This document shows positions 1-64,000 of a stretch of 64,000 nucleotides of DNA, piece after piece. The stretch spans positions 1 to 64,000 of the forward strand of contig WOUR01000032.1 of NCBI GenBank assembly GCA_009772935.1. The letters are read 5' to 3'. The notes beneath the pieces are model-generated. The model worked only from the letters and a program-made list of their open reading frames with translations, was not told where the DNA came from and ran no database searches. The stretch's first letter is position 1. Each line of letters starts with the position of its first letter. Made by a program: the position numbers and the translations under genes. The stretch comes from Rhodospirillaceae bacterium. GTDB taxonomy: Bacteria; Pseudomonadota; Alphaproteobacteria; Reyranellales; Reyranellaceae.

Positions 1-677
<677 letters not shown>

Positions 678-681
<4 letters not shown>

Positions 682-1494
682 CGGTACCGCAATCCAATGG
701 GCCGCTTATCGAGGTCGAGCACCTCACCATGCGCTTCGGCGGACTGGTCGCGATCGACGACGTCTCGTTCACGGCGCGGTCGCAGGCCATCACGGCCGTC
801 ATCGGGCCGAACGGCGCAGGCAAGACGACGGTCTTCAACTGCATTACGGGTTTCTACAAGCCGACGATCGGCCGGCTGACCCTGCGCAGTGCCGGCGGCG
901 AATTCCTGCTCGAGCGGATGCGCGGCCACGAGATCGGTCAGAAGGCGAGGGTGGCGCGCACCTTCCAGAACATCCGCCTGTTTTCCGGCATGACCGTGCT
1001 CGAGAACCTGATGGTGGCGCAGCACAACAAGCTGATGCGCGCGTCGGGCTGGAGCCTGCTCGGTCTCGTCGGCGCCGCGAGCTTCCAGCGTGCCGAGGCG
1101 GCCTCGGTCGAGCTGGCGCGGCTGTGGCTGGAGCGTATCGGCCTGGTCGCCGACGCCGACCGGCCGGCCGGCGAACTGCCCTACGGTGCCCAGCGCCGCC
1201 TCGAGATCGCCCGCGCGATGTGCACCGAGCCGGTGCTGCTCTGTCTCGACGAGCCGGCGGCCGGCCTGAATCCACGCGAGTCGGCCGAGCTCAACCAGCT
1301 GCTGGTCTCGATTCGGGATCGCGACCGCATCGGCGTGCTGCTGATCGAGCACGACATGAGCGTGGTGATGAACATCTCCGACCACATCGTCGTGCTCGAC
1401 TATGGCCGCAAGATCGCCGAGGGAGCGCCTCTCGCGGTGCGCAACGACCCGGCCGTCATCCGCGCCTATCTCGGTACCGACGAGGAGGCGATCG

Positions 1495-1502
<8 letters not shown>
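678..1502 (+). CDS. livG: Branched-chain amino acid ABC transporter ATP-binding protein LivG
   Basis: This 274-residue ATPase couples ATP hydrolysis to import through LivH/LivM at the inner face of the membrane. Walker A is visible as GPNGAGKTT near residue 42, Walker B as LLCLDEPAAGLNP near residue 180, and the switch His in LLIEHDMSVV. The signature region reads LPYGAQRRLEIARAM, a LivG-type variant of LSGGQ. Length is close to the usual 255-280. The start overlaps the livM stop by four bases and the stop overlaps the livF start by eight bases, so all three are co-translated. Confidence 0.95.
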
Positions 1503-2219
<717 letters not shown>

Positions 2220-2223
<4 letters not shown>

Positions 2224-2582
2224 GCCCGCTCGATACCTTCATGTTCGACTGGTTTGGCGACACGCTGTTCAACGTGGTCGTGTTCAACGTCGTGCTGATC
2301 GGGCCGGCCTCGTTCTCGGCCGGCCATGCGGTGGCGCTGACTTGGCGGCCCTGGCCGCAGATCGTGTTCTACACGGCGCTCCTGTCGGCCACGTTGCGCT
2401 TCCTCGACTATGCCCTGGCGGGCGGCGAGCTGTTGTCGCTGGCGGGCTTTGCACTGGGGTGGGCCGTACAACTGGCGATCGCGGCCTTTGCCTTCAGACT
2501 TACGCGGGCGCGCCAGATGGTGCGCCAATATCCGTGGCTCTACCGGCGCAAAGGCTTGCTGGGCTGGGACGACCAGCCTTAA
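2220..2582 (+). CDS. Small conserved membrane protein of liv operons (DUF6867-like)
   Basis: This 120-residue protein has about three to four hydrophobic segments (around residues 15-30, 45-62, 70-95) and a basic C-terminal tail ending RQYPWLYRRKGLLGWDDQP. It starts within the livF stop (ATGA overlap) and sits between livF and livK, so it is co-expressed with the transporter. From memory it resembles the DUF6867 family, small membrane proteins found in this position in alphaproteobacterial liv operons. I know of no established function. An accessory role in stabilising the LivHM permease is a guess from position only. Confidence 0.75.
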
Positions 2583-2637
2583 TGTAACGGTCATTCTCCG
2601 CAGCAGCGGAGGGGGCTCAATCGACAGGGAGACTCGG

Positions 2638-3750
2638 ATGAAGAAGTTGTACGGCACGCTGGCCGTTGCCGCCGTTGCGCTGATGGCGACGCCCGTGTTT
2701 GCCCAGATCAAGATCGGCTCGGCCGGTCCGATGACCGGCTCCAACGCCGCGTTCGGCGAGCAGCTCAAGCGCGGCGCCGAGATGGCGGTCGCCGACATCA
2801 ATGCCGCTGGCGGCGTCAACGGCCAGAAGCTTGAGCTGGTGATCGGCGACGACGCCTGCGACCCCAAGCAGGCGACGGCGGTCGCCAACAAGATGGTGTC
2901 GGACAAGGTGGTGTTCGTGGCCGGGCACTTCTGCTCGGGTTCGTCGATCCCGGCCTCTGACATCTACAAGGAAGGCAAGATCCTGCAGATCACCCCGGCC
3001 TCGACCAACCCGAAGCTGACGGATGACGCTGCCTCCAAGGGCAACACAACCGTGTTCCGCACCTGCGGCCGCGACGACGTGCAGGGCACGACGGTCGGCA
3101 ACTACATCCTGAAGAACCACAAGACTGCGAAGGTCGCGATCCTCCATGACAAATCGCCCTACGGCAAAGGCGTGGCCGACGAGACCAAGAAGGCCCTGAA
3201 CAAGGGCGGCCTGCGCGAGACGATGTACGAGGCGTACAACGACACCGACAAGGACTTCGCCGCGCTGATCAACAAGATGAAGCAGGCGAAGATCGATATC
3301 ATCGTGCTGGGCGGCTACCACACCGCGGGCGCGCTGATCATCAAGCAGGCGCGTGAGCAGGGCCTGGCGGCGGCGATGATGGGCTTCGACGCGCTGGAGA
3401 CGGCCGAGTTCGCCCAGCTGGGCGGTGCGGCGACCAACGGCGTGATGATGTCGTTCCCGCCGAAAGCCGAGGACGACCCCAAGAATGCCGCCCTCGTGAA
3501 GAAGTTCCGCGATGCCAAGTACAATCCGGAAGGCTACACGCTGTTCAGCTACGCCGCCGTGAAGGCCTGGGCCGATGCCGCCAACAAGGCGAAGTCGACC
3601 GAGGCGGCCAAGGTCGCCGCGGCACTGCGCTCGGGCAAATTCGACTCGGCCGTCGGGGTGCTGGAGTTCGACGCCAAGGGCGACATCAAGGACGCGGTCT
3701 ACGACATCTACGTCTGGAAGGACGGCAAGTCGGCACCGATGAAGAAGTAG
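2638..3750 (+). CDS. livK: Branched-chain amino acid ABC transporter substrate-binding protein LivK
   Basis: This is a periplasmic binding protein of 370 residues that delivers substrate to the Liv permease. A Sec signal peptide is clear: MKK, a hydrophobic core, then VFA before QIKIG. The mature protein opens with the family pattern IKIGSAGPMTGSNAAFGEQ and contains two cysteines (DDACDPKQA and GHFCSGSS) that match the LivK disulfide region. ATG 2638 is preceded by an AGGGAG ribosome site; the frame extends upstream but without signal-peptide logic. It is the last gene of the first liv operon and is followed by a strong terminator. Confidence 0.95.
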   Translation: MKKLYGTLAVAAVALMATPVFAQIKIGSAGPMTGSNAAFGEQLKRGAEMAVADINAAGGVNGQKLELVIGDDACDPKQATAVANKMVSDKVVFVAGHFCSGSSIPASDIYKEGKILQITPASTNPKLTDDAASKGNTTVFRTCGRDDVQGTTVGNYILKNHKTAKVAILHDKSPYGKGVADETKKALNKGGLRETMYEAYNDTDKDFAALINKMKQAKIDIIVLGGYHTAGALIIKQAREQGLAAAMMGFDALETAEFAQLGGAATNGVMMSFPPKAEDDPKNAALVKKFRDAKYNPEGYTLFSYAAVKAWADAANKAKSTEAAKVAAALRSGKFDSAVGVLEFDAKGDIKDAVYDIYVWKDGKSAPMKK

Positions 3751-3774
3751 GGCAAATCAGCCCGGTCAGGGAGA

Positions 3775-3799
3775 GGCCCGGCATCGGCCGGGCCTTTTT
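3775..3799 (+). terminator. Rho-independent terminator of the first liv operon
   Basis: An 8-bp GC stem (GGCCCGGC/GCCGGGCC) closes on a 4-base loop (ATCG) and is followed directly by five T. It lies 25 bases after the livK stop. Confidence 0.9.
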
Positions 3800-3859
3800 C
3801 GTTTCATTTCAGTCTCTTGTGGGTCGCTTTCCACGATTTTGCGGAACGGTGACATCGCG

Positions 3860-3881
3860 CCCCCGGATATGGTATCGGGGG
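3860..3881 (+). other. Stem-loop in the rpiB leader
   Basis: Five C pair with five G, and GATA pairs with TATC inside the stem with one bulged base. The structure ends about 30 bases before the rpiB start codon. No T-run follows, so it is not a terminator. It could stabilise or regulate the rpiB-glyA message, but no known riboswitch is recognised here. Confidence 0.3.
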
Positions 3882-3912
3882 ACTCAATAGCTAGAGGGGG
3901 TCGATCGTCGAT

Positions 3913-4353
3913 ATGCCGGGGGGCGCCATCGCGGTCGCGTCGGATCATGCCGGCTTCGACCTGAAGGAAATTCTGAAGCGCGACCTGCAGGAAGCGGGTC
4001 ACGAGGTGCTGGATCTCGGGACGCATTCGACTTCATCCGTCGACTATCCCGACTTCGGGAAAGCCATGGGCGACGCCATCGGCTCGGGCAAGGCCGACCG
4101 CGGCGTCCTCGTGTGCGGCAGCGGCATCGGCATTTCCATTGCGGCCAATCGCAATCCCAAGGTTCGCGCAGTTCTCGCTCACGATGTGACCTCGGCGCGT
4201 CTGTCGCGCGAGCACAACGATGCGAACGTCATCGCCTTTGGGCAGCGCCTGACCGGAATCGAGGTCGCCCGCGAGGCGCTGAAGGTTTTCCTCGCGACCA
4301 AGTTCGAGGGCGGCCGTCATGTCGGCCGCGTCGACAAGCTTTCGAAGGGTTGA
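3913..4353 (+). CDS. rpiB: Ribose-5-phosphate isomerase B
   Basis: This 146-residue cytosolic enzyme interconverts ribose 5-phosphate and ribulose 5-phosphate in the pentose phosphate pathway. Family marks are the N-terminal ASDHAGF, the GT(H)S-(x)-DYPD segment, the catalytic Cys in VLVCGSGIGISIAANR, and REHNDANVIAFG. Length is normal for RpiB/LacAB proteins. A GAGGGGG ribosome site precedes ATG 3913. It is six bases upstream of glyA; rpiB-glyA-nrdR is a conserved alphaproteobacterial order. Confidence 0.96.
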   Translation: MPGGAIAVASDHAGFDLKEILKRDLQEAGHEVLDLGTHSTSSVDYPDFGKAMGDAIGSGKADRGVLVCGSGIGISIAANRNPKVRAVLAHDVTSARLSREHNDANVIAFGQRLTGIEVAREALKVFLATKFEGGRHVGRVDKLSKG

Positions 4354-4359
4354 GTAATC

Positions 4360-5667
4360 ATGAGCCAAGCCGCTGCCAGCACGGCCTCGTCGCCGTTGTC
4401 GATGTTCACCAGGAGCCTGGGCGAGGCCGATCCGGCCATCGACGCCGTGCTGAAGGGTGAACTCCATCGCCAGCGCGAGCAGATCGAACTGATCGCCTCG
4501 GAGAACATCGTCTCGCGTGCGGTGCTCGAGGCCGCGGGCTCCGTGCTGACCAACAAGTACGCCGAGGGCTATCCGCGCCGCCGCTACTATGGTGGCTGCG
4601 AGGAGGTCGACAAGGCCGAGGATCTGGCCATCGAGCGTGCGAAGAAGCTCTTCGACTGCTCCTTTGCCAACGTCCAGCCGCATTCGGGTGCGCAGGCCAA
4701 CCAGGCCGTGTTCATGGCGTTGCTGCAGCCGGGCGATACCTTCCTCGGCATGGCCCTCGACCAGGGCGGGCATCTCACCCACGGATCGCCGGCCAACCAG
4801 TCGGGCAAGTGGTTCAAGGTCGTGTCCTACGGGTTGAAGCCCGACACGCACCTTATCGACTACGAGCAAATGGAGGAGGCCGCCCGCCGCGAGAGGCCCA
4901 AGCTGATCATCGCCGGTGCCTCGGCCTATTCCCGCCCCATCGACTGGGCACGCTTCCGCAAGGTGGCCGACGAGATCGGCGCCTACTTCATGGTCGACAT
5001 GGCCCACTATGCCGGTCTGGTTGCGGCCGGTGTCTACCCGAGCCCGCTGCCGCATGCGCATGTCGTGACGACGACGACGCACAAGACGCTGCGCGGCCCG
5101 CGCGGCGGCATGATCCTCTCGAATGACGCCGAGCTCGGAAAGAAGATCAACTCGGCGGTGTTTCCCGGCCTGCAGGGCGGTCCGCTGATGCACATCATCG
5201 CCGCCAAGGCGGTGGCGTTCGGCGAGGCGTTGAAGCCCGACTTCAAGATCTATGCGCAGAACGTGATCGACAACGCGCGCGCGCTCGCGGCGACACTGAC
5301 CGAGCGCGGCCTCAAGATCGTCTCCGGCGGTACCGACAGCCACGTCATGCTGGTCGACCTGCGGCCGAAGAAGGCGACCGGTGTGTCGGCGGAGAAGGTG
5401 CTCGATCGCGCCGGCATCACGACGAACAAGAACAGTATCCCGGGCGATCCGGAAAAGTACACGATCACCTCGGGCGTGCGGCTCGGCACGCCGGCGGGAA
5501 CAACGCGCGGATTCGGGGTCGCCGAGTTTCAGGAGATCGGCCATCTGATCGCCGACGTGCTCGACGGCATCGCCAAGAACGGTCCGGACGGCGACGCCCA
5601 GGTCGAGGCCCAGGTCCGCGCCAAGGTCCACGCCCTATGCGCGCGCTACCCGCTCTACCGTGACTGA
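4360..5667 (+). CDS. glyA: Serine hydroxymethyltransferase
   Basis: This is a PLP enzyme of 435 residues converting serine and tetrahydrofolate to glycine and methylene-THF, the main one-carbon source. Recognisable blocks are LIASENIVS near the N-terminus, [18 protein letters not shown], the substrate-pocket [12 protein letters not shown], and the PLP-lysine motif [15 protein letters not shown]. The length is typical for proteobacteria. It follows rpiB by six bases and is probably in the same transcript as nrdR. Confidence 0.98.
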
Positions 5668-5701
5668 CAAGGCGCAAAGCCGGAACAAACAGGGGAACTA
5701 G

Positions 5702-6169
5702 ATGCGCTGCCCATTCTGCGGTCACGAGGATACACAAGTTAAGGACTCGCGGCCGACTGACGACAATTCGGCGATCCGCCGGCGCCGCTACTGCCCCTCC
5801 TGCGGTTCGCGCTTCACGACCTTCGAGCGCGTGCAATTGCGCGAGCTGACGGTGGTGAAGAAGAACGGGCAGCGCGTGCAGTTCGATCGTGACAAGCTGG
5901 CGCGATCCATACAGGTCGCGTGTCGCAAGCGGCCGGTCGATCCGGAGCGGATGGAGCGCGTGGTGAACGGCATCGTTCGCCGGCTCGAGAGTTCTGGCGA
6001 GAGCGAGATTCCGTCGACGCAGATCGGCGAACTGGTGATGGATGCGCTGCGCGCGCTCGATCCGGTGGCCTATGTCCGCTTCGCGTCGGTCTATCGCAAT
6101 TTCCGCGAGGCCCGCGACTTCGAGGAATTCATCTCCGACCTGGCCGATACCGCCCACTTCAAGGATTGA
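5702..6169 (+). CDS. nrdR: Transcriptional repressor NrdR
   Basis: This 155-residue repressor of ribonucleotide reductase genes senses ATP/dATP. The N-terminal zinc ribbon carries CPFCG and CPSCG pairs with the linker RRRRYCPSC, and the ATP-cone domain follows ([20 protein letters not shown]). No NrdR box was identified in this window, so its targets lie elsewhere. It starts 34 bases after glyA and ends five bases before ribD. Confidence 0.97.
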
Positions 6170-6174
6170 CGCCG

Positions 6175-7266
6175 ATGATGCGCGCGGCGCTCGCGCTGGC
6201 GCGGCGGTCGCTCGGCAGCACTTGGCCCAATCCGGCCGTCGGCTGCGTGATCGTGCAAGACGGGCAGGTGATCTCCCGCGGAAGGACGAGAGACGGCGGC
6301 CGGCCGCACGCCGAGGCCGACGCGATCGCGGAGGCGGCCAGGGCCGGCCTGTCGCTGAACGGCGCCACCGCCTTTGTCACACTGGAACCCTGCTCGCATC
6401 ATGGCCGCACCCCGCCCTGTGCCGACGCGCTGGTGGCGGCCGGCATTGCACGTGTCGTGTCCGCGCTCGAGGATCCGGATCCGCGGGTGATGGGGCAAGG
6501 GCATGCGCGACTGAAGGCGGCCGGCATCGCCGTCGAGGTCGGCGAGGGCGGGGCCGACGCGGCCGAGATCAATGCCGGCTTCCTGTTACGGGTCCGCGAA
6601 GGCCGGCCACTCTTTCACCTCAAGATAGCGGGCTCGCTCGACGGTCGAATCGCGACCGCTTCGGGCGAGAGCCAATGGATCACCGGCGAGGCGGCGCGCC
6701 GCGACGGCCACCGGCTGCGGGCGATCCACGACGCGATTCTGGTCGGAGCGGCGACGGCGGCGGCCGACGATCCGGAGCTCACCTGCCGTCTCCCGGGGCT
6801 TGCGGCACGCTCGCCCGTTCGCATCGTCCTCGATTCGCAGGCGCGGCTGTCGCCCACGTCCAGACTCGCGACGTCGGCGCGACGGACGCCGGTGTGGCTG
6901 GTCTGTACGAACGCTGCACCGGCCGCTCGCCGGGAGGCGCTGGCCGTCCTCGGCGTCGAGATCGTCGAGGTCGAGCGGGCCAGCGACGGCCGCATCGATG
7001 TTCTGGCGGCAGCCCGGGCGTTGGGCTTGCGGGGGCTGACACGGGTTCTCGTGGAAGGTGGCGGGCAGGTCGCCGCGGCCTTCCTGAAGGCAGGCCTCGT
7101 CGACCGCATTTCGAGCTACCGGGCAGGGCTCGTCCTCGGCGAAGACGGCCGCTCTGCGGTTGGCGGGCTGGAATTTGCACGGTTGAGTTCCGCGCCCCGG
7201 TTTCGGCTGGTTTCGGCGCGGTCCCTGCAGGGCGACACGCTGGAAACCTGGCGGCGGGAGGACTAA
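6175..7266 (+). CDS. ribD: Bifunctional riboflavin deaminase/reductase RibD
   Basis: This enzyme carries out the second and third steps of riboflavin synthesis: deamination of the diaminopyrimidine and reduction of its ribosyl side chain. The N-terminal deaminase domain shows the zinc site HAEADAI and PCSHHGRTPPC. The C-terminal reductase domain begins near residue 145 (FHLKIAGSLDGRIAT) and holds LVEGGGQVAAAF. Length is 363 residues. Two adjacent ATGs (6175 and 6178) are possible starts; the first is used here. The N-terminus is short but complete, because TWPNPAVGCVIV aligns with the normal family start. Confidence 0.95.
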   Translation: MMRAALALARRSLGSTWPNPAVGCVIVQDGQVISRGRTRDGGRPHAEADAIAEAARAGLSLNGATAFVTLEPCSHHGRTPPCADALVAAGIARVVSALEDPDPRVMGQGHARLKAAGIAVEVGEGGADAAEINAGFLLRVREGRPLFHLKIAGSLDGRIATASGESQWITGEAARRDGHRLRAIHDAILVGAATAAADDPELTCRLPGLAARSPVRIVLDSQARLSPTSRLATSARRTPVWLVCTNAAPAARREALAVLGVEIVEVERASDGRIDVLAAARALGLRGLTRVLVEGGGQVAAAFLKAGLVDRISSYRAGLVLGEDGRSAVGGLEFARLSSAPRFRLVSARSLQGDTLETWRRED

Positions 7267-7275
7267 GTAGCGCGC

Positions 7276-7878
7276 ATGTTCACAGGCATAGTGACTGATA
7301 TCGGTGAGATCGTTTCGGTCGACCCGGGCGGCAAGGAAGGCGATCGCCGGTTCGTGATCGCCACGAACCACGATATGACGCCGATCGCCATCGGCGCCTC
7401 GATCGCCTGCTCGGGCTGTTGCCTCACCGTGATCGAGAAGAAGGACGGCCGGTTCGCCGTGGAGGTCTCGGCAGAGAGTCTCGACAAGACGCACCTCGGG
7501 GACTGGACGGTCGGCAGCCGCCTCAACCTCGAATTGTCGTTGAAGCTCGGCGACGAGCTGGGCGGGCATCTGGTCTATGGTCACGTCGATGGCGTCGGCA
7601 AGATCGTCTCGCTGACGCCGGAAGGCGGCAGCGTGCGCTTCGTGTTCGAGGCGCCGACCGAGGTGGCGCGGTTCGTTGCGGCGAAGGGCTCCATCGCAAT
7701 CGACGGTATTTCGCTTACAGTCAATGAAGTAGACGGCAATCGCTTCGGGGTGAACGTGATTTCACACACCCAGGCGGTCACGACGCTGGGACAGGCCCGG
7801 GTCGGCCAGAGGGTCAACCTTGAGGTGGATATGCTCGCGCGTTACGTTGCGCGATTGTTGGAGCATCAGAAATCATGA
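7276..7878 (+). CDS. ribE: Riboflavin synthase alpha subunit
   Basis: This 200-residue protein dismutates two 6,7-dimethyl-8-ribityllumazine molecules to riboflavin. It shows the diagnostic MFTGIV start and two lumazine-binding repeats, each about 95 residues. The first carries [12 protein letters not shown] and the second [14 protein letters not shown]. The stop overlaps the ribBX start in an ATGA. No FMN riboswitch is seen upstream of any rib gene here. Confidence 0.97.
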
Positions 7879-9026
7879 GTGCGCTCGAAAAGGACGCTTG
7901 GCGGATCACCTTCGGCGAGGTGAAGGCCGCCGCCGAGGACATTATCGAGGAGGCCCGCAAGGGCCGGATGTTCATCCTCGTCGACGACGAGGATCGTGAG
8001 AACGAAGGCGACCTCGTGATCCCGGCCCAGTGGGCGACGCCCGACGCGATCAACTTCATGGCACGGCACGCGCGCGGTCTGATCTGCCTGGCTCTCACCC
8101 GCGAACGGGTCGAGCAACTCGGCCTGCCGCTGATGTCGCAGAACAACCGCACCCGTCACTCCACGGCGTTCACCGTCTCGATCGAGGCGCGCGAAGGCGT
8201 CACGACCGGCATCTCGGCCGCCGATCGTGCGCGTACCGTTTCCGTCGCGATCGACCCGTCATGTGGACCGCAGGACATCGTGACCCCTGGGCACGTCTTT
8301 CCGCTGGTTGCCCGCGACGGCGGCACGCTGGAGCGTACCGGCCACACCGAGGCTGCCGTCGACCTCGCGCGTCTGGCGGGCCTCAATCCGGCCGGGGTGA
8401 TCTGCGAGATCATGAACGACGATGGCACGATGGCCCGCCGCAACGACCTGATTACCTTCGCGCAGCGCCATGGGCTCAAGATCGGCACCATCGCCGACCT
8501 GATCGCCTATCGCCGCCGCTACGACTCGATCGTGAAGCGAATCAGCGAGACCACGCTCGACAGCACGTGGGGCGGCGACTTCCGCTGCGTCGTCTACGTG
8601 AACAAGGTGACGATGGCGCAGCACGTTGCGCTGGTGAAGGGCGACCCGGCTGCGGGCGGCCCGGTCATGGTCCGCATGCATGCGGTAAACCTCTTCACCG
8701 ATACGCTGGGGCAACGCAGCGGCGGCCGGGGCGGCGAGATCGAGGCCTCGATGCGCGAGATTTCCAAGGAAGGCCGCGGCGTCATCGTGCTGATCCGCGA
8801 GCCGCTCACCGTCGTCCTGGCAGAGCAGCGCCGCCGCGCCGGCGAACCGATCGAGCCGTCGGGGCAGGAATTGCGTGATTACGGCGTCGGCGCCCAGATC
8901 CTGCTCGATCTCGGCGTGAAGGAAATGGTGCTGCTCAGCAATTCGCAGAAGAGCGTCGTCGCTCTCGAGGGGTTTGGCCTCAGCATCGTCGCCCAGAAGC
9001 CGGTTCCCGGCCGCGCAAAGGTCTGA
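7875..9026 (+). CDS. ribB: RibBX-type protein: DHBP synthase fused to a degenerate GTP cyclohydrolase II-like domain
   Basis: The N-terminal half (about residues 15-220) is 3,4-dihydroxy-2-butanone-4-phosphate synthase, with the acidic [11 protein letters not shown] motif, the loop [12 protein letters not shown] and [13 protein letters not shown]. The C-terminal half keeps the GTP cyclohydrolase II fold marks but has no cysteines where the catalytic zinc triad should be: the block starting [14 protein letters not shown] contains none of the three Cys. Such RibBX proteins are known from alphaproteobacteria, where the C-terminal domain lacks cyclohydrolase activity. A true RibA must therefore be encoded elsewhere. 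The gene is coupled to ribE and followed two bases later by ribH. Length is 383 residues. Confidence 0.93.
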
Positions 9027-9028
9027 AC

Positions 9029-9517
9029 ATGTCGACACGGACGGAAAATCCGACCGCCCGGCCGGCGGTCGCGGGCGTCAAGGGCGCGCGCATCCTGATC
9101 GTGGAGTCCCGCTACTATGCCGACATCGCCGATGCGCTCATCGAGGGTGCCGAGCGCGAGATCGCGAAGAACGGCGCGAAGTCCGAGCGCGTCGTCGTAC
9201 CGGGTGCTTTCGAAATCCCCGGCGCCATTGCGCTGGCGGCCGGCAAGAAGGGCAAGCGCTACGACGGCTATGTCGCTCTGGGCTGCGTGATCCGGGGCGA
9301 AACCACGCACTACGACTATGTCTGTGGCGAGAGCGCGCGCGGTCTGATGGATCTCGCCGTCCAGAAGAAGCTCGCCATCGGCTACGGCATCGTTACAGTC
9401 GAGACTGTCGAGCAGGCACGGGCGCGTGCCTTCACAGACCGTGGCGACAAGGGCGGGGACGCGGCCCATGCCTGTCTCGCCATGGTGGCACTCGGCCGTC
9501 GCTGGAAGAAAACGTGA
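9029..9517 (+). CDS. ribH: 6,7-dimethyl-8-ribityllumazine synthase
   Basis: This 162-residue enzyme condenses the RibD and RibB products to lumazine. It shows VVVPGAFEIPGAIALAA, then YVALGCVIRGETTHYDYVC with the catalytic His region, and GDKGGDAAHACLAMV near the end. The first 25 residues are a low-homology lead. The stop overlaps the GTG start of nusB, continuing the ribH-nusB-thiL arrangement common in alphaproteobacteria. Confidence 0.97.
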   Translation: MSTRTENPTARPAVAGVKGARILIVESRYYADIADALIEGAEREIAKNGAKSERVVVPGAFEIPGAIALAAGKKGKRYDGYVALGCVIRGETTHYDYVCGESARGLMDLAVQKKLAIGYGIVTVETVEQARARAFTDRGDKGGDAAHACLAMVALGRRWKKT

Positions 9518-9984
9518 GCGCCGCCAAGCCGGCCGTTCCAAGTCGTCGCCAGGCCGCACGGCTGGCGGCGGTGCAGGCGTTGTACCAGTGGCAGGAAGGT
9601 CAGGATGCCCCGGCGGAGATTGTCGAGCAGTTCCTGAAGGTCCGGACCGGAGAGGCAGGCGAGGGCGGCATGCGCCGCGACGCCGACCGGCCCCTGTTCA
9701 AGGACGTGGTCGAGGGTACCGCCAGCAAGCGCGATGAGTTGGAGGCGCTCGTGTCGGCCTCGCTGGCGGAGGACTGGACCTGGGCGCGTGTGGACCGTCT
9801 GGTGCGCGCCATTCTCCTCGCCGGCGCCTACGAGCTCGCGCACCGCCACGACGTGCCATTGCGCGTCGTCATCAACGAGTATGTTGAGATCGCCCACGCC
9901 TTCTACGACAAGGGCGAGCCGAGCTTCATCAACTCCGTTCTCGACCGCGTGGCGCGTCAGGCGCGGCCGTCCGACCACAGGTAG
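9514..9984 (+). CDS. nusB: Transcription antitermination protein NusB
   Basis: This 156-residue all-helical RNA-binding factor, together with NusE, binds boxA of rRNA operons. It is recognised by SRRQAARLAAVQALYQWQ near the start and by the C-terminal LRVVINEYVEIAHAFYD and FINSVLDRVAR. The start is GTG 9514, overlapping the ribH stop by four bases. An upstream extension of the frame runs through ribH and is not real. Confidence 0.95.
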   Translation: MSAAKPAVPSRRQAARLAAVQALYQWQEGQDAPAEIVEQFLKVRTGEAGEGGMRRDADRPLFKDVVEGTASKRDELEALVSASLAEDWTWARVDRLVRAILLAGAYELAHRHDVPLRVVINEYVEIAHAFYDKGEPSFINSVLDRVARQARPSDHR

Positions 9985-9990
9985 GTCAAC

Positions 9991-10977
9991 ATGGCGCGGG
10001 CGCGTCGGCTCGGCGAATTCGAACTGATCGCCCGCTACTTCGCGCCGCTCGCCCGTGACTTCAGGGGAGCGGGCGGTCTCCAGAGCGACAATGCCTTCCT
10101 CCCAGCGGACGCGCGGCGTGACTTGGTGGTCAAGACCGACACGATCGTCGCAGGTGTGCATTTCCTGGCCGACGAAATGCCCGAGCGCGTTGCCGCCAAG
10201 GCCGTCCGCGTTTGCCTGTCCGATCTGGCTGCCGGGGGCGCGACCCCCTTCGTCTATCAGCTCTCGCTTGCTCTGCCGACGAACTGGACGGAGGCCTGGG
10301 TCGCGGCCTTCGCCAAAGGCCTGGCCGCCGATCAGCGACGCTTTGGGATCGTCCTCTGCGGCGGTGACACGGTCGTGACGCCCGGCCCGCTCACCGTCAC
10401 AATTACTGCCTTCGGTCGCGTTGCGCGCGGCAAGGGCATCACCCGCGCGGGTGCGCGGGCGGGAGACGACCTCTGGGTGAGCGGCACGATCGGCGACGGG
10501 GCGCTCGGCCTGTTGGCGGCACAAGGCGCCCTGCCGGCGCTGACGGCCCGTCAGCGCGCGCACGTCGAGGATCGCTATCGCCTGCCGCGGCCTCGCTGCA
10601 CCTTGGGGATGCTTCTGCCAGGTATCGCGACGGCGATGGCCGACGTTTCGGACGGGCTGCTGGCCGATGCAGGCCACATTGCCGAAGCCTCTCGCCTGGC
10701 CGTGAGCATCGAACGGGACGACGTGCCCCTTTCGCCGGGCGCCCGTGCGGCCGTGGCGGCCGATCCGCGCCTGTGGGCAAACGTCGTGGGCGGCGGCGAC
10801 GACTATGAACTCGTGATGGCCGTGCCGGTACGCCGTCGGGCGGCTCTGCGGGCGGCCGCGCAGGCGGCAGGCCTCCCGATCACCCGCATCGGCTGCTTCG
10901 CCCGCGGCAGTGGCGTCGCGATGACGGCGGGCGGCAGAGCGATCGACGCCCCGCGCAGGGGATACGTTCACTTCTAG
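9991..10977 (+). CDS. thiL: Thiamine-monophosphate kinase
   Basis: This ATP-dependent enzyme phosphorylates thiamine monophosphate to the active pyrophosphate. The 328 residues carry the PurM/ThiL fold marks: GEFELIARYF at the start, VVKTDTIVAGVHFL, VRVCLSDLAAGGA, the metal-binding DVSDGLLADAGHIA and VVGGGDDYELVM. It lies six bases after nusB. About 77 bases separate it from the next gene and no terminator is evident. Confidence 0.96.
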   Translation: MARARRLGEFELIARYFAPLARDFRGAGGLQSDNAFLPADARRDLVVKTDTIVAGVHFLADEMPERVAAKAVRVCLSDLAAGGATPFVYQLSLALPTNWTEAWVAAFAKGLAADQRRFGIVLCGGDTVVTPGPLTVTITAFGRVARGKGITRAGARAGDDLWVSGTIGDGALGLLAAQGALPALTARQRAHVEDRYRLPRPRCTLGMLLPGIATAMADVSDGLLADAGHIAEASRLAVSIERDDVPLSPGARAAVAADPRLWANVVGGGDDYELVMAVPVRRRAALRAAAQAAGLPITRIGCFARGSGVAMTAGGRAIDAPRRGYVHF

Positions 10978-11054
10978 TGAATTCTGTCACTTCATAGCTG
11001 CACTGCGCGGCGCACAATGGCGCGCGCAGGGCGGCCGACTACAGTGCCGGCCCA

Positions 11055-12287
11055 ATGGACGGATCTTCGAAGGTGCAGGAAATGCCCGCGGGCACCGACG
11101 GGCGCATGCCGCGCCGGTCGATGCGGAACATCGCCTTGCTGGCGATTTGCCAGGCGCTGACACAGAGCAGCAACACGCTGATGTTCGCCTCGTCAGCGCT
11201 GGCGGTTCTCACCATCGTCTCGCCGGACATGCGCATGTGGGCCAACATACCGGTCACCATGCAGCATCTCGGGGTGATGCTGTCGGTCTTTCCGGCGTCG
11301 CTGCTGATGATGCGTCGCGGCCGCAGGTTCGGTTTCCGCAGCGGCTCGCTGATGGGCATGATCGGGTCCTCGCTGGCGGCCATCGGACTGGGTCTCGGCA
11401 GTTTCCCGGTGATGTGCTGCGGCGGCCTTTTCCTGGGTTACGCCATTGCCAACATGCAGCTCTACCGCTTCGCTGCCGTGGAGCTGGCGCCGGCCCCTCA
11501 TCGCGCGCAGGCGATTTCGTATGTCACCGCGGGAGGCGTCCTGGCCGGCATCCTCGGCCCGACCCTCGCCCGCTTTACGCCCGACCTCTGGTTGCCGCTC
11601 TTCCAGGCAAGTTTCTGCGCCGTCATCGTCATTCACATCCTCGTCTTCATCGTTCTGGGCTTCATCGAATTCCCGCAGGTGAGGGTGGAGGATTCATCCG
11701 GTCCCCAGCGTCCGCTCTCCCAGATCGTCACCCAGCCGGCCTACATGGTGGCATGCGCCGGTGCGATGATCGCCTTCGGCGTGATGTCCTTCGTGATGGC
11801 AGCCTCGCCGCTGGCGATCGTGCAGTGCGGCCTCTCGGCGACCGAAGCTCCGGTGACGATCTTCGTGCACGTCATGGGCATGTTCATCCCGTCGTTCTTC
11901 ACCGGCAGCCTGATCGCGCGCTTCGGGATCTTCAACGTCATGATCGCGGGCATCGTCCTTCTGGTGGCGGGAGTGATCGTGGCGCTGATGGGGATCACCG
12001 AATGGCACTTCCGCGGTGCGCTCACCCTGAACGGGGTGGGCTGGAACTTCCTGTTCGTCGGCGCGACGACGCTTCTCACCACGACTTATCGATCGGCGGA
12101 GCGGGGCAAGGCCCAGGCCTTCAACGATTTCATGGTGTTCGGTGTCACGACCGTGGCCAGCCTGATGGCCAGCGTCGTTCTCGAACTCAAGGGATGGGCA
12201 ACCTTGAACTACGTCGCGCTCGTCCTGGTTCTGGTCGCGCTGCTCGTCATCGGCGTCTACCGGTTACGGAATCCGTCACGCGCCTGA
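11055..12287 (+). CDS. MFS transporter
   Basis: This protein of about 410 residues has some twelve hydrophobic segments split by a central loop near residue 215 (RVEDSSGPQRPLSQIV). The first cytoplasmic loop reads LMMRRGRRFGFRSG, matching the MFS motif A pattern. Substrate is unknown. Several in-frame ATGs follow the first (11082, 11106, 11121); the 11082 start has a slightly better ribosome site, so the true N-terminus may be nine residues shorter. Confidence 0.85.
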   Translation: MDGSSKVQEMPAGTDGRMPRRSMRNIALLAICQALTQSSNTLMFASSALAVLTIVSPDMRMWANIPVTMQHLGVMLSVFPASLLMMRRGRRFGFRSGSLMGMIGSSLAAIGLGLGSFPVMCCGGLFLGYAIANMQLYRFAAVELAPAPHRAQAISYVTAGGVLAGILGPTLARFTPDLWLPLFQASFCAVIVIHILVFIVLGFIEFPQVRVEDSSGPQRPLSQIVTQPAYMVACAGAMIAFGVMSFVMAASPLAIVQCGLSATEAPVTIFVHVMGMFIPSFFTGSLIARFGIFNVMIAGIVLLVAGVIVALMGITEWHFRGALTLNGVGWNFLFVGATTLLTTTYRSAERGKAQAFNDFMVFGVTTVASLMASVVLELKGWATLNYVALVLVLVALLVIGVYRLRNPSRA

Positions 12288-12444
12288 AGCCAAGCCCTTG
12301 AGGCAACGTGGCTTTTCCTCCTCTTCGGTTGCGCGTGCACGGCCCATCTGTCATTTTTCCGCCCACCTCGCGCCCGGGGGGAGTTCGCGTGCTTCAGGTC
12401 GCGATGTGCGTAAAAGCGACGAAAAAACAATAGGTTAGGGAAAC

Positions 12445-14550
12445 ATGTCCACGGTTCTTTGGGGCGTCATCGGTTGCGGCTTGATTGCCGTACTGTATGG
12501 CGTCGTTACCGCATCGCGGGTAATGGCGGCTGACGCCGGCACGCCGCGTATGCAGGAAATTGCTCAGGCCATTCAGGAAGGCGCCGCCGCGTATTTGCGC
12601 CGCCAGTACACCACGATCGGCATCGTGGGCATCGTCGTCCTCGTCGTTCTCGCCCTCCTGCTCGGCAAATTCGCCGCCATCGGCTTCCTGATCGGCGCCG
12701 TATTGTCAGGTGCCACCGGCTTCATCGGCATGAACGTCTCGGTCCGCGCCAACGTGCGTACCGCCGTGGCGGCGCAGAAGAGCCTGGCCTCGGGCCTCGA
12801 CCTCGCCTTCAAGGCGGGCGCGGTGACCGGCATGCTGGTGGCCGGCCTCGCCCTGATCGGCGTCGGCGGCTACTACGCGGTGCTGCTCAACATGGGCATC
12901 CCCGGCGGCAGCCGCGTCATGATCGATGCGCTCGTCTCGCTCGGCTTCGGCGCCTCGCTGATTTCGATCTTCGCCCGCCTCGGCGGCGGCATCTTCACCA
13001 AGGGCGCGGACGTCGGCGGCGACATGGTCGGCAAGGTCGAAGCGGGTATCCCGGAGGATGACCCCCGCAACCCGGCGACCATTGCCGACAACGTGGGCGA
13101 CAATGTCGGCGACTGCGCCGGCATGGCCGCCGACCTGTTCGAGACCTATGCGGTGACGACCGTCGCCACGATGGTCCTGGCCTCGATCTTCTTCGCGGCC
13201 GATCCGGTCCTCGTGGGCAAGCTGATGGCCTATCCGCTGGTCATCGGCGGCGCCTGCATCATCACCTCGATCATCGGCACCTACTTCGTCCGCCTCGGTT
13301 CCGACGGCAATATCATGTGGGCGATGTACAAGGGCGTGATCGCGGCTGCCGTCCTGTCGATCCCGGCCATCTACTTCGCCACCGACCGCCTGATCGGCAT
13401 GGGGACGGTGATGACGGTGGGCGATCGCTCGTTCACCGGCCTGTCGTTGTTCTGGTGCTCGCTGGTGGGCCTCGCCATCACCGGCCTGATCGTCTGGGTC
13501 ACCGAGTACTACACCGGCACCGACTATCGCCCCGTGAAGGCAGTGGCGCAGGCTTCTGTCACTGGCCACGGCACCAACGTCATCGCCGGTCTCGCGATGT
13601 CGATGGAAGCCACGGCCGGCCCGGCGCTGCTGATCTGTGCAGGCATCGTGACCTGCTACATCCTGGCGGGACTTTTCGGCATCGCCATCGCCACGACCGC
13701 CATGCTGGCGCTCGCGGGCATGATCGTGGCCCTCGACGCCTACGGCCCGGTCACTGACAATGCCGGCGGCATTGCCGAAATGGCCGGCCTGCCGAAGGAA
13801 GTGCGCAAGAACACCGACGCGCTCGACGCGGTCGGCAACACCACCAAGGCCGTCACCAAGGGCTATGCGATCGCCTCGGCCGGCCTCGGTGCACTGGTGC
13901 TGTTCGCGGCCTACACGTCGGACCTCGACTACTTCATCGCCGCGGGCAAGCTGGGCGTCACGGCGGTCGATTTCTCGCTGAAGAACCCGTACGTCGTGGT
14001 CGGTCTCCTGGTCGGCGGCCTGCTGCCGTACCTGTTCGGCGGCATGTCGATGCTGGCTGTCGGCCGCGCTGCCCAGTCGGTGGTCGAGGAAGTCCGGCGG
14101 CAGTTCAAGGAGAAGCCCGGCATCATGGCAGGCACGGACAGGCCGGACTATGGCCGCGCCGTGGACATGCTCACCAAGGCGGCGATCAAGGAGATGATGA
14201 TCCCATCGCTGCTGCCGGTGCTGTCGCCGATCGTGCTGTTCTTCGTGATCGCGGCCATCGCCAACCGCTCCGACGCCTTCGCGGCCGTCGGTGCCATGCT
14301 GCTCGGCGTGATCGTCACCGGCATCTTCGTCGCGATCTCGATGACGGCGGGTGGCGGAGCCTGGGACAATGCCAAGAAGTACATCGAGGAAGGTCATTTC
14401 GGCGGCAAGGGATCCGACGCCCACAAGGCGGCGGTGACCGGCGACACCGTCGGCGACCCGTACAAGGATACGTCGGGCCCGGCCGTCAATCCGATGATCA
14501 AGATCGCCAACATCGTGGCGCTGCTGCTCCTCGCGGTCCTGGCGCACTGA
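12445..14550 (+). CDS. hppA: Membrane-bound proton-translocating pyrophosphatase, K+-independent type
   Basis: This 701-residue inner-membrane pump hydrolyses pyrophosphate and exports protons, with about 16 membrane helices. The pyrophosphate site is intact: [20 protein letters not shown], then [20 protein letters not shown], and near the end [10 protein letters not shown] and [17 protein letters not shown]. The cytoplasmic motif reads [10 protein letters not shown]. Lys at this position marks the potassium-independent class, whereas K-dependent enzymes have Ala. The gene stands alone with its own terminator. A TTAGGGA ribosome site precedes ATG 12445. Confidence 0.97.
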
Positions 14551-14577
14551 GTTCAGGCGGAAAACATCCACAACGAA

Positions 14578-14607
14578 AAGCCCCGGCCAATCGGCCGGGG
14601 CTTTTTT
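14578..14607 (+). terminator. Rho-independent terminator after hppA, possibly bidirectional
   Basis: An 11-bp stem (AAGCCCCGGCC with its complement) closes on a 4-base loop and runs into six T. It lies 27 bases after the hppA stop. On the minus strand it also follows bamE and ends in a short T tract, so it may serve both convergent genes. Confidence 0.9.
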
Positions 14608-14656
14608 GTTTGAATCGCCCGTCGGGAGCCGGGCCAGGGATGGCGCTGCCGTTCCG

Positions 14657-15151
14657 TCAGGTTCCGCCGCCGCTGGTCGGCGCGCCGGGGTTGCCGCCGC
14701 CCTGCTGCTTGGGGCCGGTGAAGCGGCCGACATTGCCCAGCACCTGCTCGAGGATCGTGAGTTCCTTGCCCGAGGTCGGCGTGATGCGCTGGACCATCTG
14801 AATGTTCTGTGCGTCCTTAAGGTCGTAGTTCTTGATGGCTTCGATGCGGCCCGATTCGCTGAACGTGACCTGGATTACCGTCTGGGAACTGACCTTGGGC
14901 TTGGTGTAGGCCCAGTACTCCTGGGTCTCGCTGATGTAGTACCAGATATTCGGATTGAAGGTCGCGACGGCCGAGGGCGATCCGATCAGGCGGACCACGT
15001 CCTCGCGACTCTGCGCGCCGACTTCGAGTTTTTCGACCGAACCGGGCGTCGCGGCGAAGCCGCGCTGGTAGACAGTGTTCTCGCAGCCGCCCAACGCGAG
15101 GGCGGAAAGGGCGAGGGCGCCAGCGAGGGCGAGCGGGGCGGTGCGACGCAT
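14657..15151 (-). CDS. bamE: Outer membrane assembly lipoprotein BamE (SmpA/OmlA)
   Basis: This 164-residue lipoprotein of the BAM complex helps insert beta-barrel proteins into the outer membrane. A signal peptide ends in the lipobox LGGC at about residue 23. The mature part has the BamE pattern: VEKLEVGAQSREDVVRLIGSP followed by WYYISETQEYW. The tail is a Gly/Pro-rich extension (KQQGGGNPGAPTSGGGT) that looks disordered. It is divergent from the bc1 chaperone gene and convergent with hppA. Confidence 0.93.
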   Translation of the reverse strand: MRRTAPLALAGALALSALALGGCENTVYQRGFAATPGSVEKLEVGAQSREDVVRLIGSPSAVATFNPNIWYYISETQEYWAYTKPKVSSQTVIQVTFSESGRIEAIKNYDLKDAQNIQMVQRITPTSGKELTILEQVLGNVGRFTGPKQQGGGNPGAPTSGGGT

Positions 15152-15186
15152 GGACTGCTTCTTGGCTTTGCGGGAAGAGGGACCGC

Positions 15187-15215
15187 AAGATGTCGCGATG
15201 AAGACGCCGGGTCAA
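15187..15215 (-). promoter_or_regulatory. Candidate sigma-70 promoter of bamE
   Basis: On the minus strand, TTGACC (15215-15210) and CATCTT (15192-15187) are separated by 17 bases and lie about 35 bases before the bamE start codon. The -35 matches five of six consensus bases and the -10 three of six. Confidence 0.4.
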
Positions 15216-15252
15216 CCTGTTGTCCCGCGACCCGTTGGGAAGGGAGTGGTTC

Positions 15253-15747
15253 GTGCTCCGTCGACGCAAGCCAGAAGATGATTTCGCCGCCGCCGTCTAC
15301 AAGCGCGTGGCCGAGCAGGCGCGCGTGGCGGAACTGTTCGAGGCCTGCGGCATTCCCGACACGCTGGACGGCCGCTTCGATTCGTTGGCGCTCCATGCGG
15401 CGCTGATGATCGATCGCCTGCGGCGCGAGCCGGATGGCGAGGCATTGTCCCAGGCCTTCTTCGACGCCATGTTTCGCCATCTCGACCTCACGCTGCGAGA
15501 GATCGGGATCCAGGATCTGGGGGTCGGCCGGCGCATCAAGATCATGGCGGAAGGCCTGCACGGCCGCGCACTGGCGTATCGCGAGGCTCTGAACGGTGGC
15601 CCGACGCCGCTTGGTGAGGTCTTGCGGCGCAATGCCTACGGCGGTACGTCGCCGCAGGATTCCGGAGCCGTGAGTCAGCTCGAGGCTTACGTTCGGAACT
15701 ACGCGAGATCGCTGGGCTCAAAGGCCCGCAACGACTTGATGAAGTGA
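15253..15747 (+). CDS. Ubiquinol-cytochrome c chaperone family protein
   Basis: This protein of about 164 residues belongs to the CBP3/ubiquinol-cytochrome c chaperone family, which helps assemble cytochrome b of the bc1 complex. Typical features are the helical stretch FDSLALHAALMIDRLRRE, QAFFDAMFRHLDLTLREIGIQDLGVGRRIK, and the repeated RALAYREAL segment. GTG 15253 is preferred because AGGGAG sits six bases before it and it gives the usual short basic start VLRRRKPEDD. An upstream TTG at 15220 would add eleven residues. It precedes yceD by nine bases. Confidence 0.88.
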   Translation: MLRRRKPEDDFAAAVYKRVAEQARVAELFEACGIPDTLDGRFDSLALHAALMIDRLRREPDGEALSQAFFDAMFRHLDLTLREIGIQDLGVGRRIKIMAEGLHGRALAYREALNGGPTPLGEVLRRNAYGGTSPQDSGAVSQLEAYVRNYARSLGSKARNDLMK

Positions 15748-15756
15748 ATTAGTAAA

Positions 15757-16341
15757 ATGATGCAAGGCACTGAAAAGTCAATAAAATCCGAGATTGAACG
15801 TATGCTGGATCTCGATAAGCTCGGCACCAACGGGACGGCGCTCGAGATTTCCACGACGGAAAGTGAGCGGGCCGCGCTGGCCAGGCGCTTCGGATTTCTG
15901 GGCCTGCCGGATTTCTCGGCGCGCGTGACGGTGGACCGTCGGCCGGGAGGCCAGGTCGTCGTCGAGGGACGCCTCAAGGGCCGCATCGTCCAAGCTTGCA
16001 TTCTGAGCCTGGATCCCGTGACGCAGGAACTGGACGACCCCTTCCGGCTGGTCTTTGCCGAGGATGTGACAGAGGAACGCGATCCTGAGAGCGGGGACGC
16101 GCTGTTGAATGCCCAGGGCGATGCTCCCGAGCCTTTGGTCGGGAACATGCTTGACGTCGGCGAAATCGTCGCAGAGCAACTCTCGCTGACGGCCGATCCC
16201 TATCCGAGGCGGCCGGGAATCAAGCTCGAGGACGTAATGCCCAAGCCGAAGGGCGGTGCTCGCCGTGCGGCACCCGAGCAGCGCCGGCATCCCTTTGCCG
16301 GACTGGCGGCCCTGAAGGACAAGCCCCGGCGTGGCCGGTAA
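15757..16341 (+). CDS. yceD: YceD/DUF177 family protein (23S rRNA accumulation protein)
   Basis: This 194-residue protein carries the DUF177 core, including LKGRIVQACILSLDPVTQEL and the acidic stretch near DPESGDALLNAQGDAPEPLVGNMLDVGEI. In other bacteria YceD supports 23S rRNA accumulation and is nearly always next to rpmF, as here. The C-terminus is basic (KPKGGARRAAPEQRRHP), consistent with RNA binding. Here 129 bases separate it from rpmF, and they contain a terminator-like hairpin. Confidence 0.88.
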   Translation: MMQGTEKSIKSEIERMLDLDKLGTNGTALEISTTESERAALARRFGFLGLPDFSARVTVDRRPGGQVVVEGRLKGRIVQACILSLDPVTQELDDPFRLVFAEDVTEERDPESGDALLNAQGDAPEPLVGNMLDVGEIVAEQLSLTADPYPRRPGIKLEDVMPKPKGGARRAAPEQRRHPFAGLAALKDKPRRGR

Positions 16342-16383
16342 ATTGTTGCGGCGGCGAGACGTTTTGGCTAGAGAGGGCCGCCC

Positions 16384-16416
16384 GCCGCGCCTATAGAGCG
16401 CGGCTGCAGCTTTTTT
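16384..16416 (+). terminator. Terminator-like hairpin with T6 between yceD and rpmF
   Basis: A 7-bp GC stem (GCCGCGC/GCGCGGC) encloses a 7-base loop, with TTTTTT starting six bases after the stem. The distance to the T-run is longer than ideal, so termination may be partial. A -10-like TATAAG at 16435-16440 downstream could give rpmF its own start. Confidence 0.45.
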
Positions 16417-16470
16417 GGGGGCATGCCCTGCCTGTATAAGGCGGGCACGGCCCTCGTCGTGGAGATCGTC

Positions 16471-16665
16471 ATGGCAGTTCCCAAGAAAAAGGTTTCGAAG
16501 TCCCGTCGCAACATGCGTCGCTCGCATCATGCGCTGCCGACCATGGCATTCGTGGAATGCAAGAACTGTGGCGAGCTGAAGCGCCCGCACATGGTTTGCT
16601 CGCATTGCGGCTACTACCGCGAGGACATGCCCGTCCTGGCCGACGCCGCGTCGGCCGAGAAGTAG
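16471..16665 (+). CDS. rpmF: 50S ribosomal protein L32
   Basis: The 64-residue protein begins [19 protein letters not shown], the standard L32 start, and carries the zinc-ribbon cysteines CKNCGELK and CSHCGYY. ATG 16471 is chosen over the upstream frame extension because it gives the family N-terminus and has a GGAGA ribosome site. Confidence 0.98.
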
Positions 16666-16717
16666 TCCGACGCACGCCGCCGGCAATGCGCTGGCATTCG
16701 ACAGGCGGAGCGCGACG

Positions 16718-17794
16718 GTGAGTGCGAGGAAGATCGTGCTCGCACTCGATGGCATGGGTGGCGATCACGCTCCCGATGTCATCGTGAACGGCGCGGATAT
16801 CGCCCGCGAACGCTATCCCGGCACGACGTTCCTGCTGTTCGGTGATGAGCCGCGCCTGAAGGCCCTTGTCGACAAGCGCAAGGGGCTCGCGCAGGTTCTC
16901 GAGATCGTGCCGTCGGAAGACGCGGTGCTCGCCGAAGACAAGCCGTCCTTCGCGTTGCGTCGCCGCCGCAAGTCCAGCATGTGGATGGCAGTCGAGGCGG
17001 CTGCCCAGGGGCGGGCGGATACGATCGTATCCGCCGGAAATACCGGCGCGCTCCTCGCTATCTCGATGTTCGCGATGCGCATGCTCGAGGGAGCGGACCG
17101 GCCGGCCTTGGCGTCGTTCATGCCGACGTCGCGGGGCGAGACCGTAATGCTGGATCTCGGCGCCAATCTCGAATGCGATGCCCAGAACCTCGCGCAGTTC
17201 GCCGTGATGGGCAGCGTGTTCGCCCAGGCGCTGCTTGGCCTCGACGCCCCCAAAGTCGGCTTGCTGAATGTCGGCTCGGAGGAACTCAAGGGGCACGAGG
17301 AACTGCGGCAGGCTGCGGCGTGGCTGCGCCGCGACGGCTCGCCTGTCAATTTCCACGGCTTTGTCGAAGGCAACGACATCGGCGCCGGCGTGACCGACGT
17401 CGTGGTCACCGACGGGTTCACCGGCAATGTCGCCCTGAAGGCGATCGAAGGCACCGCCAAACTCACCTTCCAGTTCGTGGGCGACGCTTTCCGCACGTCG
17501 ACTTTTGCGAAGATCGGTTACCTGTTTGCGGCCGGTGCCTGGCGGAAGCTGCGCAACAGGGTCGATCCGCGCCGCTACAATGGCGGCGTTTTCCTGGGTC
17601 TCGACGGGGTCTGCGTGAAGAGCCACGGCGGGACGGACGCGCTGGGCTTCGCCTACGCGATCGGCGTCGCGGTCGACCTGGTCCGTTACGAATACAAGAA
17701 CAAGCTCGTCGAGGGGCTGGCACGGCTGCACGAGATCACCTCGGTGACCGAACCGCCGGCCGCGTCGCTGCAGGCCACCGGAGGAACTGCGTGA
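16718..17794 (+). CDS. plsX: Phosphate acyltransferase PlsX
   Basis: This enzyme makes acyl-phosphate from acyl-ACP for phospholipid synthesis. The 358 residues carry [19 protein letters not shown] at the start, then [28 protein letters not shown], and near the end [17 protein letters not shown]. The GTG start at 16718 follows an AGGCGGAG ribosome site. The stop overlaps the fabH start (GTGA), the usual plsX-fabH pairing. Confidence 0.97.
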
Positions 17795-18762
17795 TTCGTT
17801 CTGTCGTCCAGGGGTGCGGTTCGTATCTGCCCGAGCGCGTGGTCACCAACGAAGAACTCTCGAAGACCATGGACACTACCGACGAGTGGATCCGCCAGCG
17901 CACCGGCATCTGCCAGCGTCACATCGCGGCGGCCGGTGAGTTCACGTCCCACCTGGCGATCAAGGCCTCGCAGCGCGCACTCGACCATGCCGGCATCAGG
18001 GCGTCCGAGCTCGACCTGATCGTGCTGGCGACAGCGACCCCCGACCAGACCTTTCCCGCCACGGCCACGCGAGTGCAGGCCGCCCTCGGCATGACCGGAG
18101 GGGCGGCGTTCGACGTTCAGGCTGTGTGCGCGGGCTTTGTGTACGGCGTCTCGGTCGCCGACAGCCTCATCAAGAGCGGCCTTGCCTCGACCGCCCTGGT
18201 GATCGGCGCGGAGACCTTCTCGCGCATCCTCGACTGGAACGATCGAGGCACTTGCGTGCTGTTCGGCGATGGCGCCGGCGCGATCGTGCTCAAGGGCGAG
18301 CAGGGAGCGGGTACCCCGGCCGACCGCGGCATCCTCGCCAACGCGCTGCATTCCGACGGTCGCCATCACGACATCCTCTATGTCGACGGCGGCCCGTCCT
18401 CGACCCGCACCACCGGTTACCTCCGCATGGAAGGCAAGGAGGTATTCAAACATGCCGTCGTCAACATGGCGGCGGTCGTGGGCGAGGTGCTGGAAAAGGC
18501 GGGGCTCGAAGCCAAGGACATCGACTGGCTGGTCCCGCACCAGGCCAACAAGCGCATCATCGACGGCACCGGCCGCAAGCTCGGCCTGCCGCCGGAGCGT
18601 GTCGTCGTCACGGTCGACAAGCACGCCAACACCTCGGCCGCCTCGATCCCGCTGGCGCTCGACGTCGCGGTCAAGGACGGCCGCATCAAGACGGGCGACC
18701 TGCTGCTGCTCGAGGGGATCGGCGGCGGTCTTTCCTGGGGCGCCAGCCTCGTTCGTTGGTAA
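17791..18762 (+). CDS. fabH: Beta-ketoacyl-ACP synthase III
   Basis: This enzyme starts fatty acid synthesis by condensing acetyl-CoA with malonyl-ACP. The 323 residues carry the complete triad: Cys113 in AVCAGFVYG, His in VPHQANKRI, and Asn in [12 protein letters not shown] 17791 overlaps the plsX stop; the longer frame upstream is a shadow through plsX. It is followed after 123 bases by ihfA. Confidence 0.98.
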
Positions 18763-18829
18763 TGCGAGAAACTTAGCCAACGGAACGTGAACAGGCGGCG
18801 ATTCAAGTCCAGCCGCTATCCTACTGATA

Positions 18830-18858
18830 TTGACCGCTTTCCCACCTTAGAGTAAGGA
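18830..18858 (+). promoter_or_regulatory. Candidate promoter of ihfA
   Basis: TTGACC (18830-18835) lies 17 bases before TAAGGA (18853-18858), about 28 bases upstream of the ihfA GTG. The -35 is good; the -10 is poor, so this is only a candidate. Confidence 0.3.
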
Positions 18859-18885
18859 TTAACTGGGGGAAGAAGAGGTACCGGA

Positions 18886-19197
18886 GTGGACGGCCGGACA
18901 ATTACGCGCGCCGATCTGAGCGAGTCAGTGTTCCAGGAGGTGGGACTGTCTCGCAATGAATCCAGCGATCTCGTGGAGACCATTCTCTCCGAGGTGGTGG
19001 AAGCGTTGGCGCGCGGCGAATCTGTGAAAATCTCCTCGTTCGGGAGTTTCACGGTTCGTGACAAGGGGCAGCGTGTCGGCCGCAACCCGAAAACCGGGCA
19101 GGAAGTTCCCATCCTGCCGCGGCGAGTCCTCGTCTTTCGAGCGTCGAATGTCCTGAAATCACTGATCAACGGGGCGCCCGGCGAGAACAAGGGGTAG
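18886..19197 (+). CDS. ihfA: Integration host factor subunit alpha
   Basis: This 103-residue DNA-bending protein forms a heterodimer with IhfB. The HU/IHF signature is clear: [26 protein letters not shown], with the arm region [14 protein letters not shown]. The start is GTG 18886 with GGGGGAAG upstream. It is followed 23 bases later by the MerR-type gene, the usual alphaproteobacterial order. Confidence 0.96.
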
Positions 19198-19220
19198 TTG
19201 GGAACACGAGGGGATCTTAG

Positions 19221-19748
19221 ATGGCCGTTTCGGTTCAGACCGTCGAAAGGCGGGTCGAGAAGTCGGCGCAGGCGTTCCGTACGATCAGCGAGGTTGCGAC
19301 CGAGCTCGACGTGCCGCAGCACGTGCTGCGGTTCTGGGAAAGCAAGTTCACCCAGGTTCGTCCCCTGAAGCGGGGCGGCGGCCGGCGCTACTACCGGCCC
19401 GAAGACATCGACCTCCTGCGCCGCATACGCACGCTGCTCTACGAAGACGGCTACACGATCAAGGGTGTCCAGCGCCTTCTGAAGGAAGGCCGTGGGCGCC
19501 TGCCGGCGCAGCGTCTCGACCTTGCCGCCGAGAGCGCCCTGGAAAGTCTGCGCATCGTCTCGGCGCGGGCCGAGGCCATGGCGGGAGGCGCCCGCCAGCC
19601 GCTGCCGCGGACCGGTCCGCAACCTTCGACGACGACGCCGCGCGCGGCCGTCCTTGACCTCCACAAGCGCCGTGAGATCGAGTCGGTGCTGGAAGACCTT
19701 GAACAGGCGCTGACGCAGCTTCGCAGCACGCTGAAGACGCAAAACTAG
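19221..19748 (+). CDS. MerR family transcriptional regulator
   Basis: This 175-residue protein has an N-terminal MerR winged helix: [22 protein letters not shown], then [20 protein letters not shown] and the wing [11 protein letters not shown]. No conserved metal-binding cysteines are present in the C-terminal part, which is instead a helical dimerisation segment ([20 protein letters not shown]). The inducer is unknown. Its position after ihfA is conserved in the class, which suggests a housekeeping role. Confidence 0.9.
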
Positions 19749-19807
19749 GCCTTCGGGTCTGGAGTATCGCCGGGGGGCGGTGCTCTAGAACTTGCAGGTT
19801 GGGCGTC

Positions 19808-19835
19808 CAAAGACCACCAGATCGGGTGGTCTTTG
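19808..19835 (+). other. Strong hairpin after the MerR gene
   Basis: An uninterrupted 11-bp stem (CAAAGACCACC with its complement) encloses a 6-base loop (AGATCG) 60 bases after the stop. No T-run follows beyond the CTTT in the stem, so it is either a weak terminator or a message-stabilising 3' structure. Confidence 0.5.
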
Positions 19836-19939
19836 TAAGAAAGTGTATCAAGTAACTGGTTTTATTTGGTTTTTGTCGAGGCAGGCGTATCCTGCCCGGC
19901 GAGGGGCCTTCAACGGAATCGTCAAAGGGGGACGTGACC

Positions 19940-20245
19940 GTGCTTATGAATCGCGATTTCGCGCGCCATCACGCGCGCTCGTTTGAATTAAATTCCTTTA
20001 ATGACAATGGCCTGGAGGTCGATCTTCCCGCCATAGATGAGCTCCTTTACCTGCGGCGTGGGTTGACGCAGCCCGGCGGCAAGCTGCCGCTCTTCGATCT
20101 TGACGGTCAGGAAATCCATATTGACATCGTCAAGCGATGTTTGGCGGCGGGCTGGGCGCAGCCCTGGTTCAAGAATCCACTGAAGCCGGACTGGCTGGTC
20201 TGCAAGCTCACAGAGCGCGGGCGACAGGTCGCATCCGCAGCGTAG
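19940..20245 (+). CDS. Hypothetical protein, about 101 residues
   Basis: I do not recognise this family. The protein is soluble, of mixed composition and with no cysteine cluster, and ends KPDWLVCKLTERGRQVASAA. The LTERGR end is reminiscent of the wing of small winged-helix proteins, but the rest gives no clear HTH. GTG 19940 is preferred because GGGGGA lies seven bases before it; GTG 19934 and ATG 19946 are alternatives. Low-GC codons around 19985-20010 (AATTCCTTTAATGACAATGG) stand out from the neighbours. It lies alone between the MerR hairpin and tRNA-Pro. Confidence 0.6.
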   Translation: MLMNRDFARHHARSFELNSFNDNGLEVDLPAIDELLYLRRGLTQPGGKLPLFDLDGQEIHIDIVKRCLAAGWAQPWFKNPLKPDWLVCKLTERGRQVASAA

Positions 20246-20430
20246 CACCCGCCGTCACCCGCCGTACTGCATTCCGCCAGTTTGGCGGATGAATTCGAAG
20301 CGGAAAGACCCGAGAGAGCCAGTGACCGAGATTACAGATGGTCGCGAGCAATACGCCGCGGCTACAGCTCGTCGAACTTGAGGCAAGCGCTTCGCGCTCG
20401 ATCATGACGATGGATGGGAAGGAAGTTTAT

Positions 20431-20507
20431 TGGTCGGGGCGACAGGATTTGAACCTGCGACCCCCAGTCCCCCAGACTGATGCGCTACCAGGCTGCGCTA
20501 CGCCCCG
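20431..20507 (-). tRNA. tRNA-Pro (anticodon GGG)
   Basis: Read on the minus strand, the 77 bases fold into a full cloverleaf: acceptor CGGGGCG/CGCCCCG, D-arm GCGC/GCGC, anticodon stem TCAGT/ACTGG with loop CTGGGGG (anticodon GGG), T-arm GCAGG-TTCAAAT-CCTGT, discriminator A and an encoded CCA. Confidence 0.97.
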
Positions 20508-20555
20508 ACCGGTGCCGCCGGCCGGTAGGGCCGCGGCACGGGGGCTTTAGCGCGA

Positions 20556-21872
20556 ATGACAGCGTTGCCGCAAGCCGCGCTTGCAGGAATCAGGGTGACA
20601 AAGGATACAGGCTGCATGATCGACCCCGGCCGGCGCGTCCTGCTCTTCTCCTCGATCGGCCACGCGCTGATGCACATGATGACGGCCTTCTATGCCGTGA
20701 TCGTGCTGACGCTGGCGGCCTCCTGGAACCTGCCAGCCGAAGACCTTCTGCGTCTGTACGCGCCGGCCACGATCCTGCTGGGCGTCATGTCGCTGCCGGC
20801 CGGTTGGGCATCCGACCGGTTCGGCGCGCCCGCCATGATGGTCGTGATGTTCCTCGGCCTCGGCCTCTCGTCGATTGCCTGCGGGCTCGTGCCGACCGGG
20901 GATACGCTGGCGCTGTCATTGGCCTTGTGCGGTATCGGCGCCTTCGGTGCCTTCTACCACTCGGTCGGCATCGGCTGGGTGATCCGCACGGCCAAGGCGC
21001 AAGGCCATGCCATGGGCGTCAACGGCCTGTGGGGGAGTGCGGGGCTGGCACTCTATGGGATCGTGCCCGGCGTGCTGATCACGCTGGCCTCGTGGCGCGC
21101 GGCCTTCATCGTTCCCGGTATCGTCTGCCTGGTCGTTGGCGCCATCCTCTGGATGCAGATCCGCCAGGGCAAGGTCGGCGACCGGCCGATGCCGCAGGCC
21201 AAGGGCACTCACGTCGGCCGCCGAGACTTCTGGCGGGTCTTCTCGGTGCTGTCCGTCACCATGGCGTTGGAAGGGGTCATCTGGCAGGCGTTGATGTTCG
21301 GTGCGGCGATGGTCTTCGAGGTGAAGCTCGCACCCGAGATCTCGGCGCTGCGCGGCGGGCTCGCTTCATGGGGCGTCGCGACCCAGATCGTGCTGTGGGT
21401 CGGCCTCGCCACCTCGATGATCTACGTCGTCTCGGGCGTGGCGCAATATGCGATGGGCCGGCGCATCATCGACCGCTATCCGCTGAAGGCGACCTATGTC
21501 GTGGCCTCGGCCCTGCAGGTGATCGCCATGCTGGCGCTGGCCATGGGCAACGGCTACGTGGCGCTGCTGGGCGCCATCGCCTCGGCGGTATTGAGCGCTG
21601 CGGCGGGGCCGATCGAGAACATCCTGATCGCCCGCTACACGCCCAGCCGCTATCACGGGCTGGGCTTCGGCGCGAAATTCGTGGTGGCCTTCGGGGCGGG
21701 GCCGCTGGCGATCCTGCTGATCGCCTGGGTGCGCGAGACCACGGGGAGCCTCGAACTGCTGTTCCTCGGCCTCGCCGCCACCTCGGTCCTGATCACTCTG
21801 GTGGCGCTGCTGCTTCCCGGCAGCGACCGCGATGCCGCGCTGCCGGCACCGCGGGTCGCGCCCGCGGAGTAG
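20556..21872 (+). CDS. MFS transporter
   Basis: A twelve-helix major facilitator protein of up to 438 residues. The first loop after helix 2 reads GWASDRFGAPAMM, the MFS motif A. A middle cytoplasmic loop (MQIRQGKVGDRPMPQAKG) separates the halves. Substrate is unknown. The start is uncertain: ATG 20556, GTG 20595 (AGGAA seven bases upstream) and ATG 20616 are all in frame, and membrane topology begins only after residue 27, so a shorter protein is likely. The stop is three bases from the convergent GST gene. Confidence 0.85.
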   Translation: MTALPQAALAGIRVTKDTGCMIDPGRRVLLFSSIGHALMHMMTAFYAVIVLTLAASWNLPAEDLLRLYAPATILLGVMSLPAGWASDRFGAPAMMVVMFLGLGLSSIACGLVPTGDTLALSLALCGIGAFGAFYHSVGIGWVIRTAKAQGHAMGVNGLWGSAGLALYGIVPGVLITLASWRAAFIVPGIVCLVVGAILWMQIRQGKVGDRPMPQAKGTHVGRRDFWRVFSVLSVTMALEGVIWQALMFGAAMVFEVKLAPEISALRGGLASWGVATQIVLWVGLATSMIYVVSGVAQYAMGRRIIDRYPLKATYVVASALQVIAMLALAMGNGYVALLGAIASAVLSAAAGPIENILIARYTPSRYHGLGFGAKFVVAFGAGPLAILLIAWVRETTGSLELLFLGLAATSVLITLVALLLPGSDRDAALPAPRVAPAE

Positions 21873-21875
21873 CGG

Positions 21876-22484
21876 CTACTTCGCGCCGCGTGCCGCCTTG
21901 AAGGACGGGCGCGACAGGCAGCGGTCGAGCCAGGCGCTGACATTGGGGACCTGGCTGAAGTCGACCTTGATCGGCTTGGCCCAGCTCATGATCGAGGCCA
22001 GGTTTAGGTCGGCGACGGTGAAGGTCGGGCCCAGCAGGTAGTCACGGCCTTCGAGCGCGGCATTGAGCACCGCCAGCGGCTTGGGCAGCGCCTTCTGCGC
22101 CTCGGCGACCGCCTCCGGCTTGCGCTTGTCGGGTGGGGTCATGAACATGTCGATCAGGACCGTCAGCAGCGGCTTCTCGAGTTCGGTCATGCCCCAGAAG
22201 CTCCACTGGTTGCACAGGGCCTGGTCCTCGAGGCTCGCCGGCATGAAGCCGTCCTTGCCGTGCTTGGCGGCGAGGTAGAGGTTGATCGCCATCGATTCGA
22301 ACAGCTTGAACTCGCCGTCCACCAGCGCCGGCACCTTGCCGTTCGGGTTGACCTTGAGATAGTCGGGATTCTTGAGATCCTTCATTTCGACGGCGATGTG
22401 CTCGTACGGAATGCCGAGCTCATGCGCGATCCAGAGGGCGCGCGCCGCACGTGAGGCCGTCGGCCCGTAAATCTTGATGGTCAC
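21876..22484 (-). CDS. Glutathione S-transferase family protein
   Basis: This 202-residue GST has an N-terminal thioredoxin-like domain (VTIKIYGPTASRAARALWIA) in which SRAAR occupies the catalytic Ser/Cys region. NPNGKVPALVDGEFKLFESMAINLYLA gives the cis-Pro and the glutathione gamma-Glu-binding E-S. A C-terminal helical domain holds LGPTFTVADLNLASIMSW. GTG 22484 is chosen since GGGGAGA lies six bases before it. It is downstream of the two Rieske genes on the same strand after 65 bases, so it may be part of that operon. Substrate is unknown. Confidence 0.9.
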   Translation of the reverse strand: MTIKIYGPTASRAARALWIAHELGIPYEHIAVEMKDLKNPDYLKVNPNGKVPALVDGEFKLFESMAINLYLAAKHGKDGFMPASLEDQALCNQWSFWGMTELEKPLLTVLIDMFMTPPDKRKPEAVAEAQKALPKPLAVLNAALEGRDYLLGPTFTVADLNLASIMSWAKPIKVDFSQVPNVSAWLDRCLSRPSFKAARGAK

Positions 22485-22549
22485 GAAAAATCTCCCCAAA
22501 TCGAAAAAGCGGCGAACGATAGTGCACCGCCTCGCGCCGGTCTAACCCT

Positions 22550-23884
22550 CTATTCCGGCAGTCCGTATTCGTCGCCGACATAACCGTGACGGTGCCCGAA
22601 GCGTTCCGTCATCACCGTCGTGAGATCCTTTTCCGCCGCCGTGATCCATCCGCCGGCGCGCACGGCATAGCGTGTCGAAGCGGCGGCCGCGCGGGGCGGC
22701 TCGCCCTGCTGCAGTGCGCGGGCGGCCGCCATCAAGAGCTTGCGGAACTCGATGATGCCGACATCCGTCGGCCCGAGATGCTCTCGGGTGCGATCCTGGA
22801 TGGCGCCCTGGCTGTCCTGGATCGCCGCATCCTGGTCGGAGACGCCGCTGATGCCCGTGTAGCTCAGCGTCTTCTGCAACTCGCGATCGATCATGTAGTC
22901 GTTGCGCATGTTGCGCTTCGGCACGTAGTGCTCGTCGATTTCGGCATGGAGACTGAGCCCGGAGGCGTACTTGGCGCGCTCGGCATTGGTGAGGGGGCGG
23001 TCGGGCACCCAGCTGTAAGTGTAGATCCAGCAGCTCGTGTCATCGACCGGCACCCAAGTCTGACCGTGATAGACCTCGCCCGGGAAGGCGACCGGCACCA
23101 GCGCGTGGTTGGGCGCAAGATACTGTGCGATGCGCCAGTAGAGGTCGGTCGTGTCGGTCTTGCGCCCGGCGGCGATGACCAGCCCGGCCTCGTGGCCCTG
23201 GATCCTGAACTTGGGTCGCGGGTCGTCGGTCACCCAGCGGCTGCGATCGGCGAGGCCGCCTTCCTGTCCGATGGCGGAGGTCTTGCGCAGGATGTCGAGG
23301 CGGGTCGCCTCGTCCTTGGTCGGGATGGCGTGCAGGAACGAGAAGTGCGCGGTGTCGATGGCGCCCTCCAGGCTCTGCACCCAGTTGCAGTCCTGCCATT
23401 TCTTGGAGACGAAGCGATGGTCGGCGGGAACGAGCCCAAGCTCGAGCTGGGGCAGGTCCGGCGTGTGCTCGCGTGGGCCCATATAGACCCAGACCATGCC
23501 GGCCCATTCGCGCGCCGGGTAGGACAGCAACTTGATCGTGTCCTTGTAGGTGGATTCCGGCGGCGACGTGGGCAGGTCGACGCAGTTGCCGTCGATGTCG
23601 AATTTCCAGCCGTGGAAAGCGCAGCGGAGTCCACAGTCCTCGTTGCGGCCGAAATAGAGATTGGCGCCACGATGCGGGCAATGCGGCTCGACGATGCCCA
23701 CTCGTCCGTCGGTCTGGCGGAAGGCCAGCAGGTCCTCGCCCAGGATGCGGATCTTCTTGGGCGGCCCGTCGCGGTCGGGAAGTTCTTCGGAAAGGAGGGC
23801 GGGCATCCAGAAGCGGCGCAGCAGGTCGCCCATCGGCGTGCCGGGACCGCCTTGCGTCAGGAACGCGTTGTCGGAGGCGAGCAT
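22550..23884 (-). CDS. Rieske non-heme iron oxygenase, alpha subunit (copy 1)
   Basis: This 444-residue oxygenase has a Rieske [2Fe-2S] site with C69/H71 and C88/H91 (EPHCPHRGANLYFGRNEDCG then LRCAFHGW). The catalytic domain shows NWVQSLEGAIDTAHFSFLH, the His pair of the mononuclear iron site. It resembles the phthalate 4,5-dioxygenase type, which works without a beta subunit and needs a separate reductase; none is seen nearby. Its ATG overlaps the stop of copy 2 by one base, so it is translated second in the operon. Substrate is unknown, probably an aromatic or N-heterocyclic compound. Confidence 0.92.
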   Translation of the reverse strand: MLASDNAFLTQGGPGTPMGDLLRRFWMPALLSEELPDRDGPPKKIRILGEDLLAFRQTDGRVGIVEPHCPHRGANLYFGRNEDCGLRCAFHGWKFDIDGNCVDLPTSPPESTYKDTIKLLSYPAREWAGMVWVYMGPREHTPDLPQLELGLVPADHRFVSKKWQDCNWVQSLEGAIDTAHFSFLHAIPTKDEATRLDILRKTSAIGQEGGLADRSRWVTDDPRPKFRIQGHEAGLVIAAGRKTDTTDLYWRIAQYLAPNHALVPVAFPGEVYHGQTWVPVDDTSCWIYTYSWVPDRPLTNAERAKYASGLSLHAEIDEHYVPKRNMRNDYMIDRELQKTLSYTGISGVSDQDAAIQDSQGAIQDRTREHLGPTDVGIIEFRKLLMAAARALQQGEPPRAAAASTRYAVRAGGWITAAEKDLTTVMTERFGHRHGYVGDEYGLPE

Positions 23885-25218
23885 CAGTCACCCAATCCGT
23901 AGTTGTTTCCGATATAGCCCCGATCGTGGCCGAACCGCTCGGTCATGACCGTGGCGAGATCCTTGTCCGGCGCCGCAATCCAGCCACCCGATCTCACGGC
24001 GTAGCGCTGCGCTTTGTGGGCCGCGGCCGGCGGTTCGCCCGCGACGAGGCGGCGCGCCGTTCCCATCACCAGCTTGCGGAACTCGACGATGCCGATGTCG
24101 GTCGGCCCGAGATGCTCCTTCGTACGATCCTGGATCGGCCCCTGGCTGTCCTGAATGGCGGCATCCTGCTCGGAGACGCCGGTGATGCCGGTGAAATTCT
24201 CGCTGAGCTGAACACTGCGGTCGCGCAAGTAGTCGTTATCCTTGTTGCGCAGCGGCTTGTAGTCGGCGTCGACCTCCGAGTGGACGTTGAAGCCGCCGCG
24301 GAACTTGGCGCGCTCGGAATTGCTGAGCGGCCGGTCGGGTTGCCAGCAGTAGGTGTAGATCCAGCAGTTCACGTCATCGACCGGCACCCAAGACTGCCCG
24401 TAGTAGATTTCGCCGGGAAAGGCGGCCGGCGTGTAGGCGTGGTTGGGCATCAGGAATTGCGCGATGCGCCAGTAGAGATCGGGCCCGTCGGTCTTGCGGC
24501 CGCCGGCGATCACCAGGCCGGTGTCGTGGCCCAGCACACTGAAACGCGGCCGCGGGTCGTTCTGCACCCAGCGGACGCGATCGTCGGGCTTGGCCTGGTC
24601 GGCGAGCGCAGCGCGGCTCATGGCGCGCCGCGCCGCCTCGTCGTCGGTGGCCAGTACCTTGTGCAGGAAGGAGAAGTGCGACGTGTCGATCGCGCCTTCC
24701 AGGCTCTGCACCCAGTTGCAGTCCTGCCACTTCTTGGTGACGAAGCGGGAGGCGGCGGGGACCAGCCCGAGTTCGAGCTGCGGCAGCTCGGGCATCGTCT
24801 CGCGCGGGCCCATGTAGACCCAGATCATGTCGGCCCATTCGCGGGTCGGATAGGCGAGAAGCCTGATCGTGTCCTTGTAGGTTGATTCCGGCGGCGAGGT
24901 CGGCAGGTCGATGCAATTACCGTCGACGTCGAACTTCCAGCCGTGGAAGGAGCAGCGCAGCCCGCAATTCTCGTTGCGGCCGTAGTAGAGGTTTGCGCCG
25001 CGGTGCGGGCAGTGCGGCTCGACGATGCCAACCCGTCCGTCGGTCTGGCGGAAGGCCAGCAGGTCCTCGCCCAGGATGCGGATCTTCTTCGGCGGCCCGT
25101 CCCGCTCCGGCAATTCCTCGGAGAGCAGCGCCGGCATCCAGAACCGCCGCATCATCTCGCCCATGGGCGTGCCCTTGCCGGCACGGGTCAGGAACTCGTT
25201 GTCCGCCTTGCTGAGCAT
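23884..25218 (-). CDS. Rieske non-heme iron oxygenase, alpha subunit (copy 2, upstream paralogue)
   Basis: Also 444 residues and clearly a tandem duplicate of its neighbour: the Rieske block (EPHCPHRGANLYYGRNENCG, LRCSFHGW) and catalytic block (NWVQSLEGAIDTSHFSFLH) are almost identical, while the region after the His pair (LATDDEAARRAMSRAALADQ) differs. It starts at ATG 25218 with GGATGG upstream; the longer frame toward 25662 runs through the metY 3' end and is not coding. It lies 45 bases after metY on the same strand. Confidence 0.92.
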   Translation of the reverse strand: MLSKADNEFLTRAGKGTPMGEMMRRFWMPALLSEELPERDGPPKKIRILGEDLLAFRQTDGRVGIVEPHCPHRGANLYYGRNENCGLRCSFHGWKFDVDGNCIDLPTSPPESTYKDTIRLLAYPTREWADMIWVYMGPRETMPELPQLELGLVPAASRFVTKKWQDCNWVQSLEGAIDTSHFSFLHKVLATDDEAARRAMSRAALADQAKPDDRVRWVQNDPRPRFSVLGHDTGLVIAGGRKTDGPDLYWRIAQFLMPNHAYTPAAFPGEIYYGQSWVPVDDVNCWIYTYCWQPDRPLSNSERAKFRGGFNVHSEVDADYKPLRNKDNDYLRDRSVQLSENFTGITGVSEQDAAIQDSQGPIQDRTKEHLGPTDIGIVEFRKLVMGTARRLVAGEPPAAAHKAQRYAVRSGGWIAAPDKDLATVMTERFGHDRGYIGNNYGLGD

Positions 25219-25262
25219 TCCATCCTCCAGCTCGCCGTGTCGCCCGGCGTAGAGGCGACGGG

Positions 25263-26555
25263 CTAGGAGCGCGTCGCTTTTTCCAGAGCCTGATCGAGAT
25301 CGGCGATGATGTCTGCAACAGTTTCGATGCCGATCGACAGGCGCAACACGTCCGGGCCGGCGCCTGCTGCCACGCGTTGCTCCTCGGAGAGCTGGCGGTG
25401 CGTGGTCGAGGCGGGGTGGATGATCAGGCTCTTCGCATCGCCGATGTTGGCGAGATGAGAGAAGAGCTCGACATTGTCGACGACCTTCACGCCAACATCG
25501 TAGCCGCCCTTCACACCGAAGGTGAAGACCGAGCCCGCGCCCTTGGGCAGGTACTTCTTCGCCAGCGCGTTGTACTTGTTGGAGGGCAGGCCGGCGTAAT
25601 TCACCCAGGCCACCGCCGGATGCTTCTCGAGGTGGTGCGCGACGGCGAGCGCATTGGCGCAATGGCGCTCCATGCGCAGGCCGAGCGTCTCCATGCCGAG
25701 CATGGTGAGCCAGGCGTTGAACGGCGCCTGGGTGGGGCCCAGATCGCGCAGGCCGACGGCATGGCTATGGAACGTGTAGGCCATGTCGCCGAAGGTCTCG
25801 TAGAAGTTCAGCCCGTGATAGGCTGGCTCCGGACCGGCAAGGCTCGGGAACTTGGAGCCCCTCGACCAGTCGAACTTGCCTGAATCGACGACGGCGCCGC
25901 CCATGGAGGTGCCGGTGCCGCTCAGGAACTTGGTGGTGGAATGGACCACCAGGGTGGCGCCGTGGTCGATCGGCTTGCAGAGCCACGGCGTGGCCAGCGT
26001 GTTGTCGACCAGCAGCGGCACGCCTGCGTCCTCGGCGATGCGCGCGATCGCCTCGATGTCGCTGATCACGCCGCCGGGGTTGGCGAGGCTCTCGATGAAG
26101 AAGGCCTTCGTCTTGTCCGTGACGGCGCGCTTGAAATTGTCCGGCGTGTCGGCGTCGACGATGTTCGCCGTCCAGCCGAACTTCGGATAGGTGTTCTTCA
26201 TCTGCTGCAGCGAGCCGCCGTAGAGGCGGGAGGCGGCGACGATCTCGGCGCCGGGACTCATGAGCGGGAAGAGGGCGAGGACCTGCGCCGCGTGGCCCGA
26301 GGAGGCGACGGTGCAGCCGCGGCCGCCTTCCAGCGTCGCCAGCCGGGTTTCGAGGGCGGCATTGGTGGGGTTGGTCAGCCGCGAGTAGATGAATCCCACG
26401 GTCTGCAGATTGAAGAGGGCGGCGGCATGGTCGGCATCTTCGAAGACATAGGCCGTTGTCTGGTAGATCGGCTGGGCGCGCGCGCCGGTCGTCGGATCGG
26501 GGGCGGCGCCGGCATGCAGTGCCAGTGTCTCGAATCCATATGTCTTGTCGCTCAC
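25263..26555 (-). CDS. O-acetylhomoserine sulfhydrylase-like PLP enzyme (MetY family)
   Basis: This 430-residue Cys/Met-metabolism PLP enzyme has the family start FETLALHAGAAPDPTTGARA, then QTTAYVFEDADHAA, YSRLTNPT, the PLP-contact DNTLATPWLCKP and the Schiff-base lysine motif HSTTKFLSG. MetY enzymes make homocysteine from O-acetylhomoserine and sulfide. Here the gene opens a probable operon with two Rieske oxygenases, so a role in releasing or fixing sulfur during catabolism is equally possible. No SAM riboswitch was recognised upstream. Confidence 0.88.
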   Translation of the reverse strand: MSDKTYGFETLALHAGAAPDPTTGARAQPIYQTTAYVFEDADHAAALFNLQTVGFIYSRLTNPTNAALETRLATLEGGRGCTVASSGHAAQVLALFPLMSPGAEIVAASRLYGGSLQQMKNTYPKFGWTANIVDADTPDNFKRAVTDKTKAFFIESLANPGGVISDIEAIARIAEDAGVPLLVDNTLATPWLCKPIDHGATLVVHSTTKFLSGTGTSMGGAVVDSGKFDWSRGSKFPSLAGPEPAYHGLNFYETFGDMAYTFHSHAVGLRDLGPTQAPFNAWLTMLGMETLGLRMERHCANALAVAHHLEKHPAVAWVNYAGLPSNKYNALAKKYLPKGAGSVFTFGVKGGYDVGVKVVDNVELFSHLANIGDAKSLIIHPASTTHRQLSEEQRVAAGAGPDVLRLSIGIETVADIIADLDQALEKATRS

Positions 26556-26788
26556 GCAGTTCTCCCTGTGGCTCGCAAATTCATATCGCCATTCCGCCCA
26601 TCACCCGGGCGTCCCGTCAAACCCGGGCGAAGGCTGGCGGACGGATCTCTCAATGTCCTTTCATTCCGGAGAGCGGGCTACCCAATCCCGGCGTCAGCTT
26701 GGCGTAAGCATCGGACAGTACGGTCCGCGCCTGTGTTTCGCGATTACGCCGTCGCAGCACAGCGTAAATGTTTGGGGAGCGAAGCGCC

Positions 26789-27238
26789 GTGAATCGGTTT
26801 GTGACCAAGGACTTCCTGTCCGGGTTGATGTTCGTCGCCTTCGGTCTGGCGGCCCTCTATTTTGGGCAGCATCTTGCCGTCGGCACGCCCGTTCGTATGG
26901 GACCGGGCTATGTGCCCCGGATGCTCTCCCTGATCCTTCTGGCGCTCGGCGCCGTGGTCTGCATCGTGGCTCTGGTGAGCGGCAGCGAGCCGGTCGAGCG
27001 CCCGAAGTGGAAGCCGATCACCCTGGTGACACTCGGCATCGTCTGTTTCGGGCTGCTGTTCGAGCGTGCGGGGCTGATCCCGGCGCTGGTGGTGCTCGTC
27101 ATGATCTCGTCGCTGGCCGGCGAGGAATTCAAGCTCACCGAGGTGATCGGCAACATCGTCGTGCTCTCCATCCTCTGCACGATCGTCTTCAAGGTCGGGC
27201 TGGGCATGAACATCGCCATCGTGCAGGGGATTTGGTGA
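26789..27238 (+). CDS. tctB: Tripartite tricarboxylate transporter small membrane subunit TctB
   Basis: This protein of about 149 residues has four hydrophobic segments, typical of TctB. The N-terminus (FVTKDFLSGLMFVAFGLAALYFG) and GPGYVPRMLSLILLALG are family marks. GTG 26789 is preferred as the start, with GGGGAG twelve bases upstream; ATG 26768 would add seven residues. It precedes tctA by one base. Function depends on tctA, which is broken here. Confidence 0.88.
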   Translation: MNRFVTKDFLSGLMFVAFGLAALYFGQHLAVGTPVRMGPGYVPRMLSLILLALGAVVCIVALVSGSEPVERPKWKPITLVTLGIVCFGLLFERAGLIPALVVLVMISSLAGEEFKLTEVIGNIVVLSILCTIVFKVGLGMNIAIVQGIW

Positions 27239-27239
27239 T

Positions 27240-28662
27240 ATGGGTCTCCTAGACAATCTCGTCCTCGGCATCGGCGTCGCCTTCACCTTCCAGAACCTGG
27301 CCTACGCCCTGCTGGGGTGCATGGTCGGCACCCTGATCGGCGTGCTGCCCGGCATCGGCCCCGTGGCGACGATCGCCATGCTGCTGCCCATCACCTTCCA
27401 CCTGCCGCCGACTGCCTCGCTGATCATGCTGGCGGGCATCTATTACGGTCTACCAGATGGCGAGAAGGGGACGTGCCGGCGCGGCACTCTCGATCTCCGC
27501 GGTCGGTTCGTTCTTCGCCGGCACCGTCGGAACCATCATCATCGTCATCTTTGCCGAACCACTGACGCAAATGGCGCAGAAGTTCGGCCCGGCCGACTAC
27601 TGCTCCCTGATGGCTCTTGGTCTCGTCGCCGCGGTGGTGCTCGCCAGCGGTTCGATCACCAAGGCGATCTCGATGGTTTTCCTCGGCTTGCTGTTCGGAT
27701 TGATCGGCACCGACGTCAACACCGGGGCGCAGCGCTTCACCTTCGACATTCCCGAGCTGAGCGACGGCATCGATTTCGCGCCGATCGCGATGGGCCTGTT
27801 CGGCATCGCTGAGATCGTCGTGAACCTCGAACGACACCTCGAACGCGGCGGGGCGATCAAGGTGGGCTCGTTGTGGCCGACGCGCGAGGAGATCAGGCGC
27901 TCCATCCCAGCCATTCTGCGCGGTACCTTTCTGGGATCGATGCTCGGCGTGCTGCCGGGCGGTGGGCCGACGCTGGGCGCCTTCTCGGCCTACACGCTGG
28001 AGAAGAAGCTGTCGAAGAACCCGGGTGAGTTCGGCAAGGGGGCGGTCGAGGGCGTCGCTTCGCCAGAAGCGGCCAACAACGCCGCCGCCCAGACCTCGTT
28101 CATACCGATGCTCACCCTCGGCATCCCGTCCAACGCCGTCATGGCGCTGATGGTCGGCGCCATGATCATCCAGGGCATCCAGCCGGGTCCCGAGGTCATG
28201 ACCAAGAAGCCCGACTTGTTCTGGGGCATGATCGTCTCGATGTGGATCGGCAACGCCATGCTGGTCATCATCAACCTGCCGATGATCGGCATGTGGGTGA
28301 AGCTGCTCACCGTGCCGTACCGTTATCTTGCACCGGCCATCCTGCTGTTCTGCTGCATCGGCGCCTACAGCCTGCAGAACAGTACCTTCCACGTCATGCA
28401 GGTCGCAATCTTCGGCGTGTTGGGATACGTCTTCGTCAAGCTGGGCTGCGAAGGGGCGCCGTTCTTGCTGGGGCTCGTGCTCGGACCGCAGATGGAGGAG
28501 TACTTCCGCCGCGCGATGCTGCTCTCGCGCGGCGATGCCATGGTCTTCATCGAACGGCCGATCAGCCTCGGCCTGCTCATCACGACGGCGCTGCTGCTGG
28601 TCCTGATGGCGCTGCCGAGCATCAAGAAAGCCCGCGAGGAGGCCTTCCAGGAGGAAGGCTGA
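27240..28662 (+). pseudogene. tctA: tctA, tripartite tricarboxylate transporter large membrane subunit, disrupted by a frame-changing internal deletion
   Basis: The first 70 residues (27240-27449) read as a normal TctA N-terminus: LGCMVGTLIGVLPGIGPVA through IMLAGIYYG. The frame then shifts by one, and from 27451 another frame continues with YQMARRGRAGAALSISAVGSFFAG to the stop at 28662. In intact TctA about 27 residues lie between those blocks, including the signature GAQYGGSTTAIL and the PGE segment; they are missing. The whole span is 1,423 bases, about 80 bases short of a full gene. Downstream blocks (GVLPGGGPTLGAF, LGIPSNAVMALMVGAM) are intact. Either the gene is truly inactivated or about 80 bases were lost in assembly. 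Confidence 0.88.
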
Positions 28663-28666
28663 CGCT

Positions 28667-29731
28667 TCAGCGCGAGAACACGATGCACGCCGGGCTGCCG
28701 ACCTTGGCCCGTAGCCTGGTCGGCGCCAGAAGCCCGCTGCGGCCGACCTTGTAGGCAACGATCGAATCACCGCCCTGGTTGACGACGTAGAGGAAGCGCG
28801 CGGCCGGATCGAAGGCAAAGAAGCGGGGAACGCTGCCCTTGGTCGGCACCCACTGGCGCGGCGTCAGCGTGCCCTTGGCGGCATCGATACCGAACACACC
28901 GATACTGTCGTGCCCGCGGTTCGAGACATAGACGTTACGGCCGGCGCCATCGACCCAGATCTCCGCACCGGTGCTGTAGCCCGTGAAATCCGACGGCGTC
29001 GACGGCACGGTCTGCAGCGGCGTCAGGGCTCCGCTGGCCGTATCCTGGCGATAGGTCGTGATCGTCGAATCGAGCTCGTTGATGACGTAGGCGAACGGCT
29101 TGCGGGGATGGAAATCGATGTGACGTGGGCCGGCGCTCGGCCGGCAAGCCACACGGCTGGTTTCGACCAGAACACCTCGCCGGGCGTCGAGCCGGTAACC
29201 GATCACGCAGTCCGAACCCTTGCAGGGCAGGTAGAAGGTCCGATTGGCGCGATCGAGCGGATTGTGATGCGGCCGCACGTTCTTCTGTTCGGTGCGGTGC
29301 GGCCCCAGCGGCGCGGCAATGGCCGTCAGCGTCGAGTAGGGTGCAAGGCTTCCGTCCTTGGTGATCGGCAGCGCGGCCAGCGAATCGGAGCCATAGTTGC
29401 TCACGACCAAGAACCGCTGATCGGCATCGAAGGTGAGGTGGATGGGGTTGTAGCCGCCGGTCGGCTGGCGGTTCAGCACGGCCAATCGACCGGTCTCGCG
29501 ATCGACGATGTAGGACGTCGCCTCGCTGCGATCGCCATGTACCGAATAGAGGCGGTCCCCGGCGCCGTTGAGTGCAAGGAAAGACGGGTTCTCCAGTCCG
29601 CCGAGATGCTGGACATGTCGAAACGCCCCCGTGCGCGGGTCGACACGATAGACGTTGATGCCGTTGCCGCGGCCGTTGCGTTCCGGCGAGGTGTAGCTGC
29701 CGACATAGGCGAAGAGTGGGCATGTTATCAT
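28667..29731 (-). CDS. Lactonase family protein (seven-bladed beta-propeller, YbhE/muconate-cyclase type)
   Basis: This protein of about 354 residues consists of repeated propeller blades, with recurring pieces such as RFLVVSNYGSDSLAALPI, RNVYVSNRGHDSIGVFGID and RFLYVVNQGGDSIVAY. The family covers 6-phosphogluconolactonase and carboxymuconate cyclase, acting on sugar or aromatic-ring lactones. GPRHIDFHPRKPFAYVINE carries the conserved His and Glu. No signal peptide is evident from ATG 29731; an in-frame ATG at 29767 would nearly touch the divergent SDR gene. It is convergent with tctA, four bases apart. Confidence 0.85.
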   Translation of the reverse strand: MITCPLFAYVGSYTSPERNGRGNGINVYRVDPRTGAFRHVQHLGGLENPSFLALNGAGDRLYSVHGDRSEATSYIVDRETGRLAVLNRQPTGGYNPIHLTFDADQRFLVVSNYGSDSLAALPITKDGSLAPYSTLTAIAAPLGPHRTEQKNVRPHHNPLDRANRTFYLPCKGSDCVIGYRLDARRGVLVETSRVACRPSAGPRHIDFHPRKPFAYVINELDSTITTYRQDTASGALTPLQTVPSTPSDFTGYSTGAEIWVDGAGRNVYVSNRGHDSIGVFGIDAAKGTLTPRQWVPTKGSVPRFFAFDPAARFLYVVNQGGDSIVAYKVGRSGLLAPTRLRAKVGSPACIVFSR

Positions 29732-29769
29732 CACAGGAGTTTCGGTGTCGAGGCTACGGGAGGTCAACG

Positions 29770-30618
29770 ATGGCAGACGCTCTGCAAAAGGTCGCGCTGG
29801 TCACCGGCGCCAACCAGGGCCTGGGACTGGCTTTGGTGCGAGCGCTGTGCAGCGCCCTTGGCATGGGGAGCACCGTGTACCTTGCGGCCCGTGATATGGG
29901 CCGTGGCGAGGCGGCGTGCGCGCTGCTGCAGCGGGAGGGGCTGAGTCCCGCACTGATCCAGCTGGACATCGCCGATGCTGCCAGCGTTTCGGCGGCCGCC
30001 GACGAGATCAAGGCGCGCCATGGCGGCATTGACATCGTGATCCAGAACGCGGCGGCGCGGATCACGCGGGAGACACCGCAGACGGATCAGGTCGCGCGTT
30101 TCGTCGACACCAACAATCACGGGACGCTTCGGATCATCGAGGCTTTCGTTCCGCTGCTGCGGGACAATGCGCGGTTCATCGTGGTGGCGAGTTCCTTCGG
30201 CTCGCTGCGCCATCTCGATCCACGTCTGCACGCCCGTTTCGACTCGCCAGGGCTCACGCTGGACGACATCGAGCATGCGATGGACGATTTCGCGGCGGCA
30301 ACGCGCGCCGGTTCGGCCCGAGAAGCAGGCTGGCCCGACTGGATCAACGTGCCGTCGAAGATCGGCCAGGTGGCTTCGGTACGCGTCCTCGCGCGAGACA
30401 GGTCGGAAGAGTTCCGCCGGCGCGGCATCCTTGTGAACGCTGCCTGTCCCGGCCTCGTCGATACGGAAGCATCGCGCCCATGGTTTGCCGACATGTCGAA
30501 GGCGGCGACGCCGGACGAGGCGGCGCGAGATCTCGTTTGGCTAGCCACTCTGCCGGCGGGGAGCGAAGAACCCTATGGCGTGCTGGTGCGCCATCGTAAG
30601 CCGTATCCGTGGACCTAG
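29770..30618 (+). CDS. Short-chain dehydrogenase/reductase of the carbonyl reductase type, catalytic Tyr replaced
   Basis: This 282-residue Rossmann protein has the NADP site VALVTGANQGLGLALVRAL, the structural QNAAAR and the catalytic-region Ser in IVVASSFGSL. Its nearest pattern is the CBR1-like group, as shown by EAGWPDWINVPSKIG and VNAACPGLVDTEASRPWF. In CBR1 the active site reads Tyr-x-x-x-Lys. Here the Lys (197) is present but the Tyr position (193) is Asn, codon AAC at 30346. Normal SDR reduction is therefore doubtful. It is convergent with the EamA gene with a one-base gap. Confidence 0.85.
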   Translation: MADALQKVALVTGANQGLGLALVRALCSALGMGSTVYLAARDMGRGEAACALLQREGLSPALIQLDIADAASVSAAADEIKARHGGIDIVIQNAAARITRETPQTDQVARFVDTNNHGTLRIIEAFVPLLRDNARFIVVASSFGSLRHLDPRLHARFDSPGLTLDDIEHAMDDFAAATRAGSAREAGWPDWINVPSKIGQVASVRVLARDRSEEFRRRGILVNAACPGLVDTEASRPWFADMSKAATPDEAARDLVWLATLPAGSEEPYGVLVRHRKPYPWT

Positions 30619-30619
30619 G

Positions 30620-31534
30620 TCAACGTGTGTTCGACAGGATCAGAACCACACCGGCCATGATGAGGACGATGCCCGCCAGCTCTCTCCGGCTCATCGGTTC
30701 GTGGAAGACGCGGCGTGAGACGAAGTAGCTGAAAACGACCTCGATCAGGATCAGAGTTCGCACCTGGGAGGCTGGTGCCAGCGCGAGCGCCGTCACGTTG
30801 GCGAGCGACGCCAGGGCGCCGGCAACTCCGGCGAACATCGAGACACGCCAGTGCCGAAACGCGCCGAGCACGATGGCGGGATTGCGTGCGAGCAGCCAGA
30901 GACAGAGCAGGACGGCCTGCACGAGCTGGCTCCAGAATAGTGTCTCCGCGGCGGCAAGGAACGGCGAGCCGGTGTGCAGCGCCAGGTTTGCGCCGCGATA
31001 GCCCACGACCGAAATCGCGAAGGCGGACCCGGAGGCCAGACCATAGAAGGTGGCCGGATCCGCCCAGCTGCGCTTTGCTCCGTCGAGTGACGGAGGCCGC
31101 GGCGAGAGCAGGACGACGCCCAAGGTCGCCGCGACGATGGCCGCGATGGCCAGCGCCGACAGCGTTTCGTCGAGGAAGAGCACGGAGAAGACCGCGACCT
31201 GGATGACCTCACTTTTGGAGTAGACGAGCCCGATCGCGAAGCTGCGCTCTTCCATCGCCCGCAATAGCAGGGCCGTGCCTGCCATTTGACTGAGCGCAGC
31301 GACCACCACCCAGCCGCCAAAGGTCCAGGTGAGGGCGGGCTGAGGGACGCCACCGAACAGGAGCACCAGGCAAAGCCACACGGCGAGAACGGGCATGCCG
31401 TAGAGAAAGCGGACCAGCGTCGCGCCGAGCGTCCCCAGTTCGGCCGTGAGATGGCGTTGCGCGGTGTTGCGGACGGTCTGTGCCGCAGCGGCGAAGACGG
31501 TGAGTGGTATCCAGAGCCAAGACGGGGGAATCAT
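30620..31534 (-). CDS. EamA/DMT family transporter
   Basis: This 304-residue inner-membrane protein has about ten hydrophobic helices arranged as two EamA repeats. Conserved pieces include VRFLYGMPVLAVWL, YSKSEVIQVAVFSVLFLDETLSA in the first half and LILIEVVFSYFVSRRVFHEPMSRRE in the second. Family members export amino acids or other small metabolites; the substrate here is unknown. It is divergent from the second liv operon. Confidence 0.9.
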   Translation of the reverse strand: MIPPSWLWIPLTVFAAAAQTVRNTAQRHLTAELGTLGATLVRFLYGMPVLAVWLCLVLLFGGVPQPALTWTFGGWVVVAALSQMAGTALLLRAMEERSFAIGLVYSKSEVIQVAVFSVLFLDETLSALAIAAIVAATLGVVLLSPRPPSLDGAKRSWADPATFYGLASGSAFAISVVGYRGANLALHTGSPFLAAAETLFWSQLVQAVLLCLWLLARNPAIVLGAFRHWRVSMFAGVAGALASLANVTALALAPASQVRTLILIEVVFSYFVSRRVFHEPMSRRELAGIVLIMAGVVLILSNTR

Positions 31535-31562
31535 ATCGTCGGCTCGTCAGGAGGGTTGTCGT

Positions 31563-31592
31563 TTGACCATGTGGAACAATTGCACATAGGAT
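31563..31592 (+). promoter_or_regulatory. Candidate sigma-70 promoter of the second liv operon
   Basis: TTGACC (31563-31568) and TAGGAT (31587-31592) are separated by 18 bases, about 46 bases upstream of the binding-protein start. Matches to consensus are five of six and four of six. Confidence 0.5.
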
Positions 31593-31638
31593 CGCCGCAA
31601 TCGGTCAGCGACCGCAAAAGAATTTCGGGAGTAACACC

Positions 31639-32910
31639 ATGACGTCCACCGAGTCGCGGCGCGCGAGCCGTCGTCAAGTTCTGAAGGGTGCCGGAGCGCT
31701 GGCCGCCGCCGGGGTGATTGGCGCTCCCGCGATCAGCAAGGCGCAGACCGGCACCATCAAGATCGGGGTGCCGACGATCCTGTCGGGCCGTGTCGCGATC
31801 CTCGGCCAGACCAGCGTCGGCGGCCTCAAGGTCGTATTCGACAAGTTCAACGCGGCGGGGGGCATCAACGGCCGCAAGATCGAGATGGTGGTCCGCGACT
31901 CCAAGGGCGCGCCGCAGGAAGCCGCCAAGGTGACGCGCGATCTCATCAACAACGACAAGTGCGAGATCATCCTCGATGCCGAGGCGTCGAGCGCCGCCTT
32001 CGCCGTCCAGGAGGTCATCCGCGAGATCGGCGTGCTCTGCCTCCATTCCAATTCCGAAACCTCGTCGCTGACGGCCGATCCCAAGCTGCACGTGCCGACG
32101 GCGTTCCGGACCGCCCGCCAGGGCATTCACGATGCGATCGGCGGCGGCGACTACGCGGCGAAGATCGCCAAGGCCAAGGGCCTGAAGAAGTGGGCGACCT
32201 GTTCGCCGGACTATGCCTATGGCCGCTCGAACACGGCCGAGTTCATGGAATACGCCAAGCACTTCGACGGCAACATCCAGGTCGTCGAAGAGTCGTGGCC
32301 CAAGCTGTTCCAGCCCGACTACACCGAGGTCGTCACCAAGCTCCTCAATGCCAAGGCCGATGCGATGTACTCGGCGCTGTGGGGTGGAGATCTGGTGGCC
32401 TTCATCGACCAGGCCAACCTCTACGGGCTGTTCGACAAGCAGGCGTCGTTCATGGTGAACCTCGGCGACTACGGCGTCGTCGACCAGGTGAAGCAGTTCC
32501 CCCAGGGCGTCTACTCGGGCGGCCGCTACAATCGCACGGTGCCGGCGACCAAGGAAAACGAGGAGTGGTACCAGAATTACGTCAAGACGCAGAAGCACAA
32601 GCCGACCAACTGGTCGTGGGAGAACGCGGTCGCCGCCGAGTTCGTCGTCGAGGCGCTCAAGAAGACCAACGGCGACACGAACGGCAAGAAGATGGCCGAG
32701 GCCATCAAGGGAATGACCCTCAAGAGCCAGTTCGGCACCAAGGGGACCGTGACGATGCGAGCCGAGGACAACACCCTTGTCGACTACATCATCGGCTACG
32801 GCGTCTCGCTCTCCAAGGAGCCCTACGTGTCCGACTTCCAGGCCTCGGCGTGGGAGCCGATCTTCGAGCTCGAGAAGCAGTGGAAGAAGAAGCAGGGCTA
32901 CATTTCCTGA
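31639..32910 (+). CDS. Liv/HAAT-type ABC transporter substrate-binding protein with Tat signal
   Basis: This 423-residue periplasmic binding protein has an N-terminus that carries twin arginines (SRRQVLKGAGALAAAG), so export by the Tat route is likely, unlike the Sec-exported LivK at 2638. The mature part begins IKIGVPTILSGRVAILGQ. The first gene of a complete five-gene importer operon (binding protein, livH, livM, livG, livF). Substrate is unknown; the AxxxSE segment (SNSETSSLTADP) differs from classic leucine-binding proteins, so an amide or aromatic acid is possible. Confidence 0.92.
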   Translation: MTSTESRRASRRQVLKGAGALAAAGVIGAPAISKAQTGTIKIGVPTILSGRVAILGQTSVGGLKVVFDKFNAAGGINGRKIEMVVRDSKGAPQEAAKVTRDLINNDKCEIILDAEASSAAFAVQEVIREIGVLCLHSNSETSSLTADPKLHVPTAFRTARQGIHDAIGGGDYAAKIAKAKGLKKWATCSPDYAYGRSNTAEFMEYAKHFDGNIQVVEESWPKLFQPDYTEVVTKLLNAKADAMYSALWGGDLVAFIDQANLYGLFDKQASFMVNLGDYGVVDQVKQFPQGVYSGGRYNRTVPATKENEEWYQNYVKTQKHKPTNWSWENAVAAEFVVEALKKTNGDTNGKKMAEAIKGMTLKSQFGTKGTVTMRAEDNTLVDYIIGYGVSLSKEPYVSDFQASAWEPIFELEKQWKKKQGYIS

Positions 32911-32940
32911 CCGGCCGCCGCTTTAGAGTAGGGTAAACAG

Positions 32941-33843
32941 GTGGATCTCGATGCGTTGCTACGCTGCGTCGGGACGACGTCATGCGTCGTCACGCAGCTC
33001 ACCAGCGGCATGATCATCGGCATGCTGCTGTTCCTGATCGCGTCCGGCGTGACGCTGATCTTCGGCGTGCTCAACGTCATCAACTTCGCGCACGGCTCGC
33101 TCTACATGATCGGGGCGTATGCGGCATGGACCTTCTACCAGCTCACCGGCAGCTACTTCGTCTCCGCCTTGGGGGCGGCCGTGGCGGTCGGCATGCTGGG
33201 CGTGCTCTTCGAGCGAGTGCTGATGAGCAAGGTCTACGGATCCAACGTGCTCATGCAGCTTCTGGTCTGCTATGCCGTTGTGCTGATCTCCGACGACCTG
33301 ATCAAGATCATCTGGGGGCCGGTGCCGCTCTCGATGGGCATGCCCCCCGAGTTCCGGCTGCCGCCCATCCGCTTCATGGGCGGCGTCATTCCGCCGTTCT
33401 ATCTCTTCATGATCCTGGCGGCGATGGCGATCGGATTGCTGCTGTGGCTGGTGATCGTCCGCACGCGCTTCGGCAGCGTCGTACGGGCCGCGGCCATCAA
33501 TGGCCCGATGGTGTCGGCGCTCGGCATCCGGGTGAACCTCTACTATGCCGCCGTATTCGGCATCGGCAGCGCGCTCGCGGGCGCGGCGGGGGCGCTTGCG
33601 GCACCCGTGCGCTCGCTGACTCCGGGCATGGGCTTCTCGATCCTGATCGAGTCCTTCATCGTGACGGTGATCGGCGGCATGGGCTCGATCGTCGGCGCCT
33701 TCGTGGCCTCGATCATCATCGGCCTCACGCGCTCCTTCGGCAGCATCGGCTTCCCGCTGTTCGTCGACGGGGTGATGTTCCTGATCATGGCGCTGGTCCT
33801 GATCTTCAAGCCCAGCGGCCTGTTCGGCCGCCCACACCGGTAG
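32941..33843 (+). CDS. livH: Liv-type ABC transporter permease LivH
   Basis: This 300-residue permease has about eight membrane segments. Family marks are LIFGVLNVINFAHGSLYMIGAY and, near the end, ESFIVTVIGGMGSIVGAF, with the ATPase-contact loop RAAAINGPMVSALGI. GTG 32941 is the apparent start, 30 bases after the binding protein gene. Followed six bases later by livM. Confidence 0.94.
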   Translation: MDLDALLRCVGTTSCVVTQLTSGMIIGMLLFLIASGVTLIFGVLNVINFAHGSLYMIGAYAAWTFYQLTGSYFVSALGAAVAVGMLGVLFERVLMSKVYGSNVLMQLLVCYAVVLISDDLIKIIWGPVPLSMGMPPEFRLPPIRFMGGVIPPFYLFMILAAMAIGLLLWLVIVRTRFGSVVRAAAINGPMVSALGIRVNLYYAAVFGIGSALAGAAGALAAPVRSLTPGMGFSILIESFIVTVIGGMGSIVGAFVASIIIGLTRSFGSIGFPLFVDGVMFLIMALVLIFKPSGLFGRPHR

Positions 33844-33849
33844 GCGGCG

Positions 33850-34857
33850 ATGGCGGGACGTTGGCGTGATCTCGGCCTAGCTGCGCTGGGGCTTCTTGTG
33901 CTTCTGCTGGTGCCCGTGGTCGGCGCACCACCGGCCATCCGCGACTTCATCATGTTCGGCATGGCCTATGGGCTGCTGGCCATGTCGCTCAACCTGCTGA
34001 TCGGCTACACCGGGCTGGTGTCGTTCGGCCACGCAATGTTCTTCGCCGCCGGCGCCTATGCGTTCGGGCTCGCGATGCAGTCCGGCAAGTTCTCGATTCC
34101 GGGCGCGTTCGTGCTGGCGATGGCGTTTACCGCGACAATGGCCCTGATCGTCGGCGCGATCTGCGTGCGGCTGAACGAGATCTACTTCGCCTTCCTGACG
34201 CTGGCCTTCCAGATGCTATTCTACAACATCATCCTGGGCTGGGTGTCCTTTACGGGCGGCGACCAGGGGCTGATGGGCGGCATTCCGCGGCCGAAGTTCC
34301 TGGGCATCGATCTCGCCGACCGAACGCAACTCTACATCTTCTGCTCGGTGGCGTTCGTCGTCTGCATCGCCATCCTGCGCCAGGTCGTGACGTCGCCGTT
34401 CGGCTACACGCTGCGCATGATCCGCGACAACCAGGAGCGCGCGGCCTTCCTCGGCATCAACGTGACCATGGTCAAGCTGGCCTGCTTCGTGATTTCCGCC
34501 TGCATCGCGGGCGTGGGCGGCATCCTGCTCACCCTGTTCGTGTCGGGCGCCTATCCCAATTTCGGCTTCTGGACGACCTCGGGCGAGGCGATCTTCATGA
34601 TCCTGCTGGGCGGGTCGAACGTCTTCCTGGGGCCGCTGGTCGGCACGGTGATCCTGCGCCTGCTAAACGACATCACGGTAAGCTACACCAGCCACACCGA
34701 ACTGGTGCTGGGTATCGTGATCCTCGTCCTGGTCCTCGGCCTGCGCAAAGGCCCGCTCGACCTGCTCGCCGACCGCTGGGAGAACCGGCGGCAGGCCAAG
34801 GCCCAGGCGGTGCGCGACGCGGCCGACAAGGACGCGCAGGCGGGCAGGGACGCCTGA
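33850..34857 (+). CDS. livM: Liv-type ABC transporter permease LivM
   Basis: This 335-residue permease is partner of LivH. It shows GLLAMSLNLLIGYTGLVSFGHAMFF and the loop MIRDNQERAAFLGINVTMVKL. The last 30 residues are hydrophilic and Ala/Lys/Asp-rich (RRQAKAQAVRDAADKDAQ), an extension beyond the usual end. It is separated from livG by one base. Confidence 0.94.
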   Translation: MAGRWRDLGLAALGLLVLLLVPVVGAPPAIRDFIMFGMAYGLLAMSLNLLIGYTGLVSFGHAMFFAAGAYAFGLAMQSGKFSIPGAFVLAMAFTATMALIVGAICVRLNEIYFAFLTLAFQMLFYNIILGWVSFTGGDQGLMGGIPRPKFLGIDLADRTQLYIFCSVAFVVCIAILRQVVTSPFGYTLRMIRDNQERAAFLGINVTMVKLACFVISACIAGVGGILLTLFVSGAYPNFGFWTTSGEAIFMILLGGSNVFLGPLVGTVILRLLNDITVSYTSHTELVLGIVILVLVLGLRKGPLDLLADRWENRRQAKAQAVRDAADKDAQAGRDA

Positions 34858-34858
34858 C

Positions 34859-35614
34859 ATGCTGAAGCTCGAGAACCTCAAGAAGTCCTTTGGCGGCGTC
34901 GCGGCGACGCGCGACGTCACACTCGATTTCGCCGACGGCTCGCTCAGCGCCATCATCGGTCCCAACGGCGCGGGCAAGACGACGCTGTTCAACCTGATCA
35001 CCGGCCGCTTCCCGCCCGACACCGGCCGGATCCTGCTGGCGGGCGAGAACATCGCCGGCCTCTCGCAGCGCCGGATCGTCCGGCTAGGGGTCGGGCGGGC
35101 CTTCCAGGTGGCGAGCCTGTTCCCGACGCTCACCGTCTCGGAAGCTCTGGCGGCGGCGGCGCAGGCCCATCAGCGGCGCGAGACCGTGCTGCGCTCGCCG
35201 TTCCCGCTCGCCACGACGACGAAGCATGGCGACGAGATCATGGAACTGCTTGGGCTCACGCGGGTCGCGGGCATCCTGAGCCGCAACCTGAGCCACGGCG
35301 ACCAGAAGCTGCTCGACATCGGCCTGGCGCTGGCACTGGAACCGAAGGTGCTGCTGCTCGACGAGCCGACCGCCGGCATGGGCCCCGAGGAGCGCTGGCG
35401 CATGATCGAGACGGTGCAGCGCCTGTGGCGGGCGCGGCGCATGACGCTGATCTTCATCGAGCACGACATGGACATCGTCTTCAAGGTCGCCCAGACGGTG
35501 CGCGTCCTGTCCTACGGATCGGTGCTGGCCGAAGGTACGCCTGACGAGGTGCGGACCAACCCCAAGGTGATCGAGGCCTATCTCGGCAAGTCCGCGCACG
35601 GGGCAGTGGCATGA
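34859..35614 (+). CDS. livG: Liv-type ABC transporter ATP-binding protein LivG
   Basis: This 251-residue ATPase has Walker A GPNGAGKTTLFN, signature LSHGDQKLLDIGLALAL, Walker B VLLLDEPTAGMGP and switch FIEHDMDIVF. The LSHGDQ signature variant is common in Liv systems for urea, amides and aromatic acids. The stop overlaps livF in an ATGA. Confidence 0.94.
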   Translation: MLKLENLKKSFGGVAATRDVTLDFADGSLSAIIGPNGAGKTTLFNLITGRFPPDTGRILLAGENIAGLSQRRIVRLGVGRAFQVASLFPTLTVSEALAAAAQAHQRRETVLRSPFPLATTTKHGDEIMELLGLTRVAGILSRNLSHGDQKLLDIGLALALEPKVLLLDEPTAGMGPEERWRMIETVQRLWRARRMTLIFIEHDMDIVFKVAQTVRVLSYGSVLAEGTPDEVRTNPKVIEAYLGKSAHGAVA

Positions 35615-36327
35615 GCGCCGGTGAGATTCTGCGCGTCGATGATATCGACGTCTTCTACGGCGCCAGCCAGATCCTGTTCGGCGTCTCGTTCGGGGTGGAA
35701 AAGGGCCAGTCCCTGGCGCTGCTCGGCCGCAATGGCGCGGGCAAGAGCACGACCATGAAGGCCATTATCGGCATTGCACCGGCCACGCGGGGCAGGGTCT
35801 CCGTGCGCGGCACGCCGGTGCAGAAGTTCACGCCTGATCGTATCGCCCGCGAGGGCGTGGGTTTCGTTCCTGAGGACCGGCAGATCTTCCCAGAGCACTC
35901 GGTCGAGGACAATCTGAAGATCGCGATCAAGGCCGGCGTCGGGGGCCGGATCGATTGGACCCTCGAGAAGATCTATGACGTCTTCCCGATCCTCGCCTCG
36001 ATGCGCGGGCGCATGGGCGGAAGGCTGTCGGGCGGCGAGCAGCAGATGCTCACCATCGCGCGCACGCTCATGGGAAATCCCGACGTCGTGCTGCTCGACG
36101 AGCCCAGCGAAGGGCTGGCACCGATCATCGTCGAGAAGATCGGCGAACTGATCCAGCGCCTGCGCGACATGGGCACCACCCTGATCGTGGCTGAGCAGAA
36201 CATGCATTTCTGCCTCGATATCGCGAGCCACGTCGCCGTGATCGACAAGGGCCACATCGTCTATCGCGGGTCGATCGACGAGTTGCGCGCCAACGACGAC
36301 GTGAAGAAGCGCTATCTTGCGGTCTGA
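35611..36327 (+). CDS. livF: Liv-type ABC transporter ATP-binding protein LivF
   Basis: This 238-residue ATPase has Walker A GRNGAGKSTTMK, signature LSGGEQQMLTIARTLM, Walker B VVLLDEPSEGLAP and switch LIVAEQNMHF. It closes the second liv operon. Its 3' end overlaps the 3' end of the convergent histidine kinase gene by 16 bases, and there is no terminator. Confidence 0.94.
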   Translation: MSAGEILRVDDIDVFYGASQILFGVSFGVEKGQSLALLGRNGAGKSTTMKAIIGIAPATRGRVSVRGTPVQKFTPDRIAREGVGFVPEDRQIFPEHSVEDNLKIAIKAGVGGRIDWTLEKIYDVFPILASMRGRMGGRLSGGEQQMLTIARTLMGNPDVVLLDEPSEGLAPIIVEKIGELIQRLRDMGTTLIVAEQNMHFCLDIASHVAVIDKGHIVYRGSIDELRANDDVKKRYLAV

Positions 36328-37694
36328 AGGACGACGCGAAGACCGGGCATGGCATCCTCGAGTCGGATCGTGAGCCCATGCAGGCCGGCGATCGCCTTGA
36401 CCATCGCCAGGCCAAGGCCACTGCCCGACGTCGAGCGGCTGCGGTCGAGCCGGTAGAAGCGGTCGAAGACCTTGTCGTGCTCTGCGGCCGGGATACCCGG
36501 CCCGTTGTCGGCCACCTCGATCTCGAACCCTTCGCCCTGCCGGTGCAGGCCGAGGCGCAGCTTCGTACCTTCGGGCGTGTGGCGCAGGGCGTTCTCCAGC
36601 AGGTTGGACACGAGCTGGGCCATCAGCTGGCGGTCGCCGGTCAGCGTGGCGCCGGGCTCGACCTCGACTTCGAGGGTACGGTCCGAATCCTCGGCGACGG
36701 GCTGGTAGGTCTCCCCCAGGTTCTTCAGCAGGGCGGAGACGTCGAAGGCAGCGAAGGCACTCTTCTGCGCGCCGGCCTCGACCTGGGCGATGCGCAGCAG
36801 GGCCGAGAAGGTCTCCAGCAGGGCATCGGCTTCCTCGATGGCGGCGTCGGTGGCGGCGCTGTAGTCGGCGGTCGTGGTCGCCCGCTCACGGGCATCCTCC
36901 AGCCGTTGGCGCAGGCGGCCGAGCGGCGTGCGCAGGTCGTGGGCGATGTCGCTCGACACCTGGCGCAGCCCGTCCATGAGCTGCTGGATGCGGGCCAGCA
37001 TGGCGTTGAGGCTGGCCACCAGCTGGTCGATCTCGTCGTGCGTGCCCCGCACGGGGATGCGGGCCGAGAGATCGCCTTCCATGATGGCGCGGCTGGTGCG
37101 CGTGATCGTGTCGATGCGGCGCAGAAAATTGCTGCCGAGCAGGACGCCGCCGGCGATGGCCAGCAGCAGAGTGAGGCCGCCCGACCAGGCGAAGGCGCGA
37201 ATGATGGCGCGCTGCATGTCGACCAGGCGGTTGGCATCCTGGGCCACCAGCAGGAATGAGCCATCGGGCAAGGTGAGGCCGAACCCCGTCAGCTTGGGGC
37301 GCTCGCCGGGCCGTTCGGGATCGATTTCCGTCTGCGGCTGGTCGGGTTCGAAATCGATGGCGCCGTTGACCGGCGGCATCCCGGGCAGGTTGCCGACGAC
37401 GACGCGGCGGTTGGGCGCCTGCAGCAGGTAGAAGATTGGGCCCCGGGTGCGGAAGTTGATGCGCCGCGTGATCTGCTCGGCGAGGCCCGCCAGGCCGCTG
37501 CGGCGGTGGACTTCGGCCAGCTGATAGGCCTCGGAGCGTAGGACGGCGGCCATGTCGTTCTGCATCGCCGCGGTCGCCGTCCAATAGACGCTGGCGAACA
37601 ACACGCCTGCCGACAGGATGAACAGGACAGCATAGAGCAGCGGCAGGCGGAAGCTTGCCGAGCGCAGGATCCTAATCAGGCGCGCGGATGACAT
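36312..37694 (-). CDS. Two-component sensor histidine kinase
   Basis: This 460-residue membrane kinase has a transmembrane helix at about 17-40, a periplasmic sensor of about 120 residues, a second helix at about 168-188 and a HAMP domain (RRIDTITRTSRAIMEGDLSARI). The phosphorylated His252 lies in SSDIAHDLRTPLGRL, followed by N-box LLENALRHTPEG, G1 DNGPGIP and G2 GSGLGLAMVKAIAG. It overlaps the response regulator gene upstream by 23 bases. The signal is unknown; the divergent degP suggests envelope stress or metal sensing. Confidence 0.93.
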   Translation of the reverse strand: MSSARLIRILRSASFRLPLLYAVLFILSAGVLFASVYWTATAAMQNDMAAVLRSEAYQLAEVHRRSGLAGLAEQITRRINFRTRGPIFYLLQAPNRRVVVGNLPGMPPVNGAIDFEPDQPQTEIDPERPGERPKLTGFGLTLPDGSFLLVAQDANRLVDMQRAIIRAFAWSGGLTLLLAIAGGVLLGSNFLRRIDTITRTSRAIMEGDLSARIPVRGTHDEIDQLVASLNAMLARIQQLMDGLRQVSSDIAHDLRTPLGRLRQRLEDARERATTTADYSAATDAAIEEADALLETFSALLRIAQVEAGAQKSAFAAFDVSALLKNLGETYQPVAEDSDRTLEVEVEPGATLTGDRQLMAQLVSNLLENALRHTPEGTKLRLGLHRQGEGFEIEVADNGPGIPAAEHDKVFDRFYRLDRSRSTSGSGLGLAMVKAIAGLHGLTIRLEDAMPGLRVVLQTAR

Positions 37695-38346
37695 AGCCTG
37701 CCCCCCTGATCGTATGGAGCAGCGGCTTGTCGAAACCCTTGTCGATCTTGGAGCGCAGCCGGCTGATATGCGTCTCGACGATGTTGGTCTTGGGATCGAA
37801 ATGGAAGTCCCAGACCTTCTCGAGCAGCATGGTGCGCGTCACCACCTCGCCGGCGTGGCGCAGCAGATACTCGAGGACCTTGAATTCCTGGGCGAGCAGC
37901 TCGATCCGCTTCCCGCCGCGCGTCACGGTGCGCGCCAGCAGATCCATTTCGAGATCGCCGGCGACGAGGGAGGTCGCCGCAACGATCGGCGGACGACGGG
38001 AGAGGGCGCTGATGCGGGCCCTGAGTTCGGCGAAGGCGAAAGGCTTGGTGAGGTAGTCATCGCCGCCGGCTTCCAGCCCCGCGACACGGTCGTCTACACC
38101 GCCCATGGTGGTGAGGAACAGGACCGGCGCCTTCATGCCGGTGGCGCGGGCCGCCTTGACGAGCGACAGCCCGTCCATCTGCGGCAGCATCCGGTCGACG
38201 ATCAGCACGTCGTATTTCTCGCCCGTGGCGAGATACAAGCCGTCGCGTCCATTGTCGGCATGGTCGACCACGTGGCCGTGCTCGCGCAGGCCCTTGGCGA
38301 TGTAGTCGGCGGTTTGCTTGTCGTCTTCAACGAGGAGGATTTTCAC
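37672..38346 (-). CDS. OmpR/PhoB-family response regulator
   Basis: This 224-residue regulator has an N-terminal receiver with the acidic pair ED (7-9), phosphoacceptor Asp51 in LIVDRMLPQMDG, switch Thr in LFLTTMG and Lys in DYLTKPFAF. The C-terminal winged helix carries LLAQEFKVLEYLLRHAGEVVTRTMLLEKVWD and VETHISRLRSKID. First gene of the regulator-kinase operon, divergent from degP with 134 bases between. It probably controls degP and itself, which is inference. Confidence 0.94.
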   Translation of the reverse strand: MKILLVEDDKQTADYIAKGLREHGHVVDHADNGRDGLYLATGEKYDVLIVDRMLPQMDGLSLVKAARATGMKAPVLFLTTMGGVDDRVAGLEAGGDDYLTKPFAFAELRARISALSRRPPIVAATSLVAGDLEMDLLARTVTRGGKRIELLAQEFKVLEYLLRHAGEVVTRTMLLEKVWDFHFDPKTNIVETHISRLRSKIDKGFDKPLLHTIRGAGYVIRAPD

Positions 38347-38480
38347 GGCGCCCGTCTATCCCGGCGCCGGCCCCCGGCGCAACGTTCCCGAACTATACAA
38401 ACATTCAATCCTGCGGCCATCCGGGCGCTACAGGCCTCCCCCCATATTGCCCTCACCCCCCAAGGAGGAGGCTGTAGATC

Positions 38481-39992
38481 ATGACCAAGACCAAGTCCCG
38501 TATCCTGACCGCCCTGGCGCTCACCACCGCCCTGACGGCGCCTGCGCTGATCGCGCCGATGTTCACCGCTCCCGCGGCCATCGCCGGCCAGACGACCATG
38601 CCCGTTCAGGACTTCTCGGACCTGGCCGCCAAGGTAACCCCTGCGGTCGTCAATGTCGCCGTGACCATGAAGGCCGGCGCGGACGACGGCGACGAGACCC
38701 GCATGTCGGACTCGCAGCAGAAGCAGATGGAAGAGTTCATGAAGCGCTTCGCCGAGCGCTTCGGCCAGCCGATGCAGCCGGGTCGTCCGGACGGCAAGGG
38801 CCGCCCGCAGTCGAAGGAGAAGGCCCAGGCCGTCGGCACGGGCTTCATCATCGACGCCAAGGGCGTGATCGTCACCAACTACCACGTGGTCGGCAAGGCC
38901 GACTCGATCACGATCACCATGGCGGACGGCACCAAGCTGCCGGCCAAGCTGGTGGGCGGCGACGAGAAGACCGACCTGGCCGTGCTGAAAGTCGAAAGCG
39001 ACAAGCCGCTCCCGTACGTCTCGTTCGGCGACGCCGGCAAGGTGCGCGTCGGCCAGCCGGTGATGGCGGTCGGCAACCCGTTCGGGCTCGGTGGCACCGT
39101 GACCACGGGCATCGTGTCGGCGCGCGGCCGGGACATCCACTCCGGTCCGTTCGACGACTACATCCAGACCGACGCCGCCATCAACCGGGGCAACTCCGGC
39201 GGCCCGCTGTTCGACATGGACGGTAACGTGATCGGCATCAACACGGCCATCTACTCGCCGACCGGCGGCAGCATCGGCCTGGGCTTTGCCATCCCGTCCT
39301 CGCTGGCGCAGCCGGTAGTGGCGGAGCTGAAGGACAGCGGCCGGGTCGAGCGTGGCCTGCTCGGTGTCCAGATCCAGCCGGTCTCGAAAGAGATCGCGGA
39401 AAGCCTGTCGCTGAAGAGCGAGAAGGGCGCCCTGGTGGCGGTGGTCCAGCCGGACAGCGCGGCGCTCGCCGCCGGTGTCCAGTCGGGTGACGTGATCGTG
39501 AGCGTCGATGGCAAGAAGGTCGACGGCATCAAGGAGCTGACCCGCACGATCTCCGCGGTCAAGCCGGGCACCTCGGTGAAGCTGGGTGTGTGGCGCGACG
39601 GTAAGGAGATGAGCCTCACTGCCAAGGTCGGTGGCCAGAAGGACGACGCGATCGTCAAGGCCAGTGCCGACGGCAAGGACGCAGTGAAGCCCGCACCCCT
39701 GTCCTACGGTGTCTCGCTGGCGCCGCTCTCTCCCGAGGCGCGCAAGCAGCTCGGCCTCGACGGTGACGTGAAGGGTGTAGTCGTCGCCACGGTCGAGCCG
39801 GGCAGCCCGGCCGACGACCAGGGCCTCAAGGCCGGCGATGTCCTCCAGCAGGTCGGCAAGGACGCCGTCGACAGCCCGAAGGCGGCTGCCGAGAAGCTCA
39901 AGGAAGCGAAGACCACCGGCAAGCCGGTGCTGATGAAGGTGTTTCGAGAGGGGATGACGCGCTTTGTCGCTATCTCTCCCCGGGCGGCCTAG
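38481..39992 (+). CDS. degP: DegP/HtrA-type periplasmic serine protease (Do family)
   Basis: This 503-residue protease/chaperone of the envelope has a long signal peptide that ends near residue 36 (PAAIAGQTT). The trypsin-like domain has the complete triad His135 (TNYHVVG), Asp165 (TDLAVLK) and Ser239 (RGNSGGP). Two PDZ domains follow, at about 305-395 and 405-495 (GVVVATVEPGSPADDQGLKAGD). A low-complexity linker rich in charged residues and Pro (residues 68-118) precedes the catalytic core. AGGAGG lies before ATG 38481. It is divergent from a two-component system. Confidence 0.95.
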   Translation: MTKTKSRILTALALTTALTAPALIAPMFTAPAAIAGQTTMPVQDFSDLAAKVTPAVVNVAVTMKAGADDGDETRMSDSQQKQMEEFMKRFAERFGQPMQPGRPDGKGRPQSKEKAQAVGTGFIIDAKGVIVTNYHVVGKADSITITMADGTKLPAKLVGGDEKTDLAVLKVESDKPLPYVSFGDAGKVRVGQPVMAVGNPFGLGGTVTTGIVSARGRDIHSGPFDDYIQTDAAINRGNSGGPLFDMDGNVIGINTAIYSPTGGSIGLGFAIPSSLAQPVVAELKDSGRVERGLLGVQIQPVSKEIAESLSLKSEKGALVAVVQPDSAALAAGVQSGDVIVSVDGKKVDGIKELTRTISAVKPGTSVKLGVWRDGKEMSLTAKVGGQKDDAIVKASADGKDAVKPAPLSYGVSLAPLSPEARKQLGLDGDVKGVVVATVEPGSPADDQGLKAGDVLQQVGKDAVDSPKAAAEKLKEAKTTGKPVLMKVFREGMTRFVAISPRAA

Positions 39993-40123
39993 CAAACCTC
40001 TCGATCGGTCGGAGCCTTCGGGCTCCGGCCGGACCCTTCCAGCCTGGCGTCGTCTGCGTTGCTTTCAGTCTTCGAGGTCGAAGCGAAGCCGCTATCTCTC
40101 CCCGGGTGGCCGAGCAGAACCTC
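39969..40123 (+). repeat. Pair of 32/33-base direct repeats at and after the 3' end of degP
   Basis: The segment 39969-40000, which covers the last codons and stop of degP, recurs at 40091-40123 with two substitutions and one inserted base. Both copies begin GCTATCTCTCCCCGGG and end ACCTC. The second copy is in non-coding sequence, 91 bases after the first. It looks like a local duplication of the gene end or a remnant of slippage. Confidence 0.8.
40006..40031 (+). other. TTCG-tetraloop hairpin downstream of degP
   Basis: An 11-bp stem with one T-G pair (outer CGGTC/GGCCG, inner GGAGCC/GGCTCC) closes on TTCG, a very stable tetraloop in RNA. No T-run follows. It could protect the degP message 3' end. 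It lies between the two direct-repeat copies. Confidence 0.6.
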
Positions 40124-40132
40124 AGTAAGGAG

Positions 40133-40161
40133 CCGGCGGTGGCCCCACCACCGCCGGTTTT
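40133..40161 (+). terminator. Rho-independent terminator of degP
   Basis: A 10-bp stem (CCGGCGGTGG/CCACCGCCGG) with a 5-base loop is followed directly by four T. It lies 140 bases after the degP stop, so the transcript has a long structured 3' untranslated region. Confidence 0.85.
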
Positions 40162-40197
40162 CTTCACCTGACCATGTCTCTCAGGGGGGCCGTGTCA

Positions 40198-40315
40198 TTC
40201 CCGGCGAAGACCGGGAAGACGCGATCATGAGGGGGAGCGGGAGGTCTGCGGCCTGGTGTGGCGGTGCCGCGGACCTCCCAAACCTTCCCACAGATGCCGG
40301 CCAACAGGCCGGCAT
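40198..40315. repeat. Cluster of three intergenic palindromes between degP and the yunG-like gene
   Basis: Three stem-loops lie in a row. 40198-40217: TTCCCGG/CCGGGAA around a 6-base loop. 40239-40279: a 14-bp stem with one T-G pair around a 13-base loop. 40294-40315: ATGCCGGCC/GGCCGGCAT around AACA. The first resembles the short dispersed palindromes (TTCCCGGCGAAGACCGGGAA type) found between genes in many proteobacteria. The last may end the minus-strand yunG transcript. None has a clear T-run. No ORF is evident in 39993-40323. Confidence 0.6.
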
Positions 40316-40323
40316 TGCTGCAT

Positions 40324-40665
40324 TCAAGACGTGACGCGTCCCTTCAGAAGCTCGTACTGCGCGACGGACGTGTCCTCGAGGGCCTCGCTCCGGTTGCTCG
40401 GCACGTCCTGGTAGTCGAGCGGCTGGCCGAACTGGCTCTCCGTCAGATCGAGTCGCCGGCCGCCAATGCAATTGTAGAAGTGCCACTGGCCTTCGACTTG
40501 CGTCTTCAAGATTTCGCCGCCCAGTAGGTCTTGTGCAACGAGCGCCGTGACACTGCATTGACCGCAGGCGGGGGTGTCGGAACGCCACTTTCCGCCGGTC
40601 TCGATGGACCAAGCCGACAAGAGCTTTTCGCGCAGCTCGATATCTTCGGTGGCATCGACCGTCAC
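40324..40665 (-). CDS. YunG family protein
   Basis: This 113-residue soluble protein shows WSIETGGKWRSD, PACGQCSVTALVAQDLLGGEI, HFYNCIGGRRLDLTESQF, and an Arg/Glu-rich end finishing QYELLKGRV. This order matches what I recall of the YunG family, whose function is unknown; the conserved Cys, His and Asp are suggestive of a papain-like or transglutaminase-like fold. GTG 40665 overlaps the stop of the CoA-binding gene upstream by four bases and has AAGGAAA before it, so the two are translationally coupled. Confidence 0.75.
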   Translation of the reverse strand: MTVDATEDIELREKLLSAWSIETGGKWRSDTPACGQCSVTALVAQDLLGGEILKTQVEGQWHFYNCIGGRRLDLTESQFGQPLDYQDVPSNRSEALEDTSVAQYELLKGRVTS

Positions 40666-41150
40666 AGTGCGCGTTTCCTTGAGGAGATGACGCCGCTGGC
40701 GATGCCGTGCCATTCAATCGTGCCGGCGAGGCGGGAATGCTCGATTTTGGGGCAGCGGTTCATCACCACCTTGAGGCCGGCTTTCTCGGCGCGCGCCGCG
40801 GCGTCCATGTTCACGACGCCGAGCTGCATCCAGACGATCTTGGCGCCGTGCCTGATCGCCTCGTCGGTGATCGGGCCGGCAGCCTCGGAATTGCGGAAGA
40901 TGTCGACCATGTCGGCCTTCACCGGCAGCTCGTCGAGCGAGCCGTAGACCTTCTGGCCGAGGATTTCCTGGCCCTTGGCGGCGGGGTTGACCGGAATGAC
41001 CTTGTAGCCACGATCCAGCAGATATTTCATGGCGAAATAGGAAGGCCGATTCCAGTTGGCCGAGGCCCCGACCATGGCGATGGTCCGGGTATCGCGCAGG
41101 ATCTTGCGCAGGTACAGATCGTCGTAACGGTCGCTGAAGGCGGCTTGCAT
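40662..41150 (-). CDS. CoA-binding domain protein (YccU type)
   Basis: This 162-residue Rossmann-fold protein of the succinyl-CoA-synthetase CoA-binding family has TIAMVGASANWNRPSYFAMKYLLDRGYKVIPVNP, then LGQKVYGSLDELP, VDIFRNSEAA and the final conserved NRCPKIEH. It probably binds CoA or a similar nucleotide; no enzymatic role is established. ATG 41150 gives the usual start (SDRYDDLYLRKIL). An upstream in-frame ATG at 41165 would overlap the divergent oxidoreductase gene. First gene of a two-gene operon with the YunG-like gene. Confidence 0.88.
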   Translation of the reverse strand: MQAAFSDRYDDLYLRKILRDTRTIAMVGASANWNRPSYFAMKYLLDRGYKVIPVNPAAKGQEILGQKVYGSLDELPVKADMVDIFRNSEAAGPITDEAIRHGAKIVWMQLGVVNMDAAARAEKAGLKVVMNRCPKIEHSRLAGTIEWHGIASGVISSRKRAL

Positions 41151-41156
41151 GGGGGG

Positions 41157-41162
41157 ATTATA
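41157..41162 (-). promoter_or_regulatory. Perfect -10 box (TATAAT) six bases before the CoA-binding gene start
   Basis: On the minus strand TATAAT is followed by six C and then the ATG at 41150. Transcription would start at or next to the A of the start codon, giving a leaderless message. The best -35 candidates (CGAACA at 41185-41180) match only three of six bases. There is no ribosome site before ATG 41150. Confidence 0.5.
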
Positions 41163-41163
41163 C

Positions 41164-42324
41164 ATGGCCGGTCCGATGCTGTTCGATCCGATTTCGATCC
41201 GCGACGTCACCCTGAAGAACCGGGTCGTGGTGGCGCCGATGCACCAGTACGCAGCGGAGAAGGGCTTCGCGACCGACTGGCACCTGGTGAATGCCGGCCG
41301 TTATGCCGCCGGCGGTGCCGGGCTCGTCATCATGGAATCCACCAAGGTGGAGCGGCGCGGCTGCGGCACGGTCGGCGATCTCGGCCTGTGGGACGATGCG
41401 TTCATTCCGGGCCTGAAGCGCTGCGTCGACTTCATCCGCCTGCACAATTCCGTGCCGGGCATCCAGCTCGGCCATTCCGGCCGCAAGGCCCGGCGCGCTC
41501 GCCCGTGGGAAGGCGGGGCGCCGTTGAAACCGTCGCCGGAGATCGACGACTGGGATCAGTGGGAGCTCGTCTCCTCGAGCGGCATCAACTCGCCCGACTC
41601 CGATCCGACGCCACGGGCGCTGACCCTGGCGGAGATTCCGGAGGCGGTCGAGCGCTGGGGGCAGGCGGCGCGCCGCGCGCACGAGGCCGGGTTCGACGTG
41701 CTCGACATCCACATGGCGCATGGCTACCTGATCCACCAGTTCCTCTCGCCGTTCTCCAACGTGCGCAACGACCAGTACGGCGGCAGCGAGCTCAACCGCA
41801 TGCGCTTCGCCATCGAAGTCGTGGAGAGCGTGCGTGCGCACTGGCCGGCCGCGAAGCCGCTGTTCGTGCGCCTCTCGGTCGAGGACGATTCCGGCTGGGG
41901 GCCGGACCAGAGCGTTGCGCTGGCGAAGATCCTGAAGACCAAGGGCGTCGACGTGATCGACTGCAGCTCGGGCGGCATGCGCGGCTCGCCGGTGGTGAGC
42001 GCGGGTCCAGTGACCTACGGCTATCAGGTTCCCTATGCCGACCGGCTGAAAAACGATGCCGGCATTCTCAGCATGGCGGTCGGCCTGATCGTCCATGCCG
42101 ACCAGGCGGAGAAGATCCTGCAGGAAGGTCGTGCCGACCTGATCGCGCTGGCGCGCGAGCTTCTCTACAATCCGAACTGGCCGATGGATGCCGCGCAGAA
42201 GCTGGGCGTCGACCCGAAATTCGCCTCGGTGCCGCCGGCGCAGGCCTATTGGCTGGCCAAGCGCGCACAGTCCGTCAAGTCGGTCGTGCCGTCGACCTAC
42301 ATGAAGGGATTGAACGTCGAGTGA
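41164..42324 (+). CDS. NADH:flavin oxidoreductase, old yellow enzyme family (YqjM/XenA-like)
   Basis: This FMN-dependent ene-reductase of 386 residues forms a TIM barrel. Marks are LKNRVVVAPMHQYAAEKGF, the FMN-contact QLGHSGRKA, the substrate His pair in DIHMAHGYLIHQFLSPFSN, and YGGSELNRMRF. YqjM and XenA have a redox-tuning Cys where this protein has His (APMHQY). ATG 41164 has GGGGGG seven bases upstream; ATG 41149 is an alternative. The start lies 13 bases from the divergent CoA-binding gene. Confidence 0.9.
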   Translation: MAGPMLFDPISIRDVTLKNRVVVAPMHQYAAEKGFATDWHLVNAGRYAAGGAGLVIMESTKVERRGCGTVGDLGLWDDAFIPGLKRCVDFIRLHNSVPGIQLGHSGRKARRARPWEGGAPLKPSPEIDDWDQWELVSSSGINSPDSDPTPRALTLAEIPEAVERWGQAARRAHEAGFDVLDIHMAHGYLIHQFLSPFSNVRNDQYGGSELNRMRFAIEVVESVRAHWPAAKPLFVRLSVEDDSGWGPDQSVALAKILKTKGVDVIDCSSGGMRGSPVVSAGPVTYGYQVPYADRLKNDAGILSMAVGLIVHADQAEKILQEGRADLIALARELLYNPNWPMDAAQKLGVDPKFASVPPAQAYWLAKRAQSVKSVVPSTYMKGLNVE

Positions 42325-42404
42325 GCCAACGCTTCACTCGGACGTGACACCGCCGGGTGCCCTGGGGCGTTATGGTCTTCGCCTCTCGAATGCTGGAGAA
42401 GATC

Positions 42405-42944
42405 ATGAAGCGGATTGCGGCAACGGCCCTCGCGCTAGGCTGTATCGTGGCAACACCGGTCTGGGCGGCGCTGAAGCCCGGCGATACCGCGCCGATTTTT
42501 ACGGCACAGGCGGCGCTCGACGGCAGGGACTACACCTTCTCGCTGACCGAGGCGCTGAAGACGGGGCCCGTCGTGCTCTACTTCTTCCCCAGGGCCTTCA
42601 CGACCGGCTGCACGGCGGAGGCGCACGAATTCGCCGAGGCCGCGGACCAGTTCAAGGCGTTGGGCGCGACCCTGATCGGCATGTCCGCCGACGATATCGG
42701 CACGCTGCACAAATTCTCGACCCAGGCCTGCTCGGGCAAGTTTCCGGTCGCCGCCGATCCCGACCTCAAGGTCATCAAGGCCTACGATTCGGCGCTGATC
42801 CGGGTCGGCAGCGTCGGCATCGCCGATCGCATCTCCTATGTGATCGCGCCGGACGGCAAGATCGTCTACGCCTTCTCCAATCGCAGCCCGGAGAAGCATG
42901 TCGAGAACACGATGGCAGCGGTCAAGGCGCTGCAGAAGAAGTAG
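42405..42944 (+). CDS. Exported peroxiredoxin (BCP/AhpC-TSA type)
   Basis: This 179-residue protein begins with a signal peptide MKRIAATALALGCIVATPVWA. The thioredoxin-fold body has the peroxidatic Cys in FFPRAFTTGCTAEAHEF and a second Cys in FSTQACSGKFPVAADP that could resolve it, as in atypical 2-Cys enzymes. It should remove peroxides in the periplasm. ATG 42405 follows GGAGAA. It lies 80 bases after the oxidoreductase gene. Its 3' end overlaps the convergent permease gene by 23 bases. Confidence 0.9.
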   Translation: MKRIAATALALGCIVATPVWAALKPGDTAPIFTAQAALDGRDYTFSLTEALKTGPVVLYFFPRAFTTGCTAEAHEFAEAADQFKALGATLIGMSADDIGTLHKFSTQACSGKFPVAADPDLKVIKAYDSALIRVGSVGIADRISYVIAPDGKIVYAFSNRSPEKHVENTMAAVKALQKK

Positions 42945-43731
42945 CCATCCGGTTCTGCTCGGCGCGCTTGCGCAGGAAATGGGCGGCGCCCATCAGCGCG
43001 GCCGTGAGCACGATCGTGAGGGTCGAGACGGCGGCGATGGTCGGATCGATCTGGAACCGCAGATCGTCCCACATGCGGCGCGGCAGCGTGACCGCGCCGG
43101 TTCCGGAGATGAACAAGGCCACGATCAGCTCGTCGAACGAGGTGATGAAGGCGAACAGCGCACCCACCAGTACGCCGGGCTGGATCAGCGGCAAGGTCAC
43201 CTGGAAGAAGGTGGCGCCGGGCGTCGCGCCGAGGCTGAGCGCGGCCTGTTCCAGCCTGGGGTCGATGCCCGAGAGGCTCGCCGTCACGCTGGTGACGACG
43301 AACGGCACCGCGAGACAGGTGTGTGCCAGCACCATCGCGATCGGCGTTCCGACCAGGCCGTAGCGCGAATAGGCGTAGTAGATACCGATCGCCACGACGA
43401 TGCCGGGCACGATCAGCGGCGACAGGATCAGGCCGGCCGCGACGACGCGCAATGCCTTCGGCAGGCGCGCAATGCCGAGCGCCGCCAGGGTGCCGAGGAA
43501 GGTCGCCAGCACGACCACGGCACAGGCCACCCAGATACTGACCCAGGTGGGCTTCAGCCAGTCGGGATTGCTGAAAAACGCCTCGTACCAGCGCAGGCCG
43601 AAGGCGGGTGGCGGAAAGGTGAGATAGGTCGCCGAGGAGAAGGAGACGATCGCCACCACGACGATGGGGAAGGCCAGGAAGAACAGGATCAGGCTGACGA
43701 TGCTCGCCGGAAGGATGCGCATCAGCCTCAT
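42922..43731 (-). CDS. Polyamine/opine-type ABC transporter permease (PotC-like)
   Basis: This 269-residue inner-membrane permease has about six helices. The EAA loop reads DPRLEQAALSLGATPGATFFQVTLPLIQPG, followed by AFITSFDELIVALFI, which is typical of PotC. ATG 43731 overlaps the stop of the PotB-like gene (ATGA). It is last gene of the monooxygenase-ABC operon. Substrate is unknown. Confidence 0.92.
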   Translation of the reverse strand: MRLMRILPASIVSLILFFLAFPIVVVAIVSFSSATYLTFPPPAFGLRWYEAFFSNPDWLKPTWVSIWVACAVVVLATFLGTLAALGIARLPKALRVVAAGLILSPLIVPGIVVAIGIYYAYSRYGLVGTPIAMVLAHTCLAVPFVVTSVTASLSGIDPRLEQAALSLGATPGATFFQVTLPLIQPGVLVGALFAFITSFDELIVALFISGTGAVTLPRRMWDDLRFQIDPTIAAVSTLTIVLTAALMGAAHFLRKRAEQNRMATSSAAP

Positions 43732-44624
43732 CGCATGCTCGTCTTGAAGGCATTGCCGACACCGGGAAGCTTGCGTGCCATGGCAAGGATGGCGAGCGCC
43801 GTCGCCAGCAGCACCGCCGACAGGGTCGCGGCATAGGCCCAATTGAGCTGGTCGACCTGCTGGGCGATCAGCATCGATAGCGTGATGTCGCGCGGCCCGC
43901 CGACCATGGCCGGGGTGATGTAGAAGCCGAGCGCGAGGACGAAGGTGAGAAGGGTGCCTGCCGCCATACCCGACATGGAAAGCGGCAGGATGACCTGACG
44001 GAAGGTCATGAACGGCGTCGCGCCGAGGCCGGAGGCGGCGCGGATCAGCGAGGGATCGATCTGTCGCAGCGCGTTTGCGATGGGCAGGATCATGTAGGGC
44101 AGCAGGATGTGGATCATCGCGATCTGCGTCGCGAGCGGCGTGTTCAGGATGCGGATCGGCCGCTCGATCATGCCCAGCGCGATCAACGCCTCGTTGACCA
44201 GGCCATGCCGGCCGAGCAGCACCATCCAGGCGTAGCTTCGGACCAGGACGCTGGTCCAGAAGGGCAGCAGGATGATCACCAGGATGAAGGGCGCCATCGA
44301 CTTGGCGCGCACCAGCCCCATCGCCACCGGGTAGCCCAGGATCAGGCATCCCAAGGTTACCGTGACCGAGGTGTTGATGGTGATCCAGAAGGTCTTCTGG
44401 AAGACCACGTCCTCGAACAGGATTGCATAGTTGGCGAGCGTCCAGCTCGGATCGTTGACGCTGCGCAGCAGCATCGCCGCCACCGGCAGCGCGTAGAAGA
44501 CCAGCATGTAGACGAGGAGCGGGGCCGCGAGCAGGAGCGGCACGGCGCGGCGCCAGTCGAACGGTGCCGTCTTCGGCCGGCTGACCGCGAGCGCAAGGGA
44601 CGCGGGCTGCACCACCTCAGACAT
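43728..44624 (-). CDS. Polyamine/opine-type ABC transporter permease (PotB-like)
   Basis: This 298-residue permease has about six helices and the EAA loop DPSLIRAASGLGATPFMTFRQVILPLSMSG. The PotB-like LPFWTSVLVRSYAWMVLLG is present. It lies eight bases after the ATPase gene. Confidence 0.92.
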   Translation of the reverse strand: MSEVVQPASLALAVSRPKTAPFDWRRAVPLLLAAPLLVYMLVFYALPVAAMLLRSVNDPSWTLANYAILFEDVVFQKTFWITINTSVTVTLGCLILGYPVAMGLVRAKSMAPFILVIILLPFWTSVLVRSYAWMVLLGRHGLVNEALIALGMIERPIRILNTPLATQIAMIHILLPYMILPIANALRQIDPSLIRAASGLGATPFMTFRQVILPLSMSGMAAGTLLTFVLALGFYITPAMVGGPRDITLSMLIAQQVDQLNWAYAATLSAVLLATALAILAMARKLPGVGNAFKTSMR

Positions 44625-44632
44625 GGCTCCCC

Positions 44633-45769
44633 TCAGACAAGAATCGTATCCGCGACGGACCAGGCAATCTCCGCGCGCTCGCCGACGGCGCGGCGGCGGA
44701 TGGCAGCGCTGGACGGTTCCTTGAGCACGATCGACGTGCCGTCACCGGCCCGGAGCATGTAGCGGCAGCGCTCGCCCGCGAAGACCGCTTCGGTCACGGT
44801 GACGCTCATACGGTTCTGCGGTGGCTCCGTTCCGGCCCAGGTGCCATCGGCGAAACGCAGCCGTTCGGGCCGCGTCGTGAGCGTTACTCTTTCGCCACTC
44901 GCCGGCCGACCGGGGCAAAGCGCGCGGATCAGCGTGCCTTCGCATTCCGCGACGACCACGTCGTCCTCGAGGCCGCGCACGACCGCCGGCAGGAAGTTCG
45001 ATTCGCCGATGAAGCCGGCGACGAAGCGGTTGTCGGGGCGGTCGTAGAGATCCTCGGGGCTTCCGACCTGCGCCACCTTGCCGTCGTTCATGACGGCGAT
45101 GCGGTCGGACATGGTGAGCGCTTCTTCCTGGTCGTGCGTCACGTAGATGAAGGTGATGCCGAGATCGGCATGGAGCCGCCGCATCTCGAGTTGCAGGTTT
45201 TCCCGCAACTGCTTGTCGAGCGCGCCCAGCGGCTCGTCCATCAGCAGCAGGCGAGGCTTGAACACGACAGCCCTCGCCACGGCGACACGTTGCTGCTGGC
45301 CACCGGAGAGCTGGCGCGGATAGCGCGCGCCGTAGCCTGGCAGATGGACAAGTTCCAGCGCCTCGGCCACCAGCTTCGCGCGCTCCGCCTTGGGAACGCC
45401 GCGCTGCTTCAGGGGGAAGCCGACATTCTCCTCGACGGTGAGGTGAGGGAACAGGGCGTAGTTCTGGAACACCATACCGATGTTGCGTCGGTAGGGCGGC
45501 ATGGCGACGACCGACTTGCCATCGATCGCGATGTCGCCGGCGGTCGGTGTCTCGAAGCCCGCGATCATCATCAGGGTCGTGGTCTTGCCCGAGCCGCTGG
45601 GGCCCAGCAGCGTCAGGAATTCGCCCGAGCGGATGTCGAGCGAGACGCCGTCCACGGCCTTGGCGGCGGCACTGGTGCGGTCGTAGGTCTTCTCGAGGTC
45701 GGAGAGCGTCACCGACGCTCCTCTGCCGATCGGACCCGGGCCCGCTCCATTCATGCCGGCGACGGTCAT
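44633..45769 (-). CDS. Polyamine/opine-type ABC transporter ATP-binding protein (PotA-like)
   Basis: This 378-residue ATPase has Walker [13 protein letters not shown]-loop [18 protein letters not shown], signature [16 protein letters not shown], Walker [17 protein letters not shown] and the switch THDQEEAL. The C-terminal TOBE domain (from about residue 290) carries [10 protein letters not shown] and [18 protein letters not shown] 45769 lies four bases after the binding-protein stop. Confidence 0.94.
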
Positions 45770-45773
45770 GGCG

Positions 45774-46877
45774 TCAGCTCAACAGCCACTTGTTGAACTT
45801 GGGAATGACCGCCTCTCGATTGTCGATCCACCAGTCGTAGTTGTAGTTGACGAGCTGCTTCTTGATGCCCGGCGCGCTGGGCAGGACGGCCAGGCGTTCC
45901 GTCGGGATGTATTCGTTCGACTTGGCGTTCACCGACCCATAGGGAATGCCGAGACAGACGCGAGCCTGCGGGATGGCCATGGTCGAGTAGGCCACGAATT
46001 TCATGGCGTTGACCTTGTTCTTCGCTCCCTTGGGAATGCCCCAGGCGTCGCGCTTCAGAAGACCCTGGTTCCAGCTGACCGCCGCGGGCACGCCGGCGGC
46101 TTGCAACGCGGCCATGCGGCCGTTCCACACCGTGGTCATCGTGACTTCGCGATCGGTCAGGAGCTGGATGGGTACCGCGCCGGTGTCCCACCACTTGAAG
46201 ACATCCTTCTTGATCTTGCTGTAGCTCGCCAGGGCCTTGTCGATGTCGATCGGGTAGAGCTTGTCGGCCGGCACGCCGGCCGCCATCAGCGCGAATTCCA
46301 TCTCGGGCCAGCCGCCGCTGTTGGTGCCGAACATCGCGCGGTCGCCGGGAAACTTCCTGGTGTCCCAGAAGTCGGCCCAGCCCGACGGGACGGCGCCCTT
46401 GAAGGCATCGGTGCGATAGGCGAGGACCTGCGCCCACACCAGCATCTCCAGGCCGTATTCGAATCGGTACTGGGCCTCCACGCCGGGATCGACGATGTCG
46501 TAGTCGATCTTCTCGAAATAGTCGCCGCGCTTCTGGAGGTTCATGATCGAGCCGCGGCTGAGCTGCGCCATGTCCCATTCGACGTTGCCGGTCTCGACCA
46601 TGGCCTTGACCTTGGTCGCGTCGGAGCCCGGGAAGGCACGCACCTTGATGCCCGTGATCTTCTCGAACGGCTCGAAATAGGCCTTCTGCTGGACCTCCTG
46701 CATCAGGCCGCCGAAGGTGGCGATGCGGACTTCGCCGCTGCCCTTGAGGATTTCGGGCACGGACGTCTGCTCGGGCCAGGCGGCCTGGCCATAGCTCGGC
46801 CGGATGAAGGGCGCCGCCACGAGGCCCGCTCCCAGCAGTCCCAGGGTCGTGCGCCTGCCGATGGTCTTCTTGCTCAT
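45774..46877 (-). CDS. Periplasmic substrate-binding protein of the PotD/spermidine-putrescine class, Tat signal
   Basis: This 367-residue binding protein begins with a twin-arginine leader (IGRRTTLGLLGAGLVAAPF), so export folded by Tat is likely. The mature part starts EVRIATFGGLMQEVQQKAYFEPFEKITGIKV, the type 2 fold of PotD-like proteins. YGLEMLVWAQVLAYRTD forms the hinge region. Its neighbours make a complete importer; the upstream monooxygenase gene is 24 bases away on the same strand, so the imported compound may be its substrate. Confidence 0.9.
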   Translation of the reverse strand: MSKKTIGRRTTLGLLGAGLVAAPFIRPSYGQAAWPEQTSVPEILKGSGEVRIATFGGLMQEVQQKAYFEPFEKITGIKVRAFPGSDATKVKAMVETGNVEWDMAQLSRGSIMNLQKRGDYFEKIDYDIVDPGVEAQYRFEYGLEMLVWAQVLAYRTDAFKGAVPSGWADFWDTRKFPGDRAMFGTNSGGWPEMEFALMAAGVPADKLYPIDIDKALASYSKIKKDVFKWWDTGAVPIQLLTDREVTMTTVWNGRMAALQAAGVPAAVSWNQGLLKRDAWGIPKGAKNKVNAMKFVAYSTMAIPQARVCLGIPYGSVNAKSNEYIPTERLAVLPSAPGIKKQLVNYNYDWWIDNREAVIPKFNKWLLS

Positions 46878-46901
46878 GGATGCCGTCCTTCTGTTGCTCG
46901 A

Positions 46902-48218
46902 TCAGTAAGCGAGGAGATTTTCCCTGAACTGCTTGTGCTCGTAGGCCTTGCGCACCAGGCCGCGGTCCTGGAGGGCGGGCACAAGCCCGTCCTCTATCTC
47001 GGCCAGGGTGCGGCGGTTGACGTTGGGCATGGAGAACAGGAAGCCGTCGCCGCCGACCTCCTGCATGACCTCGCCCATGCGGGCGGCCACCGAATCGCAG
47101 GTGCCGCACAGGTCGATCGACAGGTCGACGGCGTTGAACGAGGCCATGGTCTGGCGGATCGAGCGGCCGGCGGCCAGTGTCCGGAACTGTTCGAGGTTGA
47201 GCTGGTGACCGTTGGTGGTCACGTCGTCGGGTAGCGGCTTGTCGAGATCGAACTTGCCGAAGTCGATGTTGGTCACCTTGCCAAAATGGGCAAGGCGTTC
47301 CTGGATGTTGGCCTGCGCCATGCACTCGCGCTTCTTCTTGCGCTCCAGTGCCTCTTCCATGGTCTCGCCGAGAATCGGGTTGATCAAATAGAGCACCTTG
47401 CAGTCGCTCGGCTTGCGGCCCTGCGCCACCATGTGCTTGTGCACGTCGTCGCGATAGGCGCGCATCGCGTCGACGCCCTTGGCGTTGACCACGATCGTGT
47501 CGGCGTGGGCGGCGGCGAAGCGTCGGCCGCGCGGTGAGCCGCCGGCTTGGGCGATCACCGGCCGGCCCTGCGGGCTGGGGCCGGAATTGAGCGGCCCGCG
47601 CGTCTTGAAGTACTTGCCTTCGTAGTTCACGCCGTGGACCTTGGTGTGGTCGATCAGGTTGCCGCTCTTGCGGTCGGCGATCATCGCGCCCGGCTCCCAC
47701 GAGCCCCACAGGCCGCGCACCACCTCCATGTATTCGTCGGCCATGTCGTAGCGCAGGTCGTGCTCGGGCATGCCCGGCATGCCGAAGTTCATCGCCGCGA
47801 AGTCGGAGCTGCCGGTGACGGCATTCCAGCCGGCACGGCCGGCCGACACCTGGTCGAGCGTCGCCATCAGGCGGGCCAGAAGATAGGGGTGGTAGGCGTA
47901 GGTGCCGAAGGTGGGGACGATGCCGATGCGCGAGGTCACCTGGGTCATCAGCGCGGCCACCACCGACGGATCCTGCCGCGGCACCGCGATGGCCTTCTTC
48001 AGGTAGATCTCGGTCGAGCCGCCGAAACTCTCGCCCACGTAAGAAGAGTCCTCGAGGAGGATGTAGTCGAAGCAGGCCCGCTCCAGGCTGCGCGCCATGT
48101 CGAGGAAGAGTTCGGGCTTCTCCCAGGTCGTCCCGATATGGCCGGTCCAGGGCTCGCCCCATGCCTGCACACTGGAGCCCTGTAAGAACCACGCGAGATG
48201 AAATGGATTGGTCGCCAC
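46902..48218 (-). CDS. LLM class flavin-dependent monooxygenase (NtaA/SnaA/DszA family)
   Basis: This 438-residue two-component flavin monooxygenase uses FMNH2 supplied by a separate reductase. Family blocks are YILLEDSSYVGESFGGSTE, ATLDQVSAGRAGWNAVTGSS, DEYMEVVRGLWGSWE, and RPVIAQAGGSPRGRRFAAAHAD. Relatives oxidise nitrilotriacetate, EDTA, pristinamycin or dibenzothiophene sulfone. GTG 48218 is chosen for its GGAGGG six bases upstream; the longer open frame is a shadow. First gene of an operon with a polyamine-type importer. The reductase partner is not nearby. Confidence 0.9.
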   Translation of the reverse strand: MATNPFHLAWFLQGSSVQAWGEPWTGHIGTTWEKPELFLDMARSLERACFDYILLEDSSYVGESFGGSTEIYLKKAIAVPRQDPSVVAALMTQVTSRIGIVPTFGTYAYHPYLLARLMATLDQVSAGRAGWNAVTGSSDFAAMNFGMPGMPEHDLRYDMADEYMEVVRGLWGSWEPGAMIADRKSGNLIDHTKVHGVNYEGKYFKTRGPLNSGPSPQGRPVIAQAGGSPRGRRFAAAHADTIVVNAKGVDAMRAYRDDVHKHMVAQGRKPSDCKVLYLINPILGETMEEALERKKKRECMAQANIQERLAHFGKVTNIDFGKFDLDKPLPDDVTTNGHQLNLEQFRTLAAGRSIRQTMASFNAVDLSIDLCGTCDSVAARMGEVMQEVGGDGFLFSMPNVNRRTLAEIEDGLVPALQDRGLVRKAYEHKQFRENLLAY

Positions 48219-48384
48219 GAACGCCCTCCGGTACCGCCTGTTCGGCAGGGGAGACGCAAATACTGTGCCGAGGGTTCGCAGGGCGGCTCTGCGTGCCGCG
48301 GGGGCGAGACTGCATCGCCTGCCCGCGCGAGTTGCGTTAACATGGCAATTGAGGCAGCGGCCGAAACCCAAGCAGGAGCGCGAG

Positions 48385-49146
48385 ATGGATACGTTGGTGC
48401 AGTCCGGCAAGCTCGATATGACCGAGGCCGAATGGCAGGCGCGTTGCGACCTGGCGGCACTCTACCGGATCACCGATCATTTCGGCTGGACAGACACGAT
48501 CGACACCCACATGACGGTGCGCATCCCGGGCGAGCCTAGGTGCTTCCTGATCAACAACTACGGCGACCTGTTCGACGAGATAACGGCCTCGAGCCTGGTG
48601 AAGATGGACATCGACGGCAACGTCTATGCCAAGGACGGCAAGTTCAACGCCGCCGGCTTCACCATCCATTCGGGCGTCTACAAGGCGCGGCCGGATGCAA
48701 ACTGCGTGATGCATACGCACACCCGCGCCGGCACCGGCGTCTCGGTCCTGAAGAAGGGTATCCGCCCGATCAGCCAGGATGCGCTCTCGGTCTATGACGA
48801 CCTCGTCTATCACGAGTACGGCATGCCGACGTCCCAGGAAGAGTGCGATGCGCTGGGCGTGTCGTGCCAGGGCGGCAACTCCGTCGTGCTGCGCAATCAC
48901 GGGCTGCTGACCGTCGGGTCCACGATCCCCGGAGCCCTGCGGCGCATGTACATGCTGGAGCGCGCCTGCGAGGTCGAGGTCATCGCCCGTAGCCTCGACG
49001 AGGAGGCCGCGCCGATCGAGGAGGACGTGATCCGCCAGTACGGCGAGCGCGCCAAGCAGCAGCGCGCCAATCCGGAATACGGCATGACCTACTGGAAGGC
49101 CGCCCTGCGCCAGATCGAGGGCAAGGGCACCGACTGGCGGCAGTAG
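48385..49146 (+). CDS. Class II aldolase/adducin family protein
   Basis: This 253-residue zinc-dependent aldolase-fold protein has metal ligands in NCVMHTHTRAG and VVLRNHGLLTVG; FTIHSGVYKARPDA precedes the first pair. Family members cleave or decarboxylate sugar phosphates and hydroxy acids; the substrate is unknown. It is divergent from the monooxygenase gene with 166 bases between, suggesting a shared regulatory region. AGGAGCG precedes ATG 48385. A hairpin terminator follows. Confidence 0.9.
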   Translation: MDTLVQSGKLDMTEAEWQARCDLAALYRITDHFGWTDTIDTHMTVRIPGEPRCFLINNYGDLFDEITASSLVKMDIDGNVYAKDGKFNAAGFTIHSGVYKARPDANCVMHTHTRAGTGVSVLKKGIRPISQDALSVYDDLVYHEYGMPTSQEECDALGVSCQGGNSVVLRNHGLLTVGSTIPGALRRMYMLERACEVEVIARSLDEEAAPIEEDVIRQYGERAKQQRANPEYGMTYWKAALRQIEGKGTDWRQ

Positions 49147-49180
49147 TCCCGCCGGACCGACGGTCGGGTCTGCATACGAA

Positions 49181-49206
49181 AAGAGCGCGCCGCGAGGCGC
49201 GCTCTT
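49181..49206. terminator. Bidirectional terminator between the aldolase and Bug genes
   Basis: An 11-bp stem (AAGAGCGCGCC with its complement) has a 4-base loop (GCGA). On the minus strand it runs into TTTTC; on the plus strand the T-run is short. It lies 34 bases after the aldolase stop and 20 bases after the convergent Bug stop. Confidence 0.75.
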
Positions 49207-49225
49207 CTGATTCGGGGGGAGGGTG

Positions 49226-50203
49226 CTACTTCGCCGGTGCCGAGAGCTTCACGATGTCACCCCAGCGCCGAAGCTCGCCGGCAAGATAGGCGTTGAGCTC
49301 GGTGGGGCCGCCCCGTCGGTCCTCGATTCCCTGCACGCGGAAGGACTCCTTGACCTTCGGGCTGTCCATCGCCTTGTCGGCCGCGCGGTAGAGCCGGTCG
49401 ACGATCGGCTGCGGCGTTCCCTTCGGCGCCATCATGTAGAACGACACGTCCGCCACGATGTCGGGATAGCCGAGTTCCTTGAAGGTCGGGATGTCGGGAA
49501 GCGCCGCCGCGCGCTTCTCGCCGGTGACGGCGAGCAGACGGGCCTGCTTGGCGCTGTGGATCGGAACGCCAGAGGCGACGGGCGTGAACCAGACCTGGAT
49601 GCGATTGGTGAGCAGGTCGTTCAGCGCATCGGTGGTGCTCTTGTAGGGGACCATCACCATGTCGATCTTGGCCGCGCGATTGAGCATCTCGCCCAGGAAC
49701 TGTGGCACACCGCCGGCGAAACCCGAGAAGTTGATCTTGCCCGGCTGTTGCCGGGCGAGCTCGACCAGTTCGGCGACGCTCTTCGCCGGCAGTTCGTTGG
49801 GCACGAACATCGAATAGTACACGCCGCCCGTGAAGCTGACGGGTGTCAGGTCATTCAGCAGGTTGACCGTGTTGTTGCCGGTGGCCTGGTTGATGATGTT
49901 GCTCAGGGACGAGATCACGACCGTATGGCCGTCGGGCCGCGCCTTCGCGGTGTATTCGGCGCCGATGTTGCCCGTGGCGCCGGGGCGATTCTCGACGATG
50001 ACGCTCTGGCCCAGAGTGGCCGTCATGTCCTGCGCGAGCAGCCGGGCGATGATGTCGTTGGTGGTCCCGGGCCCGAACGGCGCGACGATGACGATGGGCT
50101 TGCCCGGCTGCAGATCCTGCGCGCCCGCCGGAACGGACGCGGTCGCGATGCTCGCCATCGCCGACGCGACGGCCGTACGCCGGGACAGTTTCATGGTTTG
50201 CAT
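49226..50203 (-). CDS. Bug/TctC family periplasmic substrate-binding protein
   Basis: This 325-residue extracytoplasmic receptor of the tripartite tricarboxylate family carries a leader with twin Arg and a hydrophobic stretch ending PAGAQDLQ. The mature part shows KPIVIVAPFGPGTTNDIIARLLA, VENRPGATGNIGAEY, then GHTVVISSLSNIINQAT. Residue Asp in the TND segment sits in the ligand-contact loop typical of Bug proteins. ATG 50203 has GGGAG seven bases upstream. No TctAB genes are adjacent; it is an orphan. Confidence 0.92.
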   Translation of the reverse strand: MQTMKLSRRTAVASAMASIATASVPAGAQDLQPGKPIVIVAPFGPGTTNDIIARLLAQDMTATLGQSVIVENRPGATGNIGAEYTAKARPDGHTVVISSLSNIINQATGNNTVNLLNDLTPVSFTGGVYYSMFVPNELPAKSVAELVELARQQPGKINFSGFAGGVPQFLGEMLNRAAKIDMVMVPYKSTTDALNDLLTNRIQVWFTPVASGVPIHSAKQARLLAVTGEKRAAALPDIPTFKELGYPDIVADVSFYMMAPKGTPQPIVDRLYRAADKAMDSPKVKESFRVQGIEDRRGGPTELNAYLAGELRRWGDIVKLSAPAK

Positions 50204-50327
50204 AGGCGGTCTCCCTTTGCTTTTCATCTATTATTCAGGAATGGACGCCCGCGAGTTTTGCTTCGTCAACTCCTGGCGACCGGCGCAACAGCGCCCAACT
50301 CCTGCGAGCGGTATGCAATGGCGGCGG

Positions 50328-51548
50328 CTAGTCGCCCCGGCAGTAGCTTTGCGTCAGGGCGACGAACGCTCCTTCCGGCCAGCGCGCGCGTGGTGGGAAA
50401 TAGCGTGCGGCGCGAAGGGTCCCCTCAGTGACGACGGCTTCACCGCCCGGCTCGGATTCGCAGCGAGGCCGAAGTTTCTCGTCGGGAAAAATGAAGAAGA
50501 GCCTGTCCGACAAGCGCTCGTAGACGGCCCGAGGTTCGTAATCGCCGAAGCAGCGTTCGCCGCGCCCCGGCCTCATGCAGCTGCCGTAGACCACGTAGTC
50601 GTCCAACTCGAACGGCTTCTTCCATGACCATGCGAACGCGTTCGCGGCGTTTGTGAAACTCACGTCGGCTCCATCGGAGGCTGTTCGCAAGGCGCGATAG
50701 AACTGTTCGTTTCTGAGCTTGTCGCCAAATCTCTCGTTGGCAAGGAGGTCCTTTATCGTCGTTCCTGCAATTGGCGCGAAGCGAAGCGTATCGACGACAC
50801 GAAATCCGCCACCGGGTGTCCACATCGAAACCGCGCCATCAAACCAGGGGGCCGGCGCCACTTCATGCCTGAAGCCCCCGTCGAAACGGGCGATCGTTCC
50901 CACGCAGGACCACTCCCTTAGGCGCCAATCGTCGTCCTTGGTGATCTGCAGGACTTCCGAAGGATGTCCGGACCGAGCAACGACAATGAAGATTCCGTAT
51001 GGCTCACAAAAGATGCCGTTCCCTTTCCAGTTGATCATGAAGGCAAGGGCATCTGCGGTCCGATCCGTATAGCGATCAAGATATTCGATGCGTGCGCCGT
51101 CAGGAACTATGAGGTGCTCACCAAAGTAGAGACCACTCTGGGGAGCTTTCCTGTACTCCAATGTGCCGTCGCCGAAGCGGATACCTTTGGCATCGTAGAG
51201 CGCGTGAATGGCCTCGACATTGAGCGTATTCAAGTGTTTGAGCCGTTGCTCCAGTTTTGGCAGTAGGCAGTCCGCCGTTGGCGGCTTGCACGCCTCTCGT
51301 AGATTCTCGCGCCAGCCCAATTGATCGGCGTCGAATAATACGCCCTGTCTTTCGCCGGCCCGATTTACTTCGAGCTTCAGGTCGCCAAATCGTTTGGCTA
51401 CGGCGTCGTAGAGGCTCAGCAACTGGGGATCATTGCATATGGCCGTGTCCAGCGCGGTAGCCTGCGTTGTACAGTTCGATGCCGCGGCGGACGCCACTCC
51501 AAAGAGTGAATAAAGAACTACGGCCAGCAGTCGCAGAATGTGGCGCAC
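50328..51548 (-). CDS. Secreted protein with N-terminal LprI-like domain
   Basis: This 406-residue protein has a signal peptide (VRHILRLLAVVLYSLFGVASAAA) before a domain of about 80 residues with the LprI/DUF1311 pattern: C-x-TQATALDTAICNDPQLLSLYD, then CKPPTADCLL. Such domains occur in lysozyme-inhibitor-like periplasmic proteins. The remaining 300 residues are not recognised; they contain several Cys (FCEPYG, WSCVGT, YGSCMRPGRGERCFG) and many Trp and Tyr, consistent with a disulfide-bonded periplasmic protein. GTG 51548 is the start. It lies five bases after the ECHDC3-like gene, so co-transcription is likely. Confidence 0.75.
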   Translation of the reverse strand: MRHILRLLAVVLYSLFGVASAAASNCTTQATALDTAICNDPQLLSLYDAVAKRFGDLKLEVNRAGERQGVLFDADQLGWRENLREACKPPTADCLLPKLEQRLKHLNTLNVEAIHALYDAKGIRFGDGTLEYRKAPQSGLYFGEHLIVPDGARIEYLDRYTDRTADALAFMINWKGNGIFCEPYGIFIVVARSGHPSEVLQITKDDDWRLREWSCVGTIARFDGGFRHEVAPAPWFDGAVSMWTPGGGFRVVDTLRFAPIAGTTIKDLLANERFGDKLRNEQFYRALRTASDGADVSFTNAANAFAWSWKKPFELDDYVVYGSCMRPGRGERCFGDYEPRAVYERLSDRLFFIFPDEKLRPRCESEPGGEAVVTEGTLRAARYFPPRARWPEGAFVALTQSYCRGD

Positions 51549-51553
51549 GACGC

Positions 51554-52351
51554 CTACCGCCCTTTCCACTCCGGCTTCGGCTGCTTGTTCACGAAGGCGT
51601 CGATGCCAGCTTGCGCGTCCTCGCGCTGCAGGGCGCCCGCCATGAAGTCCGTCGCATAGGCGTAGGCCTGCTCGACGGTCATCTCCATGTGCTTGTGGAA
51701 CATCGCCTTGCCGGAAGAGATCTGCTGCGGCGGCTGGGCGGCGATATGATCGGCCAGCGCCTTGGTCTCGCGGTCGAGGTCGGCCGGGGGCACGACGCGG
51801 CTCACGAGGCCGTCGCGCAGCGCCGTGGCCGCATCGACGAACTGGCCGGTGAGCAGCATATCGAGCGCACGCTTGGGGCCGACGGTACGGCCGACCGCGA
51901 CCGAGGGCGTGCCGCAGAACAGGCCGTTGATGATGCCGGAGGTCGCAAAGGTCGCCGTGCTCGAAGCGACCGCGAGGTCGCAGGCGGCGACGAGCTGGCA
52001 GCCGGCCGCGGTGGCGACCGCCTTGACCTTGGCGATCACCGGCTGGGGCAGGCGGCCGATCGACATCATCATCGCCGAACAACGCGTCATCAGGTCGTGA
52101 TGGACGGCATAGTCGCGGGTCGAAGCGACCTCGCGCAGGTCGTGGCCGGTCGAGAAGGCGCGGTCGCCCTGCGCCTCGATGACGACGCAGCGGATGTCGG
52201 CGTCCCTGGCCAGCCTGTCGAGTTCCGCCTGCAGCGCGTCTATAAGGTCGCCGGAGAGCGCGTTCATGGCGTGCGGCCGGTTGAGCGTGAGGAAGGCGAC
52301 GCGGCCCTCGTCGCGGCGCAGCAGGACGGGTTCGTTGGAGGCGGCGGTCAT
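51554..52351 (-). CDS. Enoyl-CoA hydratase/isomerase family protein, ECHDC3-like
   Basis: This 265-residue crotonase-fold protein keeps its oxyanion-hole loops (FSTGHDLREV and AGCQLVAACDLAVA). The two catalytic glutamates of true enoyl-CoA hydratase are absent: the first position is Gln (AAGCQL) and the second is Gly (FATSGI). The same replacements occur in animal ECHDC3, which this protein resembles along its length (GLFCGTPSVAVGR). It binds an acyl-CoA in all likelihood but is not a standard hydratase. It is divergent from the thioesterase gene. Confidence 0.88.
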   Translation of the reverse strand: MTAASNEPVLLRRDEGRVAFLTLNRPHAMNALSGDLIDALQAELDRLARDADIRCVVIEAQGDRAFSTGHDLREVASTRDYAVHHDLMTRCSAMMMSIGRLPQPVIAKVKAVATAAGCQLVAACDLAVASSTATFATSGIINGLFCGTPSVAVGRTVGPKRALDMLLTGQFVDAATALRDGLVSRVVPPADLDRETKALADHIAAQPPQQISSGKAMFHKHMEMTVEQAYAYATDFMAGALQREDAQAGIDAFVNKQPKPEWKGR

Positions 52352-52384
52352 GGCGGCAGTCTACGGGAAGAGGGCAGGTGCGTC

Positions 52385-52804
52385 ATGCCGGTGATGTCGC
52401 CAGCCGAGTTGATGACGTTCCTGGGCGAGCATTTCCCGCAGGCCGCCCATCTCGGGCTCGCCATCGAGCATCTCGACGACCGGACCATCCGCCTGCGCCT
52501 GCCGACGCACGAGCGGCATCTGCGGCCGGGTGGCACGATCTCGGGCCCGACCCTCATGTGGCTGGTCGATTGCGGCTTCTATCTGCTGATCCTGGGCCAG
52601 CTCGGACCGGTGGCCCTGGCAGTGACGACCAACCTCAACATCAACTTCATGCGCAAACCGGAGCCCGCCGACCTGATCGGGGAAGGCCGATTGTTGAAGC
52701 TGGGCAAGACCCTCGCGGTCGGGGACTTCACGATCTGGAGCGACGGCAAGGCCGATCCCGTCGCGCACGCCACCGTGACATATGCCATACCGCCCAAGCC
52801 TTAG
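52385..52804 (+). CDS. PaaI-type hot-dog fold thioesterase
   Basis: This 139-residue protein has the hot-dog helix region HLRPGGTISGPTLMWLVDCG and a central LAVTTNLNINFMRKPEPADL, typical of the PaaI/YigI group that hydrolyses acyl-CoA. ATG 52385 follows GAGGGCAGG; ATG 52394 is an alternative. It is divergent from the ECHDC3-like gene with 33 bases between starts. Substrate is unknown. Confidence 0.87.
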   Translation: MPVMSPAELMTFLGEHFPQAAHLGLAIEHLDDRTIRLRLPTHERHLRPGGTISGPTLMWLVDCGFYLLILGQLGPVALAVTTNLNINFMRKPEPADLIGEGRLLKLGKTLAVGDFTIWSDGKADPVAHATVTYAIPPKP

Positions 52805-52866
52805 TCCGGAGGTATTATAATACCGCGGCGATAAGCTCTTGAAATCATGAGAGTTTTTGTGGCGAT

Positions 52867-52895
52867 TTGACAAGCCCTGAGTCTCTCTCCATAAG
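52867..52895 (+). promoter_or_regulatory. Sigma-70 promoter of rplM-rpsI
   Basis: TTGACA (52867-52872, perfect -35) is followed after 17 bases by CATAAG (52890-52895, four of six). The expected start site gives a leader of about 18-20 bases before rplM. A palindrome GGTATTATAATACC lies upstream at about 52811-52824. Confidence 0.65.
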
Positions 52896-52920
52896 CGCCC
52901 GCTCATCGGAAGAAAGACCC

Positions 52921-53400
52921 ATGCAAGCCCTCACCCACCAGACTGCCAGTATCAAGACTGCCGAAGTGCAGAAGAAGTGGTTTCTGATCGACGCCGACGG
53001 CCTCGTTCTCGGCCGGCTCGCCTCGATCATTGCCATGCGCCTGCGCGGCAAGCACAAGCCGATGTTCACGCCGCACATTGATTGCGGCGACAACATCGTC
53101 GTGATCAACGCCGAGAAGGTACGCCTCACGGGCCGCAAGGCCGAGCGCGAAGTCTTCTACTGGCACACCGGTCACCCCGGCGGCATCAAGGGCGAGACCC
53201 TGGGCAAGCGCCTCGAAGGCCGCTTCCCGGAGCGCGTCCTGATCAAGGCCGTCGAGCGCATGATCACGCGCGGCCCGCTCGGCCGGGCGCAGATGAAGAA
53301 CTTGCGCGTCTATGCCGGACCGAACCACGAGCAGGAGGCCCAGCAGCCCGAGAAGCTCGACATCGCCGCTATGAACCGCAAGAACTCGAGGATCGGCTAA
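52921..53400 (+). CDS. rplM: 50S ribosomal protein L13
   Basis: The 159-residue protein shows [18 protein letters not shown], the [14 protein letters not shown] block and [14 protein letters not shown]. Its end is the alphaproteobacterial type with [23 protein letters not shown] 52921 has GGAAGA upstream. rpsI follows after one base, the universal pair. Confidence 0.98.
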
Positions 53401-53401
53401 C

Positions 53402-53884
53402 ATGGCTACCGAACTTTCGTCGTTTGCCGAACTGAAGAAGGCTCCCACCGCCGGCGCGCAGATTGCCGGTGCTCCCCGCGAGAAGGAAATCGACGCGCAG
53501 GGCCGTGCCTACGCCACCGGCCGCCGCAAGAACGCGGTCGCCCGCGTCTGGGTCAAGCCCGGCACCGGCAAGATCACCATCAACGGCCGCGACCAGACGA
53601 TCTACTTCGCGCGTCCGACGCAGCGCATGATGATCCAGCAGCCGTTCGACGTGACCCAGCGCAACGGCCAGTTCGACGTCGTCGCCACTGTTTCCGGCGG
53701 CGGCCTGTCGGGCCAGGCGGGCGCCGTGCGCCACGGCATCTCGCAGGCGCTCACCAAGTTCGAGCCCGGCCTGCGCGGCAGCGTCAAGGCTGCCGGCTTC
53801 CTCACCCGCGACAGCCGCGTGGTCGAGCGCAAGAAGTACGGCCGCGCCGGTGCGCGTCGCCGCTTCCAGTTCTCGAAGCGCTGA
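53402..53884 (+). CDS. rpsI: 30S ribosomal protein S9
   Basis: This 160-residue protein has [21 protein letters not shown] and ends in the conserved RRRFQFSKR. An N-terminal extension of about 33 residues before the S9 core is usual in alphaproteobacteria. A terminator follows. Confidence 0.98.
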
Positions 53885-53905
53885 GCCCGCGTTTCCGATA
53901 TCCTC

Positions 53906-53934
53906 GAAGGGCGCCTCAGGGCGCCCTTCTTTTT
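53906..53934 (+). terminator. Rho-independent terminator of rplM-rpsI
   Basis: A 10-bp stem (GAAGGGCGCC/GGCGCCCTTC) with a 4-base loop TCAG is followed by five T, 22 bases after the rpsI stop. Confidence 0.92.
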
Positions 53935-53966
53935 GGGATCTTGGGTTTTGGTGGAGTAGCGATTCG

Positions 53967-54503
53967 ATGTCCGGTCTCATCGTGCCCTTCAATGGCTTCG
54001 TGCCTCGGGTCCACAGCACGGCCTTCGTCGCGCCCAATGCGACGCTGATCGGCGAGGTCGAGATCGCCGCGAACTGCAGCATCTGGTTCGGCGCCGTGCT
54101 GCGCGGCGACGGTCCAGGCATCAAGATCGGCGAGAATTCCAACATCCAGGACGGCACGGTGATCCACATCGCCGCGCGCGGTGTCGGCACGGTGGTCGGC
54201 CGCAACGTCACGGTCGGTCACCTGGCGCTGCTGCACGCCTGCGAGGTGCAGGACGACGCCTTCATCGGCATGCATTCCACCGTGCTCGACGAGGCGGTAG
54301 TCGAGAGCGGCGCGATGGTCGCGGCGGGGGCGGTGGTGACGCCGCGGAAAATCGTGCGCAAGGGCGAGTTGTGGGCCGGCAATCCCGCGGTAAAAATGCG
54401 CGACATCACGGAGAGGGATGTCGAATCCTTCCGCCGATCGGCCGCTGCCTACGTACGCCTTGGGCAGCGATACGTGGCGGATCGTGCTGAGGCCGCGGAG
54501 TAG
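53967..54503 (+). CDS. Gamma-carbonic anhydrase family hexapeptide-repeat protein
   Basis: This 178-residue left-handed beta-helix protein has hexapeptide repeats such as VAPNATLIGEVEIAANCSIW. Zinc ligands are recognisable in VIHIAARG, VTVGHLALLHAC and FIGMHSTV. Family members range from true carbonic anhydrase to PaaY/CaiE-type thioesterases and acyltransferase homologues, so activity is open. ATG 53967 sits 33 bases after the rpsI terminator. Confidence 0.9.
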   Translation: MSGLIVPFNGFVPRVHSTAFVAPNATLIGEVEIAANCSIWFGAVLRGDGPGIKIGENSNIQDGTVIHIAARGVGTVVGRNVTVGHLALLHACEVQDDAFIGMHSTVLDEAVVESGAMVAAGAVVTPRKIVRKGELWAGNPAVKMRDITERDVESFRRSAAAYVRLGQRYVADRAEAAE

Positions 54504-54560
54504 GGCGCGGCACGACGGCGCGGCGGGCAACTTGCCGTGGCCGCAGGGCGTTTCAGGCGG

Positions 54561-54866
54561 ATGAACGATCTTGTTGTTCGATCAATGGCCATCGCCATTG
54601 CGGGTATCGTGTTGACGATGCCAGTCGCCATTGCCGAAGTGCCCCCGAGCAAGGCCCGTTGCGATCAGTTGATCAAGTACTTCGACTATTATGGCCAGAG
54701 TCGCGGCGAGGGCGTGAGCGACGGGGCTCGGAACATGACCCGCATCGGCGCCCAGAGCGATTGCGACAAAGGCGACTACCAGACGGGGATCGCCATTATG
54801 GAAACCCTGCTTCGTGCGAAAAGAATGGGGATTCCGGGGCCGAACTGGAAGGCGTTAGGCGCCTGA
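54561..54866 (+). CDS. Small secreted hypothetical protein
   Basis: This protein of about 101 residues has a signal peptide (MNDLVVRSMAIAIAGIVLTM to about AIA) and a mature part with two cysteines (ARCDQLIKYFDYYG and QSDCDKGDYQTGIAIMETLL) that may form a disulfide. The C-terminal segment is a predicted helix pair of tetratricopeptide-like flavour. I do not recognise the family. Its end overlaps the convergent phaC end by 12 bases. Confidence 0.6.
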   Translation: MNDLVVRSMAIAIAGIVLTMPVAIAEVPPSKARCDQLIKYFDYYGQSRGEGVSDGARNMTRIGAQSDCDKGDYQTGIAIMETLLRAKRMGIPGPNWKALGA

Positions 54867-56669
54867 CCGCACCTTCACGTAGCTGCCGGGCGCGTCCTCG
54901 ATCGCCGGGAGACCGGCGGTGCCGGGCACGCGGGCGGGAACCTTCGGACCCGACAGGGCCGAGAGCCACTTGTCCCAGTCGTTCCACCACGAACCGGGGA
55001 ACTCCTTGGCGCCAGCCTGCCATTCGGCGAGCGTCGGCGGGTTCTTGTCGGTCTCGTTCAGCCAGTGCTGATACTTCTTGTTGCGCGGCGGATTGACGAC
55101 GCCGGCGATGTGGCCGGAGCCCGCGAGCATGAAGCGTACCGGTCCGCTGAACAGCTGCGTCGCCTTGTAGACGGAACGAACCGGCGCGATGTGGTCTTCC
55201 TTGCCGGCCTGGATATAGACCGGAATCCGGATGTTGCGCAGATCGATCGGCACATTGTCGAGCACGATGCCGCCCGGCTGGCTGAGCAGGTTCTTCTGGT
55301 ACATGTTGCGCAGGTAATAGCTGTGCATCGCCGCCGGCATTCGCGTGGCGTCGGCATTCCAGTACAGAAGATCGAAGGGGAAGGGGTCCTTGCCCATCAG
55401 GTAGTTGTTCACGACGAACGACCATATGAGGTCGTTGGCGCGCAGCATGTTGAAGGTCGTAGCCATCTCGCTGCCTTCGAGATAGCCCTTCTTGCTCATC
55501 ATCTCCTCGACGCTGGCGAGTTGGTCCTCGTCGATGAAGACGCCGAGCTCGCCGGGTTCGCTGAAGTCGACCTGGGCGGTGAAGAAGGTGCAGGCCACGA
55601 TGCGGTCGTCGTTCCGGGCGGCCATGTAGGCCAGCGTCGCGGCCATCAGCGTGCCGCCGATGCAATAGCCGATCGCCGAGGCCTTGCGCTGCCCCGTCGC
55701 CTTCTCGATGGCGTCGAGCGCAGCGAGCGGACCCTGGTGCATGTAATCCTCGAACACCATCTTCGCGAGGCGCTCGTCGGGATTGACCCAGGAAACCACG
55801 AACACCGTGTAGCCCTGCTCGGTCGCCCACTTGATGAACGAGTTCTCGGGCTTGAGGTCGAGGATGTAGAACTTGTTGATCCACGGCGGCACGATCAGCA
55901 GCGGGATCTCGTAGACCTCCTCGGTCGCCGGCGCGTACTGGATGAGCTGCATGATGTCGTTCTGGTAGACGACCTTGCCGGGCGTGGTGGCGACGTTTCC
56001 GCCGACCTTGAAAGCCTCCATGTCGGTCTGGCGGATGAGGAGGTTGCCTTTGCCACGCTCGAGGTCACCCAGGAGGTTCTGAAGGCCCTTAAGCAGGTTC
56101 TCGCCCTTGGACTCGACAGTGGCCTTCACCACCTGCGGGTTGGTCATGGCGAAGTTGGACGGCGACACCGCGTCGATGAACTGGCGCGTATAGAAGTCGA
56201 CCTTGCGCGCGGTCTTGTCGTCGACGCCCTCGACCTCCTTGATCGTCCCCTGCAGCCAGCGCGCTGTGAGCAGATAGGATTGCTTCAGGTAGTCGAAGAC
56301 GACTTCGTCCTTCCAGGCCGGGTCGTTGAAGCGCTTGTCCCCGCGCGCCGGCTCGGCCACGGGCTCGACCGTCTGGCCCATCATGCGCTGGGCCGTGACC
56401 TGCCACAGCTTCATGTATTGCTGCCACAGTTCGACCTGGGCCTGCACCAGGCGGTTCGGATCGGCCAGCATCTTGGCCGTGAAATCCATGAAGGTTTGGG
56501 TGAGGCGGAGCGGGTCGGCCGGCTGCTGACCGTCGGCCTGATAGCGCTGGGAAAAGTCCTGCAGCAGCTTCTGGCTGCGTGTGGCAATGTCCTTGAAGGC
56601 CTCCTGGAGCTTCTCGGACTCCTCCGGAGAGAGACCGCCAAGGGCTGCGGGCGCAGGACTATCGGACAT
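54855..56669 (-). CDS. phaC: Class I polyhydroxyalkanoate synthase
   Basis: This 604-residue enzyme polymerises hydroxyacyl-CoA to storage polyester on granule surfaces. The lipase-like box is GYCIGGT with catalytic Cys336. The Asp lies in YIQAGKEDHIAP and the His in GSGHIAGVVNPP. The N-terminal domain (VVFDYLKQSYLLTARWLQ) and NPWINKFYILDL-like block (PPWINKFYILDL) mark class I. Start ATG 56669 has GAAGGGG upstream. phaA, phaB and granule protein genes are not in the window. Confidence 0.96.
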   Translation of the reverse strand: MSDSPAPAALGGLSPEESEKLQEAFKDIATRSQKLLQDFSQRYQADGQQPADPLRLTQTFMDFTAKMLADPNRLVQAQVELWQQYMKLWQVTAQRMMGQTVEPVAEPARGDKRFNDPAWKDEVVFDYLKQSYLLTARWLQGTIKEVEGVDDKTARKVDFYTRQFIDAVSPSNFAMTNPQVVKATVESKGENLLKGLQNLLGDLERGKGNLLIRQTDMEAFKVGGNVATTPGKVVYQNDIMQLIQYAPATEEVYEIPLLIVPPWINKFYILDLKPENSFIKWATEQGYTVFVVSWVNPDERLAKMVFEDYMHQGPLAALDAIEKATGQRKASAIGYCIGGTLMAATLAYMAARNDDRIVACTFFTAQVDFSEPGELGVFIDEDQLASVEEMMSKKGYLEGSEMATTFNMLRANDLIWSFVVNNYLMGKDPFPFDLLYWNADATRMPAAMHSYYLRNMYQKNLLSQPGGIVLDNVPIDLRNIRIPVYIQAGKEDHIAPVRSVYKATQLFSGPVRFMLAGSGHIAGVVNPPRNKKYQHWLNETDKNPPTLAEWQAGAKEFPGSWWNDWDKWLSALSGPKVPARVPGTAGLPAIEDAPGSYVKVRSGA

Positions 56670-56861
56670 GCGTTTCCCCTTCCGAATCATTGCCTTTGTG
56701 GCGTTTCTTGCGGTAAATTCAACGCCCCGGTACCATAGCTAGTGACGACCCGGGCCGCCACTTGCCCTTCATAGGTAGGCTGCGACAACTGACGGGTCAA
56801 ATTTCCTCTCGATCTCCGCTAAACAGGCGGGAAACCGGGCCTTAAGCGTACACAGCAGGTG

Positions 56862-58097
56862 ATGACGATGCAGCGACACCAGGACACGAACGGCAGCAGC
56901 GGCCGCTGGCTCGGTCTGCTCGGCGTGTCTGCGCTCGCCCTCCTGGCCGGCTGCGACTGGATCGGCGGCGGCTCGACGCCCGTCGGCCCGCCACCGCGTC
57001 CCGGTGCGGAGAAGGCCGTCCAGCCGTCCGCCAGCCTTCCGCCGGGCCCCGTCAATCCGCAATACGATGCTGGCGTCGTCGGTGGCGACGACCGCGCTGC
57101 GCCGGCAATCGGTTCCATCATTGCTCCCAAGGGGGGCCAGAAGGCGCAGCGCGAGGCCATCGAGAAGGAGCAGGCGGAGCGCGATCGGAAGGACCGCGAA
57201 GCGCGTCTCGAACGGGAAGCCGCCGAGAAGGAAGAGAAGGCGAGGGAGAAGCCGGAAGGGACGTCGCCCGCGACGGCTCCTGTTGGGGCGCCGCCGCCGG
57301 GTGCCGGAACGATCACGTCCGATCAACCGCCGGTTTCCGCCCCTGTACCGCCCCCGGCTCCCGTCACCACCGCCCCGGTGGCGCCGCCGTCTGCAGCACC
57401 TGATCCGGCCGCGGCTCCGGCGCCTGCCACACCGACGCCGTCCGGCGATCCGAACAGGGCCTTCAGCCCGCCGTCCGGCTGGACCCCGCCTGGAGCTGAG
57501 CCGGGCTCGGTGACGACGGGTGCGCCGCCGGCTGCAGCGCCTGAATCCACGCCGCCGCCGCCGGATCCCAACAAGGCCTTCGCGCCGCGGCCAGGCTGGA
57601 TGCCGCCGGGGGTCAACGTCGGCTCTGTCCTGACGTCTGCGCCGCTGACGGTCGCCTTCACTGAAGCTGCCGACGATGCGTGTGCGGATCCGATGCCGGT
57701 CAAGGGCGACATCGCCAAGGCGCAGTCGGGAGAAGTGCCCTTCAGTGCCCTGAAGTCGCCGCCGTTCGACGGGTCGCTGCAGGTTGCGGTGATCCAGTTC
57801 GGACCGTCCTCGACGGGCCTGGATGGCCTGGACTCGGCGGTGCTCGCGCGAGTAGCCGAGATCCAGCGCGAGAACGGCGGCACCGTCCGCATCGTGGCGC
57901 ATGCTGCGCAGGATCGATACAACCTCGATGTCTCGCGCCGCCGCGCGCTGGCGATCGCCCAGGAGCTGCGTCGGCTCGGCGTACCGACCAGTCGGATGGT
58001 CGCCGAAGCGGCTTCGGACGAGGAGCCGATCTATCAGACCAGCACCGCCCGCGGCGTCGCCGCCAACCGGCGCGTCGAAGTCTTCATCGACTTCTAA
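56862..58097 (+). CDS. OmpA-like lipoprotein with Pro/Ala-rich spacer
   Basis: This protein of about 411 residues has a lipoprotein signal ending in LLAGC near residue 31. A charged helical stretch (KGGQKAQREAIEKEQAERDR and on, about 90-135) is followed by about 140 residues rich in Pro and Ala. These include two tandem 27-residue units (DPNRAFSPPSGWTPPGAEPG and DPNKAFAPRPGWMPPGVNVG). The C-terminal OmpA domain has YNLDVSRRRALAIAQELR and ends ANRRVEVFIDF. The normal Asp of the peptidoglycan-binding GHTD motif is replaced (AHAA). ATG 56862 is taken as the start; GTG 56859 is also possible. It lies 19 bases before the aminotransferase gene. Confidence 0.85.
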   Translation: MTMQRHQDTNGSSGRWLGLLGVSALALLAGCDWIGGGSTPVGPPPRPGAEKAVQPSASLPPGPVNPQYDAGVVGGDDRAAPAIGSIIAPKGGQKAQREAIEKEQAERDRKDREARLEREAAEKEEKAREKPEGTSPATAPVGAPPPGAGTITSDQPPVSAPVPPPAPVTTAPVAPPSAAPDPAAAPAPATPTPSGDPNRAFSPPSGWTPPGAEPGSVTTGAPPAAAPESTPPPPDPNKAFAPRPGWMPPGVNVGSVLTSAPLTVAFTEAADDACADPMPVKGDIAKAQSGEVPFSALKSPPFDGSLQVAVIQFGPSSTGLDGLDSAVLARVAEIQRENGGTVRIVAHAAQDRYNLDVSRRRALAIAQELRRLGVPTSRMVAEAASDEEPIYQTSTARGVAANRRVEVFIDF

Positions 58098-58116
58098 GCG
58101 CCGAAGGAAGAACGAC

Positions 58117-59373
<1,257 letters not shown>

Positions 59374-59398
59374 CCCCATCCTGTCGTATCAGGCGCCC

Positions 59399-60691
59399 AT
59401 GAATTCTCCTCTCAGGATCGGCATTGCCGGGCTCGGCACCGTGGGTGCAGGCGTGGTGAAGCTGCTGGCCGAACATGGCCGGCTTCTCGCGTTGCGTGGC
59501 GGACGACCCCTCAAGGTCGTTGCCGTCAGCGCGCGCAGCAAGGCAAAGAAGCGGGACATCGACCTCACCGGTTTGCGCTGGGAGAAGGATCCGATGGCGC
59601 TGGCGACCGCACCCGACATCGACGTCGTCGTGGAGCTGATCGGCGGCTCGGGCGGCGTGGCGCGCCGGCTGGTCCAGAAGGCCCTGGCTTCGGGCAAGCA
59701 CGTCGTGACCGCCAACAAGGCCCTGCTGGCACTGCACGGCGCCGAACTCGCCGCGGCGGCCGAGAAGAAGCAGCGCAACCTCGCCTTCGAGGCGGCGGTG
59801 GCCGGCGGCATCCCGATCATCAAGGCGTTGCGAGAGGGCCTCGTCGGCAATCGTGTGAAGCGGCTCTACGGCATCCTCAACGGCACCTGCAACTACATCC
59901 TCACGACCATGCGCGAGACCGGCCGCGACTTCGACGTCGTGTTGGCCGAGGCGCAGGCGGCGGGATACGCCGAGGCCGATCCCACCTTCGACGTCGACGG
60001 CATCGATGCCGCGCACAAGCTCGCGGTGCTGACCGGCGCGGCGTTCGGCGCCCGGGTCGATTTCGCGGGTGTGCACGTCGAAGGCATTCGACGCGTCACC
60101 TCGATGGACATCCAGTTCGCCCAGGAACTCGGCTACCGCATCAAGTTGCTGGGCCTGGCGCGCGAGACGCGTCACGGCATCGAACAGCGCGTACACCCCT
60201 GTATGGTGTCGCTCGACACGCCGATCGCCCACATCGAAGGTGTCTTCAATGCCGTCGTCGTCGAGGGCGATTACGTCGGCACGACGATGTTTCAGGGCCG
60301 TGGCGCGGGGCAGGGGCCGACCGCGTCCGCCGTCGTCGCCGATCTCGTCGACGTGGCGCGTGGACGACACATGCCGGCCTTCGTGGTGCCGGCCGACAAG
60401 CTTGCGACCAAGAAGGCTTCGCCGATGGATCGCCATGTCGGCGCCTACTACATGCGCCTGATGGTGCAGGACCGGCCAGGGGTGATCGCCGCCGTATCCG
60501 GTGCGCTGGCCAAGGAACGGATTTCGCTGGAGTCGATGCTGCAGCGCGGCCGCTCGGAATCCGGAGAAGTGCCGGTGGTGCTGACTACCCATGAGACAGA
60601 AGAGGCTGCGATGCGGCGTGCCCTGGCGCGCATTGCGAAGCTCGGCGCCGTTGCCGAGGAGCCGTGCGTAATCAGGATCGAGGCTTTCTAA
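59399..60691 (+). CDS. hom: Homoserine dehydrogenase
   Basis: This 430-residue enzyme reduces aspartate semialdehyde to homoserine for Thr and Met synthesis. The NAD site is GIAGLGTVGAGVV, and the catalytic region has AVAGGIPIIKALREGL, NGTCNYILTTM and EADPTFDVDGIDAAHKL, with Lys/Asp of the active site. The C-terminal ACT domain begins around residue 350 (YMRLMVQDRPGVIAAVSGAL). ATG 59399 gives the family start; upstream open frame is a shadow of the aminotransferase gene. Confidence 0.97.
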   Translation: MNSPLRIGIAGLGTVGAGVVKLLAEHGRLLALRGGRPLKVVAVSARSKAKKRDIDLTGLRWEKDPMALATAPDIDVVVELIGGSGGVARRLVQKALASGKHVVTANKALLALHGAELAAAAEKKQRNLAFEAAVAGGIPIIKALREGLVGNRVKRLYGILNGTCNYILTTMRETGRDFDVVLAEAQAAGYAEADPTFDVDGIDAAHKLAVLTGAAFGARVDFAGVHVEGIRRVTSMDIQFAQELGYRIKLLGLARETRHGIEQRVHPCMVSLDTPIAHIEGVFNAVVVEGDYVGTTMFQGRGAGQGPTASAVVADLVDVARGRHMPAFVVPADKLATKKASPMDRHVGAYYMRLMVQDRPGVIAAVSGALAKERISLESMLQRGRSESGEVPVVLTTHETEEAAMRRALARIAKLGAVAEEPCVIRIEAF

Positions 60692-60721
60692 GAGGGCGTG
60701 GAATACGCCGCGGAGGAGACG

Positions 60722-61720
60722 ATGGCCGATAAGAAGGACGATGCCGGCAAGATGGACCGCAACCTCGCGCTGGAAGCGGTGCGGGTGACCGAGGCGGCCG
60801 CGCTTGCCGCCTCCAAGCTGATGGGCCGCGGCGACGAAAAGGCGGCCGACCAGGCCGCTGTCGATGCGATGCGCACGTCGCTCAATTCGCTGAATATCGA
60901 AGGCACCGTCGTGATCGGCGAGGGCGAGCGCGACGAGGCACCGATGCTCTATATCGGCGAGAAGGTCGGCATGGGCGGCGGTCCGAAGATCGACATCGCG
61001 CTCGATCCGCTGGAAGGCACCACGATCACCGCCAAGGGCTTGCCCAATTCTCTGGCCGTCATGGCGATGGCCGAGCATGGCGGGTTCCTCAATGCACCCG
61101 ACGTCTACATGGACAAGATCGCCGTGGGCGGCGGCCTCCCCGAGGGGATCGTCGATCTCGACAAGAGCGTATCGCAGAATCTGAACGATCTCGCCAAGGC
61201 CAAGAAGGTCGACGTCAACGACCTCGTGGTCTGCATCCTCGACCGGCCACGCCATTCCGAGCTCATCGCCAAGGTCCGCGAGGCGGGCGCCCGCATCATG
61301 CTGATCGGCGACGGCGACGTCTCGGGCGTGATCGCCACCTCGACTGGCGATTCCGGCATCGACATCTACATGGGCTCGGGCGGCGCGCCGGAAGGCGTTC
61401 TTGCGGCGGCGGCGCTGCGCGCGATCGGCGGCCAGATCCAGGGCCGGCTGCTGTTCCGCAACGACGACGAGAAGGCCCGCGCCAAGAAGTGGGGCATCAC
61501 CGACCTCAACCGCAAGTACTCGATGACCGACATGGCCAAGGGCGACGTGATGTTCGCCGCCACCGGCGTCACCTCGGGGTCGATGCTGAAGGGCGTGCGC
61601 CGCTTCCACAACGGCGCCGAGACGCACTCGATCGTCATGCGTTCCAAGACCGGCACGGTCCGCTGGGTTTCGGCGCATCACAATTTCTCGATCAAGACCG
61701 GCCTGCCGAGCTGGGCGTAA
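60722..61720 (+). CDS. glpX: Class II fructose-1,6-bisphosphatase
   Basis: This 332-residue GlpX protein dephosphorylates fructose-1,6-bisphosphate, often also sedoheptulose bisphosphate, in gluconeogenesis. Metal and substrate sites show as GTVVIGEGERDEAPML, DIALDPLEGTT, ILDRPRHSELI, IGDGDVSGVIA and GSGGAPEGVLAAAALRAIGG. ATG 60722 has GGAGG upstream; the open frame starts at 60698. It is 30 bases after hom; the hom-glpX-recJ order is well conserved in the class. Confidence 0.97.
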   Translation: MADKKDDAGKMDRNLALEAVRVTEAAALAASKLMGRGDEKAADQAAVDAMRTSLNSLNIEGTVVIGEGERDEAPMLYIGEKVGMGGGPKIDIALDPLEGTTITAKGLPNSLAVMAMAEHGGFLNAPDVYMDKIAVGGGLPEGIVDLDKSVSQNLNDLAKAKKVDVNDLVVCILDRPRHSELIAKVREAGARIMLIGDGDVSGVIATSTGDSGIDIYMGSGGAPEGVLAAAALRAIGGQIQGRLLFRNDDEKARAKKWGITDLNRKYSMTDMAKGDVMFAATGVTSGSMLKGVRRFHNGAETHSIVMRSKTGTVRWVSAHHNFSIKTGLPSWA

Positions 61721-61781
61721 GCCCGGCTCCGTCGGCCGACGGCCGGCGCGTGTCCACCGCGCCTTGGGTTAGGGTGGCCGC

Positions 61782-63602
61782 ATGTCCGACGTTTCAAGAA
61801 TCGAGCGCCCGGCCTTTCTGGGCGTCGAGCGCTCGCTGACGGGAAAGCGCTGGGCCACGCGGCTCGGCGACGAGCGTCAGGCGCTGGCCATTGCGCAGCG
61901 CCACGGGCTGCCGGATGCGATCTGCCGGCTGCTGGCGGCGCGTGACGTCGGCCTCGACGCGGTCGGCGATTTCCTAGAGCCGACCTTACGCAGGTTCCTG
62001 CCCGACCCGTCGCACCTCAAGGATATGGACGCAGCGGTCGCCCGCCTGGTGCGTGCCGTGCAGACGGGCGAGCGCATCGTCGTGTTCGGCGACTACGACG
62101 TGGACGGGGCGACCTCGTCGGCGCTGCTGCTGCGCTTTTTCCGTGCGGTCGGCGGCAATATCGGCGTCTACATTCCGGACCGCCGCATGGAAGGCTACGG
62201 ACCCAATGCACCGGCGCTGCTGAAGATCCGCGAGCAAGGCGCCTCCGTCGTCGTCACCGTCGATTGCGGCATCACCGCCTTCGAGCCGCTGGCGGAGGCC
62301 AGGCGCGCCGGCCTCGACGTGATCGTGATCGACCACCACCTGGCCGAGATCGCGCTGCCCGAGGCGGTGGCCGTGGTCGATCCCAACCGGCTGGACGACG
62401 AGAGCCCGCACAAGCATCTCGCGGCCGTCGGCGTCGCCTTTCTCCTGACCGTCGGGGTCAACCGCGCGCTGCGCGAGGCCGGCTGGTACGGCACGTCGCG
62501 GCCGGAGCCTGACCTCCGGCAATGGCTGGACCTCGTGGCATTAGGCACGGTTTGCGATGTGGTGCCCTTGCTCGGCATCAATCGCGCGCTGGTGCGCGCC
62601 GGACTCCAGGTGATGACGCAGCGCCGCAACGCCGGGCTCACGGCGCTCGCCGACGTGGCGCGCCTCAAGGAGGCCCCGGAGGCCTATCACCTCGGATTCC
62701 TGCTGGGCCCACGGGTCAATGCCGGCGGCCGCGTCGGCCAGGCCGATCTCGGCGCGCGCCTGCTCTCCAGCGACGATCCGCACGAGGTCGGTGCGCTGGC
62801 CGTCCGGCTCGACGAATTCAACGCCGAGCGCCGCGCCATCGAACGCGAGGTCCTCGACCAGGCGATCACGCGGATCGAAGGCCTGTACGGGTCGGATGCC
62901 AAGAGCCTGCCGTCGGCGCTGCTGGTCGAGAGCGAGGGCTGGCACGTCGGCGTGATCGGCATCGTGGCCAGCCGCTTGGTCGAGCGCTACGCGCGGCCGG
63001 TCTTCGTCATCGGCATGGATGGTGCGTTGGGCAAGGGCTCGGGCCGGTCGGTGCGCGGCGTCGATCTGGGCGCCGCCGTAATCGCGGCGCGCCAGGCCGG
63101 GTTGCTGGTCAATGGCGGCGGCCACGCCATGGCGGCTGGCCTCACCGTGGCGCGCGATTCGCTGCCCGAACTGACGCGCTTCCTCGACGAGCGGATCGCC
63201 CCACAGCTCGGTGTCGCGCCGCCGGTCCGCGAACTGGGGATCGATGCGGCCCTGGCGCCGGCGGCCGCCACCGCGGAACTGGTGTCGATGATCGAGCGCG
63301 CCGGGCCCTTCGGGGCGGGCAATGCGCAGCCCCGCTTCGCCCTCGCCGGCGTCCGCGTGAGCTTTGCCAAGCCGGTGGGAGAGGGGCATGTCCGCTGCAC
63401 CCTGGTGGGGGCCGAGCGCGGGCGGGTCGAAGCCATTGCCTTCCGGGCCGGCCAGAGCGCCCTGGGACCGGCCCTGATGGATTCCGCGCGGCCCGTGCTG
63501 CATGTCGCCGGAGCGCTCAAGATCGACCGTTTCGGCGGCCGCGAAACCGTCCGCCTGCAGATAGACGACGCCGCCACGACCGCGGGCTCCGTGCTCGCTT
63601 GA
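61782..63602 (+). CDS. recJ: Single-stranded-DNA-specific exonuclease RecJ
   Basis: This 606-residue 5'-3' exonuclease acts in recombination and mismatch repair. The DHH phosphoesterase motifs are GDYDVDGATSSALL, VDCGITA, the name-giving DHH in VIVIDHHLAE, and later LGPRVNAGGRVGQADLGARLL. The DHHA1 domain holds NGGGHAMAAGLTV, and the OB-like C-terminal part begins near residue 460. Length is typical for proteobacteria. Confidence 0.97.
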   Translation: MSDVSRIERPAFLGVERSLTGKRWATRLGDERQALAIAQRHGLPDAICRLLAARDVGLDAVGDFLEPTLRRFLPDPSHLKDMDAAVARLVRAVQTGERIVVFGDYDVDGATSSALLLRFFRAVGGNIGVYIPDRRMEGYGPNAPALLKIREQGASVVVTVDCGITAFEPLAEARRAGLDVIVIDHHLAEIALPEAVAVVDPNRLDDESPHKHLAAVGVAFLLTVGVNRALREAGWYGTSRPEPDLRQWLDLVALGTVCDVVPLLGINRALVRAGLQVMTQRRNAGLTALADVARLKEAPEAYHLGFLLGPRVNAGGRVGQADLGARLLSSDDPHEVGALAVRLDEFNAERRAIEREVLDQAITRIEGLYGSDAKSLPSALLVESEGWHVGVIGIVASRLVERYARPVFVIGMDGALGKGSGRSVRGVDLGAAVIAARQAGLLVNGGGHAMAAGLTVARDSLPELTRFLDERIAPQLGVAPPVRELGIDAALAPAAATAELVSMIERAGPFGAGNAQPRFALAGVRVSFAKPVGEGHVRCTLVGAERGRVEAIAFRAGQSALGPALMDSARPVLHVAGALKIDRFGGRETVRLQIDDAATTAGSVLA

Positions 63603-63644
63603 TTTCCGTCGTCCAAGCCGTTATCTCAGCCGCTCTTCGGCTTC

Positions 63645-63720
63645 GTTCCCTTCGTCTAGAGGCCTAGGACACTGCCCTTTCACGGCGGCGACACGGGTTC
63701 GAATCCCGTAGGGAACGCCA
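63645..63720 (+). tRNA. tRNA-Glu (anticodon TTC)
   Basis: The 76 bases fold as a cloverleaf: acceptor GTTCCCT/AGGGAAC, anticodon stem CTGCC/GGCGG around CTTTCAC (anticodon TTC), T-arm ACGGG-TTCGAAT-CCCGT, discriminator G and encoded CCA. It lies 42 bases after recJ. Confidence 0.97.
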
Positions 63721-64000
63721 GCGCCTGCTGGAACAGTCGGGAAATCTCATAAAATGCAGCTATATCGGCATTTCGTGGCTGCCGCTCGGGCGCCGCAGAA
63801 GAGGGCGTTTTGGAGTAGGTTTTTGGAGTACGATTGTTGGGCGGTTCCCAACGGTAGATATGCCCCGCGTTAGGCTTCGCCGCTGCGCGACTACTGGCCC
63901 GAAGAGAACCTTCTCTCTTGCAGGGGCGATTCGGCGGCGAGGTCAACCTTCTCTTGCGTTGCCCTCAAGCGAGCATAGCCGCGCATCATCTTCTCTCGAA
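63721..64000 (+). other. Gene-free tail after tRNA-Glu with short repeats
   Basis: No convincing gene is seen in these 280 bases. They hold two tandem TTTTGGAGTA copies (63808-63817 and 63821-63830), a hairpin GTTGGG-N5-CCCAAC (63836-63852), and an AGAGAA-CC-TTCTCT palindrome near 63904-63917 with ACCTTCTCT recurring at about 63946. Such short repeats beside a tRNA 3' end are compatible with an integrase attachment region, but the partner repeat and integrase would lie outside the window. Confidence 0.35.

Follow-up and report, generated by a model that had tools for sequence, protein, structure and literature searches.

Stepwise accretion of a metY–Rieske oxygenase–GST gene unit in Reyranella and domain-limited gene conversion between its oxygenases

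In Reyranella, a run of four genes with the look of a pathway operon was built in layers: metY, a glutathione transferase (GST) gene, next a Rieske oxygenase (RO) gene (or one for a VOC protein) and finally another RO gene. In some genomes the Rieske halves of the two ROs have undergone domain-limited gene conversion, which has recurred. The unit lies in the first 64,000 nt of contig WOUR01000032.1, here called the window. What looks like a pathway operon can thus arise when genes are inserted one after another behind a core gene of biosynthesis, which is a caution against inferring pathways from the order of genes alone.

All four genes, on the minus strand, have open reading frames and lie where an earlier note on this DNA had placed them. 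metY (25263..26555, GTG start) heads the unit and encodes an O-acetylhomoserine sulfhydrylase of the PRK05994 type, scoring 684 bits against the NF004650 (PRK05994) cut-off of 667. It is followed by RO copy 2, the front (F) paralogue (23884..25218), and RO copy 1, the rear (R) paralogue (22550..23884). Each RO is 444 aa long with a Rieske and a LigXa_C domain, and the two are 72% identical over 440 residues. The terminal gene (21876..22484, GTG start) encodes a GST-fold protein with GST_N and GST_C domains; an alternative, longer reading begins with TTG at 22499. Both ROs and the GST exceeded the Pfam cut-offs for their two domains. The ATG of the rear RO and the stop codon of the front RO share one base. 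Of the gaps reported previously, those of -1 and 65 bases were confirmed, while the metY–RO gap is 44 and not 45 bases.

An MFS transporter gene (20556..21872, plus strand, start codon uncertain) is convergent with the unit. It is a conserved neighbour and was in place before the RO insertion. The intergenic region 5' of metY (26556..26767) is the longest gap able to house a promoter for the whole unit; neither a sigma-70-type consensus nor an Rfam match was found in it. Scans of 21700-26900 were uninformative both for promoters (0 sites, 0.5 expected) and for terminator-like sites (3 sites, 3.5 expected). The twelve window neighbours scanned comprise a lactonase, an SDR, an EamA protein, parts of a branched-chain-type ABC transporter, TctB, MerR, a histidine kinase, a trypsin/PDZ protease and one protein without a match. 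No sulfonate or desulfurisation enzymes were found among these 12, and none of five proteins tested matched a defence-system model.

Genomes were searched for conserved metY–RO neighbourhoods, as the earlier note had suggested. An RO lies directly 3' of metY in 54 of the 60 Reyranella genomes with this metY type; metY and RO are on separate contigs in four genomes, and two have no such RO but still retain metY–GST. The linkage of RO to metY was counted on loci found by RO similarity and that of metY to RO came from a separate metY search. The description of the genes as one run held up: they are co-directional and tightly spaced, and an RO is the next gene in 54/56 metY loci. Spacing in the 54 loci has a median of 13 bp, with overlap in 17 and a distance within 65 bp in 52. 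Because the gaps are so small and overlaps occur, the metY–RO unit is likely one transcription unit. A GST gene is present in every metY–RO locus without a contig-end interruption. Since the same gene order repeats across the genus, a chance origin of the four-gene order is rejected. RO copies away from metY adjoin luciferase-like monooxygenases and CofD in one locus (L057) and an FAD-dependent oxidoreductase and an AMP-binding enzyme in another (L029); no common partner gene was found across these two and a third (L061).

The order of accretion can be read in the sister genera. A GST gene lies beside metY in 11/11 sister-genus loci, and in 10 of them no RO separates the two, the exception (G071) carrying one. 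What occupies this slot differs between genera: an RO is the insert between metY and GST in g1 and g4, and a co-directional VOC gene, assigned by Pfam for the L161 member only, is found there in 3/4 loci of g3. The metY tree requires two changes of RO presence, counted without seven rows cut by contig ends, and the two RO-less Reyranella nest among RO-bearing ones.

A metY match at E <= 1e-170 was found in 159/387 genomes of the class, and the window metY is an ortholog of this widespread alphaproteobacterial gene. Of about 154 MetY loci outside the order, 40 from the better-ranked half were sampled, and about 4-5 kb on each side was covered where contigs allow (about 200 bases downstream in L244, about 1 kb in L230). 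None of the 40 has an RO or a co-directional GST by tblastn with queries from the Reyranella order (E <= 1e-8, identity >= 27%), a search that a very divergent GST could escape. In one locus (L239) a GST of 31% identity is encoded about 2 kb from metY, on the other strand. The earlier note had proposed catabolism of a sulfur- or thioether-containing aromatic compound and had named relatives with metY unlinked from the oxygenases as the observation that would speak against it. Such metY genes occur in 10/11 sister-genus loci, in two Reyranella genomes and in the 40 loci outside the order, which leaves the proposal unsupported.

The sister genera also have ROs of their own, 52-61% identical and located elsewhere in their genomes. 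Their neighbours give no substrate clue (a redoxin and an APH-type kinase in the two proteins scanned, the rest being unassigned). Relocation of a sister-genus RO into the metY unit is disfavoured, as the Reyranella ROs group with Bradyrhizobium-type ROs (support 95), and not with those of the sister genera, in a quick LG+G4 search, whose long-branch warning concerns the sister-genus part of the tree.

The 90 Reyranella-type ROs fall together in a single clade (support 100), with 42 front, 39 rear and nine third-group members. Ligand and pocket positions were mapped from isophthalate dioxygenase (IPDO) as described in PMC12445078. The [2Fe-2S] ligands C70, H72, C89 and H92, the bridging D178 and the mononuclear iron ligands H181, H186 and D352 are invariant in 121/121 RO rows. 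So is R251, which aligns with the carboxylate-binding arginines of IPDO (R234) and phthalate dioxygenase (PDO; R244). The second carboxylate-binding position (IPDO H257) is Q in 118/121 rows and Y in three. Both ROs are of the phthalate/isophthalate dioxygenase (LigXa_C) type.

Front and rear ROs show 14 consistent differences. Seven of these cluster in two stretches, 262-273 and 310-312, which flank residues aligned with the IPDO pocket. In the front RO, codons 262-273 (24400..24435, minus strand) differ at 262, 263, 271 and 273, and these differences adjoin but miss the positions aligned with IPDO I246, F249 and H257. Codons 310-312 (24283..24291, minus strand) hold three more, and 312, aligned with IPDO pocket residue I294, is the sole consistent difference among nine pocket positions. 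Because just one of nine aligned pocket positions differs, these residues hint weakly that front and rear ROs may have different substrates. The predicted RO model has a mean pLDDT of 68, with values <50 at 182-191, 195-219 and 310-370, so most differing positions and D352 were mapped by alignment alone. Its closest folds are IPDO, a Cupriavidus RO and PDO (Z 35.5-33.3).

Gene conversion was detected as Rieske halves that are closest to the partner copy of their own genome. This was the case in 7/30 RO pairs; catalytic halves were closest to the partner copy in none. Six of all 30 pairs have a third-group RO as their rear copy. In the window the corresponding segments are front codons 1-155 (24754..25218, minus strand), the half homogenised in some relatives, and rear codons 1-155 (23420..23884, minus strand). 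Conversion is not universal, because Rieske-half identity within genomes, averaged over the remaining 25 pairs, is close to that between genomes. No recent conversion was seen in the window's own pair, in which the longest identical tract of 56 nt is within the between-genome range. With the electron-accepting half homogenised and the catalytic half diverged in several genomes, the pair amounts to an experiment of nature on modular evolution, one that makes redox-partner sharing and possible mixed trimers directly testable.

We wondered whether the co-translated front and rear ROs form mixed trimers, which we regard as rather unlikely. In this fold, electrons leave the Rieske centre of one subunit for the iron in the adjacent subunit, a distance of 12.5 A in IPDO (PMC12445078). 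In mixed trimers each pocket would therefore be fed by the Rieske domain of the other paralogue. Conversion would then preserve interchangeable Rieske halves while the catalytic halves diverge, and the metY unit would express a single oxygenase whose active sites are of two kinds.

On balance we lean towards a layered transcription unit, in which ROs for carboxylated substrates, served by an unlinked reductase, are expressed from the metY unit. An old alphaproteobacterial metY, making homocysteine from O-acetylhomoserine and sulfide, gained a GST gene on its 3' side in the ancestor of the order. An RO of the phthalate/isophthalate-dioxygenase type was then inserted between the two in an ancestor shared by Reyranella with one sister genus, co-directionally and later tightly spaced with metY. 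Early duplication of this RO was followed by divergence of the front and rear catalytic halves, by loss of copies in some lineages and by swapping of Rieske halves through gene conversion in several genomes. The ROs would oxidise related aromatic or alicyclic compounds bearing a carboxyl group, an FNR-type reductase encoded elsewhere would supply the electrons, and MetY would share transcription, rather than a pathway, with the ROs. Counter to this layered unit, a functional tie to sulfur metabolism could explain why the RO is kept almost universally between metY and GST within the genus, and with overlapping starts.

The differing inserts at one slot, VOC in g3 and RO in g1 and g4, beside a GST that is constant in the sister genera and separated from metY by an RO in a single locus, are also what would be expected if MetY, the GST and the insert (an RO or a VOC/glyoxalase-fold protein) were jointly expressed against reactive electrophiles or for thiol balance. 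We consider such a stress or detoxification unit unlikely, and to the same degree a slot that recruits oxidative or conjugating enzymes, since the retention of two RO types, whose catalytic halves differ consistently, fits specific substrates better. A biosynthetic MetY, with gamma-substitution on O-acetylhomoserine and ROs tailoring the product, is highly improbable. FUB7, which carries out this gamma-substitution in fusaric acid synthesis, has structures among the five best PDB matches of the window MetY, and ROs take part in biosynthesis too. However, the window MetY belongs to the widespread orthologs and passes the PRK05994 cut-off, and no biosynthetic partners are among the surrounding genes scanned.

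An operon that breaks down an aromatic compound containing sulfur or a thioether, in which the ROs attack the ring, the GST cleaves the thioether or conjugates an intermediate and MetY recaptures sulfide, is distinctly unlikely. It would account for four co-directional genes kept across the genus and for the GST in every uncut metY–RO locus. A gene of cluster c5 is present in eight Bradyrhizobium-type RO loci, directly 5' of the RO in seven, and the cluster's member in L079 belongs to the TauD/TfdA family; TauD liberates sulfite from taurine. Yet metY–GST is older than the RO and persists where the RO was lost. Near ROs of 58-62% identity, no metY, GST or MFS match was found in 20/20 non-Reyranella loci, covering up to 10 kb on each side and less at contig ends. 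The RO of a Variovorax locus (L067) is followed by TctC, an HpcH/HpaI aldolase, an E1 dehydrogenase and an ADH, an ordinary carbon-catabolic set, and clusters matching this set lie near the RO in several other Burkholderiales loci. These neighbour counts are approximate, as simple gene calling mis-framed some GC-rich genes and served for neighbour content only. No sulfur-metabolism gene is among the 12 scanned window neighbours. A search of the open-access literature found no publication on a metY–RO–RO–GST set, and among 25 listed matches the best plasmid relatives of the RO are all <60% identical, with generic annotation where there is any.

The earlier note had offered methionine regulation of an independent metY as another observation against its pathway, and the riboswitch search gave this no support. 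No SAM/SAH riboswitch was found upstream of metY by Rfam (window 19000-30000, E up to 1) or in eight relatives at the gathering score; this result concerns riboswitches, not protein regulators. A MetX-type gene is present in the genome (above the PRK00175 cut-off, below that of TIGR01392), and with the PRK05994 score this marks the metY product as a predicted O-acetylhomoserine sulfhydrylase (MetY). The window metY need not be the housekeeping gene, because the genome has other homocysteine-synthase candidates (at least two MetY-like, on C56 and C107, and a MetZ-like one on C105).

Among known systems, IPDO of Comamonas testosteroni KF1 (9ina, 9ioy) is the best PDB sequence match of the RO (E 5.6e-97) and its best fold match (Z 35.5 and 35.2), at about 35% identity. 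The two share the Rieske and iron ligands, the bridging Asp and the carboxylate-binding Arg (R234, equivalent to R251), as described in PMC12445078. Because IPDO H257, F333 and V178 are replaced by Q275, V348 and F182, isophthalate is an unlikely substrate, judging from the aligned residues. PDO of C. testosteroni KF1 (7fjl, 7v25, 7v28) has the same fold (Z 33.9-33.3) and domain pair. Its phthalate-binding R207 falls opposite Q219 of the front RO in an alignment read by eye, so phthalate is also unlikely to be the substrate. LigXa, the 5,5'-dehydrodivanillate O-demethylase, is linked to these ROs by the name of the C-terminal domain family PF19301 only. Linked-donor Rieske systems encode a reductase or ferredoxin alongside, whereas the window ROs have none on their contig (C23). 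The earlier observation that no reductase is nearby was upheld: 0/5 FAD_binding_6 and 0/15 Fer2 matches of the genome are on this contig. Three genes elsewhere (C107, C93, C109), candidates for the unlinked electron donor, combine FAD_binding_6 with Fer2, all below NCBIfam cut-offs. Unlike MetY generally, the window metY heads an RO–GST unit in Reyranella.

The proposed four-gene run with tandem Rieske oxygenases (RO) was confirmed. On the minus strand, metY (25263-26555), whose product scores above the PRK05994 cut-off for MetY, is followed by RO copy 2 (23884-25218), RO copy 1 (22550-23884) and a two-domain GST gene (21876-22484), with intergenic distances of 44, -1 and 65 bases. The two ROs, each with Rieske and LigXa_C domains, are 72% identical. 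An MFS gene (20556-21872), convergent with the unit, lies beyond GST, and tRNA-Pro(GGG) (20431-20507) lies beyond the MFS gene. The earlier note saw no reductase or ferredoxin nearby, and the whole contig was found to be without a FAD_binding_6 or Fer2 match. Electrons are probably supplied to the ROs by the product of one of three unlinked reductase-type genes.

A gene for a 103-amino acid protein (19934-20245) with no Pfam match at E ≤ 0.001 is located near merR-ihfA-plsX in the window and is present in most relatives' loci. It is separated from tRNA-Pro(GGG) by ~0.2 kb in the window (20245-20556) versus ~4 kb in locus L011 (14641-19042), and ~6 kb lies between it and MFS in locus L016 (14678-20665). 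By eye, the ORFs of at least 180 amino acids in these enlarged stretches resemble genes for transporters, a kinase and enzymes, and none is an obvious integrase. At 27240-28662 a putative tctA, named by similarity to relatives (tripartite tricarboxylate transporter, large membrane subunit), is broken across two frames. Approximately 80 bases are absent near 27447 relative to locus L058, and the split gene is either a pseudogene or an assembly fault.

Comparison with Reyranella and its allies revealed conservation beyond what could be known from the window's sequence alone. metY of this type (86-100% identity) is present in 60/65 genus genomes, and GST was detected in 60/65. An RO lies directly 3' of metY on the same strand in 54 of the 60 metY-bearing genomes; metY and RO are on separate contigs in four (G041, G055, G063 and G027), and the remaining two, G029 and the single-contig genome G007, yielded no such RO, the best match being located elsewhere and 36% identical. 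RO was the next gene found after metY in 54/56 loci carrying this metY. The metY-RO spacing in these 54 loci (median 13 bases, 17 overlapping, 52 within 65 bases) suggests that metY and RO likely share a transcript and are translationally coupled. Conversely, metY is directly upstream in 54/62 Reyranella-type RO loci. Five end at a contig edge within ~150 bases of RO, and in three (L029, L057 and L061) RO is sited away from metY. In L057 (1739-12954), from an alphaproteobacterial MAG, the RO lies beside luciferase-like monooxygenases and a gene for CofD, which functions in coenzyme F420 synthesis.

MetY neighborhoods of eleven genomes from sister genera in the order (G065-G075) were then compared. 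In 10/11 loci metY and GST are grouped on one strand without RO; in the eleventh (G071, genus g4) a single RO lies between them. MFS follows in 8/10 RO-less loci; a contig end truncates one of the remaining two. In 3/4 loci of genus g3 (L161, L162 and L163) a VOC (glyoxalase-fold) gene, assigned by a Pfam match for the L161 member only, lies between metY and GST, the slot used for oxygenases in Reyranella. Across the class, a MetY match at E ≤ 1e-170 is present in 159/387 genomes. Among 40 of ~154 MetY loci sampled outside the order, one of which (L244) has only ~200 bases downstream, none has an RO near metY or a co-directional GST adjoining it, and 8/40 have a downstream MFS gene in the opposite orientation. 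Two changes are required to explain RO presence on the metY protein tree. G007 and G029 adjoin an RO-bearing genome (support 90/77, within a 98/90* clade), and this nested position indicates that their missing RO was lost. Together these results indicate layered assembly in the order metY, GST, RO or VOC, and second RO. RO composition (front, rear, third type and combinations) requires 19 changes among the 58 rows with known state, indicating that RO copies were often lost or swapped.

This history, in which metY and GST preceded RO and some relatives have no RO, does not support the aromatic-sulfur catabolic pathway, possibly with sulfide recapture by MetY, that the earlier note suggested, and leaves it as an unlikely reading. 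The genome holds other homocysteine-synthase candidates, which leave room for a special role of the window's metY. Outside the genus, 20 loci with ROs 58-62% identical (Bradyrhizobium-type, Burkholderiales and others) had no metY, GST or MFS match within the DNA covered, up to 10 kb on each side of RO and less where a contig ends. In Variovorax (L067) genes for TctC, HpcH/HpaI aldolase, E1 dehydrogenase and ADH lie downstream of RO, and matching gene clusters occur near RO in several other Burkholderiales loci. These contexts point to ordinary catabolism. The sole, faint hint of sulfur among them is a gene family (cluster c5) near RO in eight Bradyrhizobium-type loci, directly upstream in seven, whose L079 member belongs to the TauD/TfdA family.

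The 90 Reyranella-type ROs all fall in a single clade, which divides into front (42, copy 2 type), rear (39, copy 1 type) and third (9) groups. In 5/30 pairs the copies have identical stretches of DNA 174-446 nt long, all within codons 2-155; the longest among 870 between-genome pairs is 94 nt. Over the N-terminal 150 codons, the two copies are mutually nearest among the 90 rows in 7/30 pairs (8 under a looser rule), over the catalytic half in 0/30. Gene conversion between tandem copies is thus recurrent and limited to the Rieske half, as in the pairs of L173, L027, L040, L021 and L044. The L173 pair, from a single-contig genome, differs by 0.4% in its first half but by 27.5% in its second, making an assembly artefact less likely. 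No recent conversion was seen in the window's own pair.

The closest solved structures are isophthalate (IPDO) and phthalate (PDO) dioxygenases of Comamonas testosteroni KF1 and a Cupriavidus RO. The predicted RO model (mean pLDDT 68, pTM 0.74) clearly matches the IPDO fold (Z 35.5); pocket details were drawn from sequence alignment rather than from the model, using the IPDO ligand, bridging-Asp and carboxylate-binding residues as published in PMC12445078. Consistent differences between front and rear groups (>85% in each) were seen at 14 positions. Seven of these fall within 262-273 and 310-312, next to residues aligned with the IPDO pocket, another six within 189-220 and the last at 161. Only 1/9 aligned pocket positions separates front from rear (312, Val versus Leu), which weighs against claiming firmly that there are two pockets. 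The third group departs mostly at two further pocket positions, 176 and 267. The aligned [2Fe-2S] ligands, iron ligands, bridging Asp and carboxylate-binding Arg (R251) are invariant in 121/121 RO rows. Unlike IPDO and PDO, whose second carboxylate is bound by H257 and R207, respectively, the front copy has Gln at both aligned positions, making isophthalate and phthalate unlikely substrates; the substrate may be a mono-carboxylated ring compound.
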